Assembly (NCBI GenBank): GCA_015069365.1
Contig: SVIT01000001.1
Coordinates: 1-64,000 of the forward strand
Source: Clostridiales bacterium
GTDB taxonomy: Bacteria > Bacillota > Clostridia > Christensenellales > Borkfalkiaceae
Reading direction: 5' to 3'
DNA: 64,000 nt
The notes under the pieces: generated by a model
Told to the model about the DNA's origin: nothing
What the model saw: the letters and a program-made list of their open reading frames with translations, nothing else
The model's database searches: none
Program-made: the position numbers and the translations under genes
Part shown: piece after piece, positions 1 to 64,000 of the stretch
Layout: each line of letters begins with the position of its first letter
Position numbering within the stretch: position 1 is the first letter of the stretch

Positions 1-150
1 TTGCGCGAGGAAGAATTACCCTATGCAGACAAAATGTTAGACGCCGCGGCACAGACTTACGTAGCCGCCCTGCTCACTTCCCTTATCTATTTCTTGCGGT
101 TTGCGGTGTGGGTATTCCTTTTGTTCGGCGGCAGAAACAGAAGGAGATGA
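1..150 (+). CDS. C-terminal fragment of a YugP-like neutral zinc metallopeptidase (truncated by window start)
   Basis: Open frame from base 1: LREEELPYADKMLDAAAQTYVAALLTSLIYFLRFAVWVFLLFGGRNRRR*; the hydrophobic 'AAxTYVAALLTSLIYFLR' tail is typical of the YugP family. Confidence 0.6.
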   Translation: MREEELPYADKMLDAAAQTYVAALLTSLIYFLRFAVWVFLLFGGRNRRR

Positions 151-154
151 CGAG

Positions 155-859
155 ATGAAAAAAGACGGCGTGTTGATGATTGCTCATCGCGGGTTATCCG
201 GGCTGATTTTGGAAAACACCTGCGAAGCCTTTGAAATGGCGGGACAAAGAAGTTATTACGGGATTGAGACGGACGTTCACGTAACAAAGGATGGAAAATA
301 TATCATTGCGCATGATGATGATTTGCGGCGTATTGCGGGTCTGGATATGGTGATTGAAGAAAGCGATTACGAAGATTTGCGCGCTCTTCGTTTTAAAGAT
401 CCCTACCGTAAAGACTGCGCCACGAGCTTTTTTCTTCCATCGTTAGAAGAATATTGCAAGATTTGCAAAAAATACGGAAAGCAGGCGATTTTGGAATTAA
501 AAAACCGCATGACCCCGAAAGACGTTGAGGGGATTGCGGCAGCGGTAACGGAATACGGATGGTTTGAAAGAACGACGTTCATTTCCTTTTCAGGAGAAAA
601 CTTGGTCGACCTTAGAAAAGCTTATCCGACAGCGAACGTGCAGTTTTTGGTCGAGGAATGCACAGAAGAAGAGCTTGCGTTTATGATCGAGAACAACTTC
701 GACGCGGATATACAATGGGACAGAGTTACGAAAAACGCGGTGGAAAGATTGCACGGCGCGGGATTGAAAGTGAACTGCTGGACGGTGGACGAAGAGGAAC
801 ACGCAAAGAGAGTAAAAGCCTGCGGGGTGGATTATATTACGAGCAATATATTAGAATAA
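155..859 (+). CDS. Glycerophosphodiester phosphodiesterase family protein
   Basis: MIAHRGLSG...ENTCEAFEMA...GIETDVHVTKDG...HDDDLRR GDPD motifs; RBS AAGGAG before ATG at 155. Confidence 0.88.
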   Translation: MKKDGVLMIAHRGLSGLILENTCEAFEMAGQRSYYGIETDVHVTKDGKYIIAHDDDLRRIAGLDMVIEESDYEDLRALRFKDPYRKDCATSFFLPSLEEYCKICKKYGKQAILELKNRMTPKDVEGIAAAVTEYGWFERTTFISFSGENLVDLRKAYPTANVQFLVEECTEEELAFMIENNFDADIQWDRVTKNAVERLHGAGLKVNCWTVDEEEHAKRVKACGVDYITSNILE

Positions 860-931
860 AAAAAGGCGGAGTCGATTGTTTGATTGAACTCCGCGTTTTT
901 ATTCAACGTAAAAAGTAAAAAGACAACGAAA

Positions 932-966
932 AAGAACCCCCGAGGCAAAATGGGGGTTCTTTCTTT
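932..966. terminator. Bidirectional intrinsic terminator
   Basis: AAGAACCCCC-GAGGCAAAAT-GGGGGTTCTT followed by T-rich tract. Confidence 0.8.
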
Positions 967-978
967 TCGCTTTAAGTA

Positions 979-1479
979 TTAATAGGTAGTGAAGGTGATT
1001 TTAGGCTGATAAGCATAATCTTCTTCGACATACTTAGAAGTGGTATGCTTTACTCTCCATTTTCTAACCTTAATGGGAAGCCACAAACCGTAGATACCAA
1101 TAGTGATAACGGTGAGGAACGTCCATTTAATATAGTTACCGAACAACTGGAGTGCAGTACCATTGAACTTCAACTTGTTGCCACTAATAACAGTGTGCTT
1201 CGTTTCCCATTTAATGAACTTGATTTCAGCCCAGCAGATACCGATAGCAGCAATAATTGCGCCGATAACGATAAGAGCGATATTAACGGGATTAGCGAGG
1301 TCTTCAGCCAATTTGTTTTCGTTCTTGATAACGTTCATGGTTGCAAGGAAAGCACCAACGCCAACCATAATTGCAACAACAAGAGCCATCATAATGAAGC
1401 AACCAATAAGACTAAGTAAACCGCCACTAAAAACAGAAGCGCTTTCAAAAGATTCTACGTTCTTTTTCTTCTTTGCCAT
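979..1479 (-). CDS. DUF898-like membrane protein (paralog 1)
   Basis: Two TM segments plus 'LFGNYIKWTFLTVITIGIYGLWLPIKVRKWRVKHT'; start at MAKKKKNVE with upstream GGAGG. Confidence 0.7.
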   Translation of the reverse strand: MAKKKKNVESFESASVFSGGLLSLIGCFIMMALVVAIMVGVGAFLATMNVIKNENKLAEDLANPVNIALIVIGAIIAAIGICWAEIKFIKWETKHTVISGNKLKFNGTALQLFGNYIKWTFLTVITIGIYGLWLPIKVRKWRVKHTTSKYVEEDYAYQPKITFTTY

Positions 1480-1595
1480 AACTTTACCTCCTTTTATGCG
1501 AAAAGCATAGATTTCAATAATACGTATAAACATTATACAATAATAAAATATTTTTGTCAATAAAGAATTGTGATAAAATTTAAACTTTTTTTAAA

Positions 1596-1623
1596 AAAAG
1601 CTCCGATTTTACTCGGAGCTTTC
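1596..1623 (-). terminator. Intrinsic terminator
   Basis: AAAGCTCCGATTTTACTCGGAGCTTT hairpin between the two DUF898-like genes. Confidence 0.6.
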
Positions 1624-1649
1624 AGATTTTCGCTTATGTAACCGACAGA

Positions 1650-2153
1650 TTAGTTCTGAGGGTAGGTGTAGAAAGAAACTTGGGGCTGAGGATAGCCAGC
1701 ATTTTCGTTAACAACAGCCGTAGCAGTGGTGTGCTTAGCTTTCCAGTTTCTAACTTTGATGGGAAGCCACAAACCATAGATACCAACGGTGATAACGGTC
1801 AGGAACAACCATTTAATGCAGGTGCCAAGAAGCTGGAATGCGTTAGCGTCAAACTTGAATTCGTTATTGCTGATAACGAAGTGTTTTGCTTCCCATTTCA
1901 TAAACTTGATACCAGCCCATGCAAGACCGATCAATACGCAAATAGCTGCAACAACGATGGCTGCGATATGTACAGGGTTTTTGAAATCAATTTTGAATTG
2001 GGTAAGTCCGTAAACTACACCAACGCCGATACCAGCCATGATCCCGAAAACGAGGAGCATAACGATGCCGCAACCGATGAGGTTACGTAAGCGACCATTG
2101 AATCCAGAAACGGTGGTGCTTACTTCTTGAGTGTTCTTGTTCTTTTTTGCCAT
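1650..2153 (-). CDS. DUF898-like membrane protein (paralog 2)
   Basis: 'LLGTCIKWLFLTVITVGIYGLWLPIKVRNWKAKHT', clearly paralogous to the 979-1479 product. Confidence 0.7.
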   Translation of the reverse strand: MAKKNKNTQEVSTTVSGFNGRLRNLIGCGIVMLLVFGIMAGIGVGVVYGLTQFKIDFKNPVHIAAIVVAAICVLIGLAWAGIKFMKWEAKHFVISNNEFKFDANAFQLLGTCIKWLFLTVITVGIYGLWLPIKVRNWKAKHTTATAVVNENAGYPQPQVSFYTYPQN

Positions 2154-2371
2154 TTTTTGCCTCCTTTACCCCTACCGCATAATGCGAAAAGCGTAATACT
2201 TAAATTTATTTGGTAAATGTATTATACTATATTAAAAATGTTTTGTCAATAAAAAAATTAATTATTTTCAAAAAAATGTCATAAAATTTTATGATTTTTT
2301 GTAAAACGAAAAATCAATAAGAAAAGGATAGAAATCGTAAAAAGATTTTTTGCAACAAACGCCTAAAATTA

Positions 2372-2400
2372 TTGACGAAAGGGAAAAAGTATGGTAAAAT
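2372..2400 (+). promoter_or_regulatory. Sigma-A-like promoter for gap
   Basis: TTGACG-17 nt-TAAAAT, about 100 nt upstream of gap. Confidence 0.7.
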
Positions 2401-2501
2401 GATATTTGGACAAGAGCGGTTTCGCGTTGATTAAGGTGTACCGCGAGTAAGACTATGTCACAAAAAACAAATTTTTTTCATATATTGGAGGAACATTAAT
2501 T

Positions 2502-3521
2502 ATGGCAAACGTAAAAGTTGCAATCAACGGCTTTGGCCGTATCGGTCGTCTTGCGTTCAGACAGATGTTCGGCGCAGAAGGTTATGAAGTAGTCGCTATC
2601 AACGACCTTACCAGCCCTTCGATGCTCGCTCACCTTTTGAAGTATGACTCTGCACAGGGCAGATATGCGCTTGCAGACACCGTATCCGCTGACGATGCAG
2701 CAGGCACGATCACGGTTAACGGTCAAACGATCAAAATTTACGCAGAAAAAGACGCTGTTAACTGCCCTTGGGGTGAACTTGACGTAGACGTTGTATTGGA
2801 ATGCACCGGTTTCTATACGTCCAAGGCAAAATCCGAAGCGCACATCAAAGCAGGCGCAAAGAAAGTTGTTATTTCCGCACCCGCAGGCAACGATCTTCCT
2901 ACCGTTGTATACAGCGTAAACGAAAAGACTCTTTCCAAAGCAGACACGATCATTTCCGCAGCATCCTGCACGACGAACTGCTTGGCACCTATGGCAAACA
3001 CGCTTAACAAGCTTTCCAAGATCAAGAAAGGTTATATGACCACGATCCACGCATACACTGGCGACCAGATGGTACTTGACGGACCTCACAGAAAGGGCGA
3101 CCTTCGCCGTGCACGTGCAGCAGCTGTTAATATCGTACCCAACTCTACTGGTGCAGCAAAAGCTATCGGTCTTGTTATTCCCGAACTCAACGGCGTATTG
3201 GACGGTTGTGCACAGCGTGTACCCGTTCCTACCGGTTCCTTGACGCAGCTTGTAGCAGTATGTGAAGGCGAAGTTGACGCAGCTACGGTAAACGCAGCGA
3301 TGAAAGCGGCAGCATCCGCATCCTTCGGTTACACGGAAGAAGAAATCGTATCTTCCGACGTTATCGGTATCACGTATGGTTCGTTGTTTGATGCAACGCA
3401 GACGAAGTGCATGCCCATGGGTGATGGCACGACGCTTGTTAAGGTTGTATCTTGGTACGACAATGAAAACTCCTACACCAGCCAGATGGTAAGAACGATT
3501 AAGTATTTTGCAGAACTTTAA
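2502..3521 (+). CDS. gap: Glyceraldehyde-3-phosphate dehydrogenase, type I
   Basis: [52 protein letters not shown]. Confidence 0.98.
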
Positions 3522-3550
3522 TCGTAAGGGAGTAAAACTAAAAAACAGAA

Positions 3551-3577
3551 ACCTCCGCTGAAAAGCGGAGGTTTTTT
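3551..3577 (+). terminator. gap terminator
   Basis: ACCTCCGCT-GAAA-AGCGGAGGT-TTTTT. Confidence 0.85.
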
Positions 3578-3589
3578 GCTGTTAGAGCA

Positions 3590-4080
3590 TACCATGTCCG
3601 AAATGAACGCAACCCGCATCCGACAAAGGGTCAAGGGACGTGGTCCCTTGTCGGGGAGGCAGAGGGGCGGAGAGCCCCTCGCAAAGAAGGTACTCCTAAA
3701 AGCAACTGAAAGTTGCGTTACTACCGTGTAAGCGGTCAATCGCCGAAAGGCGAGAGGGTAACGACAAAGGGTCAAGGGACGTGGTCCCTTGCGGATTGTA
3801 AAGGCAGAGCCTTTACGCCTCGACGGCAGTCGCCACCGCAGGTGGAATATAGCCTTTCCAAAAGCAACTGAAAGTTGCGTTATAATTATACACCGCAAAG
3901 CGGTGTGAAACCGCCAAAGGCGGTAGTATCGCAAGCTAACGCTTGCTTTTGTGGGTACCCTTTTGCGCTATTCGCGCAACCGCTGACGCGGGGTCGCAAA
4001 GGCTCCGCCTCTGCACACCGCAAGGGACTATGCCCCTTGACCCCGTGTAGGGGTAAGGGTGCACCAGGTATGCGTTGAAT
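3590..4080. repeat. Intergenic array of about 15 short perfect inverted repeats with two internal direct duplications
   Basis: CAAGGGAC-GTG-GTCCCTTG (twice, within a 30-bp direct repeat 3621-3650/3762-3791), GCAACT-GAA-AGTTGC (twice, within a 23-bp repeat 3698-3720/3860-3882), GAGGGGC..GCCCCTC, GTAAAGGC-AGA-GCCTTTAC, ACACCGC-AAA-GCGGTGT, ACCGCC-AAA-GGCGGT, GCAAGC-TAAC-GCTTGC and others. Confidence 0.9.
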
Positions 4081-4095
4081 GGTAATTTGCAAATA

Positions 4096-4123
4096 AAAAA
4101 GATGCGAAAAATCGCATCTTTTT
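4096..4123. terminator. fba terminator (bidirectional)
   Basis: AAAAAGATGCGA-AAAA-TCGCATCTTTTT. Confidence 0.8.
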
Positions 4124-4131
4124 ATCTTTCA

Positions 4132-5070
4132 TTAAAACGCTTTGCCTGCCGAACCGAGAACGTTCACGATCTTGTGTTTTACGATCTCTTTCATCATTGC
4201 ACGTGCGTCGCCAAGGTATTGACGAGGGTCGAAGTGACCAGGGAATTCGCTGAAGTGCTGACGGATTGCCGCCGTGAACGCTACGCGAAGGTCGCTGTCA
4301 ATGTTGATCTTGCAAACTGCCATCTGCGCCGCTTTGCGGAGTTCGGATTCGGGAATACCGATCGCGTCGGGCATGTGACCGCCGAACTTGTTGACGATTG
4401 CAACTTTGTCTTGAGGTACGGAAGATGCACCGTGCAATACGATGGGGAAACCAGGCAATCTCTTGCCGATTTCTTCCAAAATGTCCAAACGGAGTTTGGG
4501 ATCCTGACCGGGCTTGAATTTGTAAGCGCCGTGAGAAGTACCGATTGCGATAGCGAGCGAGTCAATCCCCGTTCTTTCCGTGAATTCCTGTACTTCGTCG
4601 GGAGAGGTGAACTGTGCGTCAGCCGCGTCAACGTTTACGTCGTCTTCGATACCTGCAAGCTTGCCAAGTTCCGCTTCAACAACAACGCCGTGGTCGTGCG
4701 CGTATTCAACAACTTTCTTCGTGATTGCAATGTTTTCTTCCCAAGGCTTGGAAGAAGCGTCGATCATAACGGAAGTGAAACCGCTGTCGATAGAAGCTTT
4801 ACAGATTTCGAAATCTGCACCGTGGTCAAGGTGCATAGCAACGGGAATATCCGTCGTTTCTACGGCAGCTTGTACAAGGTGTCTAAGATATACGGGATTA
4901 GCGTATTTTCTTGCGCCAGCGGAAACCTGCAAAATAACGGGAGATTTTTCTTCGTTAGCCGCTTCAACGATCGCCTGGATCATTTCCATGTTGTTTACGT
5001 TGAACGCACCGATTGCATATTTCCCTTCGTACGCTTTTTTGAACATTTCGGTAGTAGTTACCAAAGGCAT
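4132..5070 (-). CDS. fba: Class II fructose-bisphosphate aldolase
   Basis: MPLVTTTEMFKKAYEGKYAIGAFNVNNMEMIQAI; HLDHG; VVVEAELGKLAGIEDDV; IGTSHGAYKF; LHGASSVP. Confidence 0.97.
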   Translation of the reverse strand: MPLVTTTEMFKKAYEGKYAIGAFNVNNMEMIQAIVEAANEEKSPVILQVSAGARKYANPVYLRHLVQAAVETTDIPVAMHLDHGADFEICKASIDSGFTSVMIDASSKPWEENIAITKKVVEYAHDHGVVVEAELGKLAGIEDDVNVDAADAQFTSPDEVQEFTERTGIDSLAIAIGTSHGAYKFKPGQDPKLRLDILEEIGKRLPGFPIVLHGASSVPQDKVAIVNKFGGHMPDAIGIPESELRKAAQMAVCKINIDSDLRVAFTAAIRQHFSEFPGHFDPRQYLGDARAMMKEIVKHKIVNVLGSAGKAF

Positions 5071-5340
5071 AATATTAATCCTCCAAAAGATTTTACTTTT
5101 TTTCGTGCGAAATTATTATACCCCATTTTTCATAAAAATGCAAACGAATAAGGGGGGCGAAGAAAAAATTAAAATCGCAATTACATTATAATAATATATA
5201 TAGACGAATACGTCTGCGGTTTTACAGACAAGAAATACCTAGAAATCGTTACAAATAAAGGGAAAAAGCAGATAGAGAGGATAAAAAAGAAAAAAAATCA
5301 AAAAAATCAAAAAAAGTTGAAAAAGTCGACGCAAAACAGC

Positions 5341-5369
5341 TTGACTTAAATTTCTTTTCATACTACAAT
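5341..5369 (+). promoter_or_regulatory. Sigma-A-like promoter for rplM-rpsI
   Basis: TTGACT-17 nt-TACAAT. Confidence 0.7.
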
Positions 5370-5375
5370 AAATAG

Positions 5376-5505
5376 GCAAGCTTAGGGGAACCCCTTGAAA
5401 ACGCCGTTTTTCCCCGTTAGTTGAACGGATTTTAAGAGGCTTCGCAAGGCAAACACACAAAACAAGAAAAAGAAAAAATATACACGAAATAAAGGAGTAA
5501 CATAT
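5376..5505 (+). promoter_or_regulatory. Structured 5' leader of rplM-rpsI (candidate L13-type autoregulatory leader)
   Basis: About 130-nt leader with hairpins AGGGG-AA-CCCCT and CCGTT-AGTTG-AACGG bracketed by AAGCTTA/TAAGAGGCTT. Confidence 0.35.
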
Positions 5506-5506
5506 T

Positions 5507-5938
5507 ATGAAAACCTATATGGCACATGCCGAAACGGTTGAAAGAAAATGGTACGTCGTGGATGCGGCAGGTGTTCCTCTCGGACGTCTTGCTAGCCGTG
5601 TCGCTTCCGTACTCCGTGGCAAGAACAAGCCCACTTTCACTCCCAACGTAGACACCGGCGATTTCGTAATCGTTATCAACACCGACAAAGCGGTTTTGAC
5701 TGGTAAGAAGTTGGAAAACAAATTCTATAGATACCACACCGGTTATATCGGCGGTCTTAAAGAAATCTCTTATAAGAAGATGATGGAAGAAAAGAGCGAC
5801 CTCGCCGTATACGAAGCGGTTAAGGGTATGTTGCCCAAGAACAGCCTTGGCAGAGTAATGCTGAAAAAGCTCAAAGTATACAAGGGTGCAGACCACAACC
5901 ACGCTGCACAGAAGCCCGAAGTGCTTAAACTTGACTAA
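5507..5938 (+). CDS. rplM: 50S ribosomal protein L13
   Basis: [60 protein letters not shown]. Confidence 0.98.
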
Positions 5939-5952
5939 GGAGAGGATTGAAA

Positions 5953-6366
5953 ATGGCAAAAGCAAACGTTAAAAAGAAACTTCAATTCTGGGGAACGGGC
6001 AGAAGAAAGAAAGCTATCGCTCGTGTACGTCTTATCCCCGGCGGTAACGGAACGATCGTAATCAATGACCGTACCTTCGAAGATTATTTCCCTCAGGGTA
6101 CGTTGCAATACATCGTTAAACAGCCTCTCGTTGCTGTTGACGTTGAAAGCAAATACGACGTATTCGTAAACGTAATCGGCGGTGGTTACACCGGTCAGGC
6201 AGGCGCTATCCGTCTTGGTATCGCACGTGCTCTTCTCGAAGCAGAAGAAAACAGCCGTCCTACCTTGAAGGCAGCAGGTTTCTTGACCCGCGACCCTCGT
6301 GCAAAGGAAAGAAAGAAGTACGGTTTGAAGAAAGCTCGTCGTGCACCTCAGTTCTCGAAGAGATAA
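5953..6366 (+). CDS. rpsI: 30S ribosomal protein S9
   Basis: [19 protein letters not shown] ... [26 protein letters not shown]. Confidence 0.98.
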
Positions 6367-6396
6367 TTTCAGCCTTACGGCAATCTATCAAAAATT

Positions 6397-6426
6397 ACAG
6401 CGCTCACTTTGTGGGCGCTGTTTTTA
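6397..6426 (+). terminator. rpsI terminator
   Basis: ACAGCGCTCAC-TTT-GTGGGCGCTGTTTTT. Confidence 0.8.
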
Positions 6427-6508
6427 CTTGTCCAATGCTATTGACTTTTGTTTAAAATATGGTATAATGCAATTGATAAGCTTAAATTTGATAAAGGAGC
6501 GAAATTGT

Positions 6509-6904
6509 ATGAAAAAGTTGATAGCATTGTTTTTGACGGTAGTTTGTGGATTGAGCATGGTCGGTTGCAAGTGGATGTATGATGCTCAATATAACGAAAA
6601 CGGTGTTAGTCATTTTTTGGTTATAACAATAGATGAAAGTCAACCGAAAGAGTATGTTGGAGAACTTGAGAATCATAGCATTTACGTTGAAAAACTGAAA
6701 CTGGACGAATTATATTTTATAACTGTAAAAGCAGAAAATATTTCACTTAGCGAGGCTATCATAAAAAAAGTGGTATCAATAGGGGATTGGAGAAAAAACG
6801 CTTGGAATATAGTAAAAGACGGAAATGTCGAAATTTTGCGATACGAGAATTATGAGATTGCTGTAACTAACAGTGATTGTACAATCAGACCTATTACGAA
6901 ATAA
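6509..6904 (+). CDS. Small hypothetical lipoprotein 1
   Basis: MKKLIALFLTVVCGLSMVGCKW signal peptide with lipobox; RBS AAAGGAG; upstream TTGACT-16-TATAAT. Confidence 0.7.
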   Translation: MKKLIALFLTVVCGLSMVGCKWMYDAQYNENGVSHFLVITIDESQPKEYVGELENHSIYVEKLKLDELYFITVKAENISLSEAIIKKVVSIGDWRKNAWNIVKDGNVEILRYENYEIAVTNSDCTIRPITK

Positions 6905-6945
6905 AAATTCGAAAAGAAAATTAAATTTGTAAAGGAAGTTTTTAT

Positions 6946-7374
6946 ATGAAAAAAACCTTGTCATTAATTTTTCTATTTGTACTTGTAGCGTGCTTGGTTG
7001 GGTGTGTCAATGGGCAAACCCCATTAAAGCTTGTGGAACTTGAAAAATACTCGACTATGACAATAGATGGAACGACGTCTATTGAAGTAGTATACGACTA
7101 TATCAAAGGCGAGAAAACCACATATGAGTTTGTTATTGAAAAGCAAGAACTAATGGAAGAAATAACAACGGAACTATTTAATATGGAGTTAAAGAATTAT
7201 CCTGAAAATCAAGATATCAATTTTTATCAACGGTGGATTACAGTAAATCAAGGTGACAATGAGTATTATATTAACTTGGCTTATACATCCAATGAAAAGG
7301 GTAATAGATATTTGTGTCAATCGCAAAAGGTATGTGAAATCATAGAAAAATACATGGAAGATAATTTGATATAA
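6946..7374 (+). CDS. Small hypothetical lipoprotein 2
   Basis: MKKTLSLIFLFVLVACLVGCVNG lipobox. Confidence 0.7.
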   Translation: MKKTLSLIFLFVLVACLVGCVNGQTPLKLVELEKYSTMTIDGTTSIEVVYDYIKGEKTTYEFVIEKQELMEEITTELFNMELKNYPENQDINFYQRWITVNQGDNEYYINLAYTSNEKGNRYLCQSQKVCEIIEKYMEDNLI

Positions 7375-7410
7375 TAACGCCAAATTTTAATGTTATGAGG
7401 AGCAAGAAAA

Positions 7411-7872
7411 ATGAAAAAAACATTATCTTTATTTTTAACTCTATTAGTATTTAGCTGTTTGTTGTTTAATATGACAGCTTGCGAAACAGACAAGTATAAA
7501 GATTATCACGCAACGAATATGCAAGCAAAGACATTCTCAACAGAATATGATAATTTGATTTTTGAAGCGGATACTGTCAAATTGATTATAGATTATAAAA
7601 CCTATTTGACTTATCGCTTTAATCTTGATTATACCGAAAGTTTCTTTGAGAACAACAATTTGCTTGTGTTTATAGTGCGGAGCTGTTCTTCTGATGAAAT
7701 GAAATTCAGTGAAATAAGAGAAAAAGATGGAATTTTGTATCCTTTATTTGAACGTAAAAAAATAGGAATAAATGAGCCTATAACAGAAGACATTATTATA
7801 TCTTCTTACTGTGTAGAAATATCAAAAGAACTCGAATATAAAGCTGGGGAAATAATTTATAATTATAAGTAG
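7411..7872 (+). CDS. Small hypothetical lipoprotein 3
   Basis: MKKTLSLFLTLLVFSCLLFNMTACET lipobox. Confidence 0.7.
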   Translation: MKKTLSLFLTLLVFSCLLFNMTACETDKYKDYHATNMQAKTFSTEYDNLIFEADTVKLIIDYKTYLTYRFNLDYTESFFENNNLLVFIVRSCSSDEMKFSEIREKDGILYPLFERKKIGINEPITEDIIISSYCVEISKELEYKAGEIIYNYK

Positions 7873-7992
7873 AATTCCAATAACTGGGCGCTGTTTTTAA
7901 TTTTTACAAAACAATAACATTTCATTGGTTATTTACAAACAATCCTGCGGTATACTGTAAGCACAAACATCAGTTAAGGAGGATTGACACAA

Positions 7993-8241
7993 ATGGGTAT
8001 CAGACAATTTTTCAAGAAAGCATTTTCCGATATGAAAGAGGACGCAAAGGCGCAGCACGAGGTAGATAAGGCGAATTTTGCCGCGGCGAAAGCAGAATCC
8101 AAAGCGCAGTGGGAAGAGGCAAAGATGACTCCCTCTCAGCGCCGTGAAAAAATGCGAAAAGACCGCGAAGCGCAAATCGCCGAAGCGAAAGAAAGAGAAG
8201 CGGCTGCACAAAAACGTATTGATGCAGTGAAGAAAAATTAA
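7993..8241 (+). CDS. Small Ala/Lys/Glu-rich helical protein
   Basis: MGIRQFFKKAFSDMKEDAKAQHEVDKANFAAAKAESKAQWEEAKMTPSQRREKM...; RBS AAGGAGG. Confidence 0.65.
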   Translation: MGIRQFFKKAFSDMKEDAKAQHEVDKANFAAAKAESKAQWEEAKMTPSQRREKMRKDREAQIAEAKEREAAAQKRIDAVKKN

Positions 8242-8401
8242 CAAAAAAGCAACCGTTTTGTCCGTTCGCTTGTCCGTATTTTCGCGCCGTTGCTGTAAAG
8301 AATAAAAACAAAAAAACCGACCAAATTTTGGTTAAACTCGTACACGGGTGGGTCGTTTTACCAAAAAGAGGAGAAAACAAGGCGCGTTTTAATACGCGTC
8401 T

Positions 8402-8623
8402 TTATTTCTTTTTTCTGCGTTTCGCGTACAATTCGTGACGGTATAAAAAATCGAGCGCCGCCTCTTGAGAGGGGGTGATTGTTTCTTCCGAAGGAGTGGT
8501 TTCCTCCGCTTTCTTTTGAGGGGCGGGCTCGGGAAAAGGTTCGTTTTTTTGTTCAGTCGGCTCGGAATTGCCGTTTTGAGAAAGCAGAGTTTGTAAAAAA
8601 TGGAATAAACCGAACGGTTCCAT
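8402..8623 (-). CDS. Small hypothetical protein
   Basis: MEPFGLFHFLQTLLSQNGNSEPTEQ...DFLYRHELYAKRRKKK; upstream GGAGGG. Confidence 0.5.
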   Translation of the reverse strand: MEPFGLFHFLQTLLSQNGNSEPTEQKNEPFPEPAPQKKAEETTPSEETITPSQEAALDFLYRHELYAKRRKKK

Positions 8624-8792
8624 AAAAAATACCCTCCAAAAATATAAAAAATTCAAGGAAAATAGCGAAAAGTCCTGCGATTTTAATTGCTTTAATTGCT
8701 ATTTTGATATATAATAGAGTATGCGATAATATTATCGGGATATGATATCCTCGGATATTATACCGATATACAATAAAAGGAGTCCTTATACA

Positions 8793-11282
8793 ATGGGGAA
8801 TAAAACGAAAAGAATACTCAGTGTTGTAGCTGCGGCTACGCTTCTTGGCGCGACGGTTGGTATGTCCGCATGCGGCAAGGATAATTACACGGGAAAAGCA
8901 TTGGCTGGCTATACGTCGGAAGGCGAAGTTACGTCCAACGGCGGTTTCGCGGTACAGAAAGGCGACTACGTTTATTTTATCAACGGCGTTGAGAACTATA
9001 CCGCTAGCAACGAATACGGCGAAGTAGTCAAAGGCGCATTGTTGCGTGCAAAACTTGCCGATTTCGAAAACGGTAAATACGACAACGTAGAAACGGTTGT
9101 TCCTATGCTGTTCGTATCGCAGAGCTATACCTCTGGTATTTTCATCTACGGCGATTACGTATATTATGCAACGCCTACGACGGACAAGGATATCAAGACG
9201 GGTGAAATTGCCAGCGACCATATTGATTTTAAGCGTGCAAAGCTTGACGGCTCGGAGACGATGAAAGACTATTATTTCCGTCTTTCCAGCAATTCGACTG
9301 ATTACCGCTTTGTTGAGGTAGGCGGCGTTGTATACTGTATGTATACGGAAGACGGCGCATTGAAATCTTACAACACGGCAACGGGCGTTACGACCGTTTT
9401 GGTTTCTGGGTCCAGCATCACGTATTATTTTGATAAGAAGGATTTGACGAATCCTAACGTTTACTACACGATGGGCGTTACCTACAACTTAGATACGGAT
9501 ATGTCCTCGACTGCGTCTTACAACCAAATCTATTGTGCAAACGCGGCAAGTACCGCAACCGTAAATGCAAGCGAAGCTTCCTATACCGTCAAGACGTACA
9601 ACGAAACGACGAAGAAGTTTGAAGCATACAGAACGTACGATTTCGATAAGGGATACTTGGAAGATAAAAACGACGAGGCGGAAGCAACGGCAAAGAAGAA
9701 CAACACCGATCCTACTGGTTTGTACGAATTTGACGATTATACGACCTATCCTTACGTAAACCTCGGTACGCTTGTTTTGGACGGCGTAGGTTCCGCTTGT
9801 GCAAAAGAACAGTACAACAACGAAAGCGAAAAGGATACGACTGCTGAAGAATTGCAGGGTTACACCTACACGATCACTCGTAACGAAAACGGCGGCGTAT
9901 ACTATACGAGAAAAGCGGTTGCTCCCGACAACAACCTTTACTTCCTTGCAGGCAAACCTGAAAATACGGTTTCCGCAAACGCAAAGGACAACGTTGATAT
10001 CGTAGCGAAAGACACGACGAATGCCAGCGACACGGCTCTGTTCGTTTCTTCCGAAAACGGTAAGCACGTTTATCTCTACGTATCGGGAACGAAGATTGTT
10101 CGCGCAACGAGAGAAAACGGCGAAACGACCGAACAGACCATCTACAATAAGGCGTCCTCGCCTAAACTTTGGAAGGTAGAAGGCAACGATCTTTACTACT
10201 ATCAGTCTGGTACGAACTCCGTAACTGGCGCAAGCACCAGCGGTAACAATCTTGTTCGTATTGATTATACTGGCTCTGCGGAAGATTATCACCTCATTCA
10301 AGGTACGGTTGCAGACGCTAAGTACAAGCCCGCTGTGGTTAAGTACGTTGATATGAACAATTCCTGGTATGCACCCGAAACCTTCGGTTCGATTCTGCTT
10401 TACTCCAACGCACAGTCCAACGCTGACGTTCCTTATAATTATATATATGCGACCAAGCTCGGCACGGCGGAAGAAATCGAAGCAAACAACGAAAAGTATT
10501 TTGACGTATACGAATATATCGAATCGTTCGAAGATAACTCGGATTTGAAAGCGCTGATGACCTACTACTTCCGTACTGGTTCGACGGCGGCTTACGAGAG
10601 CGTAAAAGACTTGTACGACGCAGAAAAGCAAGCGGATAAGTATATCATTGATGAATTCAACACCTTCATCGCAGCAACCTCTGAAAACGGAACGGAAGTT
10701 AACGGTGAAACGGTGAAACTCAACAAAGAAAGCGACTTTATTCACCTTATCAGCAAGATGACGGATGCGGATATCGAAGCAATCAACGCAAGCTGGGCTG
10801 AAACCCTTCGTGTAGAAGAGGAAGAAGAAATCGAAAGCGGTATGGATACTTGGCAGATCTGCTTGATCATCGCAGCAAGCGTAATCGTTGTAGCAACGGC
10901 TGTTGCAGTACCCGTGATCATGCTCAGCAAGAAGAAAGCACAGCGCGAAGCAGCGGAAAGAACGGTCAACGCATACAAGCGTAAGAAGATCGACACCACC
11001 GACGACAAGAGTATCGACGTTTATGCAACGGAAGAACCTGCAGAAACGACGGAAGAAACTCCTGCAGAGGAAGTTCCCGCGGAAGAATCCGTAGAGGAAA
11101 CTGTTGAAGAAACTGTTGAAGAAACGGTTGAGGAAGCACCTGCGGAAGAAACCGCTCCTGTTGAAACGCCTGTTGAAACGCCCGCAGAAGAAGCTGCGCC
11201 TGCACCTGCTCCTGCAGAAGAAAAAACGGAAGAAAAGGTTGAAGAACCTACTGTTTCCGAAGAAAACACGACAAACGAATAA
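8793..11282 (+). CDS. Large lipoprotein with DUF5050/propeller-like ectodomain, C-terminal TM and acidic Glu/Pro-rich tail
   Basis: Lipobox GMSAC; repeated 'GDYVYFING'-like strands; TM TWQICLIIAASVIVVATAVAVPVIML; tail of EET/PAEE repeats; RBS AAGGAG. Confidence 0.75.
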   Translation: MGNKTKRILSVVAAATLLGATVGMSACGKDNYTGKALAGYTSEGEVTSNGGFAVQKGDYVYFINGVENYTASNEYGEVVKGALLRAKLADFENGKYDNVETVVPMLFVSQSYTSGIFIYGDYVYYATPTTDKDIKTGEIASDHIDFKRAKLDGSETMKDYYFRLSSNSTDYRFVEVGGVVYCMYTEDGALKSYNTATGVTTVLVSGSSITYYFDKKDLTNPNVYYTMGVTYNLDTDMSSTASYNQIYCANAASTATVNASEASYTVKTYNETTKKFEAYRTYDFDKGYLEDKNDEAEATAKKNNTDPTGLYEFDDYTTYPYVNLGTLVLDGVGSACAKEQYNNESEKDTTAEELQGYTYTITRNENGGVYYTRKAVAPDNNLYFLAGKPENTVSANAKDNVDIVAKDTTNASDTALFVSSENGKHVYLYVSGTKIVRATRENGETTEQTIYNKASSPKLWKVEGNDLYYYQSGTNSVTGASTSGNNLVRIDYTGSAEDYHLIQGTVADAKYKPAVVKYVDMNNSWYAPETFGSILLYSNAQSNADVPYNYIYATKLGTAEEIEANNEKYFDVYEYIESFEDNSDLKALMTYYFRTGSTAAYESVKDLYDAEKQADKYIIDEFNTFIAATSENGTEVNGETVKLNKESDFIHLISKMTDADIEAINASWAETLRVEEEEEIESGMDTWQICLIIAASVIVVATAVAVPVIMLSKKKAQREAAERTVNAYKRKKIDTTDDKSIDVYATEEPAETTEETPAEEVPAEESVEETVEETVEETVEEAPAEETAPVETPVETPAEEAAPAPAPAEEKTEEKVEEPTVSEENTTNE

Positions 11283-11289
11283 TAAGGAA

Positions 11290-11325
11290 AAGAGTCGTTT
11301 CTAACAAGAAACGACTCTTTCTTTC
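11290..11325 (+). terminator. Intrinsic terminator
   Basis: AAAGAGTCGTTTCT-AAC-AAGAAACGACTCTTTCTTT. Confidence 0.8.
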
Positions 11326-11447
11326 TAAAAAGAAAAGATTTTTTAAAAAAAGTTTAAAAAAATAGGCAAAAAACAGTTTACAAAAATACGATTTCTTAAT
11401 ATAATATAGCAAAATCACTATGTGAGTGAAAAGAGGGAAAAATCAGT

Positions 11448-11981
11448 ATGGCGAGATATATCATTTGCCCCAGATGCGAATTAAACTTTATCGACGCGGA
11501 CGAACAGGAATTTTGCGAAGTCTGCTTAAAGGAGCTTAGCGGCGAAAAGACGTTTGCAGACGGTTTGGATGCAGAAGAAAACATTGAAGAAACGGAACTT
11601 TGTCCTATTTGCGGAGAGAACTACATGGTTCTTGGCGAAAAGATGTGTGAAGAATGCAAGAAAAAGCAATCTGTTTACGACGAGGAAGAAGAGGAAGACG
11701 AAGATAAGGAAGACGCGTCCTGGCGCAGCTACCTTGACGACGAGGAAGAAGAGCTTGACCTTGGTATTCCCGATTCCGAATTTGACGAGGAAGAGGAAGA
11801 AGAGGAAGAAGAGGAAATTATCGAAGAGGAAGACGATTTCGAATACGTTTCCGCAGACGATTATTACGATATGGATGACGATGACGACGATGACGATGAT
11901 GATTTTGATTCATTCGATGATGACGACGCACCCACTCCCAAAACCAGAAAGAAAAAGAAAAACGATGACGATGATTTCTAA
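11448..11981 (+). CDS. Zinc-ribbon protein with long acidic Asp/Glu tail
   Basis: Two CxxC pairs (CPRCELNF...FCEVCLKEL; CPICGEN...MCEECKKK) followed by poly-E/poly-D tracts. Confidence 0.7.
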   Translation: MARYIICPRCELNFIDADEQEFCEVCLKELSGEKTFADGLDAEENIEETELCPICGENYMVLGEKMCEECKKKQSVYDEEEEEDEDKEDASWRSYLDDEEEELDLGIPDSEFDEEEEEEEEEEIIEEEDDFEYVSADDYYDMDDDDDDDDDDFDSFDDDDAPTPKTRKKKKNDDDDF

Positions 11982-11986
11982 AAAGA

Positions 11987-12018
11987 AAGACCCACAGGTG
12001 ATCCCTGTGGGTCTAATT
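11987..12018. terminator. Intrinsic terminator
   Basis: AGACCCACAGG-TGAT-CCCTGTGGGTCT-AATTTT. Confidence 0.75.
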
Positions 12019-12174
12019 TTATAGATCGTCTGCGTCCTGTACGGGTACTTCCCGTTTGTTTTTCGGCCGTCCCGTATAGCTGCCGTTCACGTCCGTATTT
12101 GACACCCCGCCGATAACGTCCAAAGCCTTTTGGGTGGGGGCAGGTACGCGTTTAACTGTACGTTTCGCCGACAT
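12019..12174 (-). CDS. 51-aa conserved small protein ending ...NGSYTGRPKNKREVPVQDADDL (not in supplied ORF track)
   Basis: Manual reverse-strand translation MSAKRTVKRVPAPTQKALDVIGGVSNTDVNGSYTGRPKNKREVPVQDADDL*; TGATG-coupled to the upstream small ORF. Confidence 0.7.
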   Translation of the reverse strand: MSAKRTVKRVPAPTQKALDVIGGVSNTDVNGSYTGRPKNKREVPVQDADDL

Positions 12175-12320
12175 CAGTCGTTGTTACCGCCGTGGCTGTA
12201 ATCGTTATAACCGCAGTTTTTATTGTTGTTTTGGCTGTTCTTGTTGCCGCAGTTTTTATTGCCGCAATTTTTTGTTTTCTGGTTGTTTTGGTTGTTCTGA
12301 TTGTTCTGGTTGTTTCTCAT
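12174..12320 (-). CDS. 48-aa Asn/Gln/Lys/Cys-Gly-rich small protein (not in supplied ORF track)
   Basis: Manual translation MRNNQNNQNNQNNQKTKNCGNKNCGNKNSQNNNKNCGYNDYSHGGNND*; upstream GGAG; TGATG overlap with next ORF. Confidence 0.65.
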   Translation of the reverse strand: MRNNQNNQNNQNNQKTKNCGNKNCGNKNSQNNNKNCGYNDYSHGGNND

Positions 12321-12386
12321 AATATTCTCCTTTTTAATATAAAGGCAGCGCGATGAAAGGCGTCCTACAAAAGCGTCGGTGCAGCG

Positions 12387-12989
12387 TTATTCGCGCACAC
12401 CTTCAAAGGGCAAATGCAGATCCACGTAGCCTTGTTCCGCTTTACAAAGAGGACAAATCTTCCATGCTTCTTCCGCAACGTGCATATAACCGCACTCACT
12501 GCAGATCCAAAGAATGGGACTTTCGCTCTTATACAGCGTACCGTTTCTCACGCCGTCGTGCAGATACTGAAAGACAATCTTATGCTGACCTTCCACCTCT
12601 GCGATCATCTTATATAAAGCGGCGATATCTTCAAAACCTTCTTTCTTCGCCGTTACGGCAAAAGAAGGGTAGATGTCTTCCGTTTCATTTTTTTCGTCCA
12701 TGGCAGAAAATTTTAAACCTTCTTCCAAAGTGCCCATGTGGAAAGGATACCCTGCGTCAAACGTAATATTTTCTCGGCTGCCCGTTTTCTCGATAATCTT
12801 ATTGAAAAATTGGGTTGCGTGCAACGTTTCGTTCTTCGCGATCGTACGCACCGCGTCCGCCAAAGTTTTCAAACCTTCTTTCATGGCAAGCTTTGCAACC
12901 ATCTGGTAACGCATGCCTGCCTGGCATTCTCCTGCGAAACTACGCGCAAGATTTTTAAAAGTTTCTGTTTTATCAAATTCCATATACAT
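12387..12989 (-). CDS. Rubrerythrin
   Basis: Ferritin-like ExxH motifs (FAGECQAGMRYQMVA, NETLHATQF, AEVEGQHKI) plus C-terminal rubredoxin CSECGY...CPLCKA. Confidence 0.92.
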   Translation of the reverse strand: MYMEFDKTETFKNLARSFAGECQAGMRYQMVAKLAMKEGLKTLADAVRTIAKNETLHATQFFNKIIEKTGSRENITFDAGYPFHMGTLEEGLKFSAMDEKNETEDIYPSFAVTAKKEGFEDIAALYKMIAEVEGQHKIVFQYLHDGVRNGTLYKSESPILWICSECGYMHVAEEAWKICPLCKAEQGYVDLHLPFEGVRE

Positions 12990-13258
12990 CTCTCCCGTTA
13001 TGCTTTTGAGGGACGCCGATTCATCGTCGTCGCCTTCGAAAATCAGTATGTCTAAAAAATCTTTCTTTATCCGTAAAAAGTAATTGACAATCTATTCCAA
13101 AGTTTTTCAAAATATTTTTTTATCGGGTAAAACGCTTGCAAAATCCCGAAAACTGCTGTACAATAGATAAGGAGAAAACGAGGGGGTGACGGTGCTAAAA
13201 ATTGTTCATCGCATACATGCCCCCTTCCTTTACATAATATATAAGATAGGAGAGAAAT

Positions 13259-13765
13259 ATGTTCCACATTGTTTTGGTCGAACCGGAAATTCCTCAAAAC
13301 GCAGGCAATATCGCGCGCACGTGCGCGGCAACGGGTACGCACCTGCACATGATTCGTCCTCTTGGATTTGAGGTGACGGACAAATATTTAAAACGCGCAG
13401 GGCTTGATTATTGGCATTTGGTCGAGATATCCTATTATGATAGCTTTGACGAACTGCGTGCAAAATACCCCGAAAACAGATTTTTCTTTTTTACGACAAA
13501 GGGGCGTCACCGTCACAGTGACGTGACCTTTGGCGACGGAGATTTTTTGGTCTTTGGAAAAGAGACGAAGGGTTTGCCTGAGGAGTTGTTGTTAAAGCAC
13601 GAGGGGGAGTGCTTGCGTATCCCTATGTTCTCCGCGGCGCGCTCGCTCAATCTTAGCAACTCTGTCGCAGTCGCGCTGTACGAGGCGCTTCGCCAAAACG
13701 ATTACGAGGGTTTGTTGGAAGAGGGAGAATTACACGAACACAGCTGGGACGAGGCACAGCAATAA
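13259..13765 (+). CDS. trmL: tRNA (cytidine(34)-2'-O)-methyltransferase, SPOUT family
   Basis: MFHIVLVEPEIPQNAGNIARTCAATGTHLHMIRPLGF; FGKETKGLPEELL; RIPMFSAARSLNLSNSVAVALYEALRQ. Confidence 0.95.
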   Translation: MFHIVLVEPEIPQNAGNIARTCAATGTHLHMIRPLGFEVTDKYLKRAGLDYWHLVEISYYDSFDELRAKYPENRFFFFTTKGRHRHSDVTFGDGDFLVFGKETKGLPEELLLKHEGECLRIPMFSAARSLNLSNSVAVALYEALRQNDYEGLLEEGELHEHSWDEAQQ

Positions 13766-13839
13766 TTTTTCATTTCACAGTATAAAGTCATAAAAATCGG
13801 TCAATAACTTCCGTGTGCAGAGCACGGAGGTTATTTTTT

Positions 13840-14376
13840 ATGAGAAATATTTGCATAATTTTTTTATTGTCAATCATAATAAGTTTAACGGCATTCGGTT
13901 TTGTCGGTAGAAACGATGGACAGACGGTGCAGGGAAAAGAATATTTACGTATCCACATTCGTGCTGATTCCAACGAGGACGAGGCACAGGCGGTGAAATA
14001 CACCGTGCGAGATCGCGTGGTGGAATATTTAACCCCGCTTGTTGCGGAATATGAGGATATGGAAGAGGCGAAAAAAGGGATACGATCGCGCTTGGCCGAG
14101 ATTGAAAATGTAGCGAAAAAAACACTGCAAGAAGAGGGGTTCTCCTACGGAGCAAGGGCGCAGATCAAGCAGGAATATTTTCCTACTCGCGTCTATGACG
14201 AATACGTTTTATCCGCTGGAGAATACACAGCCCTGATTTTGGAACTGGGCAAAGGCAAAGGCGATAATTGGTGGTGTGTGGTCTATCCCCCCCTTTGTTT
14301 TGCGGCAACGAACACGAACGTAATCTATAAAAGCAAGATCAAAGAAATCATAGAAAACTGGAAGAAAAATCCCTAA
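13840..14376 (+). CDS. spoIIR: Stage II sporulation protein R
   Basis: YLRIHIRADSNEDEAQAVKYTVRDRVVEYLTP...GDNWWCVVYPPLCF. Confidence 0.92.
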   Translation: MRNICIIFLLSIIISLTAFGFVGRNDGQTVQGKEYLRIHIRADSNEDEAQAVKYTVRDRVVEYLTPLVAEYEDMEEAKKGIRSRLAEIENVAKKTLQEEGFSYGARAQIKQEYFPTRVYDEYVLSAGEYTALILELGKGKGDNWWCVVYPPLCFAATNTNVIYKSKIKEIIENWKKNP

Positions 14377-14431
14377 ACGGAGGGGGCAGGTATGCGTTGA
14401 GTTTGTTTTTTACATAGGAGGAAGAAAAGGA

Positions 14432-15184
14432 ATGAAGAAGTCAACGAAAAAGCTGGCGCTTGCGTCGCTTGCCCTGGCGGTTTGTTTGCCTACCGCGTCC
14501 GTAGGGATCATAAAGGCGGCGCGCGCGCAAGAACCTGCGGCGTATGAAACGGAAACAATCGTTAGCGCCGCTGTTTTAAAACAAGGCTCGAAAGGCGGCG
14601 AAGTAAAAGAAGTACAACGTCGCTTAAAACTTTGGGGATATTATAAAGGAAGTGTGGACGGAGTGTTCGGCGCAGGTACGCGCTCAGCGGTCATCTCTTT
14701 CCAAAAGAAGAACGGTTTAACGGCAGACGGCGTCGTGGGAAAATCTACGTATAAGGCGTTGGGTATGACCAGCTCGTACGAAATTCTTGCAGGACAAGCT
14801 TCGTCGAATAGCGGCAACGTCAACGGCTTTTCCTCGTCGGAGATCTATCTTCTCGCAAAGACGATCTATGCCGAGGGGAGAGGGGAGCCGTACACTGGCC
14901 AGGTCGCGATCGGCGCGGTGGTTTTAAATCGGGTGCGCAACAGTGCTTTTCCCAACACCATTTCAGGCGTGGTATATCAAAAACACGCGTTCACGGCGGT
15001 GGCCGACGGACAAATCAACTTAACTCCCAACGAAACGGCAATGAAAGCGGCAAAAGACGCGATCAACGGTTGGGATCCAACTGGCGGCGCGCTGTATTAT
15101 TATAATCCTGCCGTCGCAACGAGTTCTTGGATATTCAGCCGTCCGACTGTGACGGTGATCGGGAAACACGTGTTTGCCATTTAA
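14432..15184 (+). CDS. sleB: Spore cortex-lytic enzyme (PG-binding_1 + SleB hydrolase domain)
   Basis: LKQGSKGGEVKEVQRRLKLWGYYKGSVDGVFGAGTRSAV; SEIYLLAKTIYAEGRGEPYTGQVAIGAVVLNRVRN. Confidence 0.93.
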   Translation: MKKSTKKLALASLALAVCLPTASVGIIKAARAQEPAAYETETIVSAAVLKQGSKGGEVKEVQRRLKLWGYYKGSVDGVFGAGTRSAVISFQKKNGLTADGVVGKSTYKALGMTSSYEILAGQASSNSGNVNGFSSSEIYLLAKTIYAEGRGEPYTGQVAIGAVVLNRVRNSAFPNTISGVVYQKHAFTAVADGQINLTPNETAMKAAKDAINGWDPTGGALYYYNPAVATSSWIFSRPTVTVIGKHVFAI

Positions 15185-15202
15185 GGTTAGGGGGAGAGAA
15201 GA

Positions 15203-17137
15203 ATGAAGAAGAAAGAAACGAAAATTGCAACCAACGTTTCCTCTGGTGCGGAAAAGGTAGAGACGGTGGAAAAGGAAATCAAAAAGACGCAAAACGAAAA
15301 GCCGACCGTTCGCAAAGAGGTCAATAAAAAGGTAGAAACAAAAGCCAAAGGGGACGCGGCGTTGGGGGATTCTGTAAAGGAAAAAACTCCCGCTAAAGAA
15401 GGGATTGATGCGAAAAAGCTCAACGCACAAACGAGTGGCGGCAAAGCGGAAAAGGAAAGCGCCGCGGCAAAAGCGCGTGTGGAGCTTGCCTTAAAGAAGA
15501 AAGAGGAAAAGGAAAAGCGTAAGGAAGAACGCGCAAAAAAGCGCGCCGAGAAACAAGCCCAGCGCAAGAAGAAGATTGCCGCTAAAAAAGCAGAAATCGA
15601 AAAACGTCTTGCTCAGAAAAAGGCGGACGCGGAAAAACATGCGGCAGAGCGCAAGCGTTTGGCGGAAAAGCGTGCCGCGGAAAAAGAGGCGGCGATTCGC
15701 GAACGCGCTCATGCGAAAGCGAACAAAAAGCAGGCAAATTCTAAAAAGAAAGCAGAGAAAAGCCGTAAAAAAGCCAACCGCAAAGAGAACGGAGAAAAGC
15801 GGGAAAGCCGTACGAAAGGGTACGGCGGTTGGATTGCCGCGGTGGTGGCGCTTGGGGTTACGACTTTGGCTCTTGCAACAACCGTTACCGTCGGCGGTAT
15901 CGAGATGATGAACACGCGCGACACGCTTATGGCGGCAAACCAGGGTACCATGTACGAGTTGAACGGTATTATCGGGCATATGGATGACGATTTGGACCGC
16001 GTCCGTATTTCGGCTTCCTCGGCGCAGCAGAGCCGTATTCTCACCGATCTTTTGGTACAGGCGCGCCTTGCCGAGGCTGACCTTGAAAAATTGCCTATCA
16101 CTGTTGAGGCTGATCAAAACGTGACTGTTTATCTTAACCGCACGGCGGCGACTTGTGAAAGATTGTTATCCAAGCTCCGCAACGGCGGTACGTTGTCGAA
16201 CGAGGATATGCAAACGTTGGAGAGCTTGTATAAGACGAACCATTCCATTCGCGAACAGCTCGAAGAGATGTCCTCTCAGATGACGGATAAAGATTTGATG
16301 TCGTATATGAAGAAAGGCGAGGGAATGATCGCAGATGCTTTACAGCGTTTGGAGCAAGCCACGTTAGAGGAAAATCGACTTACGGCAGACCATGAAAAAG
16401 AGAAAAGAGAGGGGGCAGGTATGGGACGAAATATGCCCGTAGACCCTTCTAAGGCAGAGGGAGAGCGTATCGAATCCTCGCGCGCGGAAGAACTTTGCAA
16501 GACTTATTTCAGCGATTATGCCATTGAAGAATATCAGTGCGTAGGGGAAACGGCGACCCGCTCGTTTACGGCATATAACGTGCAGGGGTATGATAAAAAC
16601 GGCACGATGCTGTTTGCGGAAATCAATCAGCAGGACGGTGCGTTGCTCCGCTTTGACTACTATGAAGAATGTACAGCCGAGAATTTCAATCTCGATAACG
16701 CAGAACGAATCGCGGAGGAATTTTTAACCCACCTTGGCTATCAAGATATGACGGTTGCGCGCCTTTCGGGCGACGGTTCGACGGCGGATTTTACCTTTGT
16801 CTACGAAGAGGACGGAGTGTTATATTACCCCGATGAAATCCGCATAAAAGTATGTCGCACGCGTGGTGTGGTAACGGGCTTCGACGCAACGAAATATTTA
16901 AAAAACCATAGGGGCAGGGATGAGGTGAATGCAAAAATCACCCTGGAAACTGCGCAGGGAAAACTGAGTGAAAAACTCACCGTGGAGACCTCTCGTTTGG
17001 CGGTGGTAAACACGGCGAGAGGGGAAAGAGCTGCATACGAATTTTTATGTTCGTATGATAACGCCCGCTATTTCGTGTACCTTGATGCAATGACGGGTAC
17101 GGAAATCGCCATCATCAACGTTGGTAAGATCGAATAA
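15203..17137 (+). CDS. ypeB: Germination protein YpeB with an about 200-aa Lys/Ala/Glu-rich N-terminal extension
   Basis: Adjacent to sleB; YpeB-type helical and PepSY-like regions; single TM near GGWIAAVVALGVTTLALATTVTVGG. Confidence 0.85.
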   Translation: MKKKETKIATNVSSGAEKVETVEKEIKKTQNEKPTVRKEVNKKVETKAKGDAALGDSVKEKTPAKEGIDAKKLNAQTSGGKAEKESAAAKARVELALKKKEEKEKRKEERAKKRAEKQAQRKKKIAAKKAEIEKRLAQKKADAEKHAAERKRLAEKRAAEKEAAIRERAHAKANKKQANSKKKAEKSRKKANRKENGEKRESRTKGYGGWIAAVVALGVTTLALATTVTVGGIEMMNTRDTLMAANQGTMYELNGIIGHMDDDLDRVRISASSAQQSRILTDLLVQARLAEADLEKLPITVEADQNVTVYLNRTAATCERLLSKLRNGGTLSNEDMQTLESLYKTNHSIREQLEEMSSQMTDKDLMSYMKKGEGMIADALQRLEQATLEENRLTADHEKEKREGAGMGRNMPVDPSKAEGERIESSRAEELCKTYFSDYAIEEYQCVGETATRSFTAYNVQGYDKNGTMLFAEINQQDGALLRFDYYEECTAENFNLDNAERIAEEFLTHLGYQDMTVARLSGDGSTADFTFVYEEDGVLYYPDEIRIKVCRTRGVVTGFDATKYLKNHRGRDEVNAKITLETAQGKLSEKLTVETSRLAVVNTARGERAAYEFLCSYDNARYFVYLDAMTGTEIAIINVGKIE

Positions 17138-17172
17138 AAAGACAAAAAGTCTCGTTTCTGCGAGACTTTTTT
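17136..17172 (+). terminator. Intrinsic terminator
   Basis: AAAAAGTCTCG-TTTC-TGCGAGACTTTTTT. Confidence 0.75.
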
Positions 17173-17264
17173 CTCATTTGTTTGATTTTTTTTTGCAAAA
17201 CTCCTTGACGGCAGAGCAAAGATGTGTTAAAATAATATCGAATCTCAATAAGGAGGATGATTTA

Positions 17265-17642
17265 ATGCAAGAACGCCAGACGAAACAAAAGCAGATCATA
17301 TATGACGCCTTAAAAACGTTGGATCATCCGACGGCGACGGAAGTATACGGATACGTACACGAAACCCACCCTACTGTTTCACGTGCAACAGTCTTTCGAG
17401 TTTTGAAGGGTTTTGCGGACAGTGGGCGTGCGATGGAGCTAAAGGCAGCAGGCGACGAAGTGCGTTATGATTATAACGTAATGGCGCATTATCACGCGCG
17501 TTGCACGGAGTGCGGAAAAGTAGCAGACGTTATGGCGACGGGGATGCCGCTTGGGGGATTAAGAGCGACAGCGGAATGCGGATTTGAGATCAGCGGATAC
17601 AGTGTAGAATTTTTCGGAAGATGTAAGGATTGTCAAGGCTGA
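17265..17642 (+). CDS. Fur family regulator (PerR-like)
   Basis: Winged-helix 'DHPTATEVYGYVHETHPTVSRATVFRVLKGFADSGRAMEL', HYHARCTECGKV, C-terminal FGRCKDCQG. Confidence 0.88.
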   Translation: MQERQTKQKQIIYDALKTLDHPTATEVYGYVHETHPTVSRATVFRVLKGFADSGRAMELKAAGDEVRYDYNVMAHYHARCTECGKVADVMATGMPLGGLRATAECGFEISGYSVEFFGRCKDCQG

Positions 17643-17770
17643 TTAAGGAAAGAAAGGGAAAAACATCTGTTTTTTAAGGCAGGTGTTTTCTTTTTTTATG
17701 AGCGTGGGGGAGAAGACAAAAAGCGACAAAATTATTTTTGAACAAATTTACGAGGAGATAGGAAAAAATA

Positions 17771-17799
17771 TTGACATTTAAGGCGGAAAGGGCTATAAT
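17771..17799 (+). promoter_or_regulatory. Consensus sigma-A promoter for tRNA-Gly
   Basis: TTGACA-17 nt-TATAAT. Confidence 0.9.
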
Positions 17800-17819
17800 A
17801 AACGTACTGACAAACGAAT

Positions 17820-17893
17820 GCAGGTGTCGCCTAGCGGTATGGCGGCAGCTTCCCAAGCTGTTCCCGGCGAGTTCGACTCTCGTCACCTGCTCC
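17820..17893 (+). tRNA. tRNA-Gly (CCC anticodon)
   Basis: Acceptor GCAGGTG/CACCTGC + TCC, anticodon loop TTCCCAA, T-arm GGCGAGTTCGACTCTCGTC. Confidence 0.92.
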
Positions 17894-17902
17894 AAAAAGA
17901 GA

Positions 17903-17930
17903 AACGCACCCAAAGCGGTGCGTTTTTCTT
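17903..17930 (+). terminator. tRNA-Gly terminator
   Basis: AACGCACC-CAAAGC-GGTGCGTTTTTC. Confidence 0.85.
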
Positions 17931-17951
17931 TTTGGAAGATAGATTGTGAAC

Positions 17952-18090
17952 TGACGAGAGTCGAGGGTGGAGGCGTTTGCGAGAGCAAACGGGTTGCCTT
18001 GTGTGCTAGGAATACTGTAAACTTGTCAGGCAACCTGAACAATTGCTAATTGTTCACCGGGGCGCGCCGCCAAAGGCGCGACTCTCGGAC
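17952..18090. repeat. Second cluster of short inverted repeats downstream of tRNA-Gly, including an inverted tRNA T-arm fragment
   Basis: TGACGAGAGTCGA is the reverse complement of tRNA T-arm bases 17873-17885; GTTTGC-GAGA-GCAAAC; GGTTGCC...GGCAACC; GAACAATT-GCT-AATTGTTC; GCGCC...GGCGC. Confidence 0.75.
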
Positions 18091-18268
18091 GCTCATTCTT
18101 CGCTATTCCGTCGCTATGCTCCTTACTCCTGCTTTCTACCGTTTTACAGGCTTCCTCGACCGAATTTTAAGCCACTTCTCGAAAGGTAGACTTTGTAGTC
18201 TTATTCGTAACATTCAACACATCTAAAAAGAATATTTACATAAAAACAAGTTAAGACGAAAAAAACTA

Positions 18269-18297
18269 TTGACGAAAATACTAAAAAGTGCTAAAAT
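18269..18297 (+). promoter_or_regulatory. Sigma-A-like promoter of candidate structured RNA
   Basis: TTGACG-17 nt-TAAAAT ending 6 nt before a 5' GCGAC stem. Confidence 0.75.
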
Positions 18298-18303
18298 AAT
18301 AAT

Positions 18304-18472
18304 GCGACCCAACTAAATACTTTATATTTGACGTATACTTTCCTTAGGTGAAGTGTACCATTTTTCGCATTTAAAAAATCGTCAAATATTAGTATTTTTT
18401 ATGTTGGTGTCGCAGCTAAGCGAAGAAGGCACTTTACAGTGTCGTCTATCGTTTGGTAGGCGGCACTTTTTC
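18304..18472 (+). ncRNA. Candidate structured RNA / attenuator leader (about 169 nt)
   Basis: Long inverted repeat GCGACCCAACTAAATACTTTATATTTGACG (18304-18333) / CGTCAAATATTAGTATTTTTTATGTTGGTGTCGC (18380-18413), inner hairpin GTATACTTTCC-TTA-GGTGAAGTGTAC, then terminator AGTGTCGTCTATC-GTTT-GGTAGGCGGCACT-TTTTT. Confidence 0.6.
18438..18472 (+). terminator. 13-bp-stem intrinsic terminator of the structured RNA
   Basis: AGTGTCGTCTATC / GGTAGGCGGCACT, fully paired with G-U pairs, then T5. Confidence 0.85.
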
Positions 18473-18499
18473 ATTTATACGAAAAACGGAGGTATTTTT

Positions 18500-18622
18500 A
18501 TGTACGAAAAACCCTATTTACACATTATCCTTTTATTCGACAATGACGTTGTACGTACAAGCAACATTGATTTTGATAACGAGTGGTCGGATGAAAACGT
18601 AGATGACGGCGGTTGGACTTAA
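18500..18622 (+). CDS. 40-aa small protein with C-terminal ...WSDENVDDGGWT
   Basis: MYEKPYLHIILLFDNDVVRTSNIDFDNEWSDENVDDGGWT*; RBS ACGGAGG. Confidence 0.65.
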   Translation: MYEKPYLHIILLFDNDVVRTSNIDFDNEWSDENVDDGGWT

Positions 18623-18633
18623 TGAGGTGAAGT

Positions 18634-18792
18634 ATGCGAAACCGAATAATTCTATTATTTCTCATTTCCCTATGCCTTTTTGCATTTTCACTAACAGGCT
18701 GTAACTTCAACAAAAAACCTTCCAATGATATTCCAAATTATAGTGAAGATTCATGGTCGGATGAAAACGTCGATAACGACGGTTGGACTTAA
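18634..18792 (+). CDS. 52-aa small lipoprotein with C-terminal ...WSDENVDNDGWT
   Basis: MRNRIILLFLISLCLFAFSLTGCNFNKKPSNDIPNYSEDSWSDENVDNDGWT*; lipobox SLTGC; RBS GAGGTGA. Confidence 0.7.
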   Translation: MRNRIILLFLISLCLFAFSLTGCNFNKKPSNDIPNYSEDSWSDENVDNDGWT

Positions 18793-18817
18793 TAAAAAAA
18801 TATAAGGAGCTATAACA

Positions 18818-21757
18818 ATGAAAGCAATTTTTAAAAGCAAGTTATTTGTGTTGATTTCCGCTTTTATAATGGCGATTTGTTGCGTTTTTGGCGCAAATGC
18901 TTTAACCGCGCCGCAAACAGCGAATGCAGAAACAGCAACGCAAAGCACACCTACGCTTACGATTGAATCAAACAACGTATCGTATGCAGATTCTATCTAC
19001 ATATTGTACGCTGTTAGCAACGATGGCTTTGACCGCAACCAAAACGAAATCAAAATGCTGTTTTGGGAAGAGGTACAAGAAGCATACGTTGTTGGTACGG
19101 AAAAATACGCCGTTACGAGTAGCGGTACAGCAAAAGTAAAAGGCAAATCCTGCCTTATCTTCTATTCTGACGGCTTAGCCGCAAAAGAAATGACAGAAGA
19201 TATCTACGCAAGAGCATACGTAGAAATCGACGGCGTTGCATATTATAGCGAAACGATGAAATTCAGCGTTCTCGAATACGTATATACACAAAAAGAAAAA
19301 GGCGGTTTGACGACAACGCAAATCAACCTTTATACCAATTTGCTCAACTACGGTGCGTCGGCGCAATATCAATTCAACCACAACGTTGACCGTATTGCCA
19401 ACGGCGATTATTACAGTATCACCATTATCAATGGTAAGCTTCCCGATGGGTTTGCGCACGGCAGATATAAGAACAAAGAAAAGATTAAGGTAAAAGCCGA
19501 AAAAGCGCCCCACGGCATGAAATTCTCCCATTGGGTAGACGAAAAAGGCATTATTGTAAGCTATGACGAGCATATCGAAATCGAACTCAAAGGCAATAAG
19601 ACCTATCAAGCGGTGTATAAGGATATTTCCAGCGTAGCCACTCAGCTTGTTTTGACGGCAGAAGTGCCTTATGACGGCGACGTAAACGATATCGAACTTC
19701 CGACGGCAGTTTCCTTTGATTATCAAGGTGAAACTATCACATTGGAAGTTACTTGGAACACCGATTCCTTTATCACGGAAAAAGTAGGCGAACAAATCCT
19801 TTATGCAACTCTTGTTGACCAAACCGCTTATGATAAATACGATATCGAGGTTGGCGGTATTATGATGAAGGTAAACACCCTGCCCTATACCTTTGCCATC
19901 GACCAAACAACGGGCGAATATATCTTGACGGGCTATTATGGTGCGGATACGGCAATCACCTTGCCTACTTCGTATAGAAACACCTTTATCACAACGATTG
20001 CAAGCAAAGCCTTTAATCAAGCAAAAACCTTGACAAACGTAGTGATTCCCAACACCTATAAGAAGATTGAAAATGCAGCTTTCTTCCTTTGTGATAATAT
20101 TGAAAGCATTACAGTGCCTTTTGTGGGGGAAACGGCAACATCTTCCAAATCTTGGTTTGGTTGGATTTTTGGGGCAACAGAAGCTTCTAAACAATACGCC
20201 TTGTTACCTTTAGCGTTGAATACAGTAAATATTGCCGAAGGTGCAACAAGAGTGGATTCCGCTGCATTCTATAACTGTGATATCATTGAAAATTTTAATT
20301 TTCCTTCCTCACTTAAAAGTATAGGTAGTAACGCATTTTATAATTGCAAAAAACTAACAGAATTTACAATTTCCGACAATTTAACATCATTGGGTTCTAG
20401 TGTGTTTGCGGCTAGCGGTTTAACGCGGGTCAATGCATCTTCTATAGATAAAGTATTTTCTTTAGGAGAATCTCCTTTTGCTAATGGTGCGGATTTGTAT
20501 ATTAAAGGTAAATTAATAAAGGAAGTAACTATCCCTATAGGGTTAACAACGATAAACTGTGCGTTAAGCGGTTCGAGTGTCACAAAGGTAATTATCCCTG
20601 ATGGCGCAACAACTATTGGATATCGTGCATTCTCTGGTTGCAAAAATTTGACAAACGTGATAATTCCCGACAGTGTAACGCGGATTTATTCTAATGCGTT
20701 CTCTTATTGCGAGAAATTAACAAGTATAGAAATTCCCCAAAATGTGGTTTCTATTGGTAGCGATGCATTCAGTTATTGCGACAGTTTGACGAAAATCGTA
20801 ATTCCTGACGGTATAACTTCTATCGCTTCTTATACATTCTCTAATTGTAGCAATTTAACGAACGTAGTAATTCCCGATGGCGTAACCGCGATTGGTAGTT
20901 ATGCATTCGCTTATTGCGAGAGATTAATAAGTATAGAAATTCCCCAAAGTGTAATTTCTATTAATAATGGTGCGTTTTCTGGTTGCAAAAGTTTAACAGA
21001 AATGGTAATCCCTGAGGGGGTTACGAATATTGCTTCTAGTGTATTTCAGGATTGTACTAGCTTGACGGAAATCACCATTCCTGCGTATGTTTACAGTATT
21101 GATTCTTATGCGTTCGGGTATTGCTCTAATTTGGCGAAAATAACCATTTTATCGCAGCGTTTAACCACTATTAACTCTAATGCATTCAACAGTTGTGTGA
21201 ACTTGTGGGAAATTTATAATTTATCCACTTTAGAATTTACTCTTGGTTCTAACGATTATGGGTATATCGCAAAATATGCCAAGGTAATTCACACATCGTT
21301 GGATGAAACTGCTTGTGTCAACATAACCGAGGATGGATTTATCACCTATTCCAACGGTGAAGAAAATCTTTTATATGATTACATGGGAAAAGGTGGCGAT
21401 ATCGTTCTACCTGAGAGTATAAACGGTAATAAGTACAGTATTAACAGAGCGCCATTTTATGGAAATACTACGATTACAAGCGTGGTAATACCAGAAAATG
21501 TAATTTCTATTGGAGATAATGCGTTTGCTGATTGCAGTAGCTTGACGAGCGTGTATTATAAAGGCACAGCGGAAAAATGGTCGAATATTTCAATCGGTAG
21601 TTATAATAGCGATTTAACTTCCGCAACCCGATATTATTACAGTGAAACCACCCCTGCCTTAAATGCGGACGGCACAGCCTACGACGGCAATTATTGGCAC
21701 TACGACACCGACGGCATCACCCCCGTCGTTTGGGTTTACAACAAAGATGAACTTTAA
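18818..21757 (+). CDS. BspA-like leucine-rich repeat (LRR_5) secreted protein
   Basis: Signal peptide; repeated 'AFSGCKNLTNVIIPDSVTRIYSNAFSYCEKLTSIEIPQNVVSIGSDAF' units. Confidence 0.9.
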   Translation: MKAIFKSKLFVLISAFIMAICCVFGANALTAPQTANAETATQSTPTLTIESNNVSYADSIYILYAVSNDGFDRNQNEIKMLFWEEVQEAYVVGTEKYAVTSSGTAKVKGKSCLIFYSDGLAAKEMTEDIYARAYVEIDGVAYYSETMKFSVLEYVYTQKEKGGLTTTQINLYTNLLNYGASAQYQFNHNVDRIANGDYYSITIINGKLPDGFAHGRYKNKEKIKVKAEKAPHGMKFSHWVDEKGIIVSYDEHIEIELKGNKTYQAVYKDISSVATQLVLTAEVPYDGDVNDIELPTAVSFDYQGETITLEVTWNTDSFITEKVGEQILYATLVDQTAYDKYDIEVGGIMMKVNTLPYTFAIDQTTGEYILTGYYGADTAITLPTSYRNTFITTIASKAFNQAKTLTNVVIPNTYKKIENAAFFLCDNIESITVPFVGETATSSKSWFGWIFGATEASKQYALLPLALNTVNIAEGATRVDSAAFYNCDIIENFNFPSSLKSIGSNAFYNCKKLTEFTISDNLTSLGSSVFAASGLTRVNASSIDKVFSLGESPFANGADLYIKGKLIKEVTIPIGLTTINCALSGSSVTKVIIPDGATTIGYRAFSGCKNLTNVIIPDSVTRIYSNAFSYCEKLTSIEIPQNVVSIGSDAFSYCDSLTKIVIPDGITSIASYTFSNCSNLTNVVIPDGVTAIGSYAFAYCERLISIEIPQSVISINNGAFSGCKSLTEMVIPEGVTNIASSVFQDCTSLTEITIPAYVYSIDSYAFGYCSNLAKITILSQRLTTINSNAFNSCVNLWEIYNLSTLEFTLGSNDYGYIAKYAKVIHTSLDETACVNITEDGFITYSNGEENLLYDYMGKGGDIVLPESINGNKYSINRAPFYGNTTITSVVIPENVISIGDNAFADCSSLTSVYYKGTAEKWSNISIGSYNSDLTSATRYYYSETTPALNADGTAYDGNYWHYDTDGITPVVWVYNKDEL

Positions 21758-21854
21758 TATTTAATTTCACTAATTGCTATTTAGAGAGAAATCTCGGTGG
21801 AAGCGAGTTCGAAATAGAAGCATTATAAGTGATTGCGATAAGAATAGAAAACAA

Positions 21855-21884
21855 CAAAAAACGCCTAAAAATAGGCGTTTTTTG
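21855..21884 (+). terminator. Intrinsic terminator
   Basis: AAAAAACGCCTA-AAAA-TAGGCGTTTTTT. Confidence 0.85.
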
Positions 21885-21937
21885 CGTTAAAATATAGGTT
21901 TTGACGGCGTGGGAAGTATGCCCACTACGACGCCTTA

Positions 21938-21952
21938 CACCTGCTCCAAAAA
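21938..21952. repeat. 15-bp direct repeat of the tRNA-Gly 3' end (candidate att site)
   Basis: CACCTGCTCCAAAAA identical to 17884-17898 and, as there, followed by a terminator hairpin. Confidence 0.6.
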
Positions 21953-21992
21953 TAAAAGCACCCCACAAAGGGTGCTTTTTTGTCAAAAGAAA

Positions 21993-22283
21993 TCATTCGT
22001 CTTTTTGCTTTGTAATGATTTTTTTATAACCGCCGTTGCCGTAACGGACGCATTTTGATACGCGCGCTAAAGTCGCCGACGAAATCTCCGTTTCTTCTAC
22101 AACTTCGTTGTACGTCTTTCCCGCAAGCAACATCTTCGCCGCTTTCAAACGCTGCGACATCGCTTCCAGTTCCTTGATCGTGCATAAATCTTCCAAGAAA
22201 AGCTCCGCTTCTTTTTCCGTTTCCAACTTCAAAAGTTCCGCGTACAGTTCCTTTAACATCACTTTATAATTTCTAACCGTCAT
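21993..22283 (-). CDS. YerC/YecD-like TrpR-family DNA-binding protein
   Basis: LYAELLKLETEKEAELFLEDLCTIKELEAMSQRLKAAKMLLAGKTYNEVVEETEISSATLARVSKCVRYGNGGYK. Confidence 0.9.
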   Translation of the reverse strand: MTVRNYKVMLKELYAELLKLETEKEAELFLEDLCTIKELEAMSQRLKAAKMLLAGKTYNEVVEETEISSATLARVSKCVRYGNGGYKKIITKQKDE

Positions 22284-23092
22284 TTTTCCACCTCTGTCGT
22301 ATAACCATTAAAAAAAGCTTTCGTTTTTTCGCTTTGGGGGGCCTCAAAGAGCTGTTCGGGGGGACCCATCTCCTCAATCACGCCGTCGGACATGAAAATA
22401 ATTTTATCCGAAACGTTTCTCGCGAACTCCATTTCATGCGTGACAATAATCATGGTTCTGCCCTCGTCGCGCAGTTGTTTGATAACCTTTAACACTTCGC
22501 CCGTCAGTTCGGGATCGAGGGCAGAGGTCGGCTCGTCAAAGCAGAGGATATCGGGAGAAAGTGCCAACGCGCGCGCAATCGCGACACGCTGTTGCTGACC
22601 GCCCGAGAGCTCGCAAGGGTAATTGTCCATCTTATTTTCCAACCCCACACGCGCGAGAAGAAGTTTCGCTTCCGCCTCGTTTTGGGCTTGTTTTTCCTTG
22701 AGCAAACGTTTTCTTTGGGGATCGAAGAACTTCATTCCTTTCAGTTCATTCTTCGATTTCACGTTCATCGCGAGGGTAACGTTTTCAAGCGCCGTGTACT
22801 GGGGAAAGAGATTAAAGTTTTGAAAGACCATGCCGAAAGTCAAGCGTTTTTTAGGCAGAGCCTTTTTCTTCGCATTTTCCGCAAAGGGGAAGATAACCTC
22901 TCCGTCCACGGTGATCGAGCCCTCGTCCGCGAGCTCTAAAAAGTTCAGACAGCGCAAGAGGGTCGTTTTTCCGTTCCCCGAAGAACCGATGACGGAGAAA
23001 ACCTCACCCCGTTCCATTTCAAAAGAAACGCCCTTTAAGACCTTTGTTTCGCCGAAGTTTTTATATAGATTTTTTACTTCCAAAAATGCCAT
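22280..23092 (-). CDS. Polar amino acid ABC transporter ATP-binding protein
   Basis: Walker A GSSGNGKTTLLRCLN, LSGGQQQRVAIARAL, CFDEPTSALDPELTGEV. Confidence 0.93.
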   Translation of the reverse strand: MAFLEVKNLYKNFGETKVLKGVSFEMERGEVFSVIGSSGNGKTTLLRCLNFLELADEGSITVDGEVIFPFAENAKKKALPKKRLTFGMVFQNFNLFPQYTALENVTLAMNVKSKNELKGMKFFDPQRKRLLKEKQAQNEAEAKLLLARVGLENKMDNYPCELSGGQQQRVAIARALALSPDILCFDEPTSALDPELTGEVLKVIKQLRDEGRTMIIVTHEMEFARNVSDKIIFMSDGVIEEMGPPEQLFEAPQSEKTKAFFNGYTTEVEK

Positions 23093-23094
23093 AA

Positions 23095-23793
23095 TTACAC
23101 CTTATAATAGGACAGTTTCTTTTCAAAATAATTGAAGAGAATGGTGAGTAAGCCCACGAATACCAAATAGAACGCGCCTGCGTAGAACAACGGCCAAATG
23201 ATAGCCTTGCTGGCGAACATATCCGCGACCTTGATAATTTCGATCACGCCGATGACGCGTGCAAGGGCGGTATCTTTGACCAAAGTAATGACTTCGTTGC
23301 TGATGGGGGCGAGAATATGTTTGACCACCTGCATCAAAACGATCTGTTTAAAAATCTGGTTTTTGGTCAGACCCAACACTTGTCCAGCCTCGTATTGTCC
23401 TTTTGGAATCGCCTCGATCCCGCCGCGGAAAATCTCCGAGAAATACGCTGCGTAATTGATCACGAACGCAATCAACGTAGCAAGCAAAGCTCCGCCGTTA
23501 TCAATCCCGACATTGAAATACAAATAGTTGTCTATTTTCCCGAAAGGATTAATCCCCATGGGGGAGAGCATACCAGGTAAATAATAGACGATAAACAGCT
23601 GCAACATCAAAGGTACGCCGCGGATCACCCATACCAGTACCTTAAACACGCCCTTAATCGCTTTAATTTTGCTCATTGTGCAGAAAGAGATTAAAAGCCC
23701 CAACGGTAACGAAAAGAGCAACGTTAAAACGAACAATAAACAAGTAATCGCAAAGCCTTCGAAAAGGCTTTGCGTAACAGTAATAAATTCCAT
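23095..23793 (-). CDS. Polar amino acid ABC transporter permease
   Basis: HisM/GlnP-type 'RGVPLMLQLFIVYY', 'FVINYAAYFSEIFRGGIEAIPKGQYEAGQVLGLTKNQIFKQIVLMQ'. Confidence 0.93.
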   Translation of the reverse strand: MEFITVTQSLFEGFAITCLLFVLTLLFSLPLGLLISFCTMSKIKAIKGVFKVLVWVIRGVPLMLQLFIVYYLPGMLSPMGINPFGKIDNYLYFNVGIDNGGALLATLIAFVINYAAYFSEIFRGGIEAIPKGQYEAGQVLGLTKNQIFKQIVLMQVVKHILAPISNEVITLVKDTALARVIGVIEIIKVADMFASKAIIWPLFYAGAFYLVFVGLLTILFNYFEKKLSYYKV

Positions 23794-23815
23794 TATAAAA
23801 ATCCTTTAATAGCGA

Positions 23816-24607
23816 TTATTTCTGGTCGCTGTAATCGGTGATAACCTGGTTTTCCAGATTGTATTTCTTTGCCAATGCAGCGAGTTTTCCATTGCCTGCG
23901 TATTCAACCAGTTTTTCATTGATCTTCGCCGTCAGCTCGCTGCCTTTCTTGAACCCGATTGCGTAATATTCCGCTGCAATTTCGATCCCTTCGTTGATGG
24001 TGAGCTTAGCAAAATCACCCTTGCCTGCTACCGATTTTGCAAGCAACAAATCGACTACCGCATACTGTGCCGTACCAGCGGTTACTTCGCGGACAGCGTC
24101 CATCTGCGAGGAAACGGCTTTCAGGTTCGCGCCGGTGATATCCGCTACAAATCCTTCCGCTGCCGAGCTTGCTTCATACGCGATAGCAGTGCCTTCAAAC
24201 TGCGCCTTATCCGTTACGTCTGCAGTAGTGTCCAAACGCAAAATGCATTGCGCGTTCGTCATATAATAATAAGAGAAGTCAACCTTATCAGATCTTTGAA
24301 CACCGTCGTCATCTGCACAGTTCGCGGTGAAACCATTCCAGATACAGTCGATCGTGCCAGAGTTTACTTCGCTGTATTTATTGCTCCAGTCAATCAGCTT
24401 AAAGCGTACTTTATATCCCAAATCCCCGAAGAACTGTTCAGCCAGTTCCGTATCAAAACCAACCAGCTTACCCGTTTCGTCCGTGTAATTCATGGGCGCG
24501 TAATCGGTATAACCGATCGTAACCGTTTTCTGATTACAAGACGCGAGCGAGAATACGCTGAGTGCTGCCAAAACAAAACCTACTACTTTTGCTGTAATTT
24601 TTTTCAT
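23816..24607 (-). CDS. Amino acid ABC transporter substrate-binding lipoprotein
   Basis: Lipobox SLASC; 'GYTDYAPMNYTDETGKLVGFDTELAEQFFGDLGYKVRF' SBP_bac_3. Confidence 0.92.
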   Translation of the reverse strand: MKKITAKVVGFVLAALSVFSLASCNQKTVTIGYTDYAPMNYTDETGKLVGFDTELAEQFFGDLGYKVRFKLIDWSNKYSEVNSGTIDCIWNGFTANCADDDGVQRSDKVDFSYYYMTNAQCILRLDTTADVTDKAQFEGTAIAYEASSAAEGFVADITGANLKAVSSQMDAVREVTAGTAQYAVVDLLLAKSVAGKGDFAKLTINEGIEIAAEYYAIGFKKGSELTAKINEKLVEYAGNGKLAALAKKYNLENQVITDYSDQK

Positions 24608-24887
24608 AATTTATCTCCTAAAAAACTTTAACACTTTATTTCGCTGAAGCGATTGTAGATGTATTATACTTCATTACACTAAAGTTGTAAAGCATTTTAA
24701 GGGGGTTTTTCAAAAAAAATTTCAAAAATTTTAATTTTTTTTATTTTCACGTGAAAAAATCTATAGTATTATATATTGTAGGGAGTACGAACAGCGGTAA
24801 AAAAGCATTTTGTCGGGCGATTTCGTCAGCGGGGTTGACAATATGACAAAATCGTGGTAAAATTGAACGCAAAGAGAGGTAAAAAAC

Positions 24888-25529
24888 ATGGAACAGTATA
24901 AAAACGTAGTAATTTTCAATCATCCCTTAATCAACCACAAAATTGCCATTCTTCGTGACGAAAAGACGTCTATGAAAGAATTTCGGGAGCTGGTGGAAGA
25001 GATCACGACGCTGATGACGTACGAGGCGTTGAAAGAGGGGGTACCGACCGTACAGAAAACGGTAAAGACTCCTTTGGAGACCTGTCAGCAGACGGTGGTT
25101 GCGGACAATGCGATCGCGATCGTGCCCATTTTGCGCGCAGGGTTGGGCATGGTCAACGGAATCCATACGCTGTTTCCCAGCGCAAGGGTAGGGCATATCG
25201 GCATGTACCGCGATGAGGAAACCTTAGAGCCCAAAGAATATTACTGCAAATTGCCTGAGGGGATTGAGGACAAGCTCGTTCTTCTCGTCGACCCGATGTT
25301 GGCGACTGGGGGAAGCGCGTGCGACGCGCTCGAGCTTTTAAAAAAGCGCGGTTGCAAAAATATCAAATTCATGGCGATTATCGGTGCGCCCGAGGGAGTG
25401 AAAAAGGTCGCGGAATCACACCCCGACGTCAACGTATACGTTTCCACTTTGGACAGACAGCTCAACGAACACGGCTACATTCTGCCTGGGCTTGGGGACG
25501 CAGGCGACCGTCTTTTCGGCACGAAATAA
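24888..25529 (+). CDS. upp: Uracil phosphoribosyltransferase
   Basis: NHPLINHKIAILRDEKTSMKEFRELVEEI; PILRAGLGMV; LLVDPMLATGGSA; ITPGLGD-like LPGLGDAGDRLFGT. Confidence 0.97.
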   Translation: MEQYKNVVIFNHPLINHKIAILRDEKTSMKEFRELVEEITTLMTYEALKEGVPTVQKTVKTPLETCQQTVVADNAIAIVPILRAGLGMVNGIHTLFPSARVGHIGMYRDEETLEPKEYYCKLPEGIEDKLVLLVDPMLATGGSACDALELLKKRGCKNIKFMAIIGAPEGVKKVAESHPDVNVYVSTLDRQLNEHGYILPGLGDAGDRLFGTK

Positions 25530-25530
25530 A

Positions 25531-25875
25531 ATGGAACACACCATGCGGTTAAACCCCCAGCCCTTTTCCATGATTGAGAGCGGGGAAAAGACGATAGAGC
25601 TTCGGCTTTACGACGAGAAACGCCAGAAGATATGCGTGGGGGATAGAATACGTTTTATCCACACGGAGGGGGCGGAAAAACAGCTCGTCTGCGCGGTGAA
25701 AAATATGCACGTATTTTCCTCGTTTGAGGCGTTATACGCATACCTGCCCCTGCGAAAATGCGGTTACACCGAAGAAACGCTCCCTTTTGCAGACCCCAAG
25801 GATATGGAAGCATACTATTCAAAATCGGAGCAGGAAAAATACGGCGTTGTCGGGATAGAAATTGAGGTAGAATGA
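25531..25875 (+). CDS. ASCH-domain protein
   Basis: MRLNPQPFSMIESGEKTIELRLYDEKRQKICVGDRIRF. Confidence 0.85.
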   Translation: MEHTMRLNPQPFSMIESGEKTIELRLYDEKRQKICVGDRIRFIHTEGAEKQLVCAVKNMHVFSSFEALYAYLPLRKCGYTEETLPFADPKDMEAYYSKSEQEKYGVVGIEIEVE

Positions 25876-26213
25876 GGCGTATGAAAAAATTTCTCAAAAA
25901 AATAGGTACGTTGTTGCCACAGCTTTTGGTGTTTTATATCCTGCCCTTGTTTGCAGGGCCGACGGATATGATGGGGTTGGTTGTGGTGATGCTTTTATCC
26001 ACCTTTGTTTTGTCGGTTGCGTTCGGGCTGTTTGCAAAGAAAAAGAGTAAATTCCTCTATCCAGCCATTACCGCGCTTATCTTTCTTCCGTCCGTATATC
26101 TGTACTACAACGATAGCGCGCTGGTACATGCAGTATGGTATTTGGCTGTATCCTTGATAGGTATCGTGATAGGCGCAGTGATAAGAGGAGAAATTCTTTC
26201 CTCTAAAAAATAA
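25872..26213 (+). CDS. Small membrane protein
   Basis: Four hydrophobic segments; ATGA overlap with upstream ORF. Confidence 0.6.
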   Translation: MRRMKKFLKKIGTLLPQLLVFYILPLFAGPTDMMGLVVVMLLSTFVLSVAFGLFAKKKSKFLYPAITALIFLPSVYLYYNDSALVHAVWYLAVSLIGIVIGAVIRGEILSSKK

Positions 26214-26214
26214 C

Positions 26215-26252
26215 CGATTTACCGCTACGGTCAAGCCGTAGCGGTTCTATTT
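26215..26252 (+). terminator. Intrinsic terminator
   Basis: ACCGCTACGG-TCAAG-CCGTAGCGGT-TCTATTTTT. Confidence 0.8.
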
Positions 26253-26338
26253 TTCCCTGAAAACACTTGAAAAGAAAGAGGGAATATGGTATAATATCAT
26301 TGATATTATGCCGTTTTTTATGTAAGGAGGGCTTGCGA

Positions 26339-28197
26339 ATGAAAAAAAGAGTGATTTTACCTATCATAGCGCTTTGCGGAGCGGTACTTTTTACTGCTTG
26401 CGATATTTCCGCATTGTCGGGGATGCAGTCTTCACAGTCTTCACAGTCTTCGCGACCGAACAAACCTCTTGTTCCTGGGGTAACGTGTGGGCACGAGGAT
26501 CAAAATTATGACGACGTTTGCGACGATTGCGGTACGGACGTCGCCGTGACCTTAGATATCATTTCCGTCAACGATTTGCACGGAAAATTTGCGGATACTG
26601 CCACTCAGCCTGGCGTGGACGAGTTATCCACCTACATCAAACAGACGAGAGCGCAGAACGAGAACACCATTGTAATCTCTACTGGGGATATGTGGCAGGG
26701 CGCGCCCGAATCCAACCTCACCAAGGGTATGATTATGACCGAATGGATGAACGAGATGAATTTCGTTGCGATGGCGATGGGCAATCACGAATACGACTGG
26801 GGGAAGAATATATCAAGATGAATGCCGACCTGGCGGACTTCTCTTTCCTCGCGATCAACATTTACGACCGTGACACGAACGCGCTGGTGGATTATTGCCA
26901 ACCGTCCGTTATGGTGGAGCAAAGCGGGATAAAGATCGGGATTATCGGCGCAATCGGGGATTGTTATTCTTCGATATCGGGAGATAAATCGCAGGAAGTT
27001 TATTTCAAGACGGGAGCACAGCTCACCGCGCTTGTCAAGGCGGAATCCAACGAGCTCCGTTCACGGGGCGCGGACTGTATCGTCTATGCGGTACACGAAG
27101 GGCAGGGGGGCTATGACGTCTCTCTTTCGGACGGGTACGTGGATATCGTTTTCGAGGGACATTCTCACCAAAGCTACACGCGCAAGGATGCGAAAGGGGT
27201 CTATCATCTTCAGGGCGGCGGCGACAACGACGGCATTTCGCATGCGAAACTGTCGGTGAACTACGTCAACGATACCGCCAAAACAACGCAGGCGAAAGTG
27301 GTTTCCAACTACGTTTACCGTGATTTGTCGGACGACCCGATTGTGGAAACGTTACTGGAAAAATACGCCGCACAAATTGAAACGGCGGGCAGGGTTTTAG
27401 GCAGAAACGACAGACTCCGCAGAAGTGACGAGCTCTTGCAAAAATGCGCGCAGTTATACCTGCAGGCAGGCGAAGAAAGATGGGGCGGGCAGTACGATCT
27501 TTTCCTTGGCGGCGGCTTTATGTCCGCGCGTGCGCCCTATGATCTGGCGGCGGGTGAAGTGTTGTATGGGGATTTGCAAAACATTCTTCCGTTCGACAAC
27601 CAGCTGGTGCTTTGTTCTATCAAGGGCAAGGATCTAAAATCGCAGTTCTTATTCACGAACAATTCCCGCTATTACATTTGTTGCAGTGAGTACGGCGACG
27701 AAATGTTGGGCAGCATTTCCGATACGGAAACGTATTATCTTGTGACGGATACCTATTCTTCTACGTATGCGCCGAACAAGCTGACGGAGATAGAGAGATA
27801 CGATGAAACGACGTTCGCGCGCGATTTGCTTGCAAAATTCATTGAAGAGGGCGGTTACGGAACGAATACCGTGACCTTGAGCACTATTCCCGAGCTTATT
27901 GCAATCGGTAACGCTTTGCCTAAAAACGGCGAGACGGCGGAAAAATATTTCGTCAAAGCGAAGATTAGAAGTTTGGATAACGATTATTACGGCAACGTCA
28001 CCTTGGAGGACGAAGAGGGGAACACCTTATTCGTGTACGGTATTTCCGATAAAAACGGCATGCGTTATGGGGAGATGTCTACGAAACCGCAGGTGGGCGA
28101 TACGGTCATTTTGGAAGGAACGGTCAAACGCTACGTTCCCTCTGAGGGCGAAGAGTTGATAGAGCTTTACTTTGCAATGTTATATAGCATAGAATAA
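26339..28197 (+). pseudogene. Lipoprotein 5'-nucleotidase/metallophosphoesterase with apparent single-base frameshift at 26799-26803, plus C-terminal OB-like domain
   Basis: Frame 1 MKKRVILPIIALCGAVLFTACD...NDLHGKF...STGDMWQG...MGNHEYDWGKNISR*; the other frame continues GEEYIKMNADLADFSFLAINIYD...GHSHQSY...FDNQLVL; one G restores the frame. Confidence 0.8.
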
Positions 28198-28215
28198 AAG
28201 GGAGAACGCATACGA

Positions 28216-29154
28216 ATGTTCGAAAAAGTTTTAGAAGAGATTAAAAAATATTCCACCGTTATCATCCATAGGCATTCTACTCCCGATGGGGACGCGCTCG
28301 GCAGTCAGATCGGGCTGAAACATATCATCAAGGACAATTTTCCTGAAAAGAACGTATATATCGTCGGCGACGACGCAAAACGTTATTCGTTCATGGACGG
28401 GTCGACGATGGACGAGATTGAGGACAGCGTGTACGAGGGGGCGCTTGCGTTCGTGCTCGATAGCGGTTCTTCTCATTTGATCAGCGACGATAGGTACAAA
28501 CTGGCGCAAAGCACCGTGCGTATCGATCACCATATCTATTGCGAAAAAATCAACGATATTGAGGTGGTAGACACCTCTTACGAGAGCTGTTGCGGTTTGA
28601 TTACGGAGCTTGCTTTAGAGTGCGGTTTGGCGCTTTCTCCCGCGTCTGCAAAGGCGCTGTATACGGGCATGGTCACCGATTCGGGGCGGTTCCGTTACGA
28701 TTCTACGACGTCGAATACTTTCCGTTTGGCTTCCGCGCTTTTACAGCAGGAATTTGACTTAAACTCGGTATATTCGCAGTTATACGCGGACGATTTCTTC
28801 TTTATCAAGCTCCGCGCGCAGTTTATCTTGAAAATTCGTTTTACCGAACAGAACGTGGCGTATATCTATACTACGAAAGAGGAATTGCCCACGTACGGCA
28901 CGGACACCTTTACCATTTCGCGCGGTATGGTCGGGACAATGTCGGATATCCGCGGAGTCAATACCTGGGTCAATTTCACCGAAACGGAAGACAAAGTTTT
29001 GGTGGAGATTCGCTCGAATAAATACAACATCAACCCGATTGCCGTAAAATACGGCGGCGGCGGTCATGCCAAGGCAAGCGGCGCAGCGGTTGCAGACCGC
29101 GAAACGGCAATGGCTTTATTAGAAGATTTGAATGCGCTTTCACAAGGAGAATAA
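28216..29154 (+). CDS. DHH/DHHA1 phosphoesterase (NrnA-like)
   Basis: IHRHSTPDGDALGSQIGLKHI; RIDHH; TGMVTDSGRFRYD; YGGGGHAKASGAA. Confidence 0.9.
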   Translation: MFEKVLEEIKKYSTVIIHRHSTPDGDALGSQIGLKHIIKDNFPEKNVYIVGDDAKRYSFMDGSTMDEIEDSVYEGALAFVLDSGSSHLISDDRYKLAQSTVRIDHHIYCEKINDIEVVDTSYESCCGLITELALECGLALSPASAKALYTGMVTDSGRFRYDSTTSNTFRLASALLQQEFDLNSVYSQLYADDFFFIKLRAQFILKIRFTEQNVAYIYTTKEELPTYGTDTFTISRGMVGTMSDIRGVNTWVNFTETEDKVLVEIRSNKYNINPIAVKYGGGGHAKASGAAVADRETAMALLEDLNALSQGE

Positions 29155-29157
29155 ATC

Positions 29158-30135
29158 ATGAACGAGAATATGAAACTCATTTTAGACAAAATCAAAGAGT
29201 ATGACAAAATTTTTATCTTCCGTCACTTCCGTCCCGACGGCGACGCGATCGGATCGACGAAAGGCTTGGCGAGAATTTTACAGCTGACCTATCCCGAAAA
29301 GGAAATCCGTTTGCAGAACTGTGATTTTTCCGATTATTTGGCGTTTTTAGGGGGCGAGGATCCCATACAGCCCGACGAAGCGTACGCAGACGCGTTGGGT
29401 ATCGTTGTGGATACTGGCACGCAGAAACGTATTTCTAATCAGAAATTCACCCTTTGTAAAGAGATTATTAAGATTGACCACCATATTCCCATTGACAATT
29501 ACGGCGATTATCGGTGGGTAGAGGAAGAACGTTCCTCTTCCTGCGAAATGATTGCGGCGTTTTACGATGCGTTTAAGGAAGAACTGAAGATTGACAAAGA
29601 GGCGGCTACGTATATTTATACGGGTATGGTCACCGATTCGGGGAGATTCCGTTTCCGCGACGTTTCTGGGGAAACAATGCGCCTTGCAGGGGTCATTTTG
29701 CAACAGGGTGTAGATACCGAACAGTTATATGCGCGCTTGTATTTGAAAGATTTCGAATCGTTCAAGTTCGAATCGTACGTTTATAAGAAAATGAACATCA
29801 CCGAAAACGGCGTAGCGACTTTGTACGTGACGGAGAAAATGAAGAAAAAGTTTTCTCTTTCTAACGAAGACGCCAGCGCGGCGGTATCGTATATGGATTC
29901 GATCAAGGGAGCGCTCATTTGGCTTGCGTTCATTGACAACGGCGACGGATCTATCCGCGTGCGTTTGCGTTCCCGCTTTATCACCGTGAGCGAACTTGCA
30001 GAGCGTTACAGAGGGGGCGGCCATGCCTGCGCGGCAGGGGCTACCGTCTATTCCAAAGCGGAGATGAAACAGCTCATCGCCGAAGCAGACGCTATGTTGA
30101 AAGAATATAAAGAAAAGAACGAGGACTGGTTATGA
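29158..30135 (+). CDS. DHH/DHHA1 phosphoesterase (NrnA-like), tandem paralog
   Basis: FRHFRPDGDAIGSTKGLARIL; KIDHH; TGMVTDSGRFRFRD; YRGGGHACAAGA. Confidence 0.9.
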   Translation: MNENMKLILDKIKEYDKIFIFRHFRPDGDAIGSTKGLARILQLTYPEKEIRLQNCDFSDYLAFLGGEDPIQPDEAYADALGIVVDTGTQKRISNQKFTLCKEIIKIDHHIPIDNYGDYRWVEEERSSSCEMIAAFYDAFKEELKIDKEAATYIYTGMVTDSGRFRFRDVSGETMRLAGVILQQGVDTEQLYARLYLKDFESFKFESYVYKKMNITENGVATLYVTEKMKKKFSLSNEDASAAVSYMDSIKGALIWLAFIDNGDGSIRVRLRSRFITVSELAERYRGGGHACAAGATVYSKAEMKQLIAEADAMLKEYKEKNEDWL

Positions 30136-30854
30136 GAATATTGATCACGAACGACGACGGAGTAAATACTTTGGGCATACGCCTTTTGGCAGAATGGGCG
30201 AAAAAACTGGGCGAAGTAACCGTTGTTGCGCCGAAAGTAGAGCAAAGCGGAAAAAGCCACGCCATTGAATTTGTCCGTGAAGTAGAGATAAAGAAAGTGC
30301 CTTTGTTGGACGGAGTAGAGGTGTACTCGATGGATTCCACGCCCGCGGACTGTGTACGGTTTGGTTTTTCGGGCTTAAACCGCACGTACGATCTGGTGCT
30401 TTCGGGGATTAACAAAGGCGTCAACGTAGGCGCGGATCTGGTATATTCGGGCACGGTCGGGGCGATTTTCGAGGCGGCGAGATTCGGTGTGCCTGCAATC
30501 GCTTTTTCCGCGTTCCCCGACGGTCAGGAGGCGGCGGCGAAATATTTTGACGAAGCGTATAATTATATCGTTAAAAACAATCTGATTGCGGAAAATCCCT
30601 TATACAACGTGAACATTCCCCGCGAGGTAAAGGGGATTAGAATGACCCAGCAGGGCTCGGCGTATTTCTCCGATTATTTCATTAAGTTAGAGGGGGATAT
30701 GTATTTGCAAAACGGCGATCCCATTCCCGACGAGCTCCCTGAGGATTTGAACAGAGATACGGTTGCAATCAACAGCGGATATATTTCGATTACTCCTTTA
30801 TTGACGACGAGAACGAACATGGAAGTTTTCCATAAATATAAAACGGTGGATTAA
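30132..30854 (+). CDS. surE: 5'/3'-nucleotidase SurE
   Basis: MRILITNDDGVNTLGIRLLAEW; PKVEQSGKSHAIEF; LVLSGINKGVNVGADLVYSGTVGAIFEAARFG; TTRTNMEVF. Confidence 0.96.
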   Translation: MRILITNDDGVNTLGIRLLAEWAKKLGEVTVVAPKVEQSGKSHAIEFVREVEIKKVPLLDGVEVYSMDSTPADCVRFGFSGLNRTYDLVLSGINKGVNVGADLVYSGTVGAIFEAARFGVPAIAFSAFPDGQEAAAKYFDEAYNYIVKNNLIAENPLYNVNIPREVKGIRMTQQGSAYFSDYFIKLEGDMYLQNGDPIPDELPEDLNRDTVAINSGYISITPLLTTRTNMEVFHKYKTVD

Positions 30855-30887
30855 ACCGCTAAAAACCCCTTAAAAACAAGAAAACAG

Positions 30888-30922
30888 ATCTTTCCTAAGG
30901 AAGAGATCTGTTTTTGTTTTAT
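30888..30922. terminator. Bidirectional intrinsic terminator
   Basis: AAACAGATCTTTCCTAAGGAAGAGATCTGTTTTTG. Confidence 0.7.
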
Positions 30923-30948
30923 CGTTTGATTTTGGGGCGATTTTGCGG

Positions 30949-31962
30949 TTAAGACAACGGCTGATAGGCTACGGCCACGTAAGCGGTAGGATTGTAATCC
31001 CATTTGCTGGACAGAGTGCCGCCGCCCGTGATATTACCGAACTTTTCTCCCCAACCGCCCTTATAGTTAAGGTATTCTTGGAAATCGTTGTAATGGTTGT
31101 AGGTATAGAAGACGTGGAATTCTCCGATTTCGAAAACGCCGTTACCGTTCAAATCTTTCTTTCCGTACACAAGCCGCGCCGCGCCGCGCGTAATGCGCTG
31201 TCCGTTGTTGTAAGGGACAATGGCATAAGAGGGGTCGCAATCGGTGCCCGTCGTGCCGATATCCATTTCATGATAGGTCAACGATCCGCCACAGCCCGTG
31301 ATGTTGGGCAGTTCGGGTTCATAGGGATATTTGCTCGTATTCCCCGAAAAAACGGTGTGATTGAGACGGAGATATTCGCCCCAAACGCTCTCAGCGGGGG
31401 TGGTTCTTTTGGACGGGGAGTGATTGATCGGGTACGTTCCGAACGCGTACACGTACGCCGCAACCTCTTCCAAAGTGATGTATGCGCCGTCCTTATAGAC
31501 GTTAAAAGCCGCGTTGCCGTATCCGTCTACCACAGTGTAGGTCTTGCCGTCTTCAGAGAGCAAAGTTTCGCTGTTGCGGATCAAAAGAGCGCCGTTTTTA
31601 GGCTGATATTCGGCGAGGGTAGGGGCTTGGTCGGGCGTTTGCAATTCTCCCGACATAAAGCCGTGCTGACTCCTATAATATGCGTCTTTAGCGTTGACTG
31701 CAGGGGTATAGTCTGCGTAAAAATCTGCTTTGGATACGGATACGTAGGGGTCTGTGTCCCAAAAAGTGTCGTCCACAGACGAACTGTCCTCAGAAGAGTT
31801 ATCTTCAGGCGAGCTGTTTTCTTGGGAAGAATTTTCCGCGGAAGAAGAGCCCGACGAGAGGGGGAAGAATTTGGATATATCGAAATTGTCGCAAGCGGTG
31901 AACGAGCCTGAAAGCGTAACGATAACCGCGCACAGACAGCAGAATTTTTTGAAAGAACGCAT
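30949..31962 (-). CDS. Secreted lipoprotein, possibly barnase-like ribonuclease C-terminal domain
   Basis: Lipobox FTAC; C-term ...YHEMDIG...RGAARLVYGKKD...FHVFYTYNHYNDFQEYLN resembling barnase EADINY/RILYSSD/IYKTTDHYQTF spacing. Confidence 0.55.
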   Translation of the reverse strand: MRSFKKFCCLCAVIVTLSGSFTACDNFDISKFFPLSSGSSSAENSSQENSSPEDNSSEDSSSVDDTFWDTDPYVSVSKADFYADYTPAVNAKDAYYRSQHGFMSGELQTPDQAPTLAEYQPKNGALLIRNSETLLSEDGKTYTVVDGYGNAAFNVYKDGAYITLEEVAAYVYAFGTYPINHSPSKRTTPAESVWGEYLRLNHTVFSGNTSKYPYEPELPNITGCGGSLTYHEMDIGTTGTDCDPSYAIVPYNNGQRITRGAARLVYGKKDLNGNGVFEIGEFHVFYTYNHYNDFQEYLNYKGGWGEKFGNITGGGTLSSKWDYNPTAYVAVAYQPLS

Positions 31963-32074
31963 AGAAAATTTCCTTGGTATGTGATTAATTTTATTATAGC
32001 ACAGCAAAAAAAGTAAGTCAATGAAAAACGTAGCCGCTTGCGGTGTATGGCTTGCAAAAACATACGACAAAAAA

Positions 32075-32110
32075 ATCCCGTCCTTGGGTTGCCCCAAGGA
32101 CGGAACTTTG
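32075..32110. terminator. Intrinsic terminator
   Basis: CCGTCCTTGGG-TTGC-CCCAAGGACGG. Confidence 0.7.
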
Positions 32111-32138
32111 TTAGTTATTAACAGTAACTAGTCAAAAG

Positions 32139-35100
32139 TTAGTTGTCTTTTACCGTAAGAGCGAAAGAAGCGATTCTTACTTGTTGAGTGCCTGCAACGT
32201 CCAATTTCAAATAGGTATAAGCCGTACCTTCGGGCATCTCTACAGTATAATCCGTGTAGGTAGTAGAAGTGATTGCGACTTCTTCAATAAGCGTCCAAGT
32301 TTCACCGTCCGTAGAGCCGTAAACGTTAAGCGTATCAACCTTATTCCCTGCATTTAAAGCAAGTGTCTTAATCACTTTTGCAGATTTAATAATTGCGAAA
32401 CCGTCATGAGTGGAGCTGGAGTACAAGCGTAATTGGGTAGTAAAGTGGGATTCCGTCGTGGTAACGGTCGTATTGTTATCGAGAACATGTTCTTCGTTAG
32501 CAGCATATTGCGTACCTGCGGCATAATCAGCAAATGTATAAGACAATACGCTTTCGCCTGCTACGGGAGCGGCTGAAACAGCAACGGTAAGCGTAACAGT
32601 TTTGGTAACTTCGCCAAGCGTAAGGGCAGCCGTAAGGGTTACGTTAACAGCTTCTGCGGGAAGCGTGAAGGTAATCTTGTCACCGCTGACAACGGCGCAT
32701 GCGTTGTCAGATGCCCAAGAGATAGCTACGTCGCTATACGTTTTACCTGCGGTAAGAACAGTGATCTCGGTATTTGCCGTAACAGATGCCGTTGCTTTTA
32801 CGTTGAAAGATTCTGCTGCCACTTTATAAACATCGGCAAGAGTGTCAGGGGTGCTGTAAGAGATAAGATCAGCATTCTGCATTTGAGGAGCCATCTTATA
32901 GTTACCGACAACACCAAGAAGTTTTACCTGATCGCCAACAACGGGCTTTTCGGTAGCTTCGCCGTATTTTACGCCGTCAACATATACACCGTAAACGTAG
33001 AAGGTATTGCCTTCTGCGTCAGCAATCGTCATGTTGCCGTATGTGGTGTTTGCAACGTTAACAATTGTACCGTATACGTAATATTTTTCAGTCGTATAAT
33101 TGGAAGAACTCTGTGCAGTCCCTAAAGCGTTAGCTTCGGGAAGAGAAAGAACTGTTGTAGCGGTTACCGTAAAGGTATAGTTCATAAGTTCGAATGTTTC
33201 GGGGATAGCTTCTGCCCAAGCGTATTCAACGGTATCCGTATTTGCAGGCAAATTGTCTGCAAGAACATAAGCAAGGTCGGTAACAGCAATTTCGATACCG
33301 TTAGCGAAGTCGTATTCAACGCCGAACGTCGACTCCGTGGTCGTACCGTCAAGGTTGGTGATGGTTATGGTGTAAGGGATAACTTCCCAAACAGCGTTCA
33401 ACGCCAAGTCAGCTTCGGGCATGGTTTCAGGAGCCGCAGTTTGGATTTCGTTGCCTTCGTCGTCATACGTGAAGGAGAACCAACCAAGGAAGGTTTTACC
33501 TTCTGCGGTAAGGTCGGGAAGGTTAAGCGTTGCGCCTGCAACAACTTCGCTCGTTTCATAGGTGCCACCCAATCTAGGATTGCCGTTCATCAACGTCAAG
33601 TTGTAATAGACTGCGTTAGCAACGACAGAGAATTCATAATTCGTAAGTTCAAACGTATCAGGAACAGAAGTAGACCATTCGTAGTTCATTGTATCCGTAT
33701 CTGCAGGGAGATATTCCGTAAGAACGTAAGCAAGGTCACTAACAGTAAGTTCGATACCGTTAGTAAAGTCATATTCAACGCCGAATTTCAATGTTGTAGT
33801 TGTACCGTCAATCCCATTGATGGTCAAGGTGTAAGGGATGATTTCCCAAACAGCGTTCAACGCCAAGTCAGATTCGGGCATGGTTGCAGGAGCTGCAGTT
33901 TTGATTTCGTTGCCTTCTTCGTCATAAGAGAAGGAGAACCAACCAAGGAAGTTTTTACCTTCTGCGGTAAGGGTAGGAAGGTTAAGAGCCGAACCTACGA
34001 TAACGGTGCTTTCTTCATAAGTACCACCCAATCTAGGATTGCCGTTCATCATAACCAAAGTGTAGGTAGCTTGGATTTCAAGAGGGAATTGGGAAACCCC
34101 CGTGTTTTCAGCGTTGATATAGCTGGTCTTGGAAGCACTTACCGTATCGAAGGTGCTGTATGTACCAAGATAGTAATCGGTACCGCTGATGTTGGTGTAC
34201 CAGCAGTTGGTTTCTGCGTTATAATCGTAAGCGCAATCGGTTTCTGCTGCGTAGTTAACGGAAACTTTGTTACTATCGTTGAAGTAAACGTTGATGTATT
34301 GTTTAACATCGTCTACGACGGTGTAGAACTTGTAGCTGCCGTTAACCTTTTCTGCGTAAATTTTAATAGCTGCCGCTAAGTCTTCGGTCATCGTAAGGTA
34401 TCTACCGCTTACGCCGCCGTCAAGGTAAAGAACTTTATCGTTCGTTACCTGAACAAGGGAGAATACATGAGCAACCGTTTCATCAAGATTGGGGTTAGCT
34501 ACAATCGTGAAAGTATAATTCTGCAATTCAAACGTTTCAGGGATTTCTTCTGCATAAGAATAGATGTAGTTAGCGTCATCTGCAGGCAATTCCATTTCAA
34601 TAGCCCAACCGATACTTGCGATAGCGATGATAATATCAGCTTCGTTTTCAGCGTAAACGTCTTCAACGCCAAACTTTAAGGTCTTATAAACAGAACCGTC
34701 TGCATTGTTAATAGTTACGGTGTAGGGGATAACTTCCCAAACAGCTTTCAAAGTCAAGCCGTCTTCGGGCATGGTTGCAGGAGCCGCGGTCTTGATTTCG
34801 TTGCCTTCTTCGTCATAAGAGAAGGAGAACCAACCAAGGAAGTTCTTACCAGTTTCCGAAAGAGTGTCGAGTTCAAGAGCCGCACCGTATGCAACTTTAG
34901 ATTCCGTTATAGCACCGGGCATCATAGGATGGCCATTGATCAACGTTAAGGTAACGTATTTAACGACCGTGAACGTATAGTTCTGAAGTTCAAACGTTTC
35001 AGGGATAGGTTCTTTCCATTCATAATCAGCAAAATCCGTGTCTGCAGGCAATTTTTCACTAACAACACCAGCGATAAAATCTTTAGAGATAATCAAATCA

Positions 35101-38100
35101 GCTTCGTTGTCAGCATAAACGTCTTCAACACCGAATTTCAACGTGGTGGTCGTACCGTCAACGTTATTGATGGTTACGGTGTAGGGGATAACTTCCCAAA
35201 CAGCTCTCAAAGTCAAGTCTGCTTCGGGCATGGTTGCAGGAGCCGCGGTCTTGATTTCGTTGCCTTCTTCGTCATAAGAGAAGGAGAACCAACCAAGGAA
35301 GTTCTTACCAGCTTCCGAAAGAGTCTTGAGGTTAATATCCGTGCCTGCAACAACTTGAGATTCTGTTAAAGCACCAGGCATCATAGGATTGCCATTGATC
35401 AACGTCAAGTTGTAGTAAATTGCATTGGAAACGATCGTGAACGTATAGTTCTGAAGTTCAAACGTTTCAGGAATAGACATAGACCATTCGTAGTCCATTG
35501 CTTCCGTGTCTGCGGGAAGGTTGTCTGCAAGAACATAAGCAAGGTCGTTAACAGAAATGTCAATACCGTTCGCAAAGTCATATTCAACACCGAACTTGAA
35601 TACTTTGTCTTCTGCGCCTTCTTGTTTAATCGTCAAGGTGTAAGGGGTAACAGTCCAGCTTGCATACACTGCAAAATCTTCTGCAGGGACAATGGTAGGA
35701 GCTGCGTTGCCTTCAGCGTCAATCCAAGCTTTGAATACTTTACCAGTAGCGGTAGGAGTAGTAAGTTCAATAGCAGAACCTTCTATAACTTCAGAGGTCG
35801 TAACGGCATTGGGATCCAATCTGGGGTTGCCATTGATAACCGACATGGTAACCTTCTTCAAAAGAGTGAAGGTGTATTCCTTAAGTTCAAACGTTTCGGG
35901 GAGTGTCTCTTTAAGGACATAGCCTTCGGGAAGCTCAAGATTTTCGAAAGCCCAAGCCATACCGCTTGCAGCGATGATAACGTCTGCTTCGTTTTCAGAG
36001 TAAACGTCTTCAACACCCATCTTAAGGGTCTTATAGGTTGTACCGTTATTATATTTGACGGTTACGTTGTAAGGGATAACTTCCCAGTTTGCATACAAAG
36101 CGAGGTCTGCTTCGGGCATAACTGCAGGAGCTGCATTGCCTTCGCCGTCAATCCAACCAAGGAACTTTTTGCCAGTAGCGGTAAGGTTGGTAGGAAGTTC
36201 AAGAGTTGTGCCGGGAACAACTTCAGAGGTCGTAACTGCGTTAGGATCTAATCTGGGGTTGCCGTTAATCGTCGTCAAAACGTACTTAGTGGTAGTATCT
36301 TCTTCAACGAATACTTCAACAGAGTTCCAGTACTGCGTATAAGTATTAGCATGCGTAATCTTGAAGAAGGTGTAACCGGTTTCAACTTCGATCGTCAAAG
36401 TACCGGAGGAAGCGCTGGTTTCAACTTCGACAGTCTTATCATTGCATTCTGCCGTCTTACCGAACGATACGGTGTATTTGTTACCGTCGTAGGTAGATTT
36501 TTCAGGGTTATGCGTCAACACGATCTTTCTGATGCTGGAAGCATACGCGGTGGTGTTCCAAAGGGAACCGCTAACGCCATTCTTCGTTCTGAAACGAATC
36601 AAACCGTCGGAATAGTTACCGATCTGAATGAAACCGTAACCGATACCGTCAACGGTTGCGCTGCCTTCTTCGGAAGCGTACTTTTCGCTTTCAACACCCA
36701 AATCACCAGCCGTCAACTTAGCAGCAGATTGAAGTTTTAAATCGGGATCTGCAGGAGTATCGGGAGTGTCAGGAACTTCGGGAGCAGCCGTGAATTCTTT
36801 AATGCAAGCGTTCTTCAACTGTACTTTGCCGTTATAGGTAGCAAGGATACTGTAAAGTTTAACCGTGGAACCAACGCCGGGTTTAGAATCCATCTCGCCG
36901 TATTTGATGGAACCGTCTTCGTTGTACAAGCCGTAAACGTAGAGTTCGTTGCCTTCTGCGTCTTCGATATATACGTTGCCGAAAGTCGTGTTAACAACGC
37001 TCTTAACGGTACCTTCTACGTAATATTTTTCAGTGGTGTCACCTTGTACGGTCAACGCGAGGATTTCTTTAATCGTCAACGTGGAACCGTCTGCGGGCAT
37101 AACTGCTTTCGGCGTAACCGTAAAGGTCTTTACGACTTCTTTGCTTTCTTCGCCAACCTTAAGGGTTGCCGTCAAGGTAACCGTGGATTGTGCAGAACCT
37201 GCGGTAAGGGTAAGTACGTTACCTTCAAGCGTTGCGCCTTCGCCGGATACGGTGTAGGTGATTGCAACGTCGGGATACGTCGTACCCATTGCAGGAAGTT
37301 CTACCGTTGCGGAACCGATATAATCAGCGGAAACCTGAATTTCTTTTTCGGTCTGCTTAAGCTTGTCAGCAGCTGGAACAGAGTTTCTGTCAACAAGACC
37401 GATGAGGTGACCTACGTTGCTACCTGCGCTGCTTGCGTTGCTGATTGCGGAAGCGCTGATCGTCGTGTAGTTATTGTAGTTACCGAGATAGAATTCGGTA
37501 TTAGCGTCGTTTTTATCAATGATCGTCGTAGTGATCGTACCGAGTTCTGCATTCCAAACGAATACGGAAACGGGATCTGCAGCGTAGACAATATTGTCGT
37601 GTGCGCCGTCAGCACTTACCTTAACACCGATATACTGCTTAACGCCCGTTTCATCGGTGAAGTAGGGGTAGAATTCCGTCGTGCTGTCAGCCTTGTATTC
37701 TACGTAGATGTCGGTTGCTGCTTCAACGTCTTCCGTCGTCTTGAAGTAGAAGCCGTCCATCGAACCTGCAAAATAGAGATCTAACTGCTTTGTGGACTGA
37801 TAAACGTGATACTTGTACGCAGTACCTGCAACGGGAGCGGACGTGATGGGCGCAGAAACCATTGCAGAAGCCGCTTTTACAACACGTTCAAGATCCGTCT
37901 TCGCGCTGTTACCATATTCGTCGGAAAGCGTAGCCGTAAGAACGTATGTAAGGTCTGCGGTCAACAATTCGTCAACGTTTACTTTCGTTACGGTGTCGCC
38001 TTTTTCAAGAACAACGCCACTGGTAACGTCAACAGACCAAGCTACAGTATAGGTATAACCCATATACTGGAAGGTGTTGGGAACTTCATAGTCCGCACGA

Positions 38101-38327
38101 ACAGCAGTATCTTTCTCTACGTAGAGATCATAGAGGTAGCCTGCTGCGCCTTTAACGTCTGTTTCAACTTTATCTTTCAATCCAAGCTTATCCAAGATAG
38201 GATCGAAAATGCCGGTCGCTTTATCCTTGATAGAGCCAAACGTGCCCGTTACGGAGTCCATCGAACAGCCAGTGAAACAACCGAGACACAAGAGTGTGGC
38301 GAGAACGCCTGTCAATTGTTTTTTCAT
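32139..38327 (-). CDS. Giant (about 2060 aa) multidomain surface lipoprotein with InlB/List-Bact-type repeats, OB-like and Ig-like domains and a C-terminal discoidin-like region
   Basis: Start MKKQLTGVLATLLCLGCFTGCSMD with RBS AGGAG; six 'NGNPxx...GKNFLGWFSFSYDEEGNE...AVWEVIPYT' repeats; two OB-like segments (YYVEGTVKSVVNTTFGNVYIEDAEGNELYVYGLY; YYVYGTIVNVANTTYGNMTIADAEGNTFYVYGVY). Confidence 0.85.
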   Translation of the reverse strand: MKKQLTGVLATLLCLGCFTGCSMDSVTGTFGSIKDKATGIFDPILDKLGLKDKVETDVKGAAGYLYDLYVEKDTAVRADYEVPNTFQYMGYTYTVAWSVDVTSGVVLEKGDTVTKVNVDELLTADLTYVLTATLSDEYGNSAKTDLERVVKAASAMVSAPITSAPVAGTAYKYHVYQSTKQLDLYFAGSMDGFYFKTTEDVEAATDIYVEYKADSTTEFYPYFTDETGVKQYIGVKVSADGAHDNIVYAADPVSVFVWNAELGTITTTIIDKNDANTEFYLGNYNNYTTISASAISNASSAGSNVGHLIGLVDRNSVPAADKLKQTEKEIQVSADYIGSATVELPAMGTTYPDVAITYTVSGEGATLEGNVLTLTAGSAQSTVTLTATLKVGEESKEVVKTFTVTPKAVMPADGSTLTIKEILALTVQGDTTEKYYVEGTVKSVVNTTFGNVYIEDAEGNELYVYGLYNEDGSIKYGEMDSKPGVGSTVKLYSILATYNGKVQLKNACIKEFTAAPEVPDTPDTPADPDLKLQSAAKLTAGDLGVESEKYASEEGSATVDGIGYGFIQIGNYSDGLIRFRTKNGVSGSLWNTTAYASSIRKIVLTHNPEKSTYDGNKYTVSFGKTAECNDKTVEVETSASSGTLTIEVETGYTFFKITHANTYTQYWNSVEVFVEEDTTTKYVLTTINGNPRLDPNAVTTSEVVPGTTLELPTNLTATGKKFLGWIDGEGNAAPAVMPEADLALYANWEVIPYNVTVKYNNGTTYKTLKMGVEDVYSENEADVIIAASGMAWAFENLELPEGYVLKETLPETFELKEYTFTLLKKVTMSVINGNPRLDPNAVTTSEVIEGSAIELTTPTATGKVFKAWIDAEGNAAPTIVPAEDFAVYASWTVTPYTLTIKQEGAEDKVFKFGVEYDFANGIDISVNDLAYVLADNLPADTEAMDYEWSMSIPETFELQNYTFTIVSNAIYYNLTLINGNPMMPGALTESQVVAGTDINLKTLSEAGKNFLGWFSFSYDEEGNEIKTAAPATMPEADLTLRAVWEVIPYTVTINNVDGTTTTLKFGVEDVYADNEADLIISKDFIAGVVSEKLPADTDFADYEWKEPIPETFELQNYTFTVVKYVTLTLINGHPMMPGAITESKVAYGAALELDTLSETGKNFLGWFSFSYDEEGNEIKTAAPATMPEDGLTLKAVWEVIPYTVTINNADGSVYKTLKFGVEDVYAENEADIIIAIASIGWAIEMELPADDANYIYSYAEEIPETFELQNYTFTIVANPNLDETVAHVFSLVQVTNDKVLYLDGGVSGRYLTMTEDLAAAIKIYAEKVNGSYKFYTVVDDVKQYINVYFNDSNKVSVNYAAETDCAYDYNAETNCWYTNISGTDYYLGTYSTFDTVSASKTSYINAENTGVSQFPLEIQATYTLVMMNGNPRLGGTYEESTVIVGSALNLPTLTAEGKNFLGWFSFSYDEEGNEIKTAAPATMPESDLALNAVWEIIPYTLTINGIDGTTTTLKFGVEYDFTNGIELTVSDLAYVLTEYLPADTDTMNYEWSTSVPDTFELTNYEFSVVANAVYYNLTLMNGNPRLGGTYETSEVVAGATLNLPDLTAEGKTFLGWFSFTYDDEGNEIQTAAPETMPEADLALNAVWEVIPYTITITNLDGTTTESTFGVEYDFANGIEIAVTDLAYVLADNLPANTDTVEYAWAEAIPETFELMNYTFTVTATTVLSLPEANALGTAQSSSNYTTEKYYVYGTIVNVANTTYGNMTIADAEGNTFYVYGVYVDGVKYGEATEKPVVGDQVKLLGVVGNYKMAPQMQNADLISYSTPDTLADVYKVAAESFNVKATASVTANTEITVLTAGKTYSDVAISWASDNACAVVSGDKITFTLPAEAVNVTLTAALTLGEVTKTVTLTVAVSAAPVAGESVLSYTFADYAAGTQYAANEEHVLDNNTTVTTTESHFTTQLRLYSSSTHDGFAIIKSAKVIKTLALNAGNKVDTLNVYGSTDGETWTLIEEVAITSTTYTDYTVEMPEGTAYTYLKLDVAGTQQVRIASFALTVKDN
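33145..36290 (-). repeat. Coding tandem repeat region (6 units, about 100-130 aa each, some spaced by other domains)
   Basis: Near-identical DNA for GKNFLGWFSFSYDEEGNEIKTAAPATMPE at about 33890, 34770 and 35230. Confidence 0.85.
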
Positions 38328-38367
38328 AAAGATATCTCCTTTATTTAATATTTTTTTGTTTTTTATG

Positions 38368-39717
38368 TTAGTTTGCTTCAACGAAAACGATATCGCTCAA
38401 TTCGAAAATTTCGACCTGATATTGATTGTTGAAGAATTCTACAAGACCTGTAAGATTAATCGTCTTGTTGAGGAAATAATCACCTGTGATAAGATTATTA
38501 TTTTCGTCGTATAATTTCGGGGTACGTACGCTGATCGTTTCATTGCCGCTCTTACAAGTAAGGGTCAATGCACCGTCGTTGTTGCCGCCCGTTGCCGTTG
38601 TGTGAACTTTCGTAACAGTGAGATTGTTCATAGAGATAGAGGTCTGCAACGCAAGGTATGCATAATCGTATTCTTTCGTTTCGCCGCCGTCAGCCGTTTC
38701 TACGTCGATTTCTACCTTGCTGTTAAAGGTCTCGGGAGTAGTGAGTACGTTGGATACTTCACAGCCCGTTTCAAGGAGCTGAATATTGTTGGGGTTAGAC
38801 GTATTGAATAAATCGTAATAAAGATCACATACTTGCCAAGACGTACCGTACTGGGATTCGTATCTAGATACTTTACCTACGATACGCACGCGGTTGCCTA
38901 CCTCCAACAAATCTTCCCCGTCCGTAGAAAGGGTAAATCCGTAATAGATATAGATACCATAGTATCTGTCTTCTACCTCATTATAATCTTCTACGTAAAC
39001 GCCGTTGTTGCTGTACTGGGTAACCGTACCGTTGAACGCTACGCGTTTGCCTTCGTAATCTTCAATATTCAAACGAAGGTGCTTAAGGTCCATTTCAATC
39101 GCTGCGCCGTCATAGAAATCGGGGTCTTTTGCGTCGCCGAAAACGTGTAACTGCAACAAACCTGCATTGTTGATCGCTGCCGTACAAACAGTGCCGTAAC
39201 GGGTATCGCCCGCTTTAGAACCGACTGCAAGACCGTTTTGCAATAATTCGAGATTCAAATTACGATAGGTGGAAGAACCTTCGGTTTTGTACCAAATCCA
39301 TACGAGGTATCTTTCGCCCGTGGAGTCTTTTTCCCAAGTAGCGCCGTCCGTTTCTAATATAATTGAAGTCGCGGAGAGCAATTTTTCCTTGGTAAAGGTA
39401 GCTGCTTTTTTACCCCAAGGTTCAATCTTACCCGTAGATTCGGGGGTGTTGCAGGCGAGGTATCTCGCCTTTAACACACCGTTTGCATCAATACTGGTAG
39501 GAACGTTAAAGTGGGTCGTGTCGCCGTCGATATAGTTTTTAACGGTAACTTCTTGCTTGTTGGTTTCGCTGTTCATATCCAACGTCAGCTGAGCCGCGTA
39601 GTCGATAAATTCAGCTTTTTCTTTACCGCCGATTAAACCGCTCAAAGCTTCGCAACCAGTCAAACAACCCAAAATAATACCAAGGAGCAATAGTAAAGAT
39701 AAAAATTTCTTTTTCAT
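38368..39717 (-). CDS. Lipoprotein with staphylococcal nuclease (SNase)-like domain and OB-like C-terminal segment
   Basis: VTVKNYIDGDTTHFNVP...VLKARYLACNTPESTGKIEPWGKKAATFTKEKLLSATSIILETDG...RYLVWIWY...LNLELLQNGLAVG. Confidence 0.85.
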   Translation of the reverse strand: MKKKFLSLLLLLGIILGCLTGCEALSGLIGGKEKAEFIDYAAQLTLDMNSETNKQEVTVKNYIDGDTTHFNVPTSIDANGVLKARYLACNTPESTGKIEPWGKKAATFTKEKLLSATSIILETDGATWEKDSTGERYLVWIWYKTEGSSTYRNLNLELLQNGLAVGSKAGDTRYGTVCTAAINNAGLLQLHVFGDAKDPDFYDGAAIEMDLKHLRLNIEDYEGKRVAFNGTVTQYSNNGVYVEDYNEVEDRYYGIYIYYGFTLSTDGEDLLEVGNRVRIVGKVSRYESQYGTSWQVCDLYYDLFNTSNPNNIQLLETGCEVSNVLTTPETFNSKVEIDVETADGGETKEYDYAYLALQTSISMNNLTVTKVHTTATGGNNDGALTLTCKSGNETISVRTPKLYDENNNLITGDYFLNKTINLTGLVEFFNNQYQVEIFELSDIVFVEAN

Positions 39718-39759
39718 ATTGTTAAACCTTTTTGTGCGTGTAATACACTATAATGATAA

Positions 39760-41229
39760 TTATTTGTCGTAACGCTTGGACAATGCGGAAACGGATTTTG
39801 CAAATTCGCTTTCGATAAACTGTGCAACCGTCTGACCACCAGTAGGATCTTTGGAGAAGCAGGTTTGGATAAGAAGACCTACTTCGTCACGAGCCGCGGA
39901 AGAACCGTGGAATGCGGGGGATACGTAGTAGTAATCTCTCATTTCCATCGTCTTCTTAATAACGGTAGCTTGCAAACGAGCGTTGCCGTCAGCCTTTGCG
40001 ATTTGTTTTGCGTAGGTTTCGTTATTCATAATCGATTGAACTGCGGAGCAATAACCGTTGTTTAAGGACATTGCGCCCTGGAGTTGAATATCCGTCGTCA
40101 AGAATTTAGCAAACAACCAAGCTGCCGCCATTTCCTGTTCGTTTGATTTTTTGAACAAACATACGGAAGGACCCTGGGAAATTACTTTCGGGTCTTCGGG
40201 GTTGGACTGAGGGATCATTGCAATGCCTACTTCAAACGGATAGGTGCCGTCATTGTTTTTAGTAGGGCATTGATAACCTGCGCCTGCGGAAGAACCGATG
40301 GACATATAGGTGTGAAGTTTCTTAGGATCGGTTTCCTTGAAGAGGTTAGAGGTATAGGTACCGCCGTTCAATTCTTCCGTCGTTACCCAGTCGTTTTGAT
40401 ACCAACCTCTGAATCTTTCAACAAACGCGCGGTTTTCAGCGGTGTTGAAGAGGAAGTGGCTGTCACCCTCGATTGCCGTATAGGGAGTGCCGAGCTGTTC
40501 GGTCATCGTGATGAACCAGTTTGCTTCGGAGTCATAACCCAAAGGAATACACTTGTTACCTTTTGCAGCTTCTGCGGTAGCAATCGTTCCAAGCAACGTT
40601 TCCATGTCGTCCCAAGTGGTAGGAACTTGGTAGTTGTTTTTTTCGAAATACGTCTTGTTGTAGTACAAAACTTCCGTGGATTTCAATACGGGAAGGGTGT
40701 ACATTTTGTCGTCGCCGTAAACTTTACCTTCGTTGTAGTAAGCGGGAACGAAATCGTTGATTTGTTCCTGTGTGAAACCAACTTCCGTATTATTGATAAA
40801 ATCGTCGAGAGTAAGCACTGCTTTCGACTTGTTGTAAAGAGCAACGTGGTCGGGGTAGCAGTATGCAAGGCTGGGCGCGGTACCATTACCAGACATTTCC
40901 GTCGTGATTTGGTCGCGAACGCCGGGATAGTCGCCGTAGGAGTTGTGAACAACCTTGATGTTAGGATACAATTCGTTAAATCTTACGATATGGTTGTCAA
41001 GAATCGTTCTCAACGCTTCGCCCATCGTGTGGTAGAAAGAGATGGTTACTTCACTGCCGTCGTATGCAACGCTGTTAACGCTGCCGGTAACGACTTTGGT
41101 GTTGGTGTAATCATCATTATTGCCGCCGCCAGCACCGGGCAAGAAACTACAAGAAGACATCGCCATAACGTTACCTGCAATCAACGCCGTCGTGGTGATA
41201 GAGAGTAAAAGTTTGCTGATTTTTTTCAT
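39760..41229 (-). CDS. ABC transporter extracellular solute-binding lipoprotein (UgpB/MalE type)
   Basis: VTISFYHTMGEALRTILDNHIVRFNELYPNIKVVHNSYGDYPGVRDQITTEMSGNGTAPSLAYCYPDHVALY. Confidence 0.92.
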   Translation of the reverse strand: MKKISKLLLSITTTALIAGNVMAMSSCSFLPGAGGGNNDDYTNTKVVTGSVNSVAYDGSEVTISFYHTMGEALRTILDNHIVRFNELYPNIKVVHNSYGDYPGVRDQITTEMSGNGTAPSLAYCYPDHVALYNKSKAVLTLDDFINNTEVGFTQEQINDFVPAYYNEGKVYGDDKMYTLPVLKSTEVLYYNKTYFEKNNYQVPTTWDDMETLLGTIATAEAAKGNKCIPLGYDSEANWFITMTEQLGTPYTAIEGDSHFLFNTAENRAFVERFRGWYQNDWVTTEELNGGTYTSNLFKETDPKKLHTYMSIGSSAGAGYQCPTKNNDGTYPFEVGIAMIPQSNPEDPKVISQGPSVCLFKKSNEQEMAAAWLFAKFLTTDIQLQGAMSLNNGYCSAVQSIMNNETYAKQIAKADGNARLQATVIKKTMEMRDYYYVSPAFHGSSAARDEVGLLIQTCFSKDPTGGQTVAQFIESEFAKSVSALSKRYDK

Positions 41230-41291
41230 AACATTACTTCCTTTATATTGTTTTTATTTTTATATTGACTGAACTGTAATAGCGGTGCAGA

Positions 41292-42269
41292 TTAACCCTT
41301 AATACCGCTTCTAGAAACGCCTTTCATAATATATTTTCTAAGGAAAATGAAGACCATGAAGAGAGGAGTAGATACCATGGTTACCGCCGCCATTTGAACG
41401 GGGAAGTCCGTTTGACCGCCGTCGGGCGCCTTGAACGAGTCGCGCAAACCGATAGTGATAAGATATAGATCTTTGTTTTTCGTAACCAACTTAGGCCACA
41501 TATAGGTATTCCATGCGCCCATCATCTTGAGGATCGTAATCGAGATCAAGGTGGGTAGAGCAAGGGGAATCATAACCTTCCAAAGATATTTAAGATCGGT
41601 CGTACCGTCTACTTTTGCAGCCAAATACAGTTCGTTGGGAATCTGCATAAAGTTCTGTTTTAACAGGTAAATGTAGAAGACACTAACGAGGAAGGGAACG
41701 ATCAAAACGGTATAGGTATTCAACCAACCGAATTCGCTGACAGTTTGATAGTTGGTGATCGTGAATAATTCCCCAGGAATCATCATGGTTGCAAGCAAGA
41801 GTGCAAACAACGTGTTCTTGCCTTTGAATTCAAGTCGCGCGAACGCGAATGCCGAAAGCACGGTGATGATAAGAGAGAGGAAAGTGGATACCAAGCCAAC
41901 GTAAACGGTATTCACAAACAGCGTCCCGAGGTTTGCTGCGTTAAACGCTTCGGCATAGTTATGCCAGTCGAAGGTACGTGGAAGCAACGTAGGGGTAGCC
42001 AAATTATATTCATCCAGCGTTTTTACAGACGAAATCAACATCCAGTAGAAAGGGAACAAAATAATGAACGCCATAATACCGAGGAACGCATACAGACCAA
42101 CTTGAACAAGGATTTTCATTACCGCTTGTTTGTTGGATACGTTCTTTATATTTTGTTCATGCATGACGCCTTCTACAAGAGCCGACGTTTGGTTTTCAGA
42201 AGGTTCTACGGTTTCTTCAACGGTGATTTCTTCTTCGGAAACAACTTCTTCATTGATAGAATCAGACAT
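41292..42269 (-). CDS. ABC transporter permease (UgpE/MalG type)
   Basis: FYWMLISSVKTLDEY; ELYLAAKVDGTTDLKYLWKVMIPLALPTLISITIL EAA loop. Confidence 0.93.
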   Translation of the reverse strand: MSDSINEEVVSEEEITVEETVEPSENQTSALVEGVMHEQNIKNVSNKQAVMKILVQVGLYAFLGIMAFIILFPFYWMLISSVKTLDEYNLATPTLLPRTFDWHNYAEAFNAANLGTLFVNTVYVGLVSTFLSLIITVLSAFAFARLEFKGKNTLFALLLATMMIPGELFTITNYQTVSEFGWLNTYTVLIVPFLVSVFYIYLLKQNFMQIPNELYLAAKVDGTTDLKYLWKVMIPLALPTLISITILKMMGAWNTYMWPKLVTKNKDLYLITIGLRDSFKAPDGGQTDFPVQMAAVTMVSTPLFMVFIFLRKYIMKGVSRSGIKG

Positions 42270-42280
42270 CGCGCACCTCC

Positions 42281-43351
42281 TTAATAATGTGTTTTCTTCT
42301 TGCTGACGTAAAGATTGATCATCGTTACGACAAAGATGATGGCGAAGAGGATAAGTGCGGCTGCGCTTGCTTCGCCGTAATATCCGTCGGGGATAATCTC
42401 ATAGATGTACCCAACCATCGTGTTCAATCTGCCTGCATCTGCAACCGGTCCCATCGAATCGCCGAAGATACCGACAATGTTCGAATATTCCTTAAAGCCA
42501 CCGATAAAACCTGTAATGATAACGTAGGCAAGCATCGGAGAAAGCATGGGAACGGTAATTCTCGTAAAGACTCTCCAACGGGGAGTACTGTCGATTTTAG
42601 CCGCTTCGTAATATTGCTTGTTCACGCTCTGTAAACCGCCGAGCAAAATCAAGATTTTGAAGGGCAACGCATTCCATACGGTGTAGATAACCAATACGGC
42701 GATGTTTGCAGAATAGGAAGAACCTGCGTTAATCCAGTTGATAGGTTCTACGCCGAAGATACCTAAGATATTGTTCATGATACCCCACGTTTCAACCAAA
42801 CTTGCGTTAGAGGGCTTACCGACGATGTTGAACATTGCCGCGAATACCATACCGATTGCAATCGAGTTGGTAACGTAAGGCAGGAAGAAAATCGTCTGCA
42901 AGAATCTGCGCAAAGGTCTGATTGCGTTGAGGCATACTGCGATAAGGAGTGCTAAGAACGTAGAGATGGGCACGGTGAGTATGCAAAGCAACATCGTGTT
43001 TTTCAAACATGTCAAGAAGATATCCGCCTTTAAAACGGTGCTAAAGTTGCCAAAACCGAATTTGAATTTTTCACCGCCAATGACGTCCATACTGTTATAG
43101 CCTTCCAACATGGAAATACGCAGAGTATTAAAGATAGGCCATACGGTAAAGATCATCAAAAGAATCATTGCAGGAAGAAGATAGATCCAACCCTTCCATT
43201 TGTCAAACTTTAATTTTCTGACGATTAAAGTTTTCCAAAACGCTTGGTAGACCCATGCGCAGAAAAACGTCTGCCAAACCCATTTTACGCAGAAGGTTTT
43301 CCAAAAACCTTTCACGAAAACGGTGTTAAGGAAATCAAGTGCTTTTGCCAT
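42281..43351 (-). CDS. ABC transporter permease (UgpA/MalF type)
   Basis: YEAAKIDSTPRWRVFTRITVPMLSPMLAYVIITGFIGGFK EAA loop. Confidence 0.93.
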   Translation of the reverse strand: MAKALDFLNTVFVKGFWKTFCVKWVWQTFFCAWVYQAFWKTLIVRKLKFDKWKGWIYLLPAMILLMIFTVWPIFNTLRISMLEGYNSMDVIGGEKFKFGFGNFSTVLKADIFLTCLKNTMLLCILTVPISTFLALLIAVCLNAIRPLRRFLQTIFFLPYVTNSIAIGMVFAAMFNIVGKPSNASLVETWGIMNNILGIFGVEPINWINAGSSYSANIAVLVIYTVWNALPFKILILLGGLQSVNKQYYEAAKIDSTPRWRVFTRITVPMLSPMLAYVIITGFIGGFKEYSNIVGIFGDSMGPVADAGRLNTMVGYIYEIIPDGYYGEASAAALILFAIIFVVTMINLYVSKKKTHY

Positions 43352-43354
43352 AAC

Positions 43355-44455
43355 TTACACCTCGAAATAGATACGTTCTTCCGTTTCCGCGTCAAAGAGG
43401 AATACTTTGTGAGGTTTCAAATCGTAACGAACCGTCGCGCTGGTTACGTCAATCTTATTGTCAGCGTCTACAATCGAACGGATCACAGGGTTGAGGGAAG
43501 CTGCGTTACGGGAAACGACGGAGACGTCGCGGCCCATGACTTCAACGTTGGAAAGTTGGCATTCGAACGCGCCGTTTTCCTTAACGATAAAGCCTTCGGG
43601 ACGGATTGCAACGGTAACTGCTTTGTCTTCTACGCCTTTTACGTCAAGCACTGCGTTTTCGCCTATATACAGTTTTTCGCCTTCCACTTTGCCCGTGAAT
43701 ACGTTGATGGGGGGCGTACCGAGGAATTTCGCAACGAACAAGTTGGTAGGATTATCATAGATATCCTGAGGTTTGCCCACCTGCTGTACAACGCCCAATT
43801 TCATAACGACGATTTCGTCGGAAATACTCATCGCTTCTTCTTGGTCGTGGGTTACGAATACCGTCGTGATGCCCGTTTCTTTCTGAATTCTTCTGATTTC
43901 TTCACGAGTCTGCAATCTCAAACGTGCGTCGAGGTTAGACAAAGGCTCGTCCAAAAGAAGAACGCGGGGCATTTTAACGAGTGCACGCGCAATTGCAACA
44001 CGTTGTTGCTGACCGCCCGAAAGTTCGCTGGGCTTTCTGTCCATCAATTCGTCGATCTGCACGAGTTTTGCCGCTTCGTACGCTCTGTCCAGCATCTGCT
44101 GTTTGGTCATTTTGTCCGCGCCGCGCAAGTTCTGCAAAGGGAACAAGATGTTCTGTTTAACCGTCATGTGCGGATACAAAGCGTAGTTCTGGAATACCAA
44201 GCCGATCCCTCTGTTTTCGGGGGAGAGTTCGGTAACGTCTTCTTCGCCGAAGAAGATCTTACCAGAAGAGGGCTTCTGCAAACCGCTGATCATGTACAGC
44301 GTCGTACTCTTACCGCAGCCGGAGGGGCCGAGCAAGCCTACCAGTTTCCCGTCGGGGATCGTGTAGGTGAAGTCGTTTACTGCGATGACTTCGCCACCCG
44401 TCTTTTTGTTACGGCTGGGAAAGATTTTTGTCAGGTTTTGTAATTCTACTTTCAT
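43355..44455 (-). CDS. ABC transporter ATP-binding protein (UgpC/MsmK type)
   Basis: GLLGPSGCGKSTTLYMISGL; LSGGQQQRVAIARALVKMPRVLLLDEPLSNLDARLR; TOBE-like C-terminus. Confidence 0.95.
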   Translation of the reverse strand: MKVELQNLTKIFPSRNKKTGGEVIAVNDFTYTIPDGKLVGLLGPSGCGKSTTLYMISGLQKPSSGKIFFGEEDVTELSPENRGIGLVFQNYALYPHMTVKQNILFPLQNLRGADKMTKQQMLDRAYEAAKLVQIDELMDRKPSELSGGQQQRVAIARALVKMPRVLLLDEPLSNLDARLRLQTREEIRRIQKETGITTVFVTHDQEEAMSISDEIVVMKLGVVQQVGKPQDIYDNPTNLFVAKFLGTPPINVFTGKVEGEKLYIGENAVLDVKGVEDKAVTVAIRPEGFIVKENGAFECQLSNVEVMGRDVSVVSRNAASLNPVIRSIVDADNKIDVTSATVRYDLKPHKVFLFDAETEERIYFEV

Positions 44456-44488
44456 ATAACCTCCTGGATAGAATTATCTGTCGTTGAT

Positions 44489-45310
44489 TTATTCTTGTTC
44501 GCTTTGTTCGATCGTTTCGGGCTCTGCCGTGCTGTCGAGCCGTCCAAAATCTTGATTTTGCGAAACCAGTTTCTCATGTTCTGCCGTTTTATAGGCAATC
44601 AATTCTTCTTCCGAGTCAAAAATCTTTTGACTGGAGTAATCTACAACCGCCGTATCCGCAAGCAAGTCGTGTATTGCAGAGTTGGTCTGTGTGATACAGA
44701 TCATCACGATTTGCAAAACAAGGAGTAGGAACAATACCAAAGGTCCTACGCTGCCGAGAACGCCAAAGAGCATCATGGTTAAAATCATAACGGGCACCAT
44801 TGTTTCTATTGCGCCCTGACCCAAAACGGAACGGGTAAAGAGGACTGGACCGGAAATCTTGACGCAGTTCGTCCGAACGACTGCAAGCCCGAAGATTTTC
44901 TTCCCCAGCGTTCTGCCGTGCCGTAAAAATAAAGGGATCGTAAAATACAATATCAGGTAGGAGGAAAGAATGCTGATGCTGACAATCGAGAGGCCTAAGG
45001 AGAAGATTTTCTCGTAGGTCGCTTGTACGTCTGCGTCTTTACCGAATGCTTCGTTTGCCTTTTCGTATTGCGTCTTTTCCGCATCGGAAAGAGCGTTGTA
45101 TTCTTCCTGCGTGATATCGAGTTCGATCCCGTATTCTTGCACGTATTTATTTGTATATTCTTCCAACTTCTCAGTGTAAGTATCATATCCGAACGCCGCA
45201 GACAGCAAAGCGGCGATCCCCACAACGATCATCGCTGTGAGAATCATATCGAACAAATATGCGGATATTCGTTTCCAAATACCGGCTTTTTGTAAACTGA
45301 GAAGTGACAT
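44489..45310 (-). CDS. RDD family membrane protein
   Basis: KRISAYLFDMILTAMIV...RHGRTLGKKIFGLAVVR. Confidence 0.85.
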   Translation of the reverse strand: MSLLSLQKAGIWKRISAYLFDMILTAMIVVGIAALLSAAFGYDTYTEKLEEYTNKYVQEYGIELDITQEEYNALSDAEKTQYEKANEAFGKDADVQATYEKIFSLGLSIVSISILSSYLILYFTIPLFLRHGRTLGKKIFGLAVVRTNCVKISGPVLFTRSVLGQGAIETMVPVMILTMMLFGVLGSVGPLVLFLLLVLQIVMICITQTNSAIHDLLADTAVVDYSSQKIFDSEEELIAYKTAEHEKLVSQNQDFGRLDSTAEPETIEQSEQE

Positions 45311-45551
45311 AAATTACAATCCTTTTTACTGCTAAAAATGGAAAGGGGGGCGACGAAAACGAGGTTTTGTTTAGGTCGCGACAATATATTAAAAATATAT
45401 CGCCTACACATATAATACCACTATTTTCGACAAAAAGCAAATTTTTTTCGCGGTTCTTTGAAAAAAGTAAGAAAAAAATATCTTTTTTTATTAAAACCCT
45501 GAAGAACCAAGGAAAAAGAGAGGTCTGTGGGGGCAAAAATTAAAATTCTTC

Positions 45552-45580
45552 TTGACAGTTCACCGAAAAACGGCTATAAT
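45552..45580 (+). promoter_or_regulatory. Consensus sigma-A promoter for deo operon
   Basis: TTGACA-17 nt-TATAAT, about 32 nt upstream of deoC. Confidence 0.85.
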
Positions 45581-45612
45581 AGCAGGGTAAACCAAATTTT
45601 GGAGAAAGAAAA

Positions 45613-46278
45613 ATGGACGTAAAAAATATTTTATCGAAATGCGATCATACCCTTTTAGGGCAAGCGGCAACCTGGGAACAGATCAAAAAAATCTGTGACG
45701 AAGGCATGCAATATAGCACGGCTTCGGTATGTATCCCCCCTAGCTACGTAAAGCAAGCGAAAGAGTACGTAGGGGAAAAGCTGGCAATCTGTACAGTCAT
45801 CGGTTTTCCCAACGGCTACAACACCACGGCGGTGAAAGTTTTTGAAACGGCAGACGCGATTGCAAACGGGGCGGACGAGATCGACATGGTGATCAATATC
45901 GGGCTGTTAAAGGCTGGATGTGATACCCAGGTATGCGATGAAATCCGTCAAATCAAGAAAGCGTGCGGTGGAAAAATACTCAAAGTCATCATCGAAACTT
46001 GTCTTTTGACAGAGGAAGAAAAGGTGCGTATGTGTAAGATCGTAACCGAGGCAGGCGCTGATTACATCAAGACGTCGACGGGCTTTTCCACAGCAGGTGC
46101 GACTCTTGCAGACGTGAAACTGATGCGCGAAAACGTAGGTGCTGAAGTAAAGGTAAAGGCGGCGGGCGGTATTTCGGGCTTGGAAGACGCACAGAACTTT
46201 TTAGATCTCGGTGCGGAACGTCTGGGAACCAGCCGCGTTGTCAAGGCGGTGCAGGGCATCGAAGGCAAAGGGTATTAA
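45613..46278 (+). CDS. deoC: Deoxyribose-phosphate aldolase
   Basis: [65 protein letters not shown]. Confidence 0.96.
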
Positions 46279-46318
46279 TCAATCGATTATAAATCAGACA
46301 AAAAAGGAGAAAAATATT

Positions 46319-47032
46319 ATGGCTATTCCTACACCTCATATCTCTGCAAAGGCAGGGGATTTTGCAAAGACAGTATTGATGCCGGGGGATCCTCTCCGCG
46401 CAAAATATATTGCGGAGAATTATCTTGAAAACGCAACGCTTGTCAATAACGTACGCGGCGTGCAGGGTTATACAGGTTATTATAAGGGCAAAAGAGTTTC
46501 CGTTATGGCGTCTGGCATGGGACAGCCCTCTATCGGGATTTATTCGTACGAACTGTTCAATTTCTACGGTGTGGAATCGATCATTCGCGTAGGGTCTTGC
46601 GGATCGTTCTCTCCCGAGCTCCATGTGCGTGATATCGTCGTTGCGATGGGGGCATGTACGAATGGAAACTACGCTTCGCAGTATAAATTGCCTGGGACTT
46701 TCTGTCCGATCGCGGACTTTGACATGGTGCGCCGCGCCGCGGAAGAATGTGAAAAAGCGGGGGTGAAATACCGCGTGGGGAATATCCTTTCCTCGGATAT
46801 GTTCTACGACGATGCGAACTCTGGTATGGATTGGGCGAAGATGGGGGTTCTCGGCGTAGAGATGGAATCTGCAGCGCTCTATTGTAACGCGGCGCGCGCA
46901 GGGAAAAAGGCGTTGTGTATCTGCACTGTAAGCGATTCTTTTATCTATCCTGAAGAAAACACGACGGCAGAAGAAAGACAGACGTCGTTCACAAAGATGA
47001 TGGAGATTGCGCTTGCGATCGCCGAAGAATAA
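46319..47032 (+). CDS. deoD: Purine-nucleoside phosphorylase
   Basis: PTPHISAKAGDFAKTVLMPGDPLRAKYIAENYL; GMGQPSIGIYSYEL; VEMESAALY. Confidence 0.96.
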   Translation: MAIPTPHISAKAGDFAKTVLMPGDPLRAKYIAENYLENATLVNNVRGVQGYTGYYKGKRVSVMASGMGQPSIGIYSYELFNFYGVESIIRVGSCGSFSPELHVRDIVVAMGACTNGNYASQYKLPGTFCPIADFDMVRRAAEECEKAGVKYRVGNILSSDMFYDDANSGMDWAKMGVLGVEMESAALYCNAARAGKKALCICTVSDSFIYPEENTTAEERQTSFTKMMEIALAIAEE

Positions 47033-47047
47033 TTATAGGAGAATTTC

Positions 47048-48214
47048 ATGGCAAAACGTACTTTCTTGATCGTTTTGGATAGCGTGGGTATCGGTGCGAT
47101 GCCCGACGCGGCAAACTGGGGCGACGAGGGCAGCCATACCCTCAACGCCATTAAAAATCATGTGGATTTTTATTGCCCGAATCTGACCGATTTGGGTCTT
47201 TTCAACATTGACGGATTAGAGGGCGGAGTGGATTCACCTCGTACCTGCTATGCCCGAATGAGAGAATCTTCCCTCGGGAAAGACACGACGATTGGGCACT
47301 GGGAGATTGCGGGCGTGTACTCGCCGAAGCCTCTTCCCACATATCCCGACGGCTTTCCTCAAGAGGTGATCGACGCCTTTGAAAAAGTGACTGGGCGTGG
47401 GACGCTGTGCAATAAACCCTATTCTGGAACGGAAGTTATCAAAGACTACGGCGAGGAGCATTTGCGCACGGGAAAACTGATTGTGTACACCTCTGCAGAC
47501 AGTGTATTCCAAATTGCGGCGCACGAGGATCTTGTGCCCGTGAAAGAGCTGTACCGTTACTGCGAGCAGGCGAGAGAATTGTTGCAAGGGGAACACGGCG
47601 TGGGCAGAATTATCGCCCGTCCTTTTGCGGGAGAATATCCTTTCAAACGAACGCCCCGCCGTCATGATTATTCGTTGACGCCGCCGTCGAAGACTGCGCC
47701 CGACATCATGAAAGAAAACGGGTTTGACGTCATTTCCGTAGGGAAAATTTATGATATTTTTGCAGGGCAGGGCTTTACCGAAAGTCACCCTACCGTCAAC
47801 AATCAAGACGGAATGGATAAGACCATGGGTATCGCAAATCGTGATTTTGAGGGACTTTGCTTTGTCAATTTGGTGGATTTTGATATGGTGTACGGACACC
47901 GCAACGACGTGCAGGGTTATGCGCGTGCGCTGACGGAATTTGACGCGCGTTTGGGAGAATTGTTACCCCTTCTTCGCGAGGACGATTTGTTGATTATTAC
48001 CGCTGACCACGGCTGTGATCCGTCTACGCCGTCCACCGACCATTCGAGAGAATACACTCCGATGCTTGCCTATGGTAAGCGATTCAAAAAGGGGGTCAAC
48101 CTCGGCGTGAGAGAGAGTTTTGCGGATATCGGGGCTACCGTTTTGGAGTGGCACGGACTTTCTGCAGACGGGATTTTCGGGAAGAGTTTTTTAAAGGAGA
48201 TTATTGATGACTGA
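47048..48214 (+). CDS. deoB: Phosphopentomutase
   Basis: FLIVLDSVGIGAMPDAANWGDEGSHTL; TIGHWEIAG; DMVYGHRNDVQGYARAL; ITADHGCDPSTPSTDHSREYTP. Confidence 0.97.
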   Translation: MAKRTFLIVLDSVGIGAMPDAANWGDEGSHTLNAIKNHVDFYCPNLTDLGLFNIDGLEGGVDSPRTCYARMRESSLGKDTTIGHWEIAGVYSPKPLPTYPDGFPQEVIDAFEKVTGRGTLCNKPYSGTEVIKDYGEEHLRTGKLIVYTSADSVFQIAAHEDLVPVKELYRYCEQARELLQGEHGVGRIIARPFAGEYPFKRTPRRHDYSLTPPSKTAPDIMKENGFDVISVGKIYDIFAGQGFTESHPTVNNQDGMDKTMGIANRDFEGLCFVNLVDFDMVYGHRNDVQGYARALTEFDARLGELLPLLREDDLLIITADHGCDPSTPSTDHSREYTPMLAYGKRFKKGVNLGVRESFADIGATVLEWHGLSADGIFGKSFLKEIIDD

Positions 48215-48611
48215 TCGGGAATTGTTAGAGATTGCCGTTGAGGCGAGAAAAAAATCCTATTCTCCCTATTCGGGGTTCCGTGTAGGTGCGGCGCTTTTGG
48301 GAAAGAGCGGAAAGATCTATACGGGCTGCAACGTGGAAAATGCCGCGTACACGCCGACGAACTGCGCGGAAAGAACGGCGGTTTTCAAGGCGGTCAGTGA
48401 GGGTGAAAGAGAATTTTCCGCAATCGCGATCGTGGGCGGAAAAGGGGAAGATGTTGCAGATTTTTGCGCGCCTTGCGGGGTCTGCAGACAGGTTTTGGCA
48501 GAATTTTGCGACGGGGATTTTCGCGTCGTGCTGGGCACGCCCGACAATATCCGCGTGTATAGCTTTGCGGAAATACTGCCTTTGTCCTTTGGAAAAAATG
48601 ATTTGGCGTGA
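48207..48611 (+). CDS. cdd: Cytidine deaminase
   Basis: YSPYSGFRVGAALLGKSGKIYTGCNVENAAYTPTNCAERTA; CAPCGVCRQVLAEF. Confidence 0.96.
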   Translation: MTDRELLEIAVEARKKSYSPYSGFRVGAALLGKSGKIYTGCNVENAAYTPTNCAERTAVFKAVSEGEREFSAIAIVGGKGEDVADFCAPCGVCRQVLAEFCDGDFRVVLGTPDNIRVYSFAEILPLSFGKNDLA

Positions 48612-48623
48612 GGAATTTTGCGT

Positions 48624-49925
48624 ATGAGAATGTACGATATTATCCAGAAAAAGCGTGATGGCGGCGTGTTGAGCGAGGCGGAAATACAATGGGTCATCGA
48701 CGGATACGTTCGCGGAGAGATTCCCGATTATCAGATGGCGGCGCTGAATATGGCGATCTATTTTAGGGGAATGAACCTCGAGGAGACGACGGCACTGACG
48801 TTTGCCGTGCGCGACTCGGGCGAGTGCTTGGATTTTTCAGATATCAACGGTTTGCGCGTGGATAAACATTCAACGGGCGGCGTTGGGGATAAGACCAGTT
48901 TGGTCGTGACCCCGATCGTGGCAAGTCTGGGCGTCAAAGTTGCGAAAATGAGCGGGCGAGGGCTCGGTCATACGGGGGGAACGATTGACAAATTAGAGGC
49001 GATCCCTGGTTTCCGCACCGATTTGCCCATTGATGAGTTCAAGAAAATCGTTAATAAAATCGGTATTGCAATCGTTGGGCAAAGCGCGGAGCTTGCGCCT
49101 GCAGACAAATTGCTGTATGCGCTTCGCGACGTAACGGCAACGGTGGACAGCCTGCCTTTGATCGTATCCAGTATCATGGGTAAAAAGCTGGCGGCAGACG
49201 ACGACTGTATCGTTTTGGACGTTAAAACGGGCAGCGGTTCGTTCATGAAAACGCCTGAAAAGAGCAGGGAACTTGCGAGCTGGATGGTAGAGATCGGAAA
49301 GCGTGCAGGTAAGCGTATGAGAGCGCTCATCACGGACATGGGTAGGCCGTTGGGGTTTGCAATCGGCAATACGGTAGAGGTTGTAGAGGCGATAGAGACC
49401 CTGCAAGGGAAAGGTCCGAAAGACCTTACCGAGCTTTGTATCGCGTTGTCGGCACATATTTTAAACCTTGCCGAAAAGGGCGAGTATGCGGAATGCGAAA
49501 GAATGGCGAAAGAGGCGATTGAGAATGGATCTGCTTTGCAAAAATTCGCGGAGATGGTTTCCGCGCAGGGCGGCGACGGGGAGTGGATTTTGCACCCTGA
49601 AAAATTCCCGAAAGCGACCTATTCTTACACGGTATGCGCGAAAGAGAGCGGATATATCGTCGGGGTGGATACGGAAAGCTACGGCGTGGCGAGTTTGATC
49701 CTCGGTGCGGGACGGAACACGAAAGAGGACGTGATCGACCCGACGGCGGGTATTTATCTTAAGGCGAAGACGGGGGATTACGTCAACGCAGGCGACCCGA
49801 TCGCTGAATTATATTCTGAAAAGCAGACGGGTTTTGCGCAGGCAGAGGAAAGATTGTTGGCGGCGACCCGTATCAGCGCGACCGCGCCGAAAGCGGAACC
49901 GTTGATTTTGGATATTGTCGAATAA
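48624..49925 (+). CDS. pdp: Pyrimidine-nucleoside phosphorylase
   Basis: VDKHSTGGVGDKTSLVVTPIVASLGVKVAKMSGRGLGHTGGTIDKLEAIPGF. Confidence 0.96.
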   Translation: MRMYDIIQKKRDGGVLSEAEIQWVIDGYVRGEIPDYQMAALNMAIYFRGMNLEETTALTFAVRDSGECLDFSDINGLRVDKHSTGGVGDKTSLVVTPIVASLGVKVAKMSGRGLGHTGGTIDKLEAIPGFRTDLPIDEFKKIVNKIGIAIVGQSAELAPADKLLYALRDVTATVDSLPLIVSSIMGKKLAADDDCIVLDVKTGSGSFMKTPEKSRELASWMVEIGKRAGKRMRALITDMGRPLGFAIGNTVEVVEAIETLQGKGPKDLTELCIALSAHILNLAEKGEYAECERMAKEAIENGSALQKFAEMVSAQGGDGEWILHPEKFPKATYSYTVCAKESGYIVGVDTESYGVASLILGAGRNTKEDVIDPTAGIYLKAKTGDYVNAGDPIAELYSEKQTGFAQAEERLLAATRISATAPKAEPLILDIVE

Positions 49926-49950
49926 AACGGAGTGTACGAAAGAGAAAAAT

Positions 49951-50532
49951 ATGGCTAAATTATATTTTAAGTACGGCGCGATGGGGTCTTCCAAAACCGC
50001 AAACGCCTTAATCACAAGATTTAACTATGAAGAAAGAGGTATGAAGGTTTGGTTGATCAAACCCTCGATCGACGATCGTGACGGCGTGAATATGATCCGT
50101 TCCCGTATCGGTCTGCAAGCAAGCGCGGACGTGATTACGCCCGACAAAAATCTGTATGAGGAATATGAAAAACACAAGGATTGCGACGTGATTATTGCAG
50201 ACGAATGTCAGTTTTTCACTTCTGAGCAGATTGATCAGTTGCGAAAGATTGTGGATACCTTGGATATTCCAGTATTGTGTTACGGTTTGAGAACGGACTT
50301 TTTGACAAAGCTGTTCCCTGGGAGTTTACGATTGTTCGAGGTGGCGGATTCGATCACGGAAATTAAGACGATCTGTAGCTGCGGAAAGAAAGCGATCGTC
50401 AATGCCAGAATCGACGGAGAGGGAAAAATTGTGACCGAGGGCGGACAGATCCTGATCGGCGGGAACGATTCTTACGTGGCGATGTGTCATAACTGCTGGA
50501 AACAAGCGATTAAAAATCAAAAAACCAAGTAA
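49951..50532 (+). CDS. tdk: Thymidine kinase
   Basis: LYFKYGAMGSSKTANALI; VIIADECQFFTSEQIDQL; CYGLRTDFLTKLFPGSLRLFEVAD. Confidence 0.95.
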   Translation: MAKLYFKYGAMGSSKTANALITRFNYEERGMKVWLIKPSIDDRDGVNMIRSRIGLQASADVITPDKNLYEEYEKHKDCDVIIADECQFFTSEQIDQLRKIVDTLDIPVLCYGLRTDFLTKLFPGSLRLFEVADSITEIKTICSCGKKAIVNARIDGEGKIVTEGGQILIGGNDSYVAMCHNCWKQAIKNQKTK

Positions 50533-50533
50533 A

Positions 50534-50563
50534 GAAAAAAGCCGTGTAAACGGCTTTTTTGTT
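50534..50563 (+). terminator. tdk terminator
   Basis: AAAAAAGCCGT-GTAA-ACGGCTTTTTT. Confidence 0.8.
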
Positions 50564-50607
50564 ATAAATTCAAGAAGGAATATGCATACTGACGAAGAGG
50601 TAACGGT

Positions 50608-51186
50608 ATGCATAATGAAAAAGCGACAATTTCCGCGTGGGAACGCGGCGGTCAGATTGCAAGGTATATTCTTTTGACGGGCGTTTTGTCCTTTATCGGG
50701 TGGGCGTATGAAACGACGTTTATGTTCGTGATGACGGGGCGGTTTGATAATCGAGGCTTTTTGACTCTACCCTTTTGTCCTATTTACGGCTGTTCGCTGT
50801 TGTTGGTGTATTTGTTGCTCGGTACACCGACGGAGGGGAGGGGGATTCTCAAAAACGTGGAAAATCCCTTTCGCCGCTATTCCCTTTATCTGGTATTTGC
50901 ATTTTTGATACCGACCGCGGCGGAACTGTTGGTCGGGTTCGTTTTTGAGCGTTTTTTTGATACATGGCTTTGGAGCTACGCAGGCTTTCCGTTTAATTTT
51001 AGAGGATATATCAGTCTGCCTATCTCTTTGGCGTGGATGGGATTGATATTTTTATTTATGCGGTTTTTGTTTTCCCCGATTAAAAATGCGGTCTTCCGTA
51101 TTGCATCGAAAACGGCAGTGATACTGGCGGTTTTCTTGGTTGCGGCGGTCGCTGTAGATCTTACATTTTCTTTCCTTTCTATATAA
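50608..51186 (+). CDS. CmpB-type putative ABC-transporter membrane protein (PF06541-like)
   Basis: LLTGVLSFIGWAYETTFMFVMTGRFDNRGFLTLPFCPIYGCSLLLVYLLLG. Confidence 0.75.
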   Translation: MHNEKATISAWERGGQIARYILLTGVLSFIGWAYETTFMFVMTGRFDNRGFLTLPFCPIYGCSLLLVYLLLGTPTEGRGILKNVENPFRRYSLYLVFAFLIPTAAELLVGFVFERFFDTWLWSYAGFPFNFRGYISLPISLAWMGLIFLFMRFLFSPIKNAVFRIASKTAVILAVFLVAAVAVDLTFSFLSI

Positions 51187-51262
51187 AACGAAGGGGGTAT
51201 GTATGAAATGAATAAAAAAAAACTCTCCGAAAAGGAGAGGTTTTTGTATGTTCAAAAAAGTT

Positions 51263-52690
51263 TTAAGATTCCAACGGAAGCATGTCCTCGGCAGAGGAAT
51301 CTAAAGGCGCGGATTCGGTTTCTGCAGACTCGGTTTGCGTGGGTTCAATGACCGCAGGTTCTGCGACGGCTTTTTGCTTTACGCAAGCCTTTAATAGGAA
51401 GAACATACCCGTACCGATCGCCACGAACGTGATATAGATAATCGGTTGTATAACGGGATAGATCGTAACTGAGCCGATGGAAAGCTTGATATTAAACAGC
51501 GATCCCGCGAAAGGTACAAGCTCTGCCGCCGTCTCTTGGTCGAACATAAACAGATAGTTGCAATAGAACCAACGGTTGTCCGTTGCCGCATAGATCGAGT
51601 TGAACGTCGTCCCCAACACGAAAATAATCAAGTAGTATCCCGTGAAGTAGAGGATAAAGCTCTTATAATCTTTCATGGTAATCGGCTCGAACACGCCCAA
51701 AATCAAGGCGAGCAGAGGAACAACGATAACGTTGTTATGTTCTACGATATAATGGATATTTGCCTTATTGAGAATACCATTATTTTCAACGTCCATAACG
51801 AGTGCCGCGATAATACCGCCCGCCACGTTGACGAGGATATTAAAGAGGAACATTCTTCTGTTCTTCGTCGCGATGGAAATAAAGATGAGATACGCAGCGA
51901 TGTTGCAAAGCTGGAGAGGCATTCTCTTACAGGTCAATTCCCCCAAAGAGGAGAACAGTTGATTAAATTGCAAAAGCAACGAAAGAGAAAGGATCAATAC
52001 CAGTATGTATCTATCTTCCATCGGACGCTTTTTGAAGATCAAGGTGAACACCGTAACTTCCGCGATCATAAACAAAAGCCAGAGGATATGCATCGGCTTC
52101 ATAAACGAGAAGATGACGTTCGTATGCGTGTCGAATATTCCCTCAAGCGCGTACACAGGCATGATCGAAAAGATACAAAGCACGAGAATAATCGCAAACG
52201 GGAAGATATCCTTTTTCGCGAATTTCCATACGTTGATATCGCGGAGGAATATAAACGCGATCGTCGCGAGCTGCACTAAAACGGTACCGAAGAATAAAAA
52301 TCCTCTAAATACGCCGTTGCGCAAGGTGTTGGGAATAAAAGCAGGGAAGAAGCGAATATCGCAGATACCCGTGCCTTCAGGCGACGTGAAATACGGCAAC
52401 ATTTCCCCAAACAAACACGCGAAAATAATTGTAACGGGCAGGCAGAAATAAATCGCAATTTTCTTAAACGTCGGCCGATCAAAATAGACTGCGATGGGCA
52501 AAATGATGAAAGAAACGTAGTTAAGCCAACGCATAATCATTTGGAACGGGCTGAGTCTATGATCAATATTTCTGATCCCGATTACAAAGCCGTCTGGCAT
52601 CAAAATACCGATAAACGTGAGTACCATGTACGCGACGAGCAGGCATTTTGATAGTTTTAGTTGTTTTTCTTTTTCCATAATAAATTGCAT
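51263..52690 (-). CDS. YwaF-like integral membrane protein
   Basis: About 10 TM segments; 'LGELTCKRMPLQLCNIAAYLIFISIATKNRRMFLFN'. Confidence 0.65.
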   Translation of the reverse strand: MQFIMEKEKQLKLSKCLLVAYMVLTFIGILMPDGFVIGIRNIDHRLSPFQMIMRWLNYVSFIILPIAVYFDRPTFKKIAIYFCLPVTIIFACLFGEMLPYFTSPEGTGICDIRFFPAFIPNTLRNGVFRGFLFFGTVLVQLATIAFIFLRDINVWKFAKKDIFPFAIILVLCIFSIMPVYALEGIFDTHTNVIFSFMKPMHILWLLFMIAEVTVFTLIFKKRPMEDRYILVLILSLSLLLQFNQLFSSLGELTCKRMPLQLCNIAAYLIFISIATKNRRMFLFNILVNVAGGIIAALVMDVENNGILNKANIHYIVEHNNVIVVPLLALILGVFEPITMKDYKSFILYFTGYYLIIFVLGTTFNSIYAATDNRWFYCNYLFMFDQETAAELVPFAGSLFNIKLSIGSVTIYPVIQPIIYITFVAIGTGMFFLLKACVKQKAVAEPAVIEPTQTESAETESAPLDSSAEDMLPLES

Positions 52691-52907
52691 AAAATACCCC
52701 TTTTTTTCGGTACACCCCATACCGAAATGAAACACTCCAAAACCAATTATAGCACAAACAAAAAAAGATATCAACTATTTTTAAGATATTTTTTTAATGC
52801 TGCAAGACATGGGCGATTTTTGTATAATTCCAACTGCGTTTCAAGGGGGAGTTAGAGATTAATTTGTCGTTATTTAGCAGAATTTGCAGGAAATATAAAA
52901 AAATGTA

Positions 52908-52936
52908 TTGCTTTTTGTTGATAAAAGTGATAAAAT
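52908..52936 (+). promoter_or_regulatory. Putative sigma-A promoter of the ESCRT-like locus
   Basis: TTGCTT-17 nt-TAAAAT about 110 nt upstream of 53049. Confidence 0.5.
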
Positions 52937-53048
52937 AATGTTATCATGCGTTCTATATATATTGATGGACGGGGTTGCGCTCGAAAAGATAAAGATAGGC
53001 GAATGATAACGTCTAAAAACATATAAGGTTACAGCGGAGGGAACAAAC

Positions 53049-53627
53049 ATGGGGTTGTTTAGCAAAAAGCCAAAAAAGACACAGGAAGAAATCCGAAGAG
53101 AAACGAAAGAGAAAGCAGTGAAAACGTCGACTGATTTGTCGATGCAGATCATGACCTTGACCAAGAAGAAAGATATCTTTCAAAGCAAGATGATCGAGGC
53201 AAGAAGAAAGGGTTTGAAAGAGCAGGAAGCGCAGGCAAGAGGTTTGTTAAAGCAGACCATGGCTTCGATCAAAAGAGTGCAAGGCATGCTGATGACTCTC
53301 GAACTGGCTATGGAATCCAGAGATTTGGCGGAATTGAACGTAAGATGTCTGGACGCGATCGGTACTTTGTCGCAGGATATTATCGGGTCCAGCCAACAGA
53401 CAAGCGCAGGCAAGGCGAAGAAAATCAACGAAACCTATCTTCGTGCGAGATACGAATCCGCAAAGCAGGCGGAAACGATCGACGGAATGTTGGCTGTCGG
53501 CGAATATGCGTCGGTTGCAGCGCAGGACGATAGCTTGTATTCGGAATTTGACGATGAGATCGACGGTATGATTGAAGACGCAGACAGAGCAGACCGTATG
53601 TTCCCCATGGATAGACAAAGATTTTAA
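53049..53627 (+). CDS. Stand-alone Snf7/ESCRT-III-like helical protein
   Basis: MGLFSKKPKKTQEEIRRETKEKA...LTKKKDIFQSKMIEARRKGLKEQEAQARGLLKQTMASIKRVQGMLMTLELAMESRDL...acidic C-term FDDEIDGMIEDADRAD; basic N-terminal hairpin and acidic C-terminus as in CHMP proteins; RBS GGAGGGA. Confidence 0.65.
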   Translation: MGLFSKKPKKTQEEIRRETKEKAVKTSTDLSMQIMTLTKKKDIFQSKMIEARRKGLKEQEAQARGLLKQTMASIKRVQGMLMTLELAMESRDLAELNVRCLDAIGTLSQDIIGSSQQTSAGKAKKINETYLRARYESAKQAETIDGMLAVGEYASVAAQDDSLYSEFDDEIDGMIEDADRADRMFPMDRQRF

Positions 53628-53641
53628 GGTTGGGCGTGCAG

Positions 53642-55330
53642 ATGAAGAGCTATAAAGAATTTAAAAAAGACTTACAGAGAAAGAAAGAAAAAGAAGAGAC
53701 CATGCGCGAGTTGAAAGGGGCTATGAAGACTCTTGAAAACAAGCGTGAAAATTATAAAAAAGAAGCGCAGGCAGCCATGAAGAACGGGAACACTTCCCGC
53801 ATGAACGTCATGATCGCGCTCATGAAACAGGCTATGTTCAACCTGAAATTGACGCAGGACATGGAGGCAAACTTCATTCTCGCCAACGATATGTTGGAAA
53901 TGCAGAGCATGAACAAGCGTTTTGTAAAATCGTTGGATTCGGTTATGAAAAACGTATACAAAACTTGCAAAGCGATCCACGTTCAGTCCAGCGAAAAGAA
54001 TTTCACGAAAGCGTTATATTTGCAGACGCAGACTTCCAGCGAGCTGAAAGAAGTACTGGGCGCAAACAACATTATGTTTGCCGACAGTGTAAATACCCTT
54101 TCGGATATCAGTGACGAAGAAGTGAAAGAACTGTTAGGAGAAGGCATTGCGCTTGAAGAAGAAAAAGAGGATGCAGAGCTTGACGAGCTTGAACAGGCGT
54201 TCAAGGGACTTATGAACAAACAGAGCCCCTCCAAAGCGGCTGTCATGGAAGGCGGTTCGCCCAAGGCGAAAGCACCCGCTCCCGCGCCTGCTCCTAAGGC
54301 GGAGGCACCCAAGGCGCCCGCGCCCAAAGCGGAAGAGCCGAAAGCTCCCACGCCTGCTCCTGCTCCCGCACCTGCACCGAAAGCGGAAGCGCCTCAAAAT
54401 GCGGCGAACGGGGAAGATGCGAAGCAGAAGAGACCTGAAGACGAGTTGTTGGAAGGTGAAGGCGGCGAAGGCGGTTTTATCTGGGATAACATTCCCACCA
54501 TCGGTTTTGACGATATCGCTGGGTTGGAAGAGGTAAAAGAGGTCGTAAGAGTAAAAGTGCTTTTGCCTTTGAAGAACCCTGAAGCGTTTGCAGGATATGA
54601 GAAAAAGAGCGGCGGCGGTTTGTGCTTATACGGCCCTCCGGGCACGGGTAAGACGATGATTGCGGCGGCGATCGCGAAAGAGATCGGCGCAAAATTCTGT
54701 TCCGTTAAACCCTCCGATTTGTTACAGCAAGGGGCGGGGAACACGGAAAAGGCGGTTAGAACGTTGTTCAGCCAGGCGAGAAAATTCCCTTGCGCGGTTA
54801 TATATTTCGACGAAATGGATTCCATTTCTCCCAAGTCCACCCGTTCGCAGTACGCAAAGCAGTTGCGTTCGGAATTCTTGGCACAGTTGCAGGGGGTTGA
54901 AAGCTACGGCAAAGACAAGGGCAATATTTTGTTTTTGATCTGCGCAACGAATAAGCCTTGGGATATTGACAGCGCATTCTTGCGTCCTGGCAGATTCGGT
55001 ACGAAGGTGTACGTTGGTTTGCCCGACGCGCCCGCAAGAGAATATATGGTCAACAAGCGTATTGAAAAAATCGCGAAGAAAGGTATTGTAGACATTCAGG
55101 ACGATTTGGATATCGCCAACGTCGTTGAAAAGACGAACGGCTTTAACGGTTCGGACATCACCAACCTCTTAGACCGTATCGAAGAGCTCTCCATCATCAG
55201 AGGGATCGAATCGGGTGAAAAATACATCGGTAACGCGGATTTTGAAAACGCCCTGAACGATATTCATTCCTCTGTGCAGACGGAAGATTTGATCAAGCTC
55301 AAAGAATGGAGAAACGAAAACGATAAATAA
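53642..55330 (+). CDS. Snf7/CHMP-like domain fused via Ala/Pro-rich linker to Vps4/katanin-type AAA ATPase
   Basis: N-term KKEAQAAMKNGNTSRMNVMIALMKQAMFNLKLTQDMEANF...KSLDSVMKNV...DELEQAFKGLMNK; linker [76 protein letters not shown]. Confidence 0.75.
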   Translation: MKSYKEFKKDLQRKKEKEETMRELKGAMKTLENKRENYKKEAQAAMKNGNTSRMNVMIALMKQAMFNLKLTQDMEANFILANDMLEMQSMNKRFVKSLDSVMKNVYKTCKAIHVQSSEKNFTKALYLQTQTSSELKEVLGANNIMFADSVNTLSDISDEEVKELLGEGIALEEEKEDAELDELEQAFKGLMNKQSPSKAAVMEGGSPKAKAPAPAPAPKAEAPKAPAPKAEEPKAPTPAPAPAPAPKAEAPQNAANGEDAKQKRPEDELLEGEGGEGGFIWDNIPTIGFDDIAGLEEVKEVVRVKVLLPLKNPEAFAGYEKKSGGGLCLYGPPGTGKTMIAAAIAKEIGAKFCSVKPSDLLQQGAGNTEKAVRTLFSQARKFPCAVIYFDEMDSISPKSTRSQYAKQLRSEFLAQLQGVESYGKDKGNILFLICATNKPWDIDSAFLRPGRFGTKVYVGLPDAPAREYMVNKRIEKIAKKGIVDIQDDLDIANVVEKTNGFNGSDITNLLDRIEELSIIRGIESGEKYIGNADFENALNDIHSSVQTEDLIKLKEWRNENDK

Positions 55331-55341
55331 GGAGAGAAGCG

Positions 55342-56469
55342 ATGGGATTTTCTATTGCTTACATAAAAGAATTATACGAAAAAGCGTATAAGGAAGGTGT
55401 TAAAGCGAGCGAAACAAGACATTTTGCCGTGGCGAAAAAGAAATTGTACGAAGCGGCTGTTTACGCTAAAAAGTTAGCGCAAATGGATCCTGCGAACAGC
55501 GATATGTACGAAAGACGTGCGGAAAAGCTGAAAGGGATCTCCGACAGTATTGACGTAGAGGCTTTAGAACCTGCTCCTTATACGGCGCAGACTCCGCAGA
55601 CCTCTTCGGGATATTCGCGTGGGGGAAATCAGGCTGGGCAACAGCTTGACAGCCAAAGCGGTGCAGGGGAGGATATGAGTTCGTTCTACACCTTCTTTGA
55701 AGCGTCCGAGCTGACGGACGGTTTTGAAAGTGTTATCGGTCTGGAAGAGGCGAAAGAGGCGGTGACGGAATACGTTATCAATCCGATCAAATATCCCGAC
55801 GCGTACAATTATAACTTTATCAGTAGCAAATGTATTTTGCTCGAGGGGCCTCCTGGAACGGGTAAAACGACGTTTGCGAAAGCGGTTGCAAAGGAGATTG
55901 AACAGCCTTTCGCGCTCGTGAACGTTGCCTCGCTTGTCAACTGTTACGTAGGCGAAACGGGTAAGACGATCGACAAGGTGTTTAACAGCTTGCGCGATTA
56001 CGTAGAGAGAAACAACTGCGGTCTTACGGTCTTCTTTGACGAATTTGACGAAATTGCAAAAAGCCGCGGCGGCGACGACAAAGCCTCGCAGACGGCTGTA
56101 CCTGCATTGCTTAGAAACTTGGACGGCGTAAAAGAGAATAAGAATTTCTTGATTTTGGCGAACACCAACTGCCGCGATTCTTTGGACGCAGGTATTTTGA
56201 GCAGATTTAGAAGAAAAATCTTCATTCCTTTGCCCGACGCGAATATGCGCAAACAGTTCTTCACGAACAAACTCAAGCAGCTGGAACCCGAATATTTCGA
56301 GCAACTGGATATGGAACAGCTAGCAGAGGCGTCGGAAGGGTTAAGCGGACGTACAATTACACAGATTTGCGACGATTATCTGCACTTTATCGGCGGCGTT
56401 AAGGCAGGGCTTAGATCGTGTGACGATTTCAACGCTGCGTTAATCAAAATTTTAATTAACAATCAATAA
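55342..56469 (+). CDS. Vps4-like AAA ATPase with N-terminal MIT-like helical bundle
   Basis: N-term [147 protein letters not shown]. Confidence 0.82.
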
Positions 56470-56489
56470 TCAATAGGACGGCTACAATC

Positions 56490-57623
56490 ATGAAAAAATG
56501 CAATAGTTGTAACGGAATACTGGAAGATGGCGACGTCTTTTGCCGTTTTTGCGGAAAGAAGGCGGATAACGCCGACGGCTATCCCGAAGAGAGCAAGCCG
56601 ACGGAGAATATCACTTCGCTGTTCTTGAAATATGCAGGTTACATGGACGCAAACGTTTTGTATAAGGTAGCGCTTGCGAAAGAGAAAGGACTAATCAAGA
56701 GTGAGTTCCCTGGCGAAGCGGAAGAAATCTACAAGGTATTGTCGTTTAAGGGACATTTGGACAGTATGTATCAGTACAGCTGTCTGTTGCTCAACAAGAC
56801 CGAACCTGAAGTGGAGTTGGCGTATAAGTGGCTGAAAATCGCGGCAGGCAAGGGACACGTGCCCAGTATCAATATGTTGCAGATATACAACTGGAGAGAC
56901 GTCGGGGTGAAGAGTCACGTTGCGCCCCAAGCGCCGCAAGGCACGCAGACCCCTCCTCCTCCCATCGTTACGGACGAAACGCCCATTCAGCCGATACAAA
57001 TCCCTGCAAGCGGGGATTCGTTTGCAGAGAAAGTCAACAACGTATTGCCTGCGATCGTCATGATCACCTCGACCAAGAGAAGGGGCAGACAGTGCGAGAT
57101 TTCTTGCGGTTCTGGCTTCGTGATCGAAAACGGCTACGTCATCACGAACGCACACGTTATCGGGAACAATCCCGACTGTATCGAGGCGCGTTTCGAACCG
57201 TCCATCGACAGACAGTCCCATTTGCTGTACCCAGTCGCAATCGAAGAGGATTACGACCTTGCGGTGTTAATGTTTGCCGATGCGCATACGGATAGATTCT
57301 TGAATATGAAATGCGTAGGGCTGAATACCAACCCTGTGGCATACGGTCAGGAAGTATTCACAATCGGCAATCCCTTGGGGATCGGGCTCAGCGTCAGCAA
57401 GGGGATCGTTTCCTGTCCCGACAGAGCCTCGAATTATCCCAAGCGTGTAAAGAGCGTTATCCAAACGGATATCACCATCAATCACGGTAACTCTGGCGGG
57501 GCGTTGTTCGACGCGAACAATCAGGTTATCGGCGTTGCAACCTTTGTACCAAGCAAGAGCGAAGGCGGGATCGGTATGTGTATCCCCGCTGTATATATTA
57601 AAAGCATTATAAATAAATTTTAA
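56490..57623 (+). CDS. Zinc-ribbon / Sel1-like / trypsin-like (HtrA-type) serine protease, no visible signal peptide or TM
   Basis: CNSCNG...CRFCGKK; 'ELAYKWLKIAAGKGHVPSINML'; SGFVIENGYVITNAHVI, EDYDLAVLMF, TDITINHGNSGGALFD. Confidence 0.85.
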   Translation: MKKCNSCNGILEDGDVFCRFCGKKADNADGYPEESKPTENITSLFLKYAGYMDANVLYKVALAKEKGLIKSEFPGEAEEIYKVLSFKGHLDSMYQYSCLLLNKTEPEVELAYKWLKIAAGKGHVPSINMLQIYNWRDVGVKSHVAPQAPQGTQTPPPPIVTDETPIQPIQIPASGDSFAEKVNNVLPAIVMITSTKRRGRQCEISCGSGFVIENGYVITNAHVIGNNPDCIEARFEPSIDRQSHLLYPVAIEEDYDLAVLMFADAHTDRFLNMKCVGLNTNPVAYGQEVFTIGNPLGIGLSVSKGIVSCPDRASNYPKRVKSVIQTDITINHGNSGGALFDANNQVIGVATFVPSKSEGGIGMCIPAVYIKSIINKF

Positions 57624-57635
57624 GGAGTAACTGAT

Positions 57636-58529
57636 ATGGCTACGAAAGTAAAGAATGTAACAATAAGAGTAAATAACGAATACGTTATTTGGAACGAAGA
57701 CATTGAGAACATCGTAAGAGACGCAACGTTGATCGTTGAACCCGGCTGTGTGGGCGTTTATATTGTAGACGGTATGCTTAAGAGTATCAACCCTGCGGGT
57801 AAATGGTTGCTTAAATCGAAAGAAGAGGATAAGCAGAAAAGCTCTTTGCAGTTGATCGGTGTAAACACGGACAAGACGTTTGAGATTCGTTGCGGCGCAG
57901 GGAATATTCCTTATAAAGATTTTGAAATCAACGTAGAAACGTTGGTAGGCGCGCACGGTTCGTGCAAGATCAAGATTGCTCAGCCTTGGCTTTTGTACAC
58001 CACGATGGGTAAGGCAAACGTTACGGCGGAAGAGATTGATCAGTATATGAAACAGAAGCTCAGCGAAATTATGACGTCGACGTTGGCGGAAGTATTGCAG
58101 AGCTACGATTACGGCAACGTTGCAACGCAGCAGTCGGAGATCGCGGATAAGCTGGCACAGAAATGCGCGGTTAAGTTGAACGATATCGGTGTTCAGGCAA
58201 CGGATTTCACGCTTGCAGGTATCAAATTCACCGAAGAATATCAGGCGCAGCGTAAAGAATTTTTTGAGGCGCAGAACCGCAAAAAGGCTGAAAAAGCGGC
58301 AAGAAGAGAAAAGGAAAGAGAACAGCAGGCAGAGATTGATAACTTGATCGCGATTGCAAACGCAACCCAGCAGATGAATATCGACAATGGTATGGCGAAT
58401 CAGGCAAACGCACCTGCAGCACCCGTTCAAAACGATTTTAATCAGCCTGTTAAATATTGCAGCAGATGCGGTATGAAGATGGCGAGCAACGCAGTATTCT
58501 GCCCTGGCTGCGGATATAAGGTTAAATAA
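57636..58529 (+). CDS. SPFH/Band7-like protein with C-terminal zinc ribbon (YdjI-like architecture)
   Basis: 'VEPGCVGVYIVDGMLKSINPAGKW...' SPFH-type N-term, charged helix EEYQAQRKEFFEAQNRKKAEKAARREKEREQQ, C-term YCSRCGMKMASNAVFCPGCGYKVK. Confidence 0.75.
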   Translation: MATKVKNVTIRVNNEYVIWNEDIENIVRDATLIVEPGCVGVYIVDGMLKSINPAGKWLLKSKEEDKQKSSLQLIGVNTDKTFEIRCGAGNIPYKDFEINVETLVGAHGSCKIKIAQPWLLYTTMGKANVTAEEIDQYMKQKLSEIMTSTLAEVLQSYDYGNVATQQSEIADKLAQKCAVKLNDIGVQATDFTLAGIKFTEEYQAQRKEFFEAQNRKKAEKAARREKEREQQAEIDNLIAIANATQQMNIDNGMANQANAPAAPVQNDFNQPVKYCSRCGMKMASNAVFCPGCGYKVK

Positions 58530-58553
58530 GATTAAGATAAGGAGAATAAAAAA

Positions 58554-60083
58554 ATGGCTTTTTTTGGATTATTCGGTAATAAGGAAAAGAAAAATACGGA
58601 AGCGGCAAGCTCGGGTAAGAAAAATATTTTGAGCTTGATTCAAAACATTAAATTGAACTGTAGAAATGCGGAAGCGGTTGCCGCTTTAAACAAAATTGAA
58701 GTGGAAATTCAAAGCCAAGGCGAAACCTCTGACGTAAACGCGATTGCGTTGGGCGGGGAAATTCAGCGTTTACTCGCAGAAGCAAATACGTACATTTTAA
58801 AACAGCAATATCCTACGGCGATTGCAAAGCTGAATACGGCTTTTAACAAGGCGGTTGACAGACATCAATATTGCAATTTCGGCGGTACGATGACGAAAGC
58901 GGACAAGGCTGCTGCAGACAAAGCGAAGAAGATGATGGATAAGCTCGCAAGCCAAGCGGTTAAGACGAGAGCGGAAGAATTGCAGGAACAGATCGACCAG
59001 ACGACGGCAGAGTTGGCGGCGTTGCAGACGGAATTCGAGCAGTTGAAGAAGCTTCACGAACAGAAACCCTCCGACGCGTCCATTACTTCGCGCGCAACGG
59101 CTGTACGTGTTAAAATTCAGACGACGCAGACCTTGCTCACCAACCTTAACGTTGAAATGCAGAAAGAAACCGTTGATACTTCGATTGTGGAAATCGCGGC
59201 TGCAAACGCACAGATGGTGGAAGGTAGAACGCATGACGAAGCGGAAATGGCGGTTAAGAGAGCGAACGTTATGGCGCAAAACGAACAGATCAAACAGACC
59301 CAGACACAGGTCAACGAAGACCTTGGCTTGTTGGGTTCGGCTGTGGGCGCGATGGATCCTTTCGCAACCGACTTGAACGCAGGCGTAGCGGCTTTCGATC
59401 CTTTTGCGACCGATTTGAATGCAGGCGCGGCTATGGGTATGGGTACGCAGGCTGGTCAAGCGACGCAGGCTCAATACGGCGGTTTCCAGGCAAGCGAAGT
59501 GGGTACTGCGCAAATGGCTGCTGAAATCAAAAAGACGATGCGCGCGATGGAACAGAGTATTGAAATGTACGAAGATAAGATCGAAGAAGCGAATGAAGAC
59601 TTCGAAGATTACAACCTTCAGTTGAGACGTTTGTTGGAAAAGAGAAAGACGGCTTCTCCTGCAGATTGCTTGGTGCTTGATGGGCAAATCGACCAAGTAC
59701 AGTCCCGTCGTAACGGCGTTACCAACAAGATTATGAGATACAGACAAGCGAAAGCGGAACTTAGCGATAAGCTGTCCTTGATGGATAAACTTGCAACACA
59801 GCAGGATTTGACCTCCACCAATGCTCAGATCGAAAAATTGACGAACGGAAAGTTTGCGGATTTCGCAGGCTTGTCCATGTTCCTTAATGATTCCGTTAAG
59901 GAAAGCAACCAGAAGCTTGAAGAGATCGGTATTGCACACAATATCGCAGAAAGCGAAGAGATTATGATGGGTTCTGCATCAGGCGCTTCGGCGGCTCTTT
60001 CGGATGCAGGTCTTGTTAAGGATGAACATAAGTACGACGCGTTGATGGAAGAATTGACGCCTACGCCCAGAACGCTTGGCTAA
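58554..60083 (+). CDS. Long coiled-coil protein, possible Snf7/PspA-related (C-terminal half)
   Basis: MAFFGLFGNKEKKN start, two long helical blocks separated by MDPFATDLNAGVAAFDPFATDLNAG and Gly/Gln-rich linker; C-term KYDALMEELTP. Confidence 0.55.
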   Translation: MAFFGLFGNKEKKNTEAASSGKKNILSLIQNIKLNCRNAEAVAALNKIEVEIQSQGETSDVNAIALGGEIQRLLAEANTYILKQQYPTAIAKLNTAFNKAVDRHQYCNFGGTMTKADKAAADKAKKMMDKLASQAVKTRAEELQEQIDQTTAELAALQTEFEQLKKLHEQKPSDASITSRATAVRVKIQTTQTLLTNLNVEMQKETVDTSIVEIAAANAQMVEGRTHDEAEMAVKRANVMAQNEQIKQTQTQVNEDLGLLGSAVGAMDPFATDLNAGVAAFDPFATDLNAGAAMGMGTQAGQATQAQYGGFQASEVGTAQMAAEIKKTMRAMEQSIEMYEDKIEEANEDFEDYNLQLRRLLEKRKTASPADCLVLDGQIDQVQSRRNGVTNKIMRYRQAKAELSDKLSLMDKLATQQDLTSTNAQIEKLTNGKFADFAGLSMFLNDSVKESNQKLEEIGIAHNIAESEEIMMGSASGASAALSDAGLVKDEHKYDALMEELTPTPRTLG

Positions 60084-60097
60084 TCGAGGAAAAGCAA

Positions 60098-61633
60098 ATG
60101 AATATTCAATACGTTCTACTTGCGGCGAAAACGATGGCGGATAAGGCGGAGAAAGAGGCGTCCTACGGGATGGCTTCCGCTGCGCAATCGTATAAGACGG
60201 CTGCAAAAAAATATAGAGAGGCTGCGACCTTGGATCCTTCTAAAAAGGACGAATATATCGCTTTGGCTGAGTCGTTAGAGGCGAAAGCGGAAGGCGCGGT
60301 CAACAGACCTGCGCAACAGCAAAATGCGGGCGGCGGCAACGCTCCCGCAGGACCTGGAAAACCCGTTCAGAAAGCGGCAACTGCGACGCAAACTGCTCCG
60401 AATCCTCAAACGGCAGGGGATAAACCGCCCGTAACGGTTGAGGAAGCCTTGGCAAAACTGAATGCTTTGACTGGGTTGACGGGGGTTAAAGAAACGGTGC
60501 AGGCATGGGTATCGCAGATTAGAGTCAACCAAATGCGTGCAAGCATGGGGCTGCCTGTTCCCGAGGGGTTCTCGTATCACTTGGTATTCACTGGGAATCC
60601 CGGTACCGGTAAAACGACGGTTGCAAACCTCATGGCGGATATTTATCGCGCGTTGGGGATTTTGAAGGGCGGTCAGCTGGTTACCACGTCCAGAAGCGAT
60701 CTCGTTGCTGGTTACGAGGGGCAGACGGGTCAAAAAACGCGTGAAAGAGTAGAAGAAGCGTTGGACGGCGTACTGTTTGTCGACGAGGTTTACGCGCTTT
60801 GCGGAAACGGACGCGACAGCGGTAAAGATCCCTTCGGTCAAGAGGCTATCGACGAGCTGCTGATCGCTATGGAAAACCATAGAGACAGACTGGTCGTTAT
60901 TGTTGCAGGATACACCGATTTGATGGAAAAATTCATGGACTCCAACCCTGGTTTGAAGTCGAGAATGAGCAACGTTGTCGAATTTGACGATTACAATGAC
61001 GCGGAAATGCTCACCATCTTTGAAAATCAGTGTAAGAAGCACAAGCTCGTTTTGACGAACGGCGCGCGCAGTATGCTCAAGGCGTACTTTAAGCATTTGT
61101 ACGACACCAGAGATAAAAACTTCGGTAACGCGAGAACGGTGCGTAACACCTTCCAGCAGGTCTTCATGGGTCAATCCAAACGCTTGTACAAACTTAGCGA
61201 AGTGCAGGATATTCAAGATTACGAACTGATGACAACTTTGACGGAATCGGACGTTGCGTTTGCGACTTCGCAGGATAACAACGGCATTTCTCCCGAATAC
61301 AAAGAGATCCAAAACAATATCACGGAAGCGGGTATTCAGGCGGATCTTGAGCAGGGAGAATACGGCAAAGCGGCGATTGCGCTTTGCTCCAGATTCGAGG
61401 GCTTGTTTAAGCACGTCTACAAACTGAACGGCGAATTGTACGAAATGATTAACGAATTCAGAAGCAAACAAAGAGAATTCAGTATCAATCTTACGAACAA
61501 TAACTATGACTGCCTCTACCGTATCCGCACGTACAGAAACAATTTCGTACACGCAAATCTTGCGGGACAAAGCATTTCTCCTGCAGACATCAAAGAGGGG
61601 CTCCGCATTCTCAAGGTGCTCGAAAAAGAGTAA
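60098..61633 (+). CDS. MIT-like N-terminus + CbxX/CfxQ-type AAA ATPase + C-terminal HEPN-like domain
   Basis: KTMADKAEKEASYGMASAAQSYKTAAKKYREAATLDPSKKDEYIALAESLEAKAEG; GNPGTGKTTVANLMADIYRALGIL, GVLFVDEVYAL; C-term YRIRTYRNNFVHANLAGQ containing an R-x4-H motif. Confidence 0.75.
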   Translation: MNIQYVLLAAKTMADKAEKEASYGMASAAQSYKTAAKKYREAATLDPSKKDEYIALAESLEAKAEGAVNRPAQQQNAGGGNAPAGPGKPVQKAATATQTAPNPQTAGDKPPVTVEEALAKLNALTGLTGVKETVQAWVSQIRVNQMRASMGLPVPEGFSYHLVFTGNPGTGKTTVANLMADIYRALGILKGGQLVTTSRSDLVAGYEGQTGQKTRERVEEALDGVLFVDEVYALCGNGRDSGKDPFGQEAIDELLIAMENHRDRLVVIVAGYTDLMEKFMDSNPGLKSRMSNVVEFDDYNDAEMLTIFENQCKKHKLVLTNGARSMLKAYFKHLYDTRDKNFGNARTVRNTFQQVFMGQSKRLYKLSEVQDIQDYELMTTLTESDVAFATSQDNNGISPEYKEIQNNITEAGIQADLEQGEYGKAAIALCSRFEGLFKHVYKLNGELYEMINEFRSKQREFSINLTNNNYDCLYRIRTYRNNFVHANLAGQSISPADIKEGLRILKVLEKE

Positions 61634-61655
61634 TTTTTATAGGCGATTAATACGT

Positions 61656-61697
61656 ATAAACCGCTTGGCACTTGTTGCCAAGCGGTTATTTTTTTGT
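61656..61697 (+). terminator. Terminator of the ESCRT-like locus
   Basis: AAACCGCTTGGCA-CTTGT-TGCCAAGCGGTTATTTTTTT. Confidence 0.85.
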
Positions 61698-61722
61698 GCG
61701 GAGTAAAGCATTAAAACGAGTA

Positions 61723-61828
61723 TACCATGTACGCGTTGAAAAAATGCATGGTACCATGTACGCATTGAAATAAAACGAGGGTACCATGTACGCGTTGAAA
61801 AATAGTTGGATACCATGTACGCATTGAA
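61723..61828. repeat. Four direct repeats TACCATGTACGCRTTGAA at about 29.5-bp period
   Basis: Copies at 61723-61740, 61752-61769, 61782-61799, 61811-61828; G/A alternates at one position (CGCG, CGCA, CGCG, CGCA). Confidence 0.92.
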
Positions 61829-61904
61829 TATTTTTCATGGAAAAACCTGGGGGTAAAAAAAGCGCAAAAATGTGAAAAAAATGTGTAAACTTGTCGAAAT
61901 TTTT

Positions 61905-61933
61905 TTGACATAAATTCGGAAATATATTATAAT
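61905..61933 (+). promoter_or_regulatory. Consensus sigma-A promoter upstream of 62034
   Basis: TTGACA-17 nt-TATAAT. Confidence 0.9.
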
Positions 61934-62033
61934 GTATATAATATACCCAAATAAACAATGTAGTGGTTCTCATTAAAAAGCGAATGAGAACGCTATCTTT
62001 TTAGGAACGGGTAATCACGGCGAGACGGTGCAG

Positions 62034-62954
62034 ATGGAAATTATAAAAGATTTTTACAAACGAAGACAACCGCATAAATTTTTTTATGCCAAAGAAATGA
62101 AAGTCCGTTCACGGGCTTACGGGGAAGAGGTTCACCGTGAGTTCACCGATTGGCAATCGTACTTTTTTGAAAAGCGCAAGGCATACGGCGACAGATTCGT
62201 TTTATCCGAGTTAGAGGATCTTTTCGGGTACGAGCTACAAAGTGAAATGGGCTTGGACAAAGCATTATCGCCGTTGTGCTTAGAGGGGACACGGTTCGAG
62301 CTTCGTCCCGACGGTTATATTTCCGTCAGAGGCAGACGTAGCGGTCTGCACGTGGGGAAAGAGATCAAGGCGGGCGCGCTGTTCCATATCCCTGAAGAAA
62401 GGGAGACGGTTAGCGGTCTGGCGGTCATCGGCAAACCGGACGGCTCGGATGAGATGAAACTCAGCGTATATTATTGGCGAAAGGGGGACTTTGAGAAACA
62501 GAGCTTTGACTCTGTTCCGCTTGCGCCGACGCTGGACGCGAGTAGTCATCTGTTCTGTTTAGGAAGACATATATTTTTGATACATAATTCGGTGTTGGAT
62601 TATTATTACATCAACACGGAGGAGAACCGATTAGAAAGGGTTGCAATCGGGGAAGACGGAGACAACGAAACGTTTGATTGGTGCAAGTTCGTTTCCCCCT
62701 GTCTTGTGACGAACGGCAAAGGGGACGTCTTTTGGATATCCGATCAAGACGTGTACACTTTCCCGATCGGTTATCCGAGAAAGCTGGCAACCATCAAAAA
62801 CAACAAAATTGAAAAGCCCTTGCATTTATTCGGTACGGAAGACGGCGTAGTCATCTACAGAAAACAGCGGGGCACAGACACGGTAGTGTGCGCCAAATAT
62901 AAAAAGGCGGGCTCCGGTCGGTACTTGGCTCAGTTGACGAGCACCGACGAATAA
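62034..62954 (+). CDS. Hypothetical beta-rich (propeller-like) protein
   Basis: Recurrent strand motifs (SHLFCLGRHIFLIHNSVLDYYYINTEENRLERVAIGEDG; GDVFWISDQDVYTFPIGYPRKLATI; EDGVVIYRKQRGTDTVVCAKY). Confidence 0.55.
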   Translation: MEIIKDFYKRRQPHKFFYAKEMKVRSRAYGEEVHREFTDWQSYFFEKRKAYGDRFVLSELEDLFGYELQSEMGLDKALSPLCLEGTRFELRPDGYISVRGRRSGLHVGKEIKAGALFHIPEERETVSGLAVIGKPDGSDEMKLSVYYWRKGDFEKQSFDSVPLAPTLDASSHLFCLGRHIFLIHNSVLDYYYINTEENRLERVAIGEDGDNETFDWCKFVSPCLVTNGKGDVFWISDQDVYTFPIGYPRKLATIKNNKIEKPLHLFGTEDGVVIYRKQRGTDTVVCAKYKKAGSGRYLAQLTSTDE

Positions 62955-62998
62955 ACGCGAATAAAAAAGAAAAGAGAAGACTCAAGGAGTAATGAGCT

Positions 62999-64000
62999 AT
63001 GATTGATAAAAATGACGTCAAAATGCCTGTGCAAAAGGAGAACATGAACAATCTTTTGGCAGACAATTCCAGAAGAATGCAAGTTGAAAAACTGCTCGAG
63101 TTGGTAAACGATGCGGAAAACAAGCAAGAATTGCGTTTGAAATCCGATTATTATTCCCGTTTCCATTGGTTTGGGAACAATGCGGGGAGAACGGCAAGCA
63201 GTTACTTTTCTTATCAGGAAGAAGCCGTTTACGACTTCATTTTCAACTTGAACAAGAGCGGTATCTTGTCCGACCAGGTAGGTATGGGTAAGACAATCGA
63301 AGCAGGCATGATCATCAGTGAGCTTGCCAGCCGTAACGAGCTGCGTTCCCTTTTGATTATCGTTCCCAATGAAATCATGGCGCAAAAATGGGAATACGAG
63401 TTAGAGGAAAAATTCGGCGTTAAGAAGCACGTTATCGAGGCGGTAGAGGGGGACCAGTCCAACCAAGTCTATCCCGAAGTAAAAGCATTGAAAAATTACG
63501 ACGATTTCTGCCGTTGTATTTACGAGTGTATCGCTCACGAAAACTTCGGCGATTTGAACGAGGAAAACTTCGAACATACCTATACTCCGAAGAACGGCGC
63601 GGAAGAATCTTTGGAAACGGTCATCAAGAGATTTGTCGAAGAGGATATCAAAAAAGCCGTTGACATGATCAACGACGGTTTGTCCACGGAATACGACGTC
63701 ACCGTATCTTTCAACGGTCAGCAGTTCTCCATCGTTGGGACAAAATTCAAGCGTAGTTACGTATACGACCAAAAGGGAGCGATTGCGGAGTTCTTGAACG
63801 GCAGACAGAATCAGCGCCAGCTGGACAGATACGTCAACGCGTCGAGATTTAAGACGAAATACAAAGAATTGATTACGGGGGAACTCAACGCGCTGTATAC
63901 GCTCGTGGGGGATTATTTCACGACCATTCCTGAAACGATTTCTACGATTTCCAGCAGTATGACCGAAAAGTATCCCATTTTGGTTATTCCCATTGCATAT
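62999..64000 (+). CDS. SNF2-family helicase, 5' part (truncated by window end; absent from ORF track)
   Basis: Manual translation MIDKNDVKMPVQKENMNNLL...SYFSYQEEAVYDFIFNLNKSGILSDQVGMGKTIEAGMIISELASRNELRSLLIIVPNEIMAQKWEYELEEKFGV. Confidence 0.85.
   Translation, partial: MIDKNDVKMPVQKENMNNLLADNSRRMQVEKLLELVNDAENKQELRLKSDYYSRFHWFGNNAGRTASSYFSYQEEAVYDFIFNLNKSGILSDQVGMGKTIEAGMIISELASRNELRSLLIIVPNEIMAQKWEYELEEKFGVKKHVIEAVEGDQSNQVYPEVKALKNYDDFCRCIYECIAHENFGDLNEENFEHTYTPKNGAEESLETVIKRFVEEDIKKAVDMINDGLSTEYDVTVSFNGQQFSIVGTKFKRSYVYDQKGAIAEFLNGRQNQRQLDRYVNASRFKTKYKELITGELNALYTLVGDYFTTIPETISTISSSMTEKYPILVIPIAY

What the first reader, a model, noticed from the sequence alone, without database searches (positions are those of the whole stretch)
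53049..53627. CHMP-like stand-alone protein heading the operon
A 192-aa protein has a short hydrophobic/basic N-terminus (MGLFSKKPKK, comparable to the CHMP4 start MSVFGKLFG), a positively charged helical hairpin and an acidic C-terminal tail. It shows by-eye similarity to the N-terminus of its downstream AAA fusion (LTKKKDIFQSKMIEARRKG...LLKQTMASIKRVQGM versus LENKRENYKKEAQAAMKNG...LMKQAMFNLKLTQDM), suggesting gene duplication and fusion.
Basis: partly seen in the sequence, partly recalled or inferred. Interest (0 to 1): 0.78.

Follow-up and report, generated by a model that had tools for sequence, protein, structure and literature searches.

The report
Bacterial ESCRT-III–Vps4-like gene cassette
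Gut bacteria of the Clostridia carry a relative of the membrane-cutting ESCRT-III proteins of archaea and eukaryotes, encoded beside ATPases with the matching MIT docking domain and often beside immune-type TIR proteins, a complete pairing that a 2024 survey said bacteria lack.

Summary
The 192-aa ORF is real, basic in its N-terminal half and acidic in its tail, and heads a tight seven-gene operon. It is a full-length paralogue of the N-terminus of the downstream AAA protein (profile comparison 99-100%; 60 shuffled controls far lower). The CHMP reading also holds: its family matches five solved eukaryotic ESCRT-III proteins (hhalign 88.9%, E 2.4e-6, score 46 against at most 21.5 in 100 shuffles) but not PspA/Vipp1 (1.1%). 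Some homologues hit Pfam Snf7 below cut-off, and the best PDB fold match of the window protein is archaeal CdvB. The partner AAA carries a three-helix domain whose four best PDB fold matches are Vps4 MIT domains. Relatives in one order of Clostridia keep a cassette: SPFH, a second 200-aa protein, the ESCRT-III-like protein, MIT-AAA and HtrA-like protease, often with zinc-ribbon TIR proteins. I read it as an ESCRT-III/Vps4-type membrane-remodelling machine, possibly tied to immunity. The clade of the AAA (Vps4 or CDC48) is unresolved, the MIM1-like tail lacks the canonical arginine, and membrane binding and polymerisation are untested. The fused copy is an old paralogue, not a recent copy of this gene.

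The parts
53036..53042 (+). ribosome-binding site GGAGGGA, 6 nt before the ATG
   Evidence: read directly from sequence
53049..53627 (+). A: stand-alone ESCRT-III-like protein, 192 aa; helices 12-53, 57-114, 120-150, 154-159, 166-184; basic N-terminal half, acidic tail
53642..54190 (+). B N-terminal region: second ESCRT-III-like paralogue (about aa 1-183)
   Evidence: hhalign with A 99.3-100%; shuffled controls
53642..55330 (+). B: ESCRT-III-like domain, Pro/Ala-rich linker and classical AAA ATPase (Walker A aa 331, Walker B aa 387) with Vps4_C helix
   Evidence: Vps4_C 21.4 bits, cut-off 21.3
55342..55587 (+). C N-terminus: MIT-like three-helix domain (helices 5-24, 28-48, 50-69)
   Evidence: top four PDB fold matches are Vps4 MIT domains
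55342..56469 (+). C: MIT-like + AAA ATPase, 375 aa; best NCBIfam match is the anti-phage ATPase IteA (139.8 bits, below the 510 cut-off)
56490..57623 (+). D: N-terminal zinc-ribbon match (below Pfam cut-off) and HtrA/trypsin-like serine protease with intact H221, D256, S335
57636..58529 (+). E: SPFH/Band-7 protein with C-terminal zinc ribbon
58554..60083 (+). F: 509-aa protein, probably coiled coil (by eye), cassette component in the window-type loci
60098..61633 (+). G: helical N-terminus (MIT-like by eye only), EccA/CbbX-type AAA ATPase, C-terminal DUF4145 match
62028..62954 (+). H: 308-aa protein of unknown family, found with the SNF2 gene after the cassette in L116
62999..64000 (+). I: SNF2 helicase (1276 aa, runs past window end), related to DrmD/BrxH/DpdE defence helicases; same gene follows the cassette in L116

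Best explanation
[quoted passage not shown] It most likely assembles on the inner face of the cytoplasmic membrane through its basic N-terminal half. AAA ATPases encoded beside it would remodel or dismantle that polymer: in most relatives through an N-terminal MIT domain that docks on A's C-terminal tail; in window-type loci also through an ESCRT-III-like domain fused directly to the AAA (protein B), with a separate MIT-AAA (protein C). The SPFH protein and zinc-ribbon membrane proteins would place the machine on the membrane, as YdjI, YdjG and YdjH do for PspA in Bacillus subtilis, and the HtrA-like protease would act on its clients. The trigger is probably envelope damage, plausibly phage attack given the TIR neighbours. 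Shown by computation: paralogy of A and B-N, superfamily similarity, MIT-like fold, conserved operon. Inferred: membrane binding, polymerisation, AAA docking and the biological trigger.
For: Homologues in 28 of 301 sampled genomes of the family and 28 of 248 of the order. hhalign of 67 homologues against five solved CHMP/Snf7 proteins: 88.9%, E 2.4e-6, score 46.0; 100 heptad-block-shuffled controls at most 21.5; unrelated helical families K and F 1.4-1.6%; PspA/Vipp1 1.1%. Snf7 (PF03357) hits 9 of 23 homologues below cut-off, best E 3.3e-4. Foldseek of the window protein against 350,542 PDB chains: S. islandicus CdvB ranks 1, 2 and 4 (prob 1.00 and 0.99 for the semi-open form) and CdvB2 ranks 7, 8, 10; no PspA/Vipp1 in the top 50. 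MIT-like domain modelled at pLDDT 88.3; Vps4 MIT domains take the top four places, TM up to 0.82; of 11 sub-threshold MIT hits in 28 genomes, 8 fall at the N-terminus of a cassette-type AAA by position. CdvC model NF041006 aligns end to end, MIT part included, with a relative's MIT-AAA (214 bits). In 36 loci with at least 5 kb on both sides, 32 have the AAA, 31 the MIT domain and 31 SPFH nearby. MIM1-like terminal motif in 31 of 67 homologues against 1 of 1266 other proteins. No PspA over cut-off in 121 family genomes.
Against: No family match reaches a curated cut-off for A, and the window sequence itself has no Snf7 hit. Snf7 hits at E up to 0.1 also occur in 6 of 14 control genomes. Foldseek E-values are weak (0.02 for A, 0.12 for MIT) and global TM-scores low for A (0.37). 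Sequence profiles of the MIT-like domain match MIT only weakly. The AAA domains are equidistant from Vps4 and CDC48 D2, and Vps4_C also rings in archaea such as M. jannaschii, presumably on CDC48. The strict MIM1 motif with arginine is found in 0 of 67; the motif used was relaxed after looking at the sequences, and homologues are not independent. The window clade lacks even the relaxed motif. Membrane binding and polymerisation are untested.
Confidence: 0.66

Rival explanations
1. Membrane-protein quality control: A and the B N-terminus are helical adaptors that deliver clients from an SPFH domain to the AAA ATPases and the HtrA-like protease, without forming filaments, like HflKC-FtsH with an extra adaptor.
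For: SPFH, AAA and serine protease are neighbours (D has an intact triad); B fuses the A-like domain to the AAA, as an adaptor would be.
Against: Does not predict the similarity to CHMP/Snf7, CdvB as best fold match or the Vps4-type MIT domain. No protease match was found near A in 19 of 36 well-flanked loci, whereas the AAA is missing in only 4.
Confidence: 0.2
2. The cassette is an anti-phage or conflict system in which a zinc-ribbon TIR protein (often with TPR or LRR repeats) senses or signals and the ESCRT-III/AAA part is the membrane-acting effector or protector. This concerns the purpose and is compatible with the preferred mechanism.
For: TIR_2 in 31 of 40 zinc-ribbon neighbour proteins, LRR_5 in 10; BrxL beside the cassette in several loci; SNF2 helicase related to DrmD/BrxH/DpdE follows the cassette in the window and in L116; C has the anti-phage ATPase IteA as its best NCBIfam match; patchy distribution.
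Against: No TIR gene was identified in the window operon itself; neighbour proteins were selected for a zinc ribbon before the TIR count; PADLOC has no model for A, E or F; not found in the viral or plasmid collections; presence of TIR does not prove NADase activity.
Confidence: 0.4
3. A is a divergent PspA/Vipp1, so the cassette is an ordinary phage-shock operon (pspA-ydjGHI) with an added AAA.
For: Same superfamily; same company as in B. subtilis, where pspA is followed by membrane proteins and an SPFH protein (PMC8581546); the host family has no PspA over cut-off.
Against: hhalign to PspA/Vipp1 is 1.1%, within the shuffle range, against 88.9% to CHMP/Snf7; PspA_IM30 is not among the 25 families listed for the 23 homologues; Vipp1/PspA structures are not in the Foldseek top 50. 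Only two PspA-type sequences were in the comparison.
Confidence: 0.1
4. Coincidence: generic helical, charged proteins that resemble each other and CHMP by composition only.
For: Long helices attract weak matches: BAR and TRFH domains also appear in the Foldseek list; Snf7 rings weakly in control bacteria.
Against: Block-shuffled controls that keep heptad composition score far lower; other helical proteins of the same operons do not match; A and the MIT-like domain were modelled separately and both point to the archaeal ESCRT pair.
Confidence: 0.04

Closest known systems
Archaeal CdvB/CdvC (ESCRT-III and Vps4) of Sulfolobales
   Same: ESCRT-III-like protein encoded beside a MIT-AAA; best fold match of A is CdvB and of the MIT-like domain is archaeal Vps4 MIT; the CdvC model aligns over the full MIT-AAA of a relative
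   Different: Bacterial host; no CdvA identified; SPFH, zinc-ribbon TIR and HtrA-like partners; a form with the ESCRT-III domain fused to the AAA; AAA clade not resolved; fold E-values weak
Eukaryotic ESCRT-III (CHMP1B, CHMP2A, CHMP3, Snf7) and Vps4
   Same: Profile match 88.9% over 128 columns; basic N-terminal half and acidic tail; MIM1-like end in many relatives
   Different: Canonical MIM1 arginine absent; Vps4 is not clearly the nearest AAA; no ESCRT-I or ESCRT-II genes noticed
Bacterial PspA operon pspA-ydjGHI of Bacillus subtilis (PMC8581546)
   Same: ESCRT-III-superfamily protein with membrane proteins and an SPFH protein; shared logic of membrane recruitment is inferred
   Different: A is not PspA-like by profile; MIT-AAA, protease, second 200-aa protein and TIR proteins are added
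Archaeal Meth_adaptin ESCRT loci (PMC10936438)
   Same: ESCRT with SPFH and zinc-ribbon proteins in one locus
   Different: Archaeal; adaptin-appendage and wHTH components described there were not seen here, though not searched for specifically
Bacterial PspA/Snf7-clade genes next to AAA ATPases (PMC11237479)
   Same: Survey reports such associations in some bacteria and proposes ATP-dependent membrane remodelling
   Different: In the passages I read, no pairing of a bacterial Snf7-clade gene with an MIT-bearing AAA, no TIR or HtrA partners and no ESCRT-III-AAA fusion; its supplement was not available to me
IetAS anti-phage system
   Same: AAA ATPase of the same broad family (C hits IteA, 139.8 bits) next to a serine protease gene
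   Different: Below the 510-bit cut-off; protease is trypsin/HtrA-like; MIT-like domain and ESCRT-III-like partners

Membership tests
ESCRT-III superfamily (Snf7/CHMP/CdvB) | Sequence profile similarity to known members | tested here: met
   88.9%, E 2.4e-6, score 46 against at most 21.5 in 100 shuffles; window-clade profile alone 53%
ESCRT-III superfamily (Snf7/CHMP/CdvB) | Curated Pfam Snf7 (PF03357) cut-off | tested here: not met
   No genome match over cut-off; 9 of 23 members match at E up to 1, best E 3.3e-4; no hit for the window protein. A curation threshold rather than a defining trait: the control Sulfolobus genome also stays below it
ESCRT-III superfamily (Snf7/CHMP/CdvB) | Five-helix core with two long N-terminal helices | tested here: met
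   Helices 12-53, 57-114, 120-150, 154-159, 166-184 in the model; CdvB best PDB match, E 0.02, prob 1.00; hairpin packing not inspected
ESCRT-III superfamily (Snf7/CHMP/CdvB) | C-terminal MIM motif that binds the Vps4 MIT domain | tested here: inconclusive
   Relaxed MIM1-like end in 31 of 67 homologues, canonical form in 0 of 67, neither in the window protein
ESCRT-III superfamily (Snf7/CHMP/CdvB) | Polymerises on membranes | not testable with these tools
   needs purified protein, liposomes and EM
Vps4/CdvC ATPase | N-terminal MIT domain | tested here: met
   Structure model; top four PDB fold matches are Vps4 MIT domains, E 0.12-0.24; Pfam MIT only below cut-off
Vps4/CdvC ATPase | AAA domain of the Vps4 clade rather than CDC48 | tested here: inconclusive
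   Median BLAST bits 159 to yeast Vps4 and 162.5 to p97 D2
Vps4/CdvC ATPase | Vps4_C terminal helix (PF09336) | tested here: met
   Over cut-off in 21 of 28 genomes including the window's, but the model also rings in euryarchaeal controls, so weak as a marker
PspA/Vipp1 (PF04012) | PspA_IM30 profile similarity | tested here: not met
   hhalign 1.1% within shuffle range; not among the families listed for A homologues; no match in the window's own genome
Known anti-phage systems (PADLOC) | Model match for the cassette core | tested here: not met
   No model for A, E, F or H; AAA and protease match only broad families

The most novel reading that the evidence does not exclude
An ESCRT-III/MIT-AAA membrane-remodelling machine exists in bacteria as an immune module: a zinc-ribbon TIR protein senses or signals infection and the ESCRT-III-like filament, driven by its own AAA, acts on the membrane. 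In the window's lineage one ESCRT-III subunit has been fused to its AAA.
Probability: 0.33. Interest if true: 0.92.

Novelty: new variant of a known kind. Interest (0 to 1): 0.78.

Why it matters
[quoted passage not shown] A bacterial cassette with a Snf7-side ESCRT-III-like protein and an MIT-bearing AAA would bear on when the pairing arose and whether it moved between domains. A natural ESCRT-III-AAA fusion offers a simple test of how the ATPase acts on the filament, and the TIR neighbours raise the question of whether ESCRT-type machines serve bacterial immunity.

Tried and rejected
Plain BLASTP between the two window proteins finds nothing; only searches through relatives and profiles show the relationship. 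PDB sequence searches with A, alone or as a profile, find no relative. The first genome-contig scan with the single sequence failed and worked with the alignment. The A2 family (K, 200 aa, FKSKYDKL start) was suspected to be a second ESCRT-III but does not match by profile, so I leave it unassigned. Vps4_C first looked like a clean Vps4 marker, but it rings in euryarchaeal controls. phmmer ranking of CDC48 above Vps4 is inflated by its two ATPase domains; single-domain comparison is a tie. Strict MIM1 was tested and rejected. Viral contigs and plasmids hold no relative found. The CHMP2A, Snf7, PspA, VPS4B MIT and VPS4B AAA queries were recalled from memory and checked against the PDB chains the tool printed: all agree where covered, except one residue of CHMP2A, for which the PDB letters were used; E. 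coli PspA beyond residue 145 is as recalled.

Full report
The gene. The ORF at 53049-53627 encodes 192 aa with a ribosome-binding site at 53036-53042. It heads seven genes on one strand with gaps of 11-24 bp, ending at 61633; the next gap is 394 bp. The window is contig C17 of a 1.35 Mb genome, 74% complete; relatives by name are metagenome assemblies labelled Clostridia or Clostridiales, several from animal guts, with one labelled Bacilli. Residues 1-80 carry net charge +12 and residues 151-192 net -9; there is no transmembrane segment.

Similarity to the AAA protein. Direct BLASTP of the two window proteins is negative, but phmmer hits the N-terminus of the neighbouring AAA gene in relatives G035, G262, G185 and G093. 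Profile comparison gives 99.3%, E 2.8e-20 over 178 columns, and 100%, E 5.9e-41 with more sequences. The window clade alone scores 137 against at most 35 in 60 shuffled controls. The tree puts the B N-termini, with an unfused relative, in one group and the window-type A proteins in another, so the duplication is older than this lineage; both stems are long and the exact placement is unsure.

Relation to ESCRT-III. Pfam, NCBIfam and PDB sequence searches with the window protein find nothing of weight. Nine of 23 homologues hit Pfam Snf7 weakly, best E 3.3e-4. With 67 homologues, hhalign against CHMP1B, CHMP2A, CHMP3, Snf7 and Shrub gives 88.9%, E 2.4e-6, score 46.0, against a maximum of 21.5 in 100 heptad-block shuffles; PspA/Vipp1 gives 1.1% and two other helical families of the cassette 1.4-1.6%. 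AlphaFold2 gives five helices at mean pLDDT 78.9, and Foldseek ranks S. islandicus CdvB first of 350,542 PDB chains at probability 1.00, though E is 0.02 and the TM-score 0.37. I take superfamily membership as well supported.

The partner ATPases. In most relatives the gene after A encodes an N-terminal domain plus AAA with a Vps4_C helix, or a longer form with an EccA-type AAA between them. [quoted passage not shown]). Pfam MIT hits this region in relatives below cut-off, best E 2.0e-4 in G138. The archaeal CdvC model aligns across the whole of a relative's MIT-AAA. The AAA domain itself is equally close to Vps4 and CDC48 D2, so I do not call it Vps4. Walker A and B are intact in B and C.

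The cassette. Across 74 fetched loci, some of them duplicates, the usual order is SPFH, a small protein, K (200 aa), A, optional zinc-ribbon proteins, MIT-AAA, HtrA-like protease. In 36 loci with at least 5 kb on both sides the AAA is near in 32, MIT in 31, SPFH in 31, K in 22, protease in 17. The window variant lacks K, and carries the A-AAA fusion, a MIT-AAA, a zinc-ribbon/trypsin protein, SPFH, a coiled-coil-like protein and an EccA-type AAA. Homologues occur in 28 of 301 sampled genomes of the family, 28 of 248 of the order, 3 of 342 of the class, all in the same order, and only the window's own of 399 in the phylum. No genome of 121 in the family has PspA over cut-off.

The tail. Many homologues end in a motif like MIM1, (D/E)xxhxx(R/K/E)hxxLK, seen in 31 of 67 against 1 of 1266 other proteins; the canonical arginine is never present, and I relaxed the pattern after seeing the sequences. 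Window-type A proteins lack it and instead share a (D/E)(D/E)EID stretch and often a terminal [RK]x[RK][FY] (8 of 67 homologues). This fits a change of docking where an ESCRT-III domain is fused to the AAA, but it is one clade, so one event at most.

Immunity angle. Of 40 zinc-ribbon neighbour proteins, 31 carry TIR_2 and 10 LRR_5 repeats. BrxL lies beside the cassette in three checked loci. The SNF2 helicase after the window cassette, related to DrmD/BrxH/DpdE, recurs with its neighbour H in L116. TerD genes precede the cassette in L039. No TIR gene was identified in the window operon, and these associations do not show a defence function.

Prior work. [quoted passage not shown] PMC11237479 reports bacterial PspA/Snf7-clade genes with AAA ATPases. 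PMC8581546 shows that SPFH YdjI and membrane proteins YdjG/YdjH recruit PspA. My literature searches turned up no paper describing this cassette, but subscription journals and most preprints were outside the library, so novelty is stated with that limit.

Verdict. The most likely mechanism is ESCRT-III/Vps4-type membrane remodelling; the direct biochemical steps remain untested and the purpose, envelope repair or immunity, is open.

Noticed in passing
L050:8147-9883, L031:6177-7898 and 38 other zinc-ribbon neighbours in relatives: TIR_2 domain in 31 of 40 zinc-ribbon proteins next to the cassette, often with TPR repeats, LRR_5 in 10.
   Followed up: partly
L056, L098, L106: BrxL (BREX Lon-like) gene close after the cassette; proteins of similar size at the same place in L097, L101 and L109 were not checked.
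   Followed up: partly
window 62028-64000 and L059: H (308 aa), a 1276-aa SNF2 helicase and an 897-aa protein follow the cassette; H, SNF2 and part of the 897-aa protein recur after the cassette in L116. A 566-aa and a very long ORF follow.
   Followed up: partly
L039:1341-5323: TerD-domain genes upstream of the cassette in G035.
   Followed up: no
window 51263-52774 (-): Bacterial protein with a TMEM164-family match, E 3.3e-16, divergently placed before the operon.
   Followed up: no
alignment A2 (K family), e.g. L050:10499-11107: Highly conserved 200-aa family between the small gene and A, with no convincing Pfam match and no profile relation to A.
   Followed up: partly
L117 and L055:18558-19166 (G181): A second locus in the same genome: a 202-aa protein hit by Pfam Snf7 (E 0.0089) beside a Vps4-like AAA and a protease match.
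   Followed up: no
L066: Window-type A and B-N relatives in a metagenome assembly labelled Bacilli; transfer or mislabelled bin not distinguished.
   Followed up: no
window 60098-61633: EccA/CbbX-type AAA with a C-terminal DUF4145 match, E 9.9e-5.
   Followed up: no
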